A stretch of DNA of 29,496 bases from a virus, in the IMG/VR virus record IMGVR_UViG_3300001460_006018, positions 1 through 29,496 of that record, one strand, 5' to 3'. Under the pieces are notes generated by a model that had not been told where the DNA came from, did no database searches, and worked only from the letters and a program-made list of their open reading frames with translations. The first letter of the stretch is position 1; the number at the start of each line of letters is the position of its first letter. Shown one piece after another: positions 1 to 29,496 of the stretch. The position numbers and the translations under genes are program-made.

Positions 1-1143
1 TCCATCTACTTTTATTTTTTCTCTTAACTGTTGAATAAGTGACTGACTTGCTTTTACTTGTTCATCTGCACTAGCTCTTATCCTAGCAATTTCGTCTCTA
101 GCAGTAGTAACTATTGGAGATTCAGTTGCACGAACTGCATCTATTTTAGCCAGCATCTGCACTTCTCTGTCTTTTAGTGCAGGTATTTGTACATTACGTA
201 TATCACTTACAATGGTACTAAGTCTTGTACGTTCATTGTCTACTGTAGTTTTTGCTTCTATTCTTAATTGTGATATTTGTTCTTGCAATTCACTGATACG
301 TTCTTTTTGTAATCCGATCCAAGTATTTGCACTACGTCTTGTGTTTGGTCCTGCTTCGCCGTCTGCATTTGAACCTATTGTTAATTGTGCTTGTTTAATT
401 TGTTCATTTTCACCACTAGCAATTTGCCCTTCGACTTTTGCTATTGTATTTTTAATCGTTGCAATCTGTGCTTGTATTGGATCTATAGCACTGTTGTCAA
501 TATCTAATCCTGCAATGGTTACTTCGTATTCTTTAGCATTATTATCTAATCTTACTAGTTCATCTGTAATTTTAGTTAGTTGGTCTTCATATGGTTTGGT
601 TCTATCAGCATCACTTGTTCTAGCATCTAATATGATTTTTTGCTGTTCTTCAATTGCAGGCTTGATACGCTCATATGCATTGTCTATACGACTTTGTTCT
701 TTTTCTATCTGTACATTGATATCATCATTACGATTACCAGTACTGCTTTCAGCTTCATCTATTTTTGTTTCAGCTCTACTAATAATAGCTTGTTGTCTAG
801 CGAGTTCAACTTCAATACGTGCTACTTGCTCTACACTTTCTATACTTGCACTTGTTTGTTCAATATGTGCTTTAGATAAAAATCCAAATATACCCATGCT
901 TGTTATAAACATTAGTACAACAACTGAAAGTGCAAGATAGTATTTTAGCCACCAACTTGCTCTGGTCCAATATCTATGTAACCAGACGGCAGTGACCAGT
1001 TTGCCTATTTCTAATACACTACCCATAACCATAATTGGTATTGCGGCCGCGGCAAAAATTGCCACCAAACCGGCAACACTATAATAGATAGCGACTGCAC
1101 TAATTGATAATGCAGTCAGAAGTACAAGTATACCTAAAAACAT
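1..1143 (-). CDS. Membrane-anchored coiled-coil protein, 3' end cut by window edge
   Basis: Reading from the ATG at 1143 gives 381 codons with no stop before base 1, so the C-terminus lies outside the window. The first ~90 residues hold three hydrophobic segments (about 1-21, 23-45 and 68-90), with a charged loop containing HRYWTR between the last two. From about residue 95 to the edge the protein is a long Glu/Lys/Gln-rich helix of coiled-coil character, with repeated ARQQ, IEKEQSRI and LQEQISQLR-type heptads. This suggests an inner-membrane protein with a long cytoplasmic or periplasmic stalk. I recognise no enzyme family. No good Shine-Dalgarno sequence precedes the ATG, so the start is less certain than the frame. 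A plus-strand reading of 212-940 is only its shadow. Confidence 0.85.
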   Translation of the reverse strand, partial: MFLGILVLLTALSISAVAIYYSVAGLVAIFAAAAIPIMVMGSVLEIGKLVTAVWLHRYWTRASWWLKYYLALSVVVLMFITSMGIFGFLSKAHIEQTSASIESVEQVARIEVELARQQAIISRAETKIDEAESSTGNRNDDINVQIEKEQSRIDNAYERIKPAIEEQQKIILDARTSDADRTKPYEDQLTKITDELVRLDNNAKEYEVTIAGLDIDNSAIDPIQAQIATIKNTIAKVEGQIASGENEQIKQAQLTIGSNADGEAGPNTRRSANTWIGLQKERISELQEQISQLRIEAKTTVDNERTRLSTIVSDIRNVQIPALKDREVQMLAKIDAVRATESPIVTTARDEIARIRASADEQVKASQSLIQQLREKIKVDG

Positions 1144-1158
1144 CGTATTATTATTTAT

Positions 1159-1677
1159 TTACTCCCATCGGTAGAATATATGTGCACCTATTCGTCCGAC
1201 TAATTGCATACCTCTGTCTTTTCTCCATTTAGGAGATACATAGTTTGCATGATAATGAGTAGCACCTTCTGTTACGCCTCTATGTTTGTTCCATTTAATT
1301 AGACTCCAAGCAATAGTTTGAGATTCTACCCACCTATCTTTGTTAAGTGGCTTGTCTGATTTTCCATCACACCACCAACTAAAATGACATCTATGTCTTA
1401 TAGGGTTCCTATTAGAATCATACCTGCCTTGCTTGACAACAGTACATATCGTATCTGGAAATCTTGAATCACGTACTCGATTAAGCACTACATCTGCTAC
1501 TGCATACTTGTCTGCTAAATTACTACTTCTAGTCTCAAAATACACGTTCAGAGCTAGACAATGCTCCTCTGGAAAAGTTTCTTCAGGAAAGGTAAATTCT
1601 TGTGTCTCTGCTTTTGCATTTATTGCAAGCACCGAAATAAATGCTACCGCAATTACTGCTTTTAAAGTTTTTGTCAT
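1159..1677 (-). CDS. SleB/CwlJ-type cell wall hydrolase (exported endolysin)
   Basis: This 172-residue protein has a Sec-type signal peptide (Lys near the N-terminus, hydrophobic core at about 6-19, probable cleavage after AKA-23). It is followed by a Hydrolase_2 (SleB/CwlJ) domain from about residue 38 to the end. Family landmarks are the LNVYFETR stretch with the likely catalytic Glu48, the ADVVLNRV helix, the CHFSWWCDG segment, the GATHYHANYVSPKW block and the final GAHIFYRW. The family cleaves the glycan strand or amide of peptidoglycan, so host lysis is the natural role in a phage. A signal peptide would let it reach the periplasm by Sec rather than through a holin. The start is supported by GAGG about 8 bases upstream. 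The gene lies between the coiled-coil membrane protein and a small conserved gene. Confidence 0.85.
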   Translation of the reverse strand: MTKTLKAVIAVAFISVLAINAKAETQEFTFPEETFPEEHCLALNVYFETRSSNLADKYAVADVVLNRVRDSRFPDTICTVVKQGRYDSNRNPIRHRCHFSWWCDGKSDKPLNKDRWVESQTIAWSLIKWNKHRGVTEGATHYHANYVSPKWRKDRGMQLVGRIGAHIFYRWE

Positions 1678-1731
1678 TATTGCCTCGTTATATATTTAAT
1701 TGATTTTTATGCTACATTTAGTATGTACTTT

Positions 1732-2109
1732 TTAGTTTCTACGCATTTGTGCTATATCTTTGGCATCTTCTTTTTTATCAGCAAAGATAGGAACCATGTT
1801 GCTCTTGTGCATTGTAGCAATACCAAGTAGCTTTCTTTCACCACTATAAGTCATGGACTCTTTTGCTGGTCCATGTCCACAAATGTTGTCACTAGTAGGC
1901 AATCCTCTAGCACCTTCTCTATAATCTGGAATTGGATTAATTACAACATCTTTATGTTTCTTTGCCGCAAGTTGTTCAGGATGAACACCTTGTTTACGCA
2001 ACCATTTTTCATGCTCTGCGTTTGCTTTTGCTTGCTTTGCGTTAGGCTTTTTCTTTTTACGATTATACTGTGTAGTGGTCATATAAGGACCTACAAGATG
2101 CATAGACAT
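1732..2109 (-). CDS. Conserved small basic protein, unknown function
   Basis: The 125-residue product begins MSMHLVGPYM and has a very Lys-rich segment (about residues 16-35) followed by a region with GYREGARGLP-like and ICGHGPAKE motifs. No catalytic family is recognised. An ATG 12 bases further upstream (2121) is in frame, but the start at 2109 is preferred because it has GGAG seven bases before it, whereas the upstream ATG has nothing. It is the first gene after a sigma70-type promoter at 2141-2169, which puts it among the early or immediately expressed genes. The basic N-terminal half could bind nucleic acid; this is inference only. Confidence 0.75.
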   Translation of the reverse strand: MSMHLVGPYMTTTQYNRKKKKPNAKQAKANAEHEKWLRKQGVHPEQLAAKKHKDVVINPIPDYREGARGLPTSDNICGHGPAKESMTYSGERKLLGIATMHKSNMVPIFADKKEDAKDIAQMRRN

Positions 2110-2140
2110 ATTACGCTCCATAAAGTTAATCTATATATAC

Positions 2141-2169
2141 TTTATAACGTATTATCTATACTTTGTCAA
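2141..2169 (-). promoter_or_regulatory. Sigma70-type (early) promoter
   Basis: On the minus strand TTGACA (2169-2164) is followed after exactly 17 bases by TATAAA (2146-2141). The expected transcription start, near 2134, leaves a leader of about 25 bases before the ATG at 2109, with room for its GGAG ribosome-binding site. Confidence 0.7.
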
Positions 2170-2323
2170 CCGTTTCTTTAACGTTTCCTTTTGTTCCACA
2201 GTGTGGACAATGAAACTGATACCTATCTATACGCAACTTGTCTTCCATAGTAGCATAGGTAAACCAGTTGTTGCATTTTTGACAAGTTAGATGCCAAATT
2301 GTTTCTTTGACGGCTTTAAACAT
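2156..2323 (-). CDS. Small zinc-ribbon protein
   Basis: This 55-codon ORF fills a gap between two longer genes. It encodes MFKAVKETIWHL, then two knuckles, TCQKC (Cys14, Cys17) and HCPHCG (Cys39, Cys42), 22 residues apart. This is the classic four-cysteine zinc ribbon, as in small phage transcription or replication accessory proteins and rubredoxin-like folds. The rest is polar with no membrane segment. Its 3' end overlaps the -35 and spacer of the promoter of the downstream gene. Function is unknown; a nucleic-acid or protein-binding adaptor is plausible. Confidence 0.75.
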   Translation of the reverse strand: MFKAVKETIWHLTCQKCNNWFTYATMEDKLRIDRYQFHCPHCGTKGNVKETVDKV

Positions 2324-2332
2324 TGTCAACCT

Positions 2333-2602
2333 TTATGAATTTTGATCAGGATTTTCCCAGTGATGTAAGTTAGATCTATTGCGTGGTTTAGGTAACTTTT
2401 TTCCTTCCATGGCGGCATATGTTTTAGACCAATCTTTTAATTGTGCCAATCTACTTACAAGCCAGTCATAGTTTACATCGCCTTCTTTCATTACTTTTAG
2501 CTGATCTTCAACATTTTGTTGCATCCTATGAATCCAACTACGCATTTCTGCAATAGTTGTAGCACTTGTAGAATTATGTCGTTCTGGTAACTTATAAACC
2601 AT
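2333..2602 (-). CDS. Hypothetical helical protein, 89 aa
   Basis: The 89-residue product is mostly predicted helix (about residues 14-68) with charged and aromatic positions (SWIHRMQQNVEDQLKVM, YDWLVSRLAQLKDW) and a polar, proline-containing tail. No domain is recognised. The start codon directly follows the stop of the upstream nuclease gene (TAAATG), and the ribosome-binding site AGAGGAA lies inside the end of that gene, so translation is probably coupled. It could serve as a partner of the nuclease, but nothing in the sequence proves this. Confidence 0.7.
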   Translation of the reverse strand: MVYKLPERHNSTSATTIAEMRSWIHRMQQNVEDQLKVMKEGDVNYDWLVSRLAQLKDWSKTYAAMEGKKLPKPRNRSNLHHWENPDQNS

Positions 2603-3052
2603 TTATTCCTCTAATGTTACAACACCTTCGTTTAGAAGGCGTTCTCTGTTTGCCATATGAGCGGCTTGGACATCGTCTTTATTCTGTCCTTCGTATTTAA
2701 CCGCATGACCTTCTTCTATCATTATTGTAGTAGCCATACGCCAACTATCAGTAGGAGCATGATATACATTAAAGTCGCCTAAGATACGACCAAACTTACC
2801 CTTCATGTCTTCGCCATTTTTGTTGATCTGAGTTTTAAGAACTCCGCTGTTACCTAATAATTCAGTCAGTCTTTTTTTACTTGCTAAACCAAAAGCTTTT
2901 TCTGTAAGATCACGTGTCCTTGATTCTGGAGTATCAATACCCATGATTCTTACACGTTCATCTTTTAGGACTACTCCAAATCCCAAGTCAATATCAACAT
3001 CTACTGTGTCACCATCAACAATTTTTACTATAGTTGCTTTGTATTCATACAT
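2603..3052 (-). CDS. Staphylococcal-nuclease-like (thermonuclease) enzyme
   Basis: The 149-residue product is a compact SNase-fold nuclease. The VDGDTVDVD calcium-binding strand is at 12-20 (Asp13, Asp15), ERVRIMGIDTPE at 32-43 supplies Arg35, Asp40, Thr41 and the general-base Glu43, and KFGRILGD supplies Arg89. These match the catalytic residues of the family, so it should be active on DNA or RNA. There is no signal peptide, so it probably works in the infected cell's cytoplasm, for example on host nucleic acid. The start has GAGGG upstream. It sits with small membrane proteins upstream and an 89-aa gene directly downstream in one tightly packed transcript. Confidence 0.9.
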   Translation of the reverse strand: MYEYKATIVKIVDGDTVDVDIDLGFGVVLKDERVRIMGIDTPESRTRDLTEKAFGLASKKRLTELLGNSGVLKTQINKNGEDMKGKFGRILGDFNVYHAPTDSWRMATTIMIEEGHAVKYEGQNKDDVQAAHMANRERLLNEGVVTLEE

Positions 3053-3062
3053 TGTTTTTCCC

Positions 3063-3278
3063 TCACTTTATGTATTTTTTTAATAATAGATAAGCGGCAT
3101 AACATCCAAATAAGTATATTGTTGCTACTCCTACATCTAACAGATGTTCTCGCATATGATAGATAAACTCTATGCCTGCTTGAACATCGCCCATACTAGC
3201 AGGATCAACTGTAATAGTTTCTACCTTGCCATCTTCGCTGAATTCTATAGCAGTTCGTTCTGTTTCATTTGTTTCCAT
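3063..3278 (-). CDS. Small membrane protein, 71 aa
   Basis: The first ~45 residues are acidic and soluble (METNETERTAIEF and on), and the C-terminus carries one hydrophobic segment at about 50-67 (VGVATIYLFGCYAAYLLL) ending in KKYIK, as expected of a tail-anchored inner-membrane protein. No family is recognised. A strong ribosome-binding site (GAGGGGG) overlaps the end of the upstream gene, which is also a small membrane protein. The pair could be holin, antiholin or spanin-like components given the lysin about 1.4 kb away, but this is inference from topology and location. Confidence 0.7.
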   Translation of the reverse strand: METNETERTAIEFSEDGKVETITVDPASMGDVQAGIEFIYHMREHLLDVGVATIYLFGCYAAYLLLKKYIK

Positions 3279-3281
3279 TAT

Positions 3282-3527
3282 TCATTCCCCCTCGGTGTCA
3301 TGTTCCATCTGGACCATCGAATCCTCCGTCGTCGTCGACTCGTCGTTCGTCATTGGATCTTCGCTGTCTTTTTTTTTGAAAGTTGAGTCTAAATCTAATG
3401 CACTTACAAATATTGTAGACGCCGCTAACATAGGAATTGTAAAAACCATTTGTTCAGTGGCAAATGCTACAGCATATGTTGGCACTATTATTCCAGTTGC
3501 TTTTATAATAGCAAGCTTTAAATTCAT
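3282..3527 (-). CDS. Small membrane protein with GC-rich acidic tail
   Basis: The 81-residue product has a hydrophobic half (two segments, about 4-25 and 28-44) and a highly acidic, Ser/Thr-rich C-terminal tail (DESTTTEDSM, EHDTEGE). A frame-open TTG six bases upstream is less likely than the ATG at 3527, which has AAAGG in front. The tail-coding stretch (about 3285-3360) is strikingly GC-rich, with ACG, TCG and GAC codons unlike the AT-rich neighbours. A T4-late-like octamer lies 27 bases upstream. Function is unknown. Confidence 0.7.
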   Translation of the reverse strand: MNLKLAIIKATGIIVPTYAVAFATEQMVFTIPMLAASTIFVSALDLDSTFKKKDSEDPMTNDESTTTEDSMVQMEHDTEGE

Positions 3528-3553
3528 TATCAACCTTTAGTAATATACTAGTA

Positions 3554-3561
3554 TATTTATC
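3554..3561 (-). promoter_or_regulatory. T4-late-like promoter octamer
   Basis: Minus-strand GATAAATA lies 27 bases before the ATG at 3527 and overlaps the hemE stop codon. It is embedded next to a perfect 16-bp palindrome (3542-3557). Spacing matches the octamers in front of several other genes here. Confidence 0.55.
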
Positions 3562-4534
3562 TAAGGGTATCTCTAACCATTTGTACAAACATAGTGACGT
3601 TTTCTTCAGGTGTAGTTTTTGTGATGCCGTGTCCTAAGCCACATATCCACCCAGTAGTATCAATATTTTTCATTTTGTTTAAAAATTCTTTGATATGTTC
3701 TTTACATTCATCTCTTGGTAATAGTAATAATTTTTCATCAAAGTTACCTTGTATAAATCCATTTTTATATTTTTTAAAAGTATTATGAATATCAACAGTA
3801 CAATCAACACCAATGCCTGACCATCCCATTTTATATAAAGTAGGTAAACATCTTTTGTTTAATTCTTTAGTATAATATCCAGTATTTTCAAAAATTAAAG
3901 GTTGTAATATTTCAGTATACTTTTGCTTAAAAAAGTTTTCACTCATAGTGCTAACACCACTATCAAGCACCATAACTTTTTCAGCACCTGCATCTAGTTG
4001 AATCCTGATATTTCTATAAAGAAGAGGTACAATAACATCATTCAAATACTTTGTTTTCCATTGCAAGCTCATATTAGGTTGTTTACCTGTAGCATAATTT
4101 AATAATGTCCACGGGCCTCCTACAAATCCTATCAAACTTTTTTTTGAATCTAATGCCTCTCTAGTTAATTTCACTGCGTTTCCTTGGAACTTCATATGTT
4201 CAACAGCTTTATCAACATCACTATGATTTTTATAATTATCTTCGTTAATAGTCCATTGAAACTTTGGTCCTGGACTAAATTCTAATGGCACACCTAAACC
4301 TTCTATAGGAAATAAAATATCACTAAACAATATTGCTATATCAAAATCAAATTGATCTATTGGTAACATTGCAGTACGTGCCGCAACTAATGGTAATTTA
4401 CACATTTGTTCAAATGTAAATTTTTCTTTTAACTCCATATAGCCTTTTTGATATCTGCCAGCTTGGCGCATCATCCATATAGGAGGGGTAGGTTGTTCTA
4501 TACGTTCATACGCATTTTTAAATTTATTATTCAT
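3557..4534 (-). CDS. hemE: Uroporphyrinogen decarboxylase
   Basis: The 325-residue product matches uroporphyrinogen III decarboxylase, which converts uroporphyrinogen III to coproporphyrinogen III in haem synthesis. The signature PPIWMMRQAGRY (17-28) gives the substrate-binding Arg23 and Arg27. ILFSDIL supplies the key Asp72, NYATGKQ has Tyr147 at the conserved tyrosine site, DSGVS has Ser192, and the C-terminal GLGHGI has His302. All residues known to line the active site are therefore present, and the N-terminal signature separates it from the MtaA/CmuA methyltransferase branch of the fold. It is slightly shorter than cellular enzymes (about 340-355). It starts one base after the dehydrogenase stop and ends the radical SAM operon. 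A weak ribosome-binding site suggests translational coupling. Confidence 0.9.
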   Translation of the reverse strand: MNNKFKNAYERIEQPTPPIWMMRQAGRYQKGYMELKEKFTFEQMCKLPLVAARTAMLPIDQFDFDIAILFSDILFPIEGLGVPLEFSPGPKFQWTINEDNYKNHSDVDKAVEHMKFQGNAVKLTREALDSKKSLIGFVGGPWTLLNYATGKQPNMSLQWKTKYLNDVIVPLLYRNIRIQLDAGAEKVMVLDSGVSTMSENFFKQKYTEILQPLIFENTGYYTKELNKRCLPTLYKMGWSGIGVDCTVDIHNTFKKYKNGFIQGNFDEKLLLLPRDECKEHIKEFLNKMKNIDTTGWICGLGHGITKTTPEENVTMFVQMVRDTLR

Positions 4535-4535
4535 G

Positions 4536-5096
4536 CTATTTAAGATTTGCTTTCATAGGGTGATGCCAAATTGCAAGTTCAAAAATTTGGATATCTTGTG
4601 GTTGATCTATGCAGTATTTAACATTGTTAGCAACTATCTTTGGATCCATTTTTTTAAATATACGTAACATTTTTATCATATCAGTATCAGTCCACCCAGC
4701 AATAATATTAGTAACTCTACACTTTTGATTGCCATTATTCATAGCAGTTAAACAAGCTTGTTTCACTCTATTGTGTAATTCTTGTTTATTGATAACATAA
4801 GATCCAAATTTAGATTTAGTTTCCGGATAATAACTAGAACTGCCTATATTCACTATAGTCTTTTCTTTATATCTCCAGTCTTGCCAAAATAAATTAAATA
4901 ATTTTAATTGTCCATCCTTTGATTGTGCATTGTTAATAAAGATATCAAAATCTTTTGCTTCTTCGAATATTTTTTCAGGGTCATTAATATTATAGCCATT
5001 ACTTCTACTGTAGCCTATTACATCATGCTCTTGCCCAAGTAGATCGTAGATAGCTAACCCTATACCTTTTGTATGGCCAGTTATTGCTATTTTCAT
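4536..5096 (-). CDS. Short-chain dehydrogenase/reductase (SDR), compact
   Basis: The 186-residue product has the Rossmann-fold SDR motifs in order: TGHTKGIG at 6-13 for the dinucleotide, NNA at 55-57, a serine cluster IGSSS near 84-88, and the catalytic YxxxK as Tyr100-Lys104. It is shorter than most classical SDRs (about 250), lacking much of the C-terminal substrate region, but the catalytic set looks complete. The substrate cannot be told. Its start overlaps the radical SAM stop as ATGA and hemE follows one base after its stop, so the three proteins are made from one message and may act on related metabolites. Confidence 0.85.
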   Translation of the reverse strand: MKIAITGHTKGIGLAIYDLLGQEHDVIGYSRSNGYNINDPEKIFEEAKDFDIFINNAQSKDGQLKLFNLFWQDWRYKEKTIVNIGSSSYYPETKSKFGSYVINKQELHNRVKQACLTAMNNGNQKCRVTNIIAGWTDTDMIKMLRIFKKMDPKIVANNVKYCIDQPQDIQIFELAIWHHPMKANLK

Positions 5097-6781
5097 GCTA
5101 AGGCCAATTCCTCATTTAAGGATCTAACATGATTTATTAATTTTAATTCAGTGTGATAATTGTCAATCCATTTACGATTGCGTTCATATACAGGTTGCGG
5201 CACAACTTTTGCAGTAAGTATTCCAACAGATTCTAAATGGTCATACCCTAAACTTCTTAACCGAGGATAAGCCCAAAAGTTTGTGTTATAACTAAAGTGT
5301 CTTTCAAATGCTGTCTTAGGATGATCTATTAACATTTTTTCCCATTCAAGAGACATTGCTTGTGCATCATGCAGATCCATTGTATTGTGTTTCCAATAAT
5401 AATTTGGATAATACTCTAAATGAATACCGTATGGATTATCTGGTTTTCCTGTGAATGCAGGAGATTTACTATCATTGCCATCTGATACAAAGAACAATTC
5501 ATATTGTATTTTATCTAAAACCTGTTGTTCTTGAAACCATCTTGCAGTGTTACGTAAACTGTCCATTGTTTCGCCTGGCAATCCAATTATCATACTAGCT
5601 AAAATAAAAACATCGTCTTGTGCTACTTCACGCATCCATGTAATTATTTCTTTCATTTTTTCTGGATCTAATCCTTTTCCAGCAAGTTTACCTGCTGTGT
5701 GATCAAGTGTTTCGACACCAAGAAAAACACCACGACATCCCATATCTATCATTTTTGGCCACATCTCTGGATACTTACTAAACATATCTGGTCTACAATA
5801 GCTAATCCATTCCATTTTAAATGGTAAGCTTTTTATAACTTTGTGCATCATATCTATTTTTTCTGGACTATCATTAACAGTATCATCAGTAAGCATATAC
5901 CCACTAATTCCAAAGTTTTCATAATTGTATATTAACTCTTCTCTAAGACATTCTGCATCTTTAATTTGTGTTCCTCTGATATCATAAAAACAAAATTTAC
6001 AACCAAATCGACATCCCTTGCTAATTTCTAAAGGCATCCATTCACCATTTTTTATAGCCATATTATGTTGAAAATTTCCTTTTAAAATTTTTGCACCAGT
6101 TGATGCCATTTTAGTTTCATTAATAAAATAGATATCATTTTTCTCGTGAACTTTAGTTGGATCTAATTCACCATTTAAAAATTCAACAATAGTATCTTCA
6201 GCATATCCGTTGAATACATAATTTATGTATTTTTGAAATGCAGTAGGAAAATTTGCTTCTGGTCTTGTTTTAAAATGTATTTTGAAAAATAAATCTGTTA
6301 TAGCACCGCCTAATATAAATTCTATATCTGGATTTATTTTGTGTATTCCCTCAAACCATTCATGTACTTTTGCGTGTCTTGTAAACCATAAATTAAAGTC
6401 TTGAGCTCTTGGATTAAATGTGTTCAATAAGAAAGTAGTAGATAGTCCAATGTAGTGAGTGTCCTCATTTATAAAATTTTCAATGTATTGGTGAAAGTTT
6501 TCTATTTTTGTAAACCAATCAATAACGACACATTCCCAATCTGGACAATTTTGGTTAATAGCACTAGCTACAGCATATGGACCCATATAACGACTCCAAA
6601 ATGTATATTTGTTATTAGTAGAAATCATCTTGACTTCATACTTTTCATTAGCTTTTTCAAGATGTTCTAAATGCTGAGCATTAAATTCGTCATCAGATAA
6701 GTCTTCCAAGGCAGACTGAGTTGATCCTGTTATATCATTATCAAAAATATCATTGAGTAAGATAATTCTTTTTTTACCCAT
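5093..6781 (-). CDS. Radical SAM protein with N-terminal B12-binding-like domain
   Basis: The 562-residue product carries the radical SAM cluster motif CRFGCKFC (Cys257, Cys261, Cys264) preceded by LEISKG. It is followed by a TIM-barrel-like region with TDDTVND, GVFLGVETLDH and the IGLPGET strand. Residues about 60-210 resemble the cobalamin-binding domain of the BchE/B12-radical SAM families (HYIGLSTTF, EFILGGA), but the DxHxxG cobalamin-ligand motif is not seen, so B12 may not be bound or may be bound base-on. It should cleave S-adenosylmethionine with a [4Fe-4S] cluster; the substrate is unknown. A strong AAAGGTGG ribosome-binding site precedes the ATG. It leads the operon with the SDR and hemE, which invites, but does not prove, a tetrapyrrole-related reaction. 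Confidence 0.85.
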   Translation of the reverse strand: MGKKRIILLNDIFDNDITGSTQSALEDLSDDEFNAQHLEHLEKANEKYEVKMISTNNKYTFWSRYMGPYAVASAINQNCPDWECVVIDWFTKIENFHQYIENFINEDTHYIGLSTTFLLNTFNPRAQDFNLWFTRHAKVHEWFEGIHKINPDIEFILGGAITDLFFKIHFKTRPEANFPTAFQKYINYVFNGYAEDTIVEFLNGELDPTKVHEKNDIYFINETKMASTGAKILKGNFQHNMAIKNGEWMPLEISKGCRFGCKFCFYDIRGTQIKDAECLREELIYNYENFGISGYMLTDDTVNDSPEKIDMMHKVIKSLPFKMEWISYCRPDMFSKYPEMWPKMIDMGCRGVFLGVETLDHTAGKLAGKGLDPEKMKEIITWMREVAQDDVFILASMIIGLPGETMDSLRNTARWFQEQQVLDKIQYELFFVSDGNDSKSPAFTGKPDNPYGIHLEYYPNYYWKHNTMDLHDAQAMSLEWEKMLIDHPKTAFERHFSYNTNFWAYPRLRSLGYDHLESVGILTAKVVPQPVYERNRKWIDNYHTELKLINHVRSLNEELALA

Positions 6782-6835
6782 TCGTCCACCTTTATTAAGT
6801 ATCTTATTATTACATACTTTACGTTATATTGCAAG

Positions 6836-6843
6836 TATTTATT
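6836..6843 (-). promoter_or_regulatory. T4-late-like promoter octamer before the radical SAM operon
   Basis: Minus-strand AATAAATA followed by CTTGC lies 55 bases before the ATG at 6781, just after the porin terminator. A weaker sigma70-like alternative (TTGCAA, 16 bp, TAATAA) overlaps the same leader, so the timing of this operon is uncertain. Confidence 0.45.
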
Positions 6844-6858
6844 TTAAGTATAGAAGTC

Positions 6859-6892
6859 AAAAAAAAAAGGATGCCTAAAAGACACCCCTTTT
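6859..6892 (-). terminator. Rho-independent terminator after porin gene
   Basis: On the minus-strand transcript AAAAGG-G-GUGUC pairs with GGCAUCCUUUU (11 bp with one bulged G and two G-U pairs), closing a short UUUUA loop. A run of nine or more U residues follows. It ends the porin message and insulates the radical SAM operon. Confidence 0.75.
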
Positions 6893-6914
6893 ATAAATGT
6901 TACTTTACTTTCGT

Positions 6915-7679
6915 TTAGAAGTTAAACGATAAGTGAACAGATGGTGTCCAATCTTCATTATCAAGATTGTAATTAATATCTGTACCTAATGTAACACCAG
7001 ACATATTGTGATCATATCCAATACCTAAGTTTTGCAATAAATCAGCATCTGTACCATTTGCATATAATGTTGCACCTGCTAAAGTTGTTACACCTTCATA
7101 ACCAAAAAGCTCAAGGTCAGTATCATAAGTTACAGCACCGCCTAAACCTGTACTACCAACCTTAAAGTCAGATAGTGAAGCACCAACAATAATGTTATCG
7201 CTATTAAGATTATAGTCAACAGCACCAGTAATAGATCCTACTCCAGAACCAATTTTATATGATCCTTGAATGTTACTTAAATCAGATACATCAGCTTTAA
7301 CATCATTAAAACCTAAAGCAAGGCTACCAGCACCTATATTGGCTTGTAAACTGTCACCCATTGTTGGAATTGAAAGAGAATGTTCTCCTTCTGCACCAAC
7401 CCAAACATCGCCTTGTTTACCAAATGATAAACCAACCATGTTAATTGTAGTTCCAAGATGCCATTCGTCAACATCAAAATCACCGCCAGGTACAGCTTTT
7501 AATTCAATGCTACCATTAGCCACATCACCTGCGGCAATGCCTAATGTAAATTCTGTAGTAGCACCCCAGTCACCTTTACTTGTTTCTGCAACTGTAGATT
7601 TAATCTCTCCCGAGAGGTCTGCGGCAAATGCTGAACCAGCAAAAACGACCGCGGCCAAAGTAGTAAATACCATACGCAT
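6915..7679 (-). CDS. Outer-membrane porin-like beta-barrel protein
   Basis: The 254-residue product has a clear signal peptide (MRMVFTTLAAVVF, then AGSAFA with cleavage before Ala-Asp). The mature chain alternates polar and hydrophobic residues in short strands separated by Gly/Asn/Asp turns throughout. It ends in HLSFNF, a C-terminal Phe with alternating hydrophobics, the usual signal for BAM-dependent insertion into the outer membrane. This points to a roughly 10-14-strand barrel, related in style to alphaproteobacterial general porins although smaller. It may replace or modify the host's permeability or block receptors during infection. It forms its own unit, with a late-like octamer 64 bases upstream and a terminator downstream. 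Codon use is AT-rich like its neighbours, so any host acquisition is not recent by that measure. Confidence 0.8.
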   Translation of the reverse strand: MRMVFTTLAAVVFAGSAFAADLSGEIKSTVAETSKGDWGATTEFTLGIAAGDVANGSIELKAVPGGDFDVDEWHLGTTINMVGLSFGKQGDVWVGAEGEHSLSIPTMGDSLQANIGAGSLALGFNDVKADVSDLSNIQGSYKIGSGVGSITGAVDYNLNSDNIIVGASLSDFKVGSTGLGGAVTYDTDLELFGYEGVTTLAGATLYANGTDADLLQNLGIGYDHNMSGVTLGTDINYNLDNEDWTPSVHLSFNF

Positions 7680-7742
7680 ATTTCGATTCCCTTCTTTTAT
7701 GCTAAAAAGTGGGTTGGAATGTTGTTTTCCTAGCCACGTTTT

Positions 7743-7750
7743 TATTTAGT
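7743..7750 (-). promoter_or_regulatory. T4-late-like promoter octamer before the porin
   Basis: Minus-strand ACTAAATA lies 64 bases upstream of the porin start in a 116-base non-coding gap. No other promoter pattern is visible in that gap. Confidence 0.45.
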
Positions 7751-7795
7751 ACTTGGGGTTATTTGATATGTTAGTATAGAATAAAAATGTGTTAT

Positions 7796-8716
7796 TTATG
7801 CAACAATTTTGTTATGGTTTTCGATAAAATTGTTATAATTAGATATTCTAAAGGTAATCCTGTGCAAAACTCTTTTTGCAAGAATTTCTGGATCATTTTG
7901 ATCTCTTTTATGCAATGTTAGTAACTGATCCATTAGTACAATATCTCCCGGTTCGTACCAATGCTGATATACATATTTGTCTTGAAACATATGATCATAT
8001 AAACGTTGGAAAAGTGTTTCATCTTTTGTGATAATTTTACATTTATTGTTTGTGTAAAAATAAAGACCCTTTACACCTGCAACGTTTTGTTGAAGCAACC
8101 ACATCTTATAAGGTTTGTCATCTACTGAATCTTTCTTCATCATTTTTAATTGTGTGTCAGATAATCCTTTAGCCCATACTTCTGGTGTGTATTCATATTC
8201 ACAATGCACACCTTCTAATTCTTTTTTAAACGCATCATCTAAATCATTATATGCTAGATTTGTATTCAAATAACTTGTGCTAGTGTTTTCACAACCTTCG
8301 TAACCTTGTAGTGCTACACCATCAGCACGATCTAATCCATTTAAGTTGGCGTGCCAATCTAATATACCCGAGCTGAATATACCTGTTGATATACCTTTTT
8401 TATTCTTTTTTGCAGTTGTTCTTTGTATAGGATATAGTTCTATATCTTTATCCCATTTGCTAGTGTTAGGAGGAGTCTTACCAAGATAAAACTCACCTTC
8501 TTTTGTATAAATCATTTGCCTGTAGTTAGCAACAGTGCCTATACGTTCAATAAAATTTACAAAGTGATAAGGAAGACGATTTTGTTTTTTTAATACTACT
8601 ATTAAATTATTGTGTAATAATTCTTTAATGCCAAGTACATCATCATCACTAATATTTGAAATATCAACATTGTTAACTTTTACAGCTACACCATTATTAA
8701 GATTTTGAAATTGCAT
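7796..8716 (-). CDS. TauD/TfdA-like dioxygenase homologue with altered metal site
   Basis: From the ATG at 8716 the product has 306 residues. A longer reading to 8782 would need a GTG and overlap the upstream gene; the ATG with AGGAT upstream is preferred. The LDWHANLNG segment sits where TauD-type 2-oxoglutarate/Fe(II) enzymes have the HxD pair, and the C-terminal WYEPGDIVLMDQLLTLH...RVLHRITFR matches the distal His and the 2-oxoglutarate-binding Arg. The expected metal-ligand Asp is Asn here (His122, Asn124 in this numbering), so the enzyme may be inactive, halogenase-like in geometry, or use another ligand. The substrate is unknown. Next gene upstream is a 70-aa protein of unknown role. 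Confidence 0.65.
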   Translation of the reverse strand: MQFQNLNNGVAVKVNNVDISNISDDDVLGIKELLHNNLIVVLKKQNRLPYHFVNFIERIGTVANYRQMIYTKEGEFYLGKTPPNTSKWDKDIELYPIQRTTAKKNKKGISTGIFSSGILDWHANLNGLDRADGVALQGYEGCENTSTSYLNTNLAYNDLDDAFKKELEGVHCEYEYTPEVWAKGLSDTQLKMMKKDSVDDKPYKMWLLQQNVAGVKGLYFYTNNKCKIITKDETLFQRLYDHMFQDKYVYQHWYEPGDIVLMDQLLTLHKRDQNDPEILAKRVLHRITFRISNYNNFIENHNKIVA

Positions 8717-8747
8717 ATAATAATTTATCCTAGTATTACAAGGAATA

Positions 8748-8960
8748 TTACCACTTTTGAGACAATTTTTCTTTAAGTTCACGTTGTGAGCTAATAGCTC
8801 TTATACAGCTTAATATAGCATTAGCTCTTGTAAATGCTGATTTGCTATATCCATTAAATTGTTTATTTTGTTCTGTTTCTTTTTGAAATTCTGCTAATAA
8901 AATAGATTCCATTAATTTAAAGTCGCTGTCGGATAAATCTTGCATTCTGTTTACTAGCAT
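8748..8960 (-). CDS. Hypothetical helical protein, 70 aa
   Basis: The 70-residue product is charged and probably all helical (DSDFKLMESILLAEFQ, AFTRANAILSCIRAI, LKEKLSQKW). No domain is recognised and there is no membrane segment. AGGAG precedes the ATG by about six bases. A late-like octamer lies 27 bases upstream, so it appears to be the first gene of a late transcript that also carries the TauD-like gene. Confidence 0.65.
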   Translation of the reverse strand: MLVNRMQDLSDSDFKLMESILLAEFQKETEQNKQFNGYSKSAFTRANAILSCIRAISSQRELKEKLSQKW

Positions 8961-8986
8961 ACCAAACTCCTATTTACGCATTCAAA

Positions 8987-8994
8987 TATTTATT
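8987..8994 (-). promoter_or_regulatory. T4-late-like promoter octamer
   Basis: Minus-strand AATAAATA lies 27 bases upstream of the ATG at 8960, in the short gap after the 87-aa gene. Spacing equals that before the tail fibre and the 81-aa membrane protein gene. Confidence 0.5.
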
Positions 8995-8999
8995 ATATT

Positions 9000-9263
9000 T
9001 TAAGAAAATTGGTTACGTAAAGTAATAATATCTTTATGGTTAGATGACACTAATCCTCCAAGATAATAATTTATATTGTTTGCTAAAACTAAATCGTCAG
9101 AATATATTCCAACACAAACATAATTGTTTGTATCTATAAAATTTATAATATCTTCCTTAACATAGTCGGTAGGCCATTCAATTATGCAATTGGCTGTATC
9201 TTCACATACTGTAACCACAGTTGGCACAAGATTATATGGAGTTGCAAATTCCTTTACAACCAT
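9000..9263 (-). CDS. Hypothetical protein, 87 aa
   Basis: The 87-residue acidic product has no recognised domain. It alternates strands and short helices (TVVTVCEDTANCIIEW, NYVCVGIYSDDLVLA), suggesting a small alpha/beta fold. Its start overlaps the stop of the upstream Hc1-like gene (TAATG), so translation is likely coupled. No own ribosome-binding site is obvious. Confidence 0.65.
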   Translation of the reverse strand: MVVKEFATPYNLVPTVVTVCEDTANCIIEWPTDYVKEDIINFIDTNNYVCVGIYSDDLVLANNINYYLGGLVSSNHKDIITLRNQFS

Positions 9264-9442
9264 TACATTTCGTCCTTACGTTTTTGTATGTCTGATCTTA
9301 AATCTGGTATTAATTTTTTTATTTCACTTAATGCTTGTCTTGCTCTAGCGGCACTTACTTTTACTCCATTTTTATCGAAGTTTTCAATTTCTTTCATATA
9401 AGTTGCAAATGCAAGAGTTAGTTGCTCGTGCTTATCATTCAT
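9263..9442 (-). CDS. Small histone H1/Hc1-like protein
   Basis: This 59-codon ORF is bounded by overlaps on both sides: eight bases with the nucleotidase gene and TAATG with the 87-aa gene. The stretch FDKNGVKVSAARARQALSEI followed by KKLIPDLRSDIQK resembles the KGNKAAAxRAR(K/Q) helix of bacterial and chlamydial Hc1-type histone-like proteins, which bind DNA. The chain is helical with a net basic C-terminal half. A DNA-binding or nucleoid-associated role is plausible. The assignment rests on one short motif. Confidence 0.6.
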   Translation of the reverse strand: MNDKHEQLTLAFATYMKEIENFDKNGVKVSAARARQALSEIKKLIPDLRSDIQKRKDEM

Positions 9443-10004
9443 TTAAGATAATCTCAGTAACCTGATCCCAACTGTATGCACGTCTTACTTCTTTATGATC
9501 AAACCATTTGTTATATGGATGATCTATAAGGATACATTTTAACCCAAACTTTAATCCTGCCACTGCATTTTCTGGTTTATCTTCTAACCAATAAAATCCT
9601 GTATCTAAATATTGCTCTAAGAAAGCATCTTTATCGCCAAACATATCTACATAATCAAACTTGTCAAAAGTTTTTTTACCAAAAGTGTATCTTAAATGTC
9701 GAGTCCTTGCTTCATTTGCAAATTGATTTGTGCCAATTGCTGTACATACATCAAATGTATAACCGTTTTCAACTAATTCAGCAACACCTTCTTTTGCACC
9801 TTCTAGTGACTCTAAGTGAGATAACCAAGCACTTTCATTAAAATCTTTGACCATTTTACTTGCAATATTTTTTTCTATTCCAAAACGTCTATGAATAGCA
9901 TATCCGTCAGGATTATCTATAATATAGTTTTCTTGTTCCATCCATTTTTCAAATTGTTTATTCCAATTTAACAGGACACCATCTACATCAGTTAATATTT
10001 TCAT
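9435..10004 (-). CDS. HAD-type 5'(3')-deoxyribonucleotidase-like phosphatase
   Basis: The 189-residue product opens MKILTDVDGVLLNW, the HAD motif I with nucleophile Asp6 and acid Asp8, as in 5'(3')-deoxyribonucleotidases. Later WLEDKPENAVAG gives the acidic motif IV, and DVCTAIG likely the motif II threonine strand. The family removes phosphate from deoxynucleoside monophosphates and fits with the nearby ribonucleotide reductase. The start at 10004 has AGAAAGG upstream; the frame stays open a further 69 bases into the PAAR gene, but that extension (MWCKNHNCI...) lacks a ribosome-binding site and family similarity. Confidence 0.75.
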   Translation of the reverse strand: MKILTDVDGVLLNWNKQFEKWMEQENYIIDNPDGYAIHRRFGIEKNIASKMVKDFNESAWLSHLESLEGAKEGVAELVENGYTFDVCTAIGTNQFANEARTRHLRYTFGKKTFDKFDYVDMFGDKDAFLEQYLDTGFYWLEDKPENAVAGLKFGLKCILIDHPYNKWFDHKEVRRAYSWDQVTEIILNE

Positions 10005-10021
10005 ATGTGCCTTTCTGTCGG

Positions 10022-10366
10022 CTAGTTTGCAAATACTGTTGTTTGCGATACAGTTATGATTTTTGCACCACAAGTATAAGTATCGTCTTTTCTTCCTATT
10101 TCTTTATCATTAGCATACACATTAGGACTATGTGTGGCTAATCCAGTTTGATGTGTAGCACATCCTGGTATTGTATGTGCTTGTTCGTTATCGCCTTTGC
10201 GTACAACACCAATACCTTCAACAAACACATCGGCACTGCCTTGTTCTGTAGCAATTATCTGAGGTGCCGCATCACACGCAATTCCATCATCTGGATCTGC
10301 ATCGCCAACACTTACGTGAACTGTGTCAACTGCTTCTGCTCCATCTTTTCTTGCTACTAATGGCAT
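10022..10366 (-). CDS. PAAR-type baseplate spike tip protein
   Basis: The 114-residue product is a PAAR-repeat protein like T4 gp5.4, the conical zinc-binding tip of the central membrane-piercing spike. It has Gly-rich short strands with the order VARKDGAEA, then VFVEGIGVVRKGD, a His/Cys cluster around HTIPGCATHQTGLATHSPNVYAND, and TYTCGAKIITVSQTTVFAN at the end, giving His and Cys candidates for metal binding. The start has AGGAAA upstream. It lies downstream of nrdA-nrdB-glutaredoxin, an unusual partner for a late structural gene. Confidence 0.85.
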   Translation of the reverse strand: MPLVARKDGAEAVDTVHVSVGDADPDDGIACDAAPQIIATEQGSADVFVEGIGVVRKGDNEQAHTIPGCATHQTGLATHSPNVYANDKEIGRKDDTYTCGAKIITVSQTTVFAN

Positions 10367-10374
10367 AGTATTTC

Positions 10375-10665
10375 CTAGTTTAGTGTTAATCCAGTCGTTG
10401 CTGTCATATATTGCGATGCCATGCCTGGCTCGGTCTTATGTACAAACAATATATTATCTTTATTAATTTTTATGTTAGATGCTGGATCTACGGTGTATAC
10501 CCATGGTCCTAATCCAATACCTTCCGCAGATGCTACAAGAGCTAGTGGCTTTGTAACAGTAATACCACCGTGTGTGTCAGCTTGAAAACGAGCTACAATT
10601 TCTTCACCAGCAGTTGTTCTAATAGTTATAGTATCATTTAGCTTAAAAGGTGTTTCAATCATCAT
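10375..10665 (-). CDS. Conserved phage protein, Sm-like small beta protein
   Basis: The 96-residue product has a strand-rich core (FKLNDTITIRTTAGEEIVARF, then TVTKPLALVAS) and a C-terminal NILFVHKTEPGMASQYMTATTG. It resembles small conserved proteins of marine T4-like phages with an Sm/LSm-type barrel pattern of a strand opening on TTAGEEIVA. No enzymatic motif is present. The start overlaps the glutaredoxin stop (ATGATG). Function is unknown; an RNA-binding role would follow only if the Sm fold were confirmed. Confidence 0.7.
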   Translation of the reverse strand: MMIETPFKLNDTITIRTTAGEEIVARFQADTHGGITVTKPLALVASAEGIGLGPWVYTVDPASNIKINKDNILFVHKTEPGMASQYMTATTGLTLN

Positions 10666-10913
10666 AATGTAAATCCAGTGCCGTTGTAATTAGTGCTTTC
10701 TATATATGACATCATTTGTTCATAACCTCCAACTTTATTACCTCCTACAATAATTTGTGGAAATGTTCTTGCGTTAGGAAAGTTTTCAAATAATTCTTCT
10801 TTAGTAAAGTCTATGTCAAGTTGTTTATATTCAAATTCCATACTGTGTGATTCACACCATGCTTTTGCTTTTGTACAACTAGGACACAAAGGTTTACCAT
10901 ATATTGTTATCAT
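10662..10913 (-). CDS. Glutaredoxin
   Basis: The 83-residue product has a CPSC active site (Cys10, Cys13) after the first strand, the TFPQI cis-proline loop near 55-59 and the GGxEQM glutathione-site stretch (GGYEQMM). This is the standard glutaredoxin length and order. It probably supplies electrons to the adjacent ribonucleotide reductase through the C-terminal cysteines of NrdA. It overlaps the nrdB stop by four bases (ATGA), so the two are translationally coupled. Confidence 0.9.
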   Translation of the reverse strand: MITIYGKPLCPSCTKAKAWCESHSMEFEYKQLDIDFTKEELFENFPNARTFPQIIVGGNKVGGYEQMMSYIESTNYNGTGFTL

Positions 10914-12013
10914 AAACTAAATCCTTTAAGTGAATCACTATCAACATCTTGTTTGATGCCGCCAATTACATATGATTCTACTTCTGTTTCCTGTGGAGCA
11001 ACTTGTAGACCCGAACTACTTAACCAGTGTTGTGTCCAAGGTAGTGGATTGGTATTTACAGGTGCATCAAAAATAGTATCAAACCCTAACGCTTTTAGTC
11101 GTCGATTAGCAATATACTCTACATATTGATTAAGTAAGGTAGCATTTAACCCAATCATTGATCCATCTTTGAAAAGATATTCTGCCCACTCTTTTTCCTC
11201 TGAAACACAATCTCGCCATAGTGCATACACATCCTCTTTGCAGTCTTTAGCAACTTTTGCCATTTCAGGATCGTCTTTTCCTTGAGCCCACAGTTTTAAA
11301 ATATGTGTGCTTAGTGCTAGATGTTGTGCTTCGTCACGTGCAATAAGACTAATAATCTTTGCACTACCTTCCATAAGTTTTAGTTCACCAAAACCAAAAG
11401 TACAAGCAAACGATACATAAAAACGCAAGCCTTCTAAAATATTTACTGTATGCATTGCAAGATACATTTTTCTTTTTACATCATACATATTACCTTCACC
11501 GCGATGAAAATAGGCATCTGATGCTTCTGTGAATTCGTCGTAGTGCTTAGTAACGCTCATAGCTCTTTTAATAATTTTATCATCATCTAAAATAGTATCA
11601 AAAACCTCGCTTGGATCAGCATATACGTTTTTCATAATATGGGTATAACTACGTGAGTGAATAGTTTCAAAAAAGTCCCAAGTGATAATACACCCTTCTA
11701 ATTCTGGTAACGATACATATGGAAGGAATGCTAAACAAGGACCACGTCCTTGCACACTATCTAGTAGTGTTTGATATTTTAAGTTACTAGTAAAGATATG
11801 TTTTTGCTCTGGACGGAAACTAGCAAAGTCAGCTCTATCTTTTTGCAAACTTACTTCTTCCGGACGCCAAAAGTATCCTAACATTGTTTGATTAAGCTTA
11901 TCAAACACTGGAAATTTAAACACATCATATCGTTGGGTGTTTTGATCTGCACCAAAAAACATTTCTTGTTTAGTGAAGTCTACTTTTTCTTTATTGAATA
12001 CCGTTTTTGACAT
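10910..12013 (-). CDS. nrdB: Ribonucleotide reductase class Ia, small (radical) subunit
   Basis: The 367-residue product has all the iron ligands and the radical tyrosine: Asp85 in LLDS, then ETIHSRSY (Glu116, His119, Tyr123), EGLRFYVSFAC and RDEAQHLALS for the second helix pair. It generates the tyrosyl radical that starts ribonucleotide reduction in NrdA, giving dNTPs for phage DNA synthesis. The start follows GAGGAA and its own sigma70-type promoter, so it can be made independently of nrdA. It is coupled downstream to glutaredoxin. Confidence 0.95.
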   Translation of the reverse strand: MSKTVFNKEKVDFTKQEMFFGADQNTQRYDVFKFPVFDKLNQTMLGYFWRPEEVSLQKDRADFASFRPEQKHIFTSNLKYQTLLDSVQGRGPCLAFLPYVSLPELEGCIITWDFFETIHSRSYTHIMKNVYADPSEVFDTILDDDKIIKRAMSVTKHYDEFTEASDAYFHRGEGNMYDVKRKMYLAMHTVNILEGLRFYVSFACTFGFGELKLMEGSAKIISLIARDEAQHLALSTHILKLWAQGKDDPEMAKVAKDCKEDVYALWRDCVSEEKEWAEYLFKDGSMIGLNATLLNQYVEYIANRRLKALGFDTIFDAPVNTNPLPWTQHWLSSSGLQVAPQETEVESYVIGGIKQDVDSDSLKGFSL

Positions 12014-12046
12014 TTTTATTCCTCGATTTTATATCTTCAATAACAC

Positions 12047-12075
12047 ATAATACAGCATTTTTTATCATGTGTCAA
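12047..12075 (-). promoter_or_regulatory. Sigma70-type (early) promoter of nrdB
   Basis: On the minus strand TTGACA (12075-12070), 17 bases, then TATTAT (12052-12047). The predicted start near 12040 leaves a leader of about 27 bases containing the nrdB GAGG. It lies in the 68-base gap after nrdA. Confidence 0.75.
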
Positions 12076-12081
12076 CTTATT

Positions 12082-14379
12082 TTATATTGTACACGCTTCG
12101 CAATCTTCTTCTTCTGTTTCAACAGAAGGAGCAAGTTCCACTACAGGCACATCATCTTCTAACTCACTTGGATCAGTTTTATAATCGTAGGTGTTTTGAT
12201 AATAACTAGTTTTCCATCCCATCTTATATGTAGTTAACAAGTCATTAATCATTTTACTCATAGGCACTTCATTGTTTTCAAACTGTGTTGGATTATAACT
12301 CCAGTTTCCACTTATACCCTGATCAAAAAACTTTTGCATTACTGCAACAATATTTATATACCCTTCGTTGCTAGGCATATCCCAGAGTAGTGTATAATAA
12401 TTCTTTAAGGTTTGATACTGTGGAACAATCTGCTTAAGAGGCCCTTTTTTGCTTTTCTTAACGGACAAGTATCCTCTAGGAGGCTCGATTCCATTGGTAG
12501 CGTTCGACACAACGGAACTGCTCTCTGAAGGCATTTGTGCAGACAATGTGCTGTGCCTAAGGCCGTGGGCTCGTATATCATTGCGTAAACCATCCCAATC
12601 ATAGTTTAGTTTATGTGGAACAATAGTGTCCACATCCTTTTTATAAGTATCAATTGGTAATATTCCATCGCTGTATTTAGTGCGGTCAAAGTAGTCACAT
12701 GGTCCTCTTTCTTTTGCTAGTTTATTACTTGCTTTTAATAGGTAATATTGGAATGCTTCTGACAAATCATGTACAATTTTCCATGCTCTGTCATCGTCAT
12801 ATCCAACATGATGCCTTGCTAGATAATGTGCTAATCCTATATATCCAACACCTAAGCTTCGTCTAGCTTTTGTGCTTATCTCAGCCGCCTTAATAGGATA
12901 GTTTTGATAATCGATTATTTCTTCTAAAGCTCTTATAGCTAATTCGCATAGCTCTTCTAAATCATCTAGTTCTTTAAGTGTTCCTACATTAATTGCACTA
13001 AGGATACATAACGCAATTTCTCCATTCTCATCATCAATATGTTCTAATGGCTTTGTTGGTAGTGTAATCTCTTGACACAGATTGCTCATGTAAACTTTAT
13101 CTTTAAAAGAACTGTGTGTATTACAATGATCTACATTCATAATATAAATGCGTCCTGTTTCAGCACGTTCTTTGATCAATGCAGAAAACAATTCCATTGC
13201 TGGAATAGACTTTTTCTTAATGCTTGTTGCACGTTCATACTTTTCATACAACTCTTGGAAAACTTTTGGATCGTCAAAATAAGCTTCATAAAGTCCAGGA
13301 ACATCTTGTGGTGAAAACAATGTTATGTCTCCGCCAGCTAACAATCTTTCATACATTGTTTTGTTAAGTTGAATTGAATAGTCTAACTTACGCACACGAT
13401 TGTCTTCTGTTCCTTTGTTATTTTTAAGCACAAGGATATCTTCAATCTCTTGATGCCAAAACGGAAAGTGTGTAGTTGCACTACCGCCTCGTACACCATT
13501 TTGTGTACAACATCTTACTGTGCTTTCAAACTTTTTTAAGAAAGGTATAATACCTGTGTGTGCTACTTCACCACCACGTATTTTACTGTTTACACCTCTT
13601 ATTCGTCCTGCGTTTATTCCGATTCCTGCTCTTTGCGCCGTGTATCTTCCGATGGACATATCACTTGCGAAGATTGAGTCAAGAGTGTCGTTGCTATCAA
13701 CCAAGACACAAGAGGCAAACTGCCTAACAGGAGTACGCACTCCAGCCATGACTGGCGTTGGGATATTAATTTTAAATAATGAGGTCGCGTCATAGTATCT
13801 CCTTACATAGTATAACCTATTTTCGTTTGGATATTCCGCAAATAAAGTTGCCGCTATCATCATATACATGAACTGCGGAGTTTCATAAATCTCGCCAGTG
13901 CTTCTATCCTGACATAGGTACTTATCTACAACTTGTCTTAAACCAGCATATGTAAAATTTTCATCTCTTTTATGTCTAATATAACCATTAAGTGTGTTTA
14001 TTTCTTCTTGTGTATAACAATCAAGTATAGAGGAATCATAAACGCCACGTTTAATATTCAAATTAATTATTTCACTTAGAGTAAGAGCATCATATGCTCC
14101 AAAAACATCTTTGTTTACTCCATACGATAACAATCGGGCCGCGGCATATTGGTAATTTGGTATATCAAGTGCAATAAGATCGTTTGCACTACGTATTAAA
14201 ATTTCCTGTATTTCTCTCGAACTCATACCATCATAGAACTGCAAATTTGCATTCATTTCAATCTGACTACTGCTAACTCCTGATACACCTTCACAAGCAA
14301 ATTCTACCACTTTATGCATTTTTTCTATGTTTAATTGTTCTTTTTCACCGCTTCTTTTTACGATTGTTATATTATTCAC
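12082..14379 (-). CDS. nrdA: Ribonucleotide reductase class Ia, large (catalytic) subunit
   Basis: The 765-residue product has an N-terminal ATP-cone (about 4-90, KRSGEKEQLNIEKMH), then the catalytic barrel. Key residues are visible: Cys224 in FASCVLVD and Cys458 in ALCILSAINVG (the redox pair), the thiyl radical Cys435 with Glu437 in SNLCQEITLP, and the C-terminal CEAC shuttle cysteines for glutaredoxin. The start codon is GTG with GGAG eight bases upstream; no better ATG exists nearby. Length is normal for NrdA. It reduces ribonucleoside diphosphates with NrdB. The gene is intact and has no intron or intein. Confidence 0.95.
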   Translation of the reverse strand: MNNITIVKRSGEKEQLNIEKMHKVVEFACEGVSGVSSSQIEMNANLQFYDGMSSREIQEILIRSANDLIALDIPNYQYAAARLLSYGVNKDVFGAYDALTLSEIINLNIKRGVYDSSILDCYTQEEINTLNGYIRHKRDENFTYAGLRQVVDKYLCQDRSTGEIYETPQFMYMMIAATLFAEYPNENRLYYVRRYYDATSLFKINIPTPVMAGVRTPVRQFASCVLVDSNDTLDSIFASDMSIGRYTAQRAGIGINAGRIRGVNSKIRGGEVAHTGIIPFLKKFESTVRCCTQNGVRGGSATTHFPFWHQEIEDILVLKNNKGTEDNRVRKLDYSIQLNKTMYERLLAGGDITLFSPQDVPGLYEAYFDDPKVFQELYEKYERATSIKKKSIPAMELFSALIKERAETGRIYIMNVDHCNTHSSFKDKVYMSNLCQEITLPTKPLEHIDDENGEIALCILSAINVGTLKELDDLEELCELAIRALEEIIDYQNYPIKAAEISTKARRSLGVGYIGLAHYLARHHVGYDDDRAWKIVHDLSEAFQYYLLKASNKLAKERGPCDYFDRTKYSDGILPIDTYKKDVDTIVPHKLNYDWDGLRNDIRAHGLRHSTLSAQMPSESSSVVSNATNGIEPPRGYLSVKKSKKGPLKQIVPQYQTLKNYYTLLWDMPSNEGYINIVAVMQKFFDQGISGNWSYNPTQFENNEVPMSKMINDLLTTYKMGWKTSYYQNTYDYKTDPSELEDDVPVVELAPSVETEEEDCEACTI

Positions 14380-14391
14380 GTCTTTCTCCTA

Positions 14392-14811
14392 TTAACTGTA
14401 CTGTGGTAGTTCTGAATATTGAACTTGCGATTCTGTGCTTGCATTCATGAACCCTACTATGTTATTATAAATGCCTATAGTATTATTGTCAACTGATAAT
14501 AGGTACAAGTACCTACTTTTATCTCGGTCTAATGTTATATGTATCCCAAAATCTGATCGAGAAAAGCGATCGGTTAATTGCAATGTGTACGAAATTGCAA
14601 GTAATTTTTTGAATTCACAATAGATATTTTCGTGTATCATTTCCCAAGGATCGGGCCAGGTATCTTTATTGTATGGATCAATACTCATTTTAGAAGTTGG
14701 GACAGTATTCCAAAATTTAAACACACTTTCATACGGATCCTCATCTTGCTCTAGCCTGTTGCGTAATGAGAGCCAGAGCTTAATATTTTGATAGAAGTTG
14801 CCGTTAAACAT
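14392..14811 (-). CDS. Conserved hypothetical protein, 139 aa
   Basis: The 139-residue product is rich in aromatic residues (IKLWLSLRNR, FKFWNTV, DTWPDPWEMI) and has a strand-turn pattern near FGIHITLDRDKSRYLYLLSVDNN. I recognise no functional family, although WPDPWE-containing proteins of this sort are seen beside fibre genes of marine T4-like phages. It begins one base after the tail fibre stop, so a fibre assembly or attachment role is suggested by position only. Confidence 0.65.
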   Translation of the reverse strand: MFNGNFYQNIKLWLSLRNRLEQDEDPYESVFKFWNTVPTSKMSIDPYNKDTWPDPWEMIHENIYCEFKKLLAISYTLQLTDRFSRSDFGIHITLDRDKSRYLYLLSVDNNTIGIYNNIVGFMNASTESQVQYSELPQYS

Positions 14812-14812
14812 A

Positions 14813-16423
14813 TTAAGCCATATGTCTTAATGTGAAATCAAATTGATCTGCGTCAGCACCTTCGCCTATTGTTAAATTTTTTGCATTAATTTGTATTCTA
14901 GATCCTGAAAGACTAGCTGAAAATTCTAATGCTTCTGATAGTGTGGAATTTCCATCAAATAAGTAATCGTCGGCAAAATTAACAATTGAGCCTGAATTAT
15001 CTTTATTCCAATTAAATGTCATAGTACCTCTTCTATGCACAGGTCCTGGCGAATTCTGTGCAGTATATTTGTAATAAACTTCTATAGTTCCTGTGATACC
15101 ATCTGCAGGCAATGCCATAAAAAATGTCGAAGTAAGTCGTCCACTTATACCAGTTGATACTACGTAATTATTCACATAATCTTTTGGACCTTCTATTTCT
15201 GGAAGATAAAGGTTTGTATTATAATTTGTATCTACGGTTAGATCTTTAGTCCGTTGAAAATAATCATTATCACTATGATTGCCTGTTTTACCAAATTTAA
15301 TAACACTTGAAACTGGATTATGACTATCGGCGGCATCATTTCCAACATATACAAATTTATTATTTTGTGATGTATTAACTGAGCCATTATCTATTGTTAT
15401 TGCTTGTCTGTTTATATTATTAAAGCTTATATTTTCTATAGTGTTATAGCTTGGTCCTGTAATTTGCCCTGCGGAACCTGGTACTGTTCCTATGCCAAAC
15501 TTGAATCCATATGCCATTTGTTGCATTTTTCCACCATCAAATTGATTATAACTAGCATCATCATCTGAAAAATATGCATACGCATAATTTTCTATATGAA
15601 TATTTTTAAATATGTTGTTTACACAATCTAACGATCCTAATGAACCACTACGCAATTTAAATGCACCATAATCAACTGTTACTCCGTTACCAAAGAGCCA
15701 TTGTCCTTTTAAATGTAGGTTTATAAATTCACTGTCTTTACAGTTTTGTAAAATAATAGTTCCACCATACTGACTATGGGTAATTGACATATTGCTTATT
15801 TTGATGTTTTTTGGTTGATTTCCGCTTGTATTAGTACTATCGTCTGCATATACTCCATTGCCAGAACTTGAGCTATTTTTTGTGTAAAATACACTACTTC
15901 CTGTACCTGTAAGCAATGTTTTGTTCATACCATCACCTACTATGGTAGCATAAGGTGGAACATAAATTGGACTAGTAATTAGATATTCTCCGGCAGGTAC
16001 TTTTAAAGTAATATTTTTGTAAACTCCTCCAACTGGTGATAAAAATAATTGATCTACTGCTCTTTGTAAGGCCGCAGTCTGATCTGAACCATCACCTGTT
16101 GCACCAAAATCTTTTACACTAACAATATCATCTAGCTTTTGTGCAATTGATCTTTTTACAGGTGTTGCTGATGATGCACCGGTTTGAACATTGTCAGCAG
16201 TTCTATATGTATATTGTCCTACTAAAGATAATATATCACTTTTAGTAGTTAATATTTCGGAGTTACCAGTAGCAGGAGCACCTTCACTTACACTACCGTT
16301 TCCTATATATAGTTTTTGTTGATCTATTGCCCATCCAAGTTCTCCACTAGCAAGTTGAGGTACACCTGAAACCTGTGCTTTACCTCTACGATGTTGAATT
16401 CTTGATATTTGTACAACAGCCAT
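14813..16423 (-). CDS. Tail fibre/tailspike with pectate-lyase-like beta-helix
   Basis: The 536-residue product starts with an N-terminal module common in marine myovirus fibre proteins (SRIQHRRGKAQ, then GELGWAIDQQKLYIGNG). A linker with Gln/Ser-rich spacing follows, then SVKDFGATGDGSDQTAALQRA at about 102-121, the entry to the pectate-lyase-3/right-handed beta-helix fold. Asn-rich parallel-strand turns fill about 140-400, and the C-terminal part reads like a beta-sandwich. It most likely binds, and perhaps depolymerises, host surface glycan; no catalytic pair can be named. A late-like octamer lies 27 bases upstream and GAGGAG precedes the ATG. Confidence 0.85.
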   Translation of the reverse strand: MAVVQISRIQHRRGKAQVSGVPQLASGELGWAIDQQKLYIGNGSVSEGAPATGNSEILTTKSDILSLVGQYTYRTADNVQTGASSATPVKRSIAQKLDDIVSVKDFGATGDGSDQTAALQRAVDQLFLSPVGGVYKNITLKVPAGEYLITSPIYVPPYATIVGDGMNKTLLTGTGSSVFYTKNSSSSGNGVYADDSTNTSGNQPKNIKISNMSITHSQYGGTIILQNCKDSEFINLHLKGQWLFGNGVTVDYGAFKLRSGSLGSLDCVNNIFKNIHIENYAYAYFSDDDASYNQFDGGKMQQMAYGFKFGIGTVPGSAGQITGPSYNTIENISFNNINRQAITIDNGSVNTSQNNKFVYVGNDAADSHNPVSSVIKFGKTGNHSDNDYFQRTKDLTVDTNYNTNLYLPEIEGPKDYVNNYVVSTGISGRLTSTFFMALPADGITGTIEVYYKYTAQNSPGPVHRRGTMTFNWNKDNSGSIVNFADDYLFDGNSTLSEALEFSASLSGSRIQINAKNLTIGEGADADQFDFTLRHMA

Positions 16424-16449
16424 TATTAAACTCCTCGAAACGTTCGTAG

Positions 16450-16457
16450 TATTTATG
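16450..16457 (-). promoter_or_regulatory. T4-late-like promoter octamer of the tail fibre
   Basis: Minus-strand CATAAATA lies 27 bases upstream of the fibre ATG, directly after the terminator of the winged-helix gene. Confidence 0.6.
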
Positions 16458-16483
16458 ATGGTTGTTGTTTTGGCTACTCAGCA

Positions 16484-16507
16484 AAATAGGACCCGTAGGT
16501 CCTATTT
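16484..16507 (-). terminator. Rho-independent terminator after the winged-helix gene
   Basis: A perfect 10-bp inverted repeat, AAATAGGACC and GGTCCTATTT, closes a four-base loop and is followed by TTTT on the minus strand. It separates the early winged-helix gene from the late tail fibre promoter. Confidence 0.8.
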
Positions 16508-16526
16508 AAACTAAAGAGATTATTTT

Positions 16527-16775
16527 TTATTCAGCAAACATTTTTGCTCTTGAACCGTTTACATCACGAGCAACAATGCTATATCGTGTTGCACCAGTAG
16601 TTGCAATGTCAGTTTTAACTACTAGACCAGCTGACTTCATTTCGCTAATACGAGCAGGAAGTTTCTGGATACCAAACCTTGCGTTTGCATCTTTTGCAGT
16701 CAAAGATTTGCCTGTACCTCGAAGATATGTTTCAAGGAAAGTTTTTTGGTTAGTTTTAATTGTCGTAAATGCCAT
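16527..16775 (-). CDS. Winged-helix-like DNA-binding protein, early monocistronic
   Basis: The 82-residue product reads KTFLETYLRGTGKSLTAKDA, then ANARFGIQKLPARISEMKSAGL, a helix-turn-helix pattern, and then a small beta-wing VVKTDIATTGATRYSIV. Small proteins of this layout are common early proteins of marine T4-like phages. It is bounded by its own sigma70-type promoter and a terminator, and the ribosome-binding site GGAGG is near-ideal, so it should be made early and strongly. A transcriptional or DNA-binding role is likely; the target is unknown. Confidence 0.75.
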   Translation of the reverse strand: MAFTTIKTNQKTFLETYLRGTGKSLTAKDANARFGIQKLPARISEMKSAGLVVKTDIATTGATRYSIVARDVNGSRAKMFAE

Positions 16776-16806
16776 CTAGGCCTCCATTTGTTGTTACAAT
16801 ATACAT

Positions 16807-16835
16807 ACTATAACAAAGGAATTAATAAAGGTCAA
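16807..16835 (-). promoter_or_regulatory. Sigma70-type (early) promoter of the winged-helix gene
   Basis: On the minus strand TTGACC (16835-16830), 17 bases, TATAGT (16812-16807). The leader to the ATG at 16775 is about 25 bases and contains GGAGG. The -35 overlaps the end of the GIY-YIG-like gene. Confidence 0.7.
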
Positions 16836-17401
16836 CCTTTTTTTTGAATTTTTTTCCATTCATTCCAAATAGGAATTTTCTTTTTATAATTACCTTTTGT
16901 GCTTAAAGGCTGGTTATTGATGTGTAGAACCCAAGCATCAAACCATTGTTTAGCAATATCTTCATCACCTCTAAGTAAATAATATCTTGCTTTCATTCTG
17001 CATTTACCTCGTTGAGGATTATCTTTGTGTCTAATAGCGTTGCGTATTTTGTCTGTAGCTTTATATATTTGTGGGTCATCTAATCTACCAGTAAATCCTT
17101 TGTCTTGGAAGTTTGGATTTGCCTTACCTCCAGCTGATCCACCGTGCTCCTCTACAAGATTAGCAAATGCATTGTTATTAACAACATCGAGTTTTATTGA
17201 GTAATCCATTGCAACTTTTTCAAAAGTATCTTTATGATTACTTTCGTAAAGTATTTCGGTTGTTACGTCATTTCCGTGTAATTCTATATGCCTTGTCCAG
17301 TAAACACCAGATCCTTTGTACTTGTATGGATCTCTAGTTGTTTGTCCAAGATATTTTTTTCCTGTAAGATTGTGTGTTTTAAGATAAAGAGTTTGCTTCA
17401 T
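16832..17401 (-). CDS. GIY-YIG-like (homing-type) nuclease domain protein
   Basis: Starting at the ATG at 17401 the product has 189 residues. Its N-terminus, TLYLKTHNLTGKKYLGQTT, then RDPYKYKGSGVYW and RHIELHG, matches the degenerate GIY-YIG module of phage proteins (LYLK for GIY, KYLG for YIG, an Arg and a later Glu). A Lys-rich C-terminus could bind DNA. The frame is open another 147 bases upstream, but that part lies inside the exonuclease gene and is not family-like. Such genes are often free-standing homing nucleases or relics of them. Confidence 0.65.
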   Translation of the reverse strand: MKQTLYLKTHNLTGKKYLGQTTRDPYKYKGSGVYWTRHIELHGNDVTTEILYESNHKDTFEKVAMDYSIKLDVVNNNAFANLVEEHGGSAGGKANPNFQDKGFTGRLDDPQIYKATDKIRNAIRHKDNPQRGKCRMKARYYLLRGDEDIAKQWFDAWVLHINNQPLSTKGNYKKKIPIWNEWKKIQKKG

Positions 17402-18065
17402 AATATTGATATACTCTATTCCACCATTCTGTTTTCCACTCATCAAACTCATCTGGCCACAGATCAAACTGTTGATATTCTCCAGCCCTACTACACATAA
17501 AAATATGTCCTTCACGTATATCTGTTCCGTGTATCTCGTTATGAGCAATAGCGTAGGCTGTTAACTGTAGGAAATAATCCTCTACCCACTCTAGCTTTTT
17601 AGGCTTGTTAGTTTGTTTGAAGTCCATTATACATGGATTGCCTTTGTATTGTCCTACTAAATCAGTTGTACCTGCATAAAGCCCTGGAACATACAAAGGA
17701 ACTTCACTTCCCCATATTTCATCTACATCATCCATTGCATGGACTTTAATTTTTGTAGCCATTGTATGAGCTTGTTGAGCATATGGATTACTTCCTGGAG
17801 AAGGCCACTCACCGGTTTCAACATAAGTTTCTAAATAATGGTGCATACGTGTTCCAACACCACTAGCTTCTGTAACTATTTCTTGTGCTTTTTGTTCACC
17901 TACACGTTTTTTCCATGCAATAAGATGTGTCATATCTTTAGTACCACTAAGGATTGTTGTAACACTAGCCACAGGAGGTCCGCCTGGAGTTTCGTAACGG
18001 CGTTTACCATCTATGTTTATTCTTTTTAGTTTTGCGTAATTGTATTTTTCTATTATAAGTGTCAT
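17379..18065 (-). CDS. PD-(D/E)XK exonuclease (Cas4/RecB-like)
   Basis: The 228-residue product shows the RecB/Cas4 nuclease order: GTRMHHYLE with His75, the acidic AGTTDLVG with Asp135, IMDFKQ with Asp148 and Lys150, and QLTAYAIAH with Gln167. A GGPPVASVTTIL segment near the N-terminus is typical of phage exonucleases of this group. No C-terminal Fe-S cysteines are visible. It would process DNA ends during replication or recombination. There is no ribosome-binding site, and the promoter places the transcript start at or next to the ATG, so the mRNA is probably leaderless. Confidence 0.85.
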   Translation of the reverse strand: MTLIIEKYNYAKLKRINIDGKRRYETPGGPPVASVTTILSGTKDMTHLIAWKKRVGEQKAQEIVTEASGVGTRMHHYLETYVETGEWPSPGSNPYAQQAHTMATKIKVHAMDDVDEIWGSEVPLYVPGLYAGTTDLVGQYKGNPCIMDFKQTNKPKKLEWVEDYFLQLTAYAIAHNEIHGTDIREGHIFMCSRAGEYQQFDLWPDEFDEWKTEWWNRVYQYYEANSLS

Positions 18066-18071
18066 TGTTAA

Positions 18072-18100
18072 AGTATAAACTATGTTACACTGATTGTCAA
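18072..18100 (-). promoter_or_regulatory. Sigma70-type (early) promoter, likely leaderless start
   Basis: On the minus strand TTGACA (18100-18095), 17 bases, TATACT (18077-18072), a near-consensus promoter. The start point is expected about seven bases on, at the exonuclease ATG itself (18065). Confidence 0.75.
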
Positions 18101-18101
18101 C

Positions 18102-18329
18102 TTATAAATCGCCACCTACATCTGTTGCACGTTTAGCCATCGAAGGTACTGAATCTTGGTCACCGCCACCTTTTGATAAGCTATTCCCAAAATTAATTTT
18201 TTCGCTATCATAGTTACTAACAATATTTTTTATTCTATCATCAGCTTGGAAAGCGGCATCAAATGTTTCGTAATTAAATTGTGGTATTTCGCTATTATCC
18301 ATCATTTTATCTAGGTCCTCGAAAGACAT
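18102..18329 (-). CDS. 75-aa ORF, possibly the -1 frameshift extension of the upstream gene
   Basis: Read from the ATG at 18329 this gives a 75-residue acidic, helical protein with a Gly/Ser-rich tail (MSFEDLDKMM, KGGGDQDSVP). The ribosome-binding site is poor. The frame stays open a further 24 codons upstream, encoding the protein-like VTEEVNTDNLYRLLRLIKAE to the end of the 256-aa gene, where the A-rich slip site lies. The ORF could therefore be the C-terminal part of a 355-residue frameshift product rather than a separate gene. Only the start at 18329 is available for independent translation. Confidence 0.6.
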   Translation of the reverse strand: MSFEDLDKMMDNSEIPQFNYETFDAAFQADDRIKNIVSNYDSEKINFGNSLSKGGGDQDSVPSMAKRATDVGGDL

Positions 18330-18397
18330 AGACTCAACGCCTTCGGCTTTTATAAGCCTTAATAATCTGTAAAGATTGTCTGTGTTAACCTCTTCGG

Positions 18398-19168
18398 TTA
18401 CTTTTTTTTTGACGCAAGGGTTGTTGCCAACTTACGTGGATCAACACTTTCTCTTGCTTCTCTACCTGCTGGTGCATCTCCACCTGCCGCTGGTTCAGCC
18501 GCGGCAAAGTCATCATCTCCTGCAGGAATAGCGGCATCATCTTGATCAACTGTAGGTTCCATGCTAGGATCCATTGGCATATCATCACCGCCCATTGGTG
18601 CTGGCATAGCTTCGCCTTCACCTGTAAGCATTCCTACACCATTACTTAGAGCCGCTCGTGTGCCTTCCATTGATGTATATAATTCATCTAGACTTGCTTT
18701 TATAGTTTCAACATAAGCATTACTCTGCTCAACACCAAGTTCATCTCTGATTGCATCTGCTAAGTCTAACATTGATTCTGTTTTCATTTCAGCTGTATCT
18801 TCCATCCAGCCTGTTACTCTATCAACCATATCCTTGGCGGCCATAACTATTTCAGCTTGATCTTCTGCACCTTCATTGATGGTTGTTTCTGCAACAATAT
18901 TTTCTTCATCAACATCGCCTCTTTCAGAAAGTTCTGCATTCAAGATATCTAAAAAAAGTTTTGATTTTTGATAATCGTCATTTTCAACTACTGCATTGAA
19001 ACTTTCACTCATTTCAATTTGGCTTAGTTTTGTTCTCAATTTGTTTCGAGCATTTTGTAGTTGTTCTATAGTAAAAGACTCAAGAGAAAGTTTTTTACCA
19101 AATCGCTTTTCTAAACTTTCGTTAAGGCTTTTAGCAGTTACCGGTTTTGCAAATTCTGAAATATTCAT
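18398..19168 (-). CDS. Acidic protein with low-complexity tail, candidate frameshift gene
   Basis: The 256-residue product begins MNISEFAKPVTAKSLNESLEKR. It has an N-terminal helical region (about 15-90), a long helical middle and a very acidic, Ala/Pro/Met-rich low-complexity tail (about 200-240: DDDFAAAEPAAGGDAPAG). It ends ASKKK at an AAAAAAAAAG run directly before its stop. It is in keeping with scaffolding- or assembly-type phage proteins but I recognise no family. A late-like octamer lies 30 bases upstream, suggesting virion assembly. At the stop, a dnaX-like slip site could join it to the 75-aa frame. Confidence 0.8.
   Translation of the reverse strand: MNISEFAKPVTAKSLNESLEKRFGKKLSLESFTIEQLQNARNKLRTKLSQIEMSESFNAVVENDDYQKSKLFLDILNAELSERGDVDEENIVAETTINEGAEDQAEIVMAAKDMVDRVTGWMEDTAEMKTESMLDLADAIRDELGVEQSNAYVETIKASLDELYTSMEGTRAALSNGVGMLTGEGEAMPAPMGGDDMPMDPSMEPTVDQDDAAIPAGDDDFAAAEPAAGGDAPAGREARESVDPRKLATTLASKKK
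18401..18407 (-). other. Possible -1 ribosomal frameshift site A AAA AAG
   Basis: In the reading frame of the 256-aa gene the last codons are TCA AAA AAA AAG TAA, so the classic dnaX heptamer A AAA AAG sits in the correct phase one codon before the stop. A -1 slip gives GTA ACC GAA GAG and continues through 24 codons into the 75-aa ORF. A small stem (TAACC...GGTTA) starts immediately after. No upstream Shine-Dalgarno-type stimulator is obvious. Confidence 0.5.
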
Positions 19169-19197
19169 GTTACATTCCTATAGGTTCTTATTAAAAG

Positions 19198-19205
19198 TAT
19201 TTATC
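19198..19205 (-). promoter_or_regulatory. T4-late-like promoter octamer
   Basis: Minus-strand GATAAATA followed by CTT lies 30 bases before the 256-aa gene start. Confidence 0.55.
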
Positions 19206-19206
19206 T

Positions 19207-19620
19207 CTAAGAGAAGATAATTTGTTCTAACTGATCAATAGTTGCATCCATATCCACTTGAGCAACTGATAATCGTGCGTCTAAAACATCTTTTTTGAAG
19301 TCATCGGCAGTATTATTATAGCTATTTTCATAAAACATTATATCAGCACTATATTTTCCTGCAACATTATCTAGTTTTATAGCTTTATCGATATTTCTTT
19401 CTTCGCTATAAAGTTTTGCAATAGCCAATGCTCCATGCTTACAATATGCTGAGCCTATAGCTATATCTTGTTTACAATCAAATAACAAAAAACTTTTATC
19501 TTTCCGTTGTCTTACAATAACAGGGCCAATACGTATTGCATTGCCTGCCTTATGAGGCAAGGGATACTTTGATAATCCTATATCAAGTAAGGATTTTATT
19601 TCATTTATAAGATTTTTCAT
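19207..19620 (-). CDS. Conserved hypothetical protein, 137 aa
   Basis: The 137-residue product has a central strand-rich part (GNAIRIGPVIVRQRKDKSFLL, YCKHGALAIAKLY) and a helical acidic C-terminus (DATIDQLEQIIFS). No domain is recognised. It begins inside the upstream 70-aa gene (20-base overlap), typical of the dense late cluster here. It may be a minor structural or assembly protein by location only. Confidence 0.65.
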   Translation of the reverse strand: MKNLINEIKSLLDIGLSKYPLPHKAGNAIRIGPVIVRQRKDKSFLLFDCKQDIAIGSAYCKHGALAIAKLYSEERNIDKAIKLDNVAGKYSADIMFYENSYNNTADDFKKDVLDARLSVAQVDMDATIDQLEQIIFS

Positions 19621-19813
19621 TATTAACCAAATAACACTTTCCGTTATGAAGGACTCTTTTTATTATATCTTTTTTTATTAAATTGTCAAGTATAAATTGT
19701 TGTCTTTCTGCGAATTCATTGTAGTCACAAAGGCTTGGTAGTTCTCGTAACAAAGATTCTTCTTCGTTAGTCGTAGACACCATGATGCCATTTGATATTT
19801 CTTTAAAATTCAT
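19601..19813 (-). CDS. Hypothetical protein, 70 aa
   Basis: The 70-residue product is helical and charged (EEESLLRELPSLCDY, RQQFILDNLIKKDII) with a Lys/Tyr/Asn-rich end. No family is recognised. It overlaps the upstream coiled-coil gene by ATGA and the downstream gene by 20 bases. Confidence 0.6.
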   Translation of the reverse strand: MNFKEISNGIMVSTTNEEESLLRELPSLCDYNEFAERQQFILDNLIKKDIIKRVLHNGKCYLVNNEKSYK

Positions 19814-20106
19814 CTAACTGGAGTACCTGCTGGATCAGGGGCTCCCATTGTGTTACCTGGTTGTGTCTGCGTGTTACCTGGTTGTGTCTGCGTGTTAGCT
19901 GACTGTAAACGCATTTTTTGTGCATTTTGTACTGCTACCTGAGCGGCTTTAATTGCTTCATCTGAAGCCCTCATTTGTGATTGTAATTGTGTCATCTGAT
20001 CTTGTATAGCTACTTTAGCATCTTTTGCAGATTGGAGTTGCACTTGTGCCATTTTTACAGGATCTTGGTCCGGTGCTTCAACTATATTTAAATCAGTAAT
20101 TTTCAT
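19810..20106 (-). CDS. Coiled-coil protein with tandem NTQTQPG repeat
   Basis: The 98-residue product is a Gln/Ala-rich helix over about residues 15-68 (VQLQSAKDAKVAIQDQMTQ, AIKAAQVAVQNAQ), followed by a disordered tail with two copies of NTQTQPG and a third degenerate copy (NTMGAPD). The repeat comes from a 21-bp tandem duplication at 19851-19892. No family is recognised. It overlaps both neighbours by ATGA. Confidence 0.65.
   Translation of the reverse strand: MKITDLNIVEAPDQDPVKMAQVQLQSAKDAKVAIQDQMTQLQSQMRASDEAIKAAQVAVQNAQKMRLQSANTQTQPGNTQTQPGNTMGAPDPAGTPVR
19851..19892 (+). repeat. 21-bp tandem direct repeat within a gene
   Basis: TGTTACCTGGTTGTGTCTGC plus G occurs twice in exact copies (19851-19871 and 19872-19892), followed by a partial third copy with changes. 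It keeps the reading frame and encodes NTQTQPG on the minus strand. Confidence 0.9.
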
Positions 20107-20363
20107 CTGTTCATTGCCTTAACTCTGATACTGGCTGGATTAATCCTTTTTGTACGCTTTGCTTTTCTTGTCATCTTAGATCCTAATCTAGCCTTAGTGA
20201 TTTTTAACCTATTTCTTTTAGCTACGTCTGGCGGTGCAAAACATTGTGCCACATTAGAAACTGTTCTTCCTTTTCTAGCACCAGCTGTGCATCTATATTT
20301 GCGAACTACAGTATTGCCTCTTTTTGCGTAGACTTGTCTTTCAAACAATTCTCGTAATAACAT
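20103..20363 (-). CDS. Strongly basic small protein, 86 aa
   Basis: The 86-residue product is rich in Arg and Lys (KRGNTVVRKYRCTAG, GSKMTRKAKRTKRINP) with two Cys (Cys25, Cys41) near the Arg-rich middle. It starts MLLRELFERQ. No family is recognised; it may bind nucleic acid or pack with DNA. Its start lies one base after the stop of the coiled-coil/membrane gene. Confidence 0.65.
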   Translation of the reverse strand: MLLRELFERQVYAKRGNTVVRKYRCTAGARKGRTVSNVAQCFAPPDVAKRNRLKITKARLGSKMTRKAKRTKRINPASIRVKAMNR

Positions 20364-20364
20364 A

Positions 20365-20610
20365 TCAAGCCACCTGTAAAAGAATTACTACTATTGTTGA
20401 CAGTAGACCGGCTACTATAGTACCAGCCGCTCCTATTATTACTTTAACTAAACTTTGTTGCCCGCTTGCCATTTGGTCGCTTATTTCATCCAACTTTTCT
20501 TCAACTTTACCTAACCGATTATCAAACTGCTCATATCTTAATGCACACAGGTCAACATGAGCTTCTAAGCTTTCTTTTTCTAGACTAGATGGTTTCGAAA
20601 GTGATGACAT
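20365..20610 (-). CDS. Coiled-coil protein with C-terminal membrane segment (holin-like topology)
   Basis: The 81-residue product has a predicted coiled coil (about 28-50, DNRLGKVEEKLDEISDQM) and one hydrophobic C-terminal segment (about 56-79, VIIGAAGTIVAGLLSTIVVIL). This matches the XhlA-type holin-partner layout seen in several phages. The start has GGAG seven bases upstream. A late-like octamer is 80 bases upstream, overlapping the stop of the upstream gene. A lysis-related role is possible but not proven. Confidence 0.7.
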   Translation of the reverse strand: MSSLSKPSSLEKESLEAHVDLCALRYEQFDNRLGKVEEKLDEISDQMASGQQSLVKVIIGAAGTIVAGLLSTIVVILLQVA

Positions 20611-20688
20611 TTGTATACTCCAATTGATACGTCAGTAGGTAGCCTAATTGCGTTAGTTAGTAAAATGCCTAAGTGAATCATCACTGTA

Positions 20689-21063
20689 TTATTTATCAAA
20701 GGTTTCGAAAACAATATTTTTATCTTCTCCTTTGGTAATGAAAACATTTTCTTTAAAATCTTTTGTTTCTTCAAGTTCTGCTATAAAAGGCACCAGCATA
20801 AAATCAGTTAACATCATATCTATAGTTAACGCACCTTCAAAAGCAATCGTAAAAGTAAGTTGCCATACTTGATTATCATTAAAATTTTTATTGTCTTGCA
20901 CTAGTATTGGATCATCATCAATAGTAGGATTTACTCTAAGTCCAATAGTATTAATCACAGTCATAAAATTTTGTTTTTGTCCATACGCAATTCTGTTTTC
21001 TTTAGATACTTTCCTGTGATTAGTAATATCTACTGTAGTCCTTAAAGTAAACTTAGTTTCCAT
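20689..21063 (-). CDS. Conserved hypothetical strand-rich protein
   Basis: From the ATG at 21063 the product has 124 residues, METKFTLRTTVDI and on; an ATG four codons upstream is also in frame. The pattern of strands (VINTIGLRVNPTIDDDP, QVWQLTFTIAFEGAL, MMLTDFMLVPFI) suggests a compact beta protein of the kind conserved in marine T4-like phages. No function can be named. It overlaps the sulfotransferase stop. Confidence 0.65.
   Translation of the reverse strand: METKFTLRTTVDITNHRKVSKENRIAYGQKQNFMTVINTIGLRVNPTIDDDPILVQDNKNFNDNQVWQLTFTIAFEGALTIDMMLTDFMLVPFIAELEETKDFKENVFITKGEDKNIVFETFDK
20690..20697 (-). promoter_or_regulatory. T4-late-like promoter octamer
   Basis: Minus-strand GATAAATA lies 80 bases before the gene at 20610 and overlaps the stop codon of the gene before it. 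The spacing is longer than at the other sites. Confidence 0.4.
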
Positions 21064-21613
21064 ACTTATATCCATATTCTAATATATCTCTAAAATAAAT
21101 ATCCCTAACAAAGTCGATTAATTCTTGGGTGTATAAGTCTTTATAATTGTACTCAACATTCTTATTAGTAGTTGGTAAAGGTATATGACAGTCTAACTTA
21201 TCTTGTATTTGTGTGAAATCTTCTTGTAAATTTTCAAATCTTAATATCTTTGTATAAGTGCCAAACCAATCATGCTGAGGGGTATCTAAACTATACCAAG
21301 CTCTTGCCCAAAGTAAAAATGGTTGAAAAGAAAGATTTGATGCATTTTTAGCAACTCTTTTTAGTAACCAATCTTTAAAGTTTTGATTTCCGTGGTTAGC
21401 AAATAGATACCAACTTGCTAGTCTTTCCCAAGGGTTTCTTACTACTCCAAATGTATAAGTTGTATTTGGAAAGTAAGTATTCACTTCAACTATATGTCCA
21501 TGTTTTTTGCCTTCAACTGTTTTGAAATTAGCATCTAACCACTGACTAATACTTGTACCAGCAGTTTTTGGATTATGTATAAAAGTTGTGTAGTGTTCTG
21601 GCAGGTAACGCAT
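21053..21613 (-). CDS. Sulfotransferase-family protein
   Basis: The 186-residue product has the sulfotransferase PAPS-binding motifs: IHNPKTAGTSIS at 12-23 (the P-loop-like 5'-phosphosulfate loop) and GVVRNPWERLASWY at 56-69 (3'-phosphate loop with Arg59 and Ser67). The rest fits the Sulfotransfer_2-type fold used on glycans and cell-surface molecules. It is short for the family but both binding loops are present. It may modify a phage or host surface sugar. Its end overlaps the downstream gene; a bidirectional-type terminator lies just upstream. Confidence 0.8.
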   Translation of the reverse strand: MRYLPEHYTTFIHNPKTAGTSISQWLDANFKTVEGKKHGHIVEVNTYFPNTTYTFGVVRNPWERLASWYLFANHGNQNFKDWLLKRVAKNASNLSFQPFLLWARAWYSLDTPQHDWFGTYTKILRFENLQEDFTQIQDKLDCHIPLPTTNKNVEYNYKDLYTQELIDFVRDIYFRDILEYGYKYGN

Positions 21614-21637
21614 CTAGTACTTACCAGCCATAAAAAA

Positions 21638-21668
21638 AGCGCCACTGCAAAAGTGACGCTCCTTTTTT
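21638..21668 (-). terminator. Rho-independent terminator of the 115-aa gene
   Basis: A 9-bp stem (AGCGTCACT paired with AGTGGCGCT on the minus strand, one G-U pair) closes a five-base loop and is followed by a run of seven T on the minus strand. TTTTTT on the plus side makes it bidirectional in form. It isolates the 115-aa gene from the sulfotransferase. Confidence 0.8.
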
Positions 21669-21688
21669 AAGTATAAGTTAATTAAAAC

Positions 21689-22036
21689 TTATGTAGCGTC
21701 GAACGCATCCAAATCACGAATAAGAACAACTTGTGCTGATAAATCAATACCGTCAACTGTTCCTAGTGCTTGATGTCTTGCAGTCAAAGATGCCGCATTT
21801 GAATGATGCCCGTCAATGATTGCAAAGATCTTACCTGCTGTACCTGTTGATACATACATAAGTGGTGAAAACTCACGTACAATCGCTTCGATTGCTCCGC
21901 CGATTCCGTCTTTTGCCGCTAGTGATGCACCAGCATCGATTTCGATAGCTGTGATCTGTGATGTGCTGTAGTTTTCGCCGTGATCATAACCTGATCCTGC
22001 ACCCGCTACTGGGTTTACTCTTGTGAATGATGCCAT
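21689..22036 (-). CDS. Probable abundant small virion protein, 115 aa
   Basis: The 115-residue product begins MASFTRVNPVAGAGSGYDHG and is Gly/Ala/Ser-rich with strand-rich segments (FSPLMYVSTGTAGKIFAIID). Proteins with an MASFTRVN start recur in marine T4-like phages. It has an ideal AAGGAG ribosome-binding site seven bases before the ATG, its own late-like octamer, a leader hairpin and a strong terminator. The unit is built for high late expression, as for a decoration or other abundant structural protein. No family function is proven. Confidence 0.75.
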   Translation of the reverse strand: MASFTRVNPVAGAGSGYDHGENYSTSQITAIEIDAGASLAAKDGIGGAIEAIVREFSPLMYVSTGTAGKIFAIIDGHHSNAASLTARHQALGTVDGIDLSAQVVLIRDLDAFDAT

Positions 22037-22065
22037 TTTAATCTCCTTAGTTTCTCTAAATGGAC

Positions 22066-22085
22066 AACCCGTTACTCTACGGGTT
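22066..22085 (-). other. Leader stem-loop before the 115-aa gene
   Basis: A 7-bp stem (AACCCGT with ACGGGTT) and a six-base loop lie between the late-like octamer (22096-22103) and the ribosome-binding site. There is no U-run on the minus strand, so it is better read as a 5' leader structure, perhaps protecting the message, than as a terminator. Confidence 0.55.
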
Positions 22086-22095
22086 TCTTATATTG

Positions 22096-22103
22096 TATTT
22101 AGC
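22096..22103 (-). promoter_or_regulatory. T4-late-like promoter octamer of the 115-aa gene
   Basis: Minus-strand GCTAAATA lies 60 bases before the ATG at 22036. The long leader contains the hairpin. Confidence 0.5.
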
Positions 22104-22121
22104 AATTACAAGGAAAATATA

Positions 22122-23066
22122 TTACTTAAGGCTTCTTTTTGCCCGTTTATGAAGCTGTTTTAGCTGTTCTATGTATGCAGGGCCAGCTTTTATTATATCG
22201 TGCATCATAATGACTATTGGAAAATATGCACCAGCAATTGATGATGGTATAGCTTGACCTGCTTGCATGATTTGTAAAAACCTACTTATAAAGGGTAAAC
22301 TAGTTGTTGGTACTAATAACCTATAATAAGGTACATTTTGCATACCACCTAAGTCTGGCATACTTACTTTTGGTTCTGGATCTGTAGCATTAAAATCTTC
22401 AAGATTATTATCATTTGTAAAGTTTGCAAACATTGGCATTACATCACTATCACTAAGTTTACTCCGTGCGGCAAACAATAGCCTAGTTATAGTTGTTTTT
22501 CTTTCAGTTGGTGTATCAGTACCAAAACTTGTTAATCTTCTTCTTATAGATCTGTAATGCGGATTGGTTATACCCAAGTCAGCTTCAATTTGTGCTAATG
22601 CACGTATATCTTTGTCCACTACGCTATCACCACTAGCTAAACTTCTAAGGAACCCATTTAGATTACCAATACTAATGACAGTCTTTTTTCTTTCAATTGC
22701 CGCGGCATCAGGATTTTTTAATTTGCCTAGTGCTTTTTCGTCGCCTTGTAAGAAATGTACTAGATTATAAAGATCTGTGCCGTCTATTCTAAATCTTTTG
22801 TACTCTCTAAACATTACAGTTTTATAAGCATACTTTGTAGCTTCTGTTTTGTGTTTGCGATAAAACCGCATAGCTTGTAAACAAAGGATAGAAAGGTATG
22901 CTTTTTCTCTACAGTCACTATAAGTTAGTAATCTTTGATTACGTGCATCACGTGTCATACGTGCTTCATGTAAATCCTTTAAAAAAGAAAAATTTTCTTG
23001 CTCAGGCTCTGGTGACATTGTATGTCCACCTGATATTTCTGCCCATTGCTTTGCAGTATATTTCAT
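22122..23066 (-). CDS. Conserved hypothetical protein, 314 aa
   Basis: The 314-residue product is mostly helical and basic, with a motif-rich middle (RFRIDGTDLYNLVHFLQGD, ITNPHYRSIRRRLTSFG) and a hydrophobic region at about 245-300 including FPIVIMMHDIIKAGPAYI. No family is recognised. It overlaps the 84-aa gene upstream by ATGA. It probably belongs to the virion assembly group by location; a DNA-binding or head-tail role would be a guess. Confidence 0.65.
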   Translation of the reverse strand: MKYTAKQWAEISGGHTMSPEPEQENFSFLKDLHEARMTRDARNQRLLTYSDCREKAYLSILCLQAMRFYRKHKTEATKYAYKTVMFREYKRFRIDGTDLYNLVHFLQGDEKALGKLKNPDAAAIERKKTVISIGNLNGFLRSLASGDSVVDKDIRALAQIEADLGITNPHYRSIRRRLTSFGTDTPTERKTTITRLLFAARSKLSDSDVMPMFANFTNDNNLEDFNATDPEPKVSMPDLGGMQNVPYYRLLVPTTSLPFISRFLQIMQAGQAIPSSIAGAYFPIVIMMHDIIKAGPAYIEQLKQLHKRAKRSLK

Positions 23067-23317
23067 CTACGTTTACTTTCTTTAATTTTTTCAACGCCAA
23101 CAATAAATTTTTTACTTGATCCTGTTTTTATACTATTGATCAATCTTCTTTCCAAATCCAAAGCCTGGTCCGGATGATATTCTTTATGTATTTTTTCAAG
23201 TAAGTTGACTGCACTATCTATAAGATTAGATCCTGTTGTCTGTATGAAGTCATCACTGCGGTTATCTACTCGCAGATTACTTAATTCTTGTAAAATACTC
23301 CTAGTGCGTCTTCTCAT
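23063..23317 (-). CDS. Small basic helical protein, 84 aa
   Basis: The 84-residue product is rich in Arg and Lys at both ends (MRRRTRSILQELSNLR, KFIVGVEKIKESKRR) and helical between. The start has AAGGAA upstream, and a late-like octamer lies 19 bases before it. No family is recognised. It is coupled to the 314-aa gene. Confidence 0.65.
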   Translation of the reverse strand: MRRRTRSILQELSNLRVDNRSDDFIQTTGSNLIDSAVNLLEKIHKEYHPDQALDLERRLINSIKTGSSKKFIVGVEKIKESKRR

Positions 23318-23335
23318 TGTAATTCCTTATTAATG

Positions 23336-23343
23336 TATTTAGC
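23336..23343 (-). promoter_or_regulatory. T4-late-like promoter octamer (minus side of a divergent pair)
   Basis: Minus-strand GCTAAATA lies 19 bases before the ATG at 23317. It is back to back with the plus-strand octamer that serves the lipase. Confidence 0.5.
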
Positions 23344-23353
23344 CGTCAATAAT

Positions 23354-23361
23354 TATAAATA
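23354..23361 (+). promoter_or_regulatory. T4 late promoter consensus TATAAATA for the lipase
   Basis: The exact T4 late octamer TATAAATA lies 22 bases before the plus-strand ATG at 23383, with GGAGG between them as ribosome-binding site. Confidence 0.65.
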
Positions 23362-23382
23362 TGTTTATAACTGGAGGGGCCT

Positions 23383-24147
23383 ATGATAACAAAACTGACT
23401 TTTAAAGAACGTTCTTTATTATTTGCAAAGCTTGCTAAGATTGCATACTATGATACTGATAAAGCTAAGTCACAAGCTAAGAAATTAAAATTTACTACAA
23501 CAGAGTTTTATGATAAAGATGGTGCTCAAGCATACAGATTTCAAAACAAAAATGATTTAGTTATTGCTTGCCGTGGTACTCAACCTACAGAATGGAATGA
23601 TATTAAAGCAGATCTTAGAGCAATGCCTGTAGTAGCAGAAACAGTAAGTAGAGTGCATAAAGGATTTAAGGCAGAAGTTGATGAACTATGGCCCATGGTG
23701 TTAGAAGATTTGCAAAGAAAAACTAATCAAAATAAAAAGATTTGGTTTTGTGGACATAGTCTCGGAGCCGCAATGGCAACAATAATGGCAAGTAGATGTC
23801 ATTTGTATACAGATATTGCACCAGTTGAAGAACTTTATACTTACGGATCACCTAGGGTAGGCTGGAAAAAGTATTGTAAATCATTAGGAGTTACACATCA
23901 CCGTTGGAGGAACAATAATGATATTGTTACAAAAGTTCCATTAAGAATAATGGGCTACGTACATGACGGAAAGCAATACTATATTACAAGCAATAATCGT
24001 ATTGGATATCCAAGTATCGGTGACTGGTGGCAAGGTACATGGAACGGAATTAAAAATCGTAGATTTGATTCTATAGGTGATCATGACATACAATCATACT
24101 ACGATAATATTGACAAGGCACTGTCAGATATACCTCCGCATTATTAA
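23383..24147 (+). CDS. Class-3 lipase-like alpha/beta hydrolase
   Basis: This is the only plus-strand gene of the window. The 254-residue product has the class-3 lipase elements: CRGTQ (oxyanion region) near 63-67, the nucleophile elbow WFCGHSLGAA with Ser126, YGSPRVG at 154-160, NNNDIVTKVP with Asp180 and GDHDIQSYY with His234. The triad Ser126-Asp180-His234 is complete. It would hydrolyse esters such as glycerolipids. No signal peptide is visible, so it acts in the infected cell or on release, perhaps on host membranes. GGAGG precedes the ATG. The stop overlaps the stop of the convergent downstream gene. Confidence 0.9.
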   Translation: MITKLTFKERSLLFAKLAKIAYYDTDKAKSQAKKLKFTTTEFYDKDGAQAYRFQNKNDLVIACRGTQPTEWNDIKADLRAMPVVAETVSRVHKGFKAEVDELWPMVLEDLQRKTNQNKKIWFCGHSLGAAMATIMASRCHLYTDIAPVEELYTYGSPRVGWKKYCKSLGVTHHRWRNNNDIVTKVPLRIMGYVHDGKQYYITSNNRIGYPSIGDWWQGTWNGIKNRRFDSIGDHDIQSYYDNIDKALSDIPPHY

Positions 24148-24665
24148 TCCATTGGTTTAAACTTTACGTTTTCCATTACCCACTCAATTGGCTCTTCATA
24201 TGCAAATTGTAGCATATATCTATCATGTTCATTATTAGTGACACTATGAATATATGATCCAGTGTTTAAGATAACTGCATTTTCTTTGTAATAGTAAGTA
24301 TACTTTTTATCCTCTGCATCAAAAAAATCAACAGGTGCAAATTGATCAAGAGAAGGTGATAGGTACCAACTGACACTACTACGTTTTTTAGTATACTGAA
24401 CAAAATCAATATGTCGTGGGACTGGATCATGCGGTGGATTGTGTAAAAGATAAACATTGTGAGGAAGTACGTTAACACATTTTAATAATGGCTTTACATC
24501 TAAGTAAGGTACATTCCTACTAACCCCATGCATAGTGCGTTCTTTATCTTTTTTTGCATATTGCCCATATCTTGTGTATTGAACTTTTTTTGCAACTTTA
24601 AGCATCTTTTGTCTAAAGTCATCTGTTATTTGATGATCTATTTCAAACCAAAAATCATGTGCCAT
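24144..24665 (-). CDS. 2OG-Fe(II) oxygenase-like protein (possible aspartyl-hydroxylase-type)
   Basis: The 173-residue product has PRHIDFVQY near residue 84-91 (His85 and Asp87 as HxD) and IHSVTNNEHDRYMLQFAYEE, where His140 and Arg149 fit the distal His and 2-oxoglutarate Arg of cupin-like oxygenases. WYLSPS at 100-105 precedes the distal motif. The fit is moderate; the fold may be of the aspartyl/asparaginyl-hydroxylase type. Its substrate is unknown. It is the last gene of the long metabolic operon and its stop overlaps that of the convergent lipase. Confidence 0.55.
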   Translation of the reverse strand: MAHDFWFEIDHQITDDFRQKMLKVAKKVQYTRYGQYAKKDKERTMHGVSRNVPYLDVKPLLKCVNVLPHNVYLLHNPPHDPVPRHIDFVQYTKKRSSVSWYLSPSLDQFAPVDFFDAEDKKYTYYYKENAVILNTGSYIHSVTNNEHDRYMLQFAYEEPIEWVMENVKFKPMD

Positions 24666-24666
24666 A

Positions 24667-24936
24667 TTACATCCTATAACTTACTTCTGTTTTCTCTTTC
24701 CAAGATTCTTTGTATAATTCTATAAAGTCATTTTCTTCCATACAAATTACCTTGTCAATTTTACGATATCCATTTTGTTCTATTACTTTATTAACTAGAA
24801 TTGGTATAACTTCTGGATCTGTGATGTCTGCTTTACATTGTATTTCTGTTTCAAAAGTAGGGTTAGTAAAAACATATAAGTCTTTATTGCCTTGAGCAGA
24901 TATACCAGCAAATATTACAATTATCAACCATTTCAT
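24667..24936 (-). CDS. Small exported protein, two cysteines
   Basis: The 89-residue product starts with a hydrophobic signal (MKWLIIVIFAGISAQG) and has two cysteines (Cys34 and Cys65) that could form a disulfide in the periplasm. The rest is acidic and strand-rich. No family is recognised. ATGA overlap with DoxX suggests coupling with it; a periplasmic partner role is possible. Confidence 0.65.
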   Translation of the reverse strand: MKWLIIVIFAGISAQGNKDLYVFTNPTFETEIQCKADITDPEVIPILVNKVIEQNGYRKIDKVICMEENDFIELYKESWKEKTEVSYRM

Positions 24937-25343
24937 GTCCTATTGCCTCTTAGTGCAAAAAATAATCCACCTACCCAAAGAAAGACGTGTAGGTTATCGT
25001 ATAGTATGACATCCCAAAAACTTTCTGGTTGACCTACCCAAATAACCCCTGTCATAATACTACAAACTGTAATACCACTAAAGCGTGTAATAACATCTTG
25101 AAGTTCTGCAAGTGCTTTTACAAATACTGCACCACCAACCAAGAGTCCAATACCTGCACCTAGTTCTCCATATGCGGCGAACCACCATACAAGGTAAGGC
25201 AAGTCAAAAGACTCTGCACCTTCTATTGTTACAGGAAACTTACTTAATCCTTGTTGTATAAAAATAATAGCTAATGGAATTCGTATAAGCCAATGACTCA
25301 TGCAAAATTCAGGTATCTTATTGACTAAACTTTTGTAATTCAT
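24933..25343 (-). CDS. DoxX-like integral membrane protein
   Basis: The 136-residue product has four hydrophobic segments (about 17-34, 50-72, 85-102 and 112-130) and conserved-looking stretches RIPLAIIFIQQGLSKF, YGELGAGIGLLVGG and RFSGITV, as in the DoxX/MauE-type quinone- or redox-linked membrane family. It probably sits in the inner membrane; the cellular substrate is unknown. It overlaps the phosphoribosyltransferase upstream and the small exported protein downstream by ATGA, tying the three together. Confidence 0.75.
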   Translation of the reverse strand: MNYKSLVNKIPEFCMSHWLIRIPLAIIFIQQGLSKFPVTIEGAESFDLPYLVWWFAAYGELGAGIGLLVGGAVFVKALAELQDVITRFSGITVCSIMTGVIWVGQPESFWDVILYDNLHVFLWVGGLFFALRGNRT

Positions 25344-25741
25344 TTATTTTCTCCTGGCATTGTGAATAAAGCTTGTACCCTGTCAATATCGGGTATTGGT
25401 TTTCTAGCAAATATACACCACTTGTGTGCAAACATAGTTTCTTTTGTTATACAAAATTCTCTAAAACTTGTTCCTGTTGTGTACACATCATCTACTACCA
25501 TCCAAGGATGATCGCCGGGTGTAATATACTTTTCCATAGCATACTGTAGTGGTAAGCCTCCACGTGGGATACCCACTACTTTGCTAAAAGGTTCTGTTTG
25601 ATAGTCCATAATCATTCTAGCAAGTCCGTCCCACCATTCGGGACGAATTGCATCACATTCAATCTTCCAAGCAAGTGGAATACCTGCATGGCTTATAAAG
25701 TCAATTTGTTCAAATAATTTTGCTTCAGTATGATGTACCAT
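25340..25741 (-). CDS. Phosphoribosyltransferase-fold protein
   Basis: The 133-residue product has the PRPP-binding signature WMVVDDVYTTGTSF (about 80-93, with two adjacent acidic residues) and an upstream VVGIPRGGLPLQYAME strand-loop. It is shorter than typical orotate or hypoxanthine enzymes (about 180-210), and the base-specific hood is not identifiable, so the acceptor base is unknown. It lies between metK and DoxX, one of two PRTase-type genes in the operon with apt. Confidence 0.8.
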   Translation of the reverse strand: MVHHTEAKLFEQIDFISHAGIPLAWKIECDAIRPEWWDGLARMIMDYQTEPFSKVVGIPRGGLPLQYAMEKYITPGDHPWMVVDDVYTTGTSFREFCITKETMFAHKWCIFARKPIPDIDRVQALFTMPGENK

Positions 25742-25744
25742 TCA

Positions 25745-26830
25745 TTACCACCCAAGCGTTTCCCATGGTACATCTTTGTTTCCAAAGTGTCCATATGTAC
25801 AATTTTCACTATACCTATGAAAGTTAAACAAGTCAAACCTATCAATAATTCCTTTGGGTGTTAAATCAATTTCACGTTCGATAAACTTTGCTATACTTGC
25901 ATTGTGTCCGTTTGAATCAACATATATACTAGTTGGTTCTTTGACTCCAATAGCATAACTTAGTTGTATATTACACCAATCTGCCATGCAATCATTTACT
26001 ACGTTCTTTGCTAACCACCGGGCCATGTATGCCGCACTCCTATCTACTTTGGTAGGATCTTTTCCACTAAAAGCACCACCACCATGAGGAGCAAAGCCGC
26101 CATAGGTATCAACAATAATTTTGCGACCAGTAACTCCTGAATCACCGTCAGGCCCACCAATAACAAAGTTACCAGTAGGGTTAAGATGCCATACAGTATT
26201 GTCATCTATTAAATCTCCTAACTCTTCCATTGCGGCAAGTTTACAAATATGTCTTGCCTCTTCTACATTACCTTGTGTGTGTTGTGTACTAACAACCACT
26301 TGGTCAATGCGTTTAATTATGCCATCTCTTCGAGCTCCATAATATTCAACACTCACTTGGCTCTTAGCATCTGGACCTAATATTGCACCACGCTTGTTAT
26401 TTAAGTTCTTTAGAATTCTATGACTATAATGAATAGGTGCAGGCATCATACTATCTGTATGATTGCAAGCATAACCAAACATCATTCCTTGGTCACCTGC
26501 ACCAAAGTCGTCTGTGCCTAAGCCAATGTCTCCGCTTTGTGAATGAATCTCATTGTATATTTTTAGTTTGTCCCAATGAAATCCGTCTTGTTCATATCCG
26601 ATTTCTTTAACCTTATTGCGTATAATGTCTTTTACATTGTCTACATTAAAGTTCTTTACTTCGCCCGCTACCGTTACATGGTTAGTGGTTACCAGTGTTT
26701 CAACTGCAACACGAGTTGTTTCGTCTCCGTTGGCTAGGCCTGCATCCACAAGTGCATCACTTATCTGATCTGCTACTTTATCTGGATGACCGTTGCTTAC
26801 ACTTTCGCTTGTAAAAATGTGATTAGTCAT
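25745..26830 (-). CDS. metK: S-adenosylmethionine synthetase
   Basis: The 361-residue product is a complete MetK, making S-adenosylmethionine from methionine and ATP. Signatures are GHPDKVADQISDA at 14-26, the GAGDQGMMFGYA hexapeptide region at 109-120, and GGGAFSGKDPTKVD at 250-263. It is a little shorter than bacterial enzymes (about 383-396). The ribosome-binding site is AAGGAG. A 56-aa membrane ORF is directly upstream. No clear promoter is seen before it, so it is probably read from further upstream. Confidence 0.95.
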   Translation of the reverse strand: MTNHIFTSESVSNGHPDKVADQISDALVDAGLANGDETTRVAVETLVTTNHVTVAGEVKNFNVDNVKDIIRNKVKEIGYEQDGFHWDKLKIYNEIHSQSGDIGLGTDDFGAGDQGMMFGYACNHTDSMMPAPIHYSHRILKNLNNKRGAILGPDAKSQVSVEYYGARRDGIIKRIDQVVVSTQHTQGNVEEARHICKLAAMEELGDLIDDNTVWHLNPTGNFVIGGPDGDSGVTGRKIIVDTYGGFAPHGGGAFSGKDPTKVDRSAAYMARWLAKNVVNDCMADWCNIQLSYAIGVKEPTSIYVDSNGHNASIAKFIEREIDLTPKGIIDRFDLFNFHRYSENCTYGHFGNKDVPWETLGW

Positions 26831-26847
26831 TTATATTCGATACTCCT

Positions 26848-27018
26848 TTAGTACTCTTCGTCAGCTTCGCCTTTTTGAAAGTGTAAACTTTCATGATATT
26901 CATATTCATATTGCATCATCTCAAGTTCCATACCCATATATAGTAATTCACCTAGCAAATATAAAATAATTAGAACCCCTATAATTATGCCTTGTATTTT
27001 TAAAATATTGTTTAACAT
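26848..27018 (-). CDS. Small membrane protein, 56 aa
   Basis: This 56-codon ORF fills the gap before metK. It has one hydrophobic segment (about 8-28, IQGIIIGVLIILYLLGELLY) and an acidic C-terminal tail rich in Met, Tyr and Glu (MGMELEMMQYEYEYH). No homologous family is recognised. Its stop lies 17 bases before the metK start, and the intervening AAGGAG serves metK. Confidence 0.65.
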   Translation of the reverse strand: MLNNILKIQGIIIGVLIILYLLGELLYMGMELEMMQYEYEYHESLHFQKGEADEEY

Positions 27019-27038
27019 TTTTATGTCCTATTCGTTGG

Positions 27039-27557
27039 TTAGTAATCAACTCCTGAATAAAAAGGAATCTTTCTATTCTTTATTATACTAGAGCCTGGTA
27101 AGAATGTCAAGTTCATAATACAGGCACAAGCAATAACATTTCCACCTAATTCTTCAACAATATCCACAGCGGCATTCATTGTTCCGCCCGTAGCCATCAA
27201 ATCATCAATTATAATAACATTATCGTCTTTTGATATTGCATCTGATTTTATTTCTAATGTGGCAGTATCATATTCTAATTGATACTTTTTGGATAAAACT
27301 GGTGGTGGAAGTTTTCCTTCTTTACGAGCAAGTACTAATGGCCCTCTTGTTCTATGAGCAAATACACTTGCGAAAATAAATCCTCTTGCATCTAAGCCTA
27401 CAATTTTATCTACTGGACAATATTTTAGTAAGTTACTGTAGATAAAATTATTTGCCTCAGCAAAGCCTTCTGGACTTTGGCAGAGACTGGCTGTGCATTT
27501 AAAGTCTATACCTTCTTTTGGAAAATCTTGATAACTTCTTATATATTCTTTTATCAT
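27039..27557 (-). CDS. apt: Adenine phosphoribosyltransferase
   Basis: The 172-residue product matches Apt throughout: ARGFIFASVFA near 57-67, ARKEGKLPPP at 77-86, YQLEYDTATLEI (the Y.LEY...LEI hood) and the PRPP-binding loop NVIIIDDLMATGGTM at 113-127. It converts adenine and PRPP to AMP. Its length (about 170) is normal for the family. The start overlaps the stop of sufE (ATGA). With metK in the same operon it could recycle adenine from S-adenosylmethionine breakdown. Confidence 0.9.
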   Translation of the reverse strand: MIKEYIRSYQDFPKEGIDFKCTASLCQSPEGFAEANNFIYSNLLKYCPVDKIVGLDARGFIFASVFAHRTRGPLVLARKEGKLPPPVLSKKYQLEYDTATLEIKSDAISKDDNVIIIDDLMATGGTMNAAVDIVEELGGNVIACACIMNLTFLPGSSIIKNRKIPFYSGVDY

Positions 27558-27952
27558 AATGCTGATACCTTTGTTTGTAGTGTGCTAATAAGACTACTAA
27601 GTCCGTTGCGTCTGTTTGCACTTAAAATACCTTCTAGTGCTAGTGCTTCAAAGTCTTCACGTTGAATTTTTTTAGCATCGTCTATTGGCAAATCATCAAA
27701 GCAATCACAAATAACGTGTGTAACACCTTTAGTAATCATAGCATCACTATCATAGTAGATTTTAGTTTTATTATCTACAGCACCTACGTCTATCCATATC
27801 TGTGACATACATCCGCTTACAAGTTTATCATCTGATCGTAACTCTACTGGTAATGTAGTAGGTTCTCTAGCCATGTCAATTAACATCGCATATTGATCCA
27901 TTACATCATCAAATATTTCTAATTCTTCTGCCCAGTATTGTATTTTGCTCAT
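27554..27952 (-). CDS. sufE: SufE-like Fe-S cluster sulfur acceptor
   Basis: The 132-residue product has the SufE pattern with the sulfur-accepting Cys48 in VSGCMSQIWI, the DVGAVDNKTKIYYDSDAM strand-turn and GVTHVICDCFDDLP. SufE takes sulfur from a cysteine desulfurase (SufS) and passes it to the SufBCD scaffold for [4Fe-4S] assembly. No desulfurase is in the window. It starts in an ATGA overlap with a 24-aa ORF and ends in an ATGA overlap with apt. Confidence 0.85.
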   Translation of the reverse strand: MSKIQYWAEELEIFDDVMDQYAMLIDMAREPTTLPVELRSDDKLVSGCMSQIWIDVGAVDNKTKIYYDSDAMITKGVTHVICDCFDDLPIDDAKKIQREDFEALALEGILSANRRNGLSSLISTLQTKVSAL

Positions 27953-28023
27953 CCGTTTAATCCTTGTACTATAACTGTTACTACTAATGTTAAAAAGAAT
28001 ACTGTAATAAGTGATTTGCCCAT
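27949..28023 (-). CDS. Tiny membrane peptide, 24 aa
   Basis: MGKSLITVFFLTLVVTVIVQ then GLNG, one hydrophobic segment. It begins one base after the oxygenase stop and ends in an ATGA overlap with sufE, so its frame is fixed by neighbours on both sides. No strong ribosome-binding site of its own is seen; translational coupling is expected. Whether it is functional or a linker for coupling is unknown. Confidence 0.5.
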   Translation of the reverse strand: MGKSLITVFFLTLVVTVIVQGLNG

Positions 28024-28024
28024 A

Positions 28025-28888
28025 TTAATAACTCTGTGCTAGTCGCCACATCAAATACTCTTTTGATTCGATAGGCTCATATTTGTCTTCTTCATTTGTT
28101 CGCAAATTTTTAATAATAGTTCCTGGTGTAGGATCTACAAAGTGTGGCATACTGTAGCGTTGTTGATGTATATGACTGTTAACAACTCTATGTTTAGTTG
28201 ACTTGAAGTAATCGTTTGTCCAACGCTGTAGCAAGTCACCAATGTTACAAACTATACCGTCGTCCGCATAAGGTACAGGATGCCATGTTCCGTTAAGGTC
28301 TTGTACTTGTAATCCTGGAACGTCATTGATCTGCCAAAGTAATGTGATAGTGCCATAGTCACTGTGTTCTCCTATTCGCATTTGTTTTTGCTCTATTTCC
28401 CCTTCATAAGCAGGGTAATGTATCACTCTTGTAGTGTTAAATGGAACCTTATGTGCATCTACCAAAGTTGTACCGGTATCTAAGATAGTATCAAACTTTT
28501 CTAAGATGCGTAAGGTTAATCTGTCAGCAATATTAATGCTTGCCAACGCACTGCCTCTAAAACCTTTTAGCTCGCTTGGCCACAAGTGTTCAGGCATTCT
28601 TGTATCATTATAGTTAAATGATTCTTTTATATCTTTAGGAGCAGTTGGGTCAACGTTTTCGTCACCTACCATGCTATACCCTAGATTAGTATCACCCTCG
28701 TAAGGATATTTCTGTTTTGTTTCCATTGGCAAATCAAAAAATGATCTCATTTGATGTTGCCAAGCATTCATGTCAGCTTTTTCATCACCTGCTAACGCAT
28801 CGGTGAATACTGCAAAGCCTACGGTAGTGTAGGCTTCGTCAATGCGATCTAAAGCGTCTTGTGCTTGTAGATTAATTACTGGTATCAT
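28025..28888 (-). CDS. 2OG-Fe(II) oxygenase of the isopenicillin N synthase-like family
   Basis: The 287-residue product follows the plant-type/IPNS family order: an N-terminal DIOX-like part (INLQAQDALDR...AVFTDAL), then the metal site GEHSDYGTIT with His175 and Asp177, the distal His233 in STKHRVVN and the 2-oxoglutarate-binding RYS (Arg244, Ser246). The facial triad and co-substrate site look complete, so it should be an active oxidase or hydroxylase; the substrate is unknown. A strong hairpin precedes it, and AGGA precedes the ATG. Confidence 0.85.
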   Translation of the reverse strand: MIPVINLQAQDALDRIDEAYTTVGFAVFTDALAGDEKADMNAWQHQMRSFFDLPMETKQKYPYEGDTNLGYSMVGDENVDPTAPKDIKESFNYNDTRMPEHLWPSELKGFRGSALASINIADRLTLRILEKFDTILDTGTTLVDAHKVPFNTTRVIHYPAYEGEIEQKQMRIGEHSDYGTITLLWQINDVPGLQVQDLNGTWHPVPYADDGIVCNIGDLLQRWTNDYFKSTKHRVVNSHIHQQRYSMPHFVDPTPGTIIKNLRTNEEDKYEPIESKEYLMWRLAQSY

Positions 28889-28918
28889 TTGTTTTCTTTC
28901 CTATATAGTATGTTGTAG

Positions 28919-28942
28919 AGAGGCACTGTTGCCAGTGCCTCT
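28919..28942 (-). other. Perfect stem-loop with GNRA-type tetraloop
   Basis: AGAGGCACTG pairs perfectly with CAGTGCCTCT (10 bp) around a GCAA tetraloop on the minus strand, between the binding-protein gene and the oxygenase gene. There is no U-run after it, so it is more likely an mRNA stability or processing element than a terminator. Confidence 0.75.
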
Positions 28943-28953
28943 GTACTTTAGGT

Positions 28954-29496
28954 TTAACCTGGGAATCGAGCATCAATGCCTTCAACATAAAACATCATTG
29001 AGTCTAGTTGCTCACGAGTTGCTACTTCGCCTTCTTTAAGCCAAACACTTCCGTCTGCCTTATTGATAGGACCAGTAAAGCCAAAGTAAGTGCCAGCTGT
29101 AATAGCGTCTTTTACTTCTTGTGCTTTTGCTCTAACATCGTCTGGCATATTAGTAAATGGTGCCATTTGAACTGAACCATCGTTCATGTGTCCAAAGTAA
29201 CAACCATCTGGTCCATCACAACCAGTTGTCCATGTGCCTTCTAGTACCTGTCTTACTTTTTCAATATAATAAGGTCCCCAGTTGTCAATAGTTGCTGTCA
29301 ACTGTGCTTTAGGAGCAAATACAATTTGATCACTTGCTTGACCAAATCCGTGCTTGCCTAAATTCTCAGCCGCCTGCATTGGAGATGGTGAGTCAGTATG
29401 CTGTGCTAAAACATCACAACCTTGTGATAGTAATGCTTTTGCCGCATCTGATTCTTTACCTGGATCATACCATGTATTAACCCATACAACGTCAAG
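28954..29496 (-). CDS. BMP-family ABC-transporter substrate-binding protein, 5' end cut by window edge
   Basis: The visible 180 residues are the C-terminal part of a BMP (basic membrane protein) family protein: VWVNTWYDPGKESDAAKALL, QGCDVLAQHTDSPSPMQAAE, GHMNDGSVQMAPFTNM and the end FYVEGIDARFPG. The family are periplasmic or lipid-anchored binding proteins for nucleosides and purines in ABC or TRAP-like uptake. The N-terminus with its signal is outside the window. In a phage this is a notable acquisition, perhaps serving purine uptake or lipoprotein display. Confidence 0.85.
   Translation of the reverse strand, partial: LDVVWVNTWYDPGKESDAAKALLSQGCDVLAQHTDSPSPMQAAENLGKHGFGQASDQIVFAPKAQLTATIDNWGPYYIEKVRQVLEGTWTTGCDGPDGCYFGHMNDGSVQMAPFTNMPDDVRAKAQEVKDAITAGTYFGFTGPINKADGSVWLKEGEVATREQLDSMMFYVEGIDARFPG

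Follow-up and report, generated by a model that had tools for sequence, protein, structure and literature searches.

A slippage-prone run of nine A's that may fuse two predicted internal head proteins of a T4-superfamily jumbo phage across a candidate prohead-protease site

The window analysed here, the whole 29,496-nucleotide stretch of the IMG/VR record IMGVR_UViG_3300001460_006018, is a fragment of the genome of an aquatic T4-superfamily jumbo phage and makes up most of a 31,950-base virus contig. It carries on its minus strand a 256-aa gene, A, and a second reading frame, B, which is entered from the end of A by a -1 shift and lies upstream of an exonuclease gene (Table 1). The 3' end of A reads TCA AAA AAA AAG TAA. 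The preliminary description had placed a dnaX-like -1 frameshift site, with its heptamer in phase, at this stop, and had predicted a 355-residue product running through the -1 frame into a 75-aa ORF. The site is confirmed both by the sequence and by the relatives presented below, and the coordinates agree with a fusion of A and 99 further residues. The ribosome-binding site of the 75-aa ORF, described as weak, is indeed so at the 18329 start.

Table 1. Features of the A/B locus and its neighbours, in window positions; a slash in a peptide marks the predicted cut
Feature	Position	Strand	Remarks
Gene A	18398..19168	minus	256 aa; predicted carrier inside the head, with a hit to PHROG 14154 (virion structural protein)
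Putative capsid-targeting propeptide of A, MNISEFAKPVTAKSLNE	19118..19168	minus	predicted cut after E17, before S
Nine-A run (slippage site)	18402..18410	minus	followed by G at 18401
In-phase heptamer A_AAA_AAG	18401..18407	minus	
Frame-0 stop TAA	18398..18400	minus	immediately 3' of the heptamer
Seam motif V-T-E	18393..18401	minus	predicted prohead-protease site of the [V/I/L]xE form
B, -1-frame extension	18102..18401	minus	predicted second head protein; 99 codons plus stop, open from 18401 to the stop at 18104-18102
75-aa ORF of the preliminary description	18102..18329	minus	in the frame of B; its ATG is an internal methionine of B
Exonuclease (PHROG 298)	17379..18065	minus	downstream of B; synteny marker, order shared with isolates
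98-aa gene	19810..20106	minus	targeting-like N-terminus MKITDLNIVE/A; likely internal head protein, by pattern only
86-aa basic protein	20103..20363	minus	N-terminus MLLRELFER; possible internal head protein, by pattern only

Relatives of A are encoded in at least 597 stretches of viral contigs, and 173 distinct relatives, grouped into 63 clusters with one representative each, were compared. The same split and a conserved slip site are both present among them: in 162 of the 173 sequences, an in-phase A_AAA_AAG or A_AAA_AAA is found near the stop of A with B in the -1 frame, in five others, which belong to a single clade, B lies in the +1 frame, and in the remaining six A and B are separate genes. 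The A-run is usually exactly nine, as in the nearest relative (L002, 91% identical), which has the identical nine A's, and the distance from the slip to the stop of A varies from 0 to 18 nt. Most of the 173 sequences carry at the seam a run of nine or more A's, which is avoided elsewhere in coding sequence. Indeed, in the other coding sequence of the 63 cluster representatives, 257 kb in total, 19.7 runs of at least nine A's are expected and one was seen. The presence of the nine-A run at the seam is far beyond chance.

The reading frame beyond the slip was compared between 25 independent close pairs. Over the first 25 codons, dN/dS is 0.16 in the -1 frame and 1.43 in frame 0, and it is 0.12 in the -1 frame for the rest of B. 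Judged by these ratios, selection acts on the protein encoded by the -1 frame, beginning with its first codons. An ATG was sought in the first 25 codons of this frame and is absent in 55 of the 63 clusters, and an internal start with a Shine-Dalgarno sequence for B is absent in 62 of them. By contrast, the A genes have a Shine-Dalgarno start in 52 of 63.

The proposed dnaX heptamer is present, but the conserved feature is the nine-A run, more than the heptamer alone, which makes slippage by RNA polymerase a live rival to a ribosomal slip of the E. coli dnaX type. In the former case, the fusion would be translated normally from transcripts that contain one extra A, as in Thermus dnaX, and the rest of the account given below would be unchanged. 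Such an origin is consistent with the presence of at least nine A's in about 95% of sites regardless of codon phase, and with the fourfold-degenerate base before the AAA codons, which is A in 57 of 62 clusters against a background of 41% (p 6e-17). Since this wobble A is selected, the run is kept longer than a ribosomal heptamer needs. Transcriptional slippage on nine A's is known from bacteria, as in Thermus dnaX, and it is at this length that many bacterial genomes begin to show selection against slippage (PMC1088944). Furthermore, a freshwater-type clade (L374, L379, L381, L383 and L407) has A10 or A11 seams followed by B in the +1 frame, and a fusion would result there if one A were lost; a synonymous TCA/TCC change distinguishes A10 from A11 and preserves the frame relation.

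On the other hand, several observations point to the ribosome. The phase is that of A_AAA_AAG in 102 of 115 sites, and in E. coli this heptamer shifts far more readily than the related ones tested (PMC5009743). Three lineages have eight A's, and L216 and L244 have only six, the minimal A_AAA_AAG, with a strong hairpin on its 3' side. Five further candidates for six-A sites (L130, L134, L143, L144 and L161) were rejected as short-run evidence, an upstream nine-A run being also present. The hairpin signal is maximal just after the slip, with a mean z of about -1.16 compared to -0.1 to -0.9 elsewhere, though only in some lineages. Strong lineage-specific hairpins, possible stimulators in differing registers, follow the slip in L034 (down to -26 kcal/mol), L178, L205, L208 and L216; the TAACC-GAAGA-GGTTA hairpin that follows it in the window is not conserved among relatives. 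A Shine-Dalgarno-like element upstream of the slip occurs in 6 of 63 clusters. Long A and T runs are both avoided in coding sequence, thus the avoidance itself cannot separate ribosome from polymerase. We lean slightly towards a ribosomal -1 shift and regard slippage by the polymerase as a credible, somewhat less probable source of the fusion; both may contribute.

With the A of the window as a query, no named phage was found at E 1e-5, whereas a profile built from the relatives of A detected homologues in PA5oct, Phosso, Vibrio 2.275.O, XaC1, Atu_ph07 and SCTP-2. All six isolates have a small gene directly after A, separate and with its own start, and the exonuclease gene is next or a few genes on. 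The identification of this small gene as B rests on position and N-terminus, plus a C-terminal motif in SCTP-2, PA5oct, Vibrio 2.275.O and XaC1; for Phosso and Atu_ph07 the homology is weaker, being suggested mainly by position and N-terminus. The PA5oct annotation lists A (gp247) and B (gp246) alike as structural (virion) proteins detected by MS. Two near-complete relatives of 357 and 262 kb encode a T4-type gp21 protease and gp23, with genes at the portal and gp22 positions, and gp23 from the 262-kb relative shares 66-71% identity with those of Phosso, Vibrio 2.275.O, XaC1 and PA5oct. The gp21 gene was found in these two relatives only and is absent from the 32-kb contig of the window. In both near-complete relatives, A is located in a small-protein cassette more than 100 kb along the contig from the gp21 and gp23 genes; an assignment of A as gp22 was rejected, since a separate gene lies between gp21 and gp23. 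Short-motif matches in the cyanophages S-SCSM1 and S-H34 were dropped for want of a slip site, and the A profile has no match in S-SCSM1. Structure prediction, which is weak for A, gives a helical protein with a disordered acidic tail and no significant match in the PDB. A winged-helix-like fold for B (best E 0.07 in structure-based matches to a weak prediction) was not relied on. Collectively, the best explanation is that both A and B belong to the internal head proteins of a jumbo phage from the T4 superfamily.

Internal proteins of T4 are brought into the prohead by a targeting sequence at their N-terminus, which gp21 removes by cleavage after L/I-x-E (PMC9026906, PMC5694885, PMC3012670), and these sequences are sufficient for the packaging of fused foreign proteins (PMC9026906, PMC3012670). 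The N-terminus of A resembles such sequences, with N16-E17 invariant and L15 nearly so among 20 relatives. The stand-alone B proteins of the six isolates also have targeting-like N-termini that end in [L/I]xE, the gp21 prohead protease motif, with predicted cuts in MRLSEIINE/S, VKIKDILVE/S, MRYKDLCE/G, MKYSQITE/D, MRLIDLLE/S and MRINDLFE/K. In the frameshift lineage, the start and the targeting part of B are gone and a [V/I/L]xE is kept right after the slip. The preliminary description, while correct in its frameshift and its two ORFs, missed this protease-like site, and likewise that B is a separate gene in isolates and is annotated as detected in PA5oct virions.

The motif is found within the first 14 residues past the slip in 158 of the 162 sequences and 61 of the 63 clusters, compared with a mean of 15.5 and a maximum of 27 clusters in 2,000 shuffling trials, and most other windows of B have it in 0-7 clusters. 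The four exceptions carry FTE, THE or TQE. The pattern is short, and its V is partly forced by the overlapping GTAA; the E is not forced, and seams with a more distant stop often have L or I. In the commonest seam P3 is V, whereas T4 gp21 is known to take L or I there. A YLAE/S or YLAE/T site lies at the expected place in gp23 of each of the two near-complete relatives. The seam looks like a predicted cut site of the phage's own gp21-type prohead protease.

We consider it quite likely that A and B form a system resembling retroviral Gag-Pol, in which slippage makes an A-B fusion, the targeting peptide of A packages B, and a protease separates them. Slippage on the nine A's would let part of the product run from A into B, the rest ending as A. 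The fusion would then enter the prohead core by means of the N-terminal peptide of A, so that B would need neither a start codon nor a targeting peptide, and its dose would be tied to that of A. In the assembled prohead, the gp21-type protease would cut after LNE in A and after the [V/I/L]xE of the seam, thus freeing B. This account builds on features read from the sequences, namely a conserved slip site followed by a -1 frame under selection, the lack of an internal start, the seam motif and the stand-alone B; we infer the shifted fraction, packaging through A, cleavage and the role of B.

Alternatively, the fusion might stay whole, with a minority of A copies permanently extended by B at the C-terminus, as in T7 10B or phage lambda GT, and with a [VIL]xE that is structural or accidental. 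Known phage structural frameshifts mostly yield uncut extensions (PMC5009743), which would favor such an arrangement. Nevertheless, the hydrophobic-x-E form is constant while the slip distance, the codons and the position of the stop vary, and the same motif closes the N-terminal peptide of the stand-alone B. Moreover, B can be a separate protein and so need not stay joined to A. A permanent fusion thus appears rather unlikely.

Two groups within the frameshift lineage depart from the fusion. A marine clade (L008, L009, L011, L018 and L037) has no slip site, and neither, separately, has L372; in both, B starts on its own with a targeting-like peptide, MKISDIINE/G in the clade and MKLFDLVKE/A in L372. 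In the tree of A, the marine clade and L372 are both nested in the frameshift lineage, and, given the starred branches, the split state requires two changes. The simplest history, judging from this unrooted tree and the stand-alone B of the isolates, would be that the frameshift was gained once and lost twice. Each apparent reversal of the frameshift has provided B with a targeting-like peptide, which suggests that the fusion and the peptide could be interchangeable routes for B into the head. It seems reasonably likely that slippage on the A-run replaced the start and the capsid-targeting peptide of B, giving a Gag-Pol-like system that was undone at least twice.

B could also be translated alone, either with initiation at an internal codon (18329 in the window) or with re-initiation past the stop of A, the A-run being incidental. 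In favor of this, the isolates encode B separately from A, and the marine split clade has a TAATG in which the stop of A and the ATG of B overlap. However, the ATG at 18329 is not conserved, no Shine-Dalgarno start is present in 62 of 63 clusters, and the run is kept where such runs are otherwise avoided. Furthermore, the stretch preceding 18329 is under coding selection, and with a start there most of this first selected stretch would go untranslated. We regard such independent translation as very improbable. Finally, homopolymers are prone to sequencing and assembly errors, but an error, which the identical nine A's of L002 and the same split across relatives exclude, or a decaying gene has a negligible chance of explaining a split shared by 162 distinct sequences from many metagenomes with varying phase, stop position and run length, with purifying selection on B and with the ten A's of a continuous gene in none of the relatives examined.

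In the retroviral Gag/Gag-Pol system, a particle-building carrier brings in a second protein as a frameshift fusion, and the viral maturation protease cuts the joint after assembly. Gag-Pol is made by -1 frameshifting (PMC5009743). The A/B locus would share with it the carrier, the fusion that takes in a second protein and the maturation protease that cuts the joint, the cut being predicted here. There is no sequence relation, and the present case concerns a dsDNA tailed phage whose cargo would be a small head protein and not a protease or polymerase. The targeting peptide and its removal at hydrophobic-x-E by a gp21-family protease, predicted here from sequence, recall T4, where fused foreign proteins are packaged and processed (PMC9026906); each T4 internal protein, however, has its own gene and targeting peptide, and no frameshift fusion is described there. 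In the PA5oct-type isolates (gp247-gp246 of PA5oct and equivalents), a homologous A is followed by a gene at the position of B upstream of the exonuclease, but this B has its own start and targeting-like peptide and no slip site.

Frameshifts in phage structural genes are already known, and the direction of the shift can vary between relatives (PMC5009743). As in phage lambda G/GT and T7/T3 10A/10B, slippage in the 3'-terminal part of a structural gene would give a minority C-terminal extension (PMC5009743). Those products are tail chaperones or capsid or tail extensions with no maturation-protease cut described, whereas two internal head proteins would be joined here. The heptamer is shared with E. 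coli dnaX (PMC5009743) and the nine A's with Thermus dnaX (PMC1088944); the dnaX shift leads to a shorter product, and that of this phage gene to a longer one. Among open-access papers, we found no earlier report of a frameshift joining two internal head proteins via a maturation-protease site. If correct, the proposed system would be a phage parallel to Gag-Pol, in which slippage sets the dose of the cargo, the carrier targets it and the maturation protease frees it, and a targeting peptide could be exchanged for a frameshift and perhaps back. It also predicts which small proteins occupy the heads of PA5oct-like jumbo phages. Since the natural sites of the family range from 6 to 11 A's and include both shift directions, ribosomal and transcriptional slippage could be directly compared in it.

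A cassette of small genes lies upstream of A in the window (19601-20363, minus strand), in L256 (12592-17711) and in L257 (10506-16628). Its N-termini resemble T4 capsid-targeting peptides ending in xxE (MKITDLNIVE, MKINEIVLE, MKLIDLLNE and MRFQEFKTLLTE), and its products are probably internal head proteins. The near-complete relatives have neighbours similar to the 98-aa gene; the 86-aa basic protein has no match in Pfam.

Several other genes of the window were noted. A tail-fibre-like protein (14813-16423, minus) combines an Mtd N-terminal domain with a pectate-lyase fold. A 254-aa protein (6915-7679, minus) without a Pfam match has a signal-peptide-like N-terminus and a porin-like repeat look (MRMVFTTLAAVVFAGSAFAAD...). 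The metabolic set comprises a radical SAM protein, a TauD-family dioxygenase, a sulfotransferase, S-adenosylmethionine synthetase and SufE, with a class 3 lipase on the opposite strand (minus: 5093-6781, 7796-8782, 21053-21613, 25745-26830 and 27554-27952; plus: 23383-24147). A uroporphyrinogen decarboxylase, HemE (3557-4534, minus; Pfam URO-D, E 2.6e-62), is a heme-pathway gene unusual for a phage.
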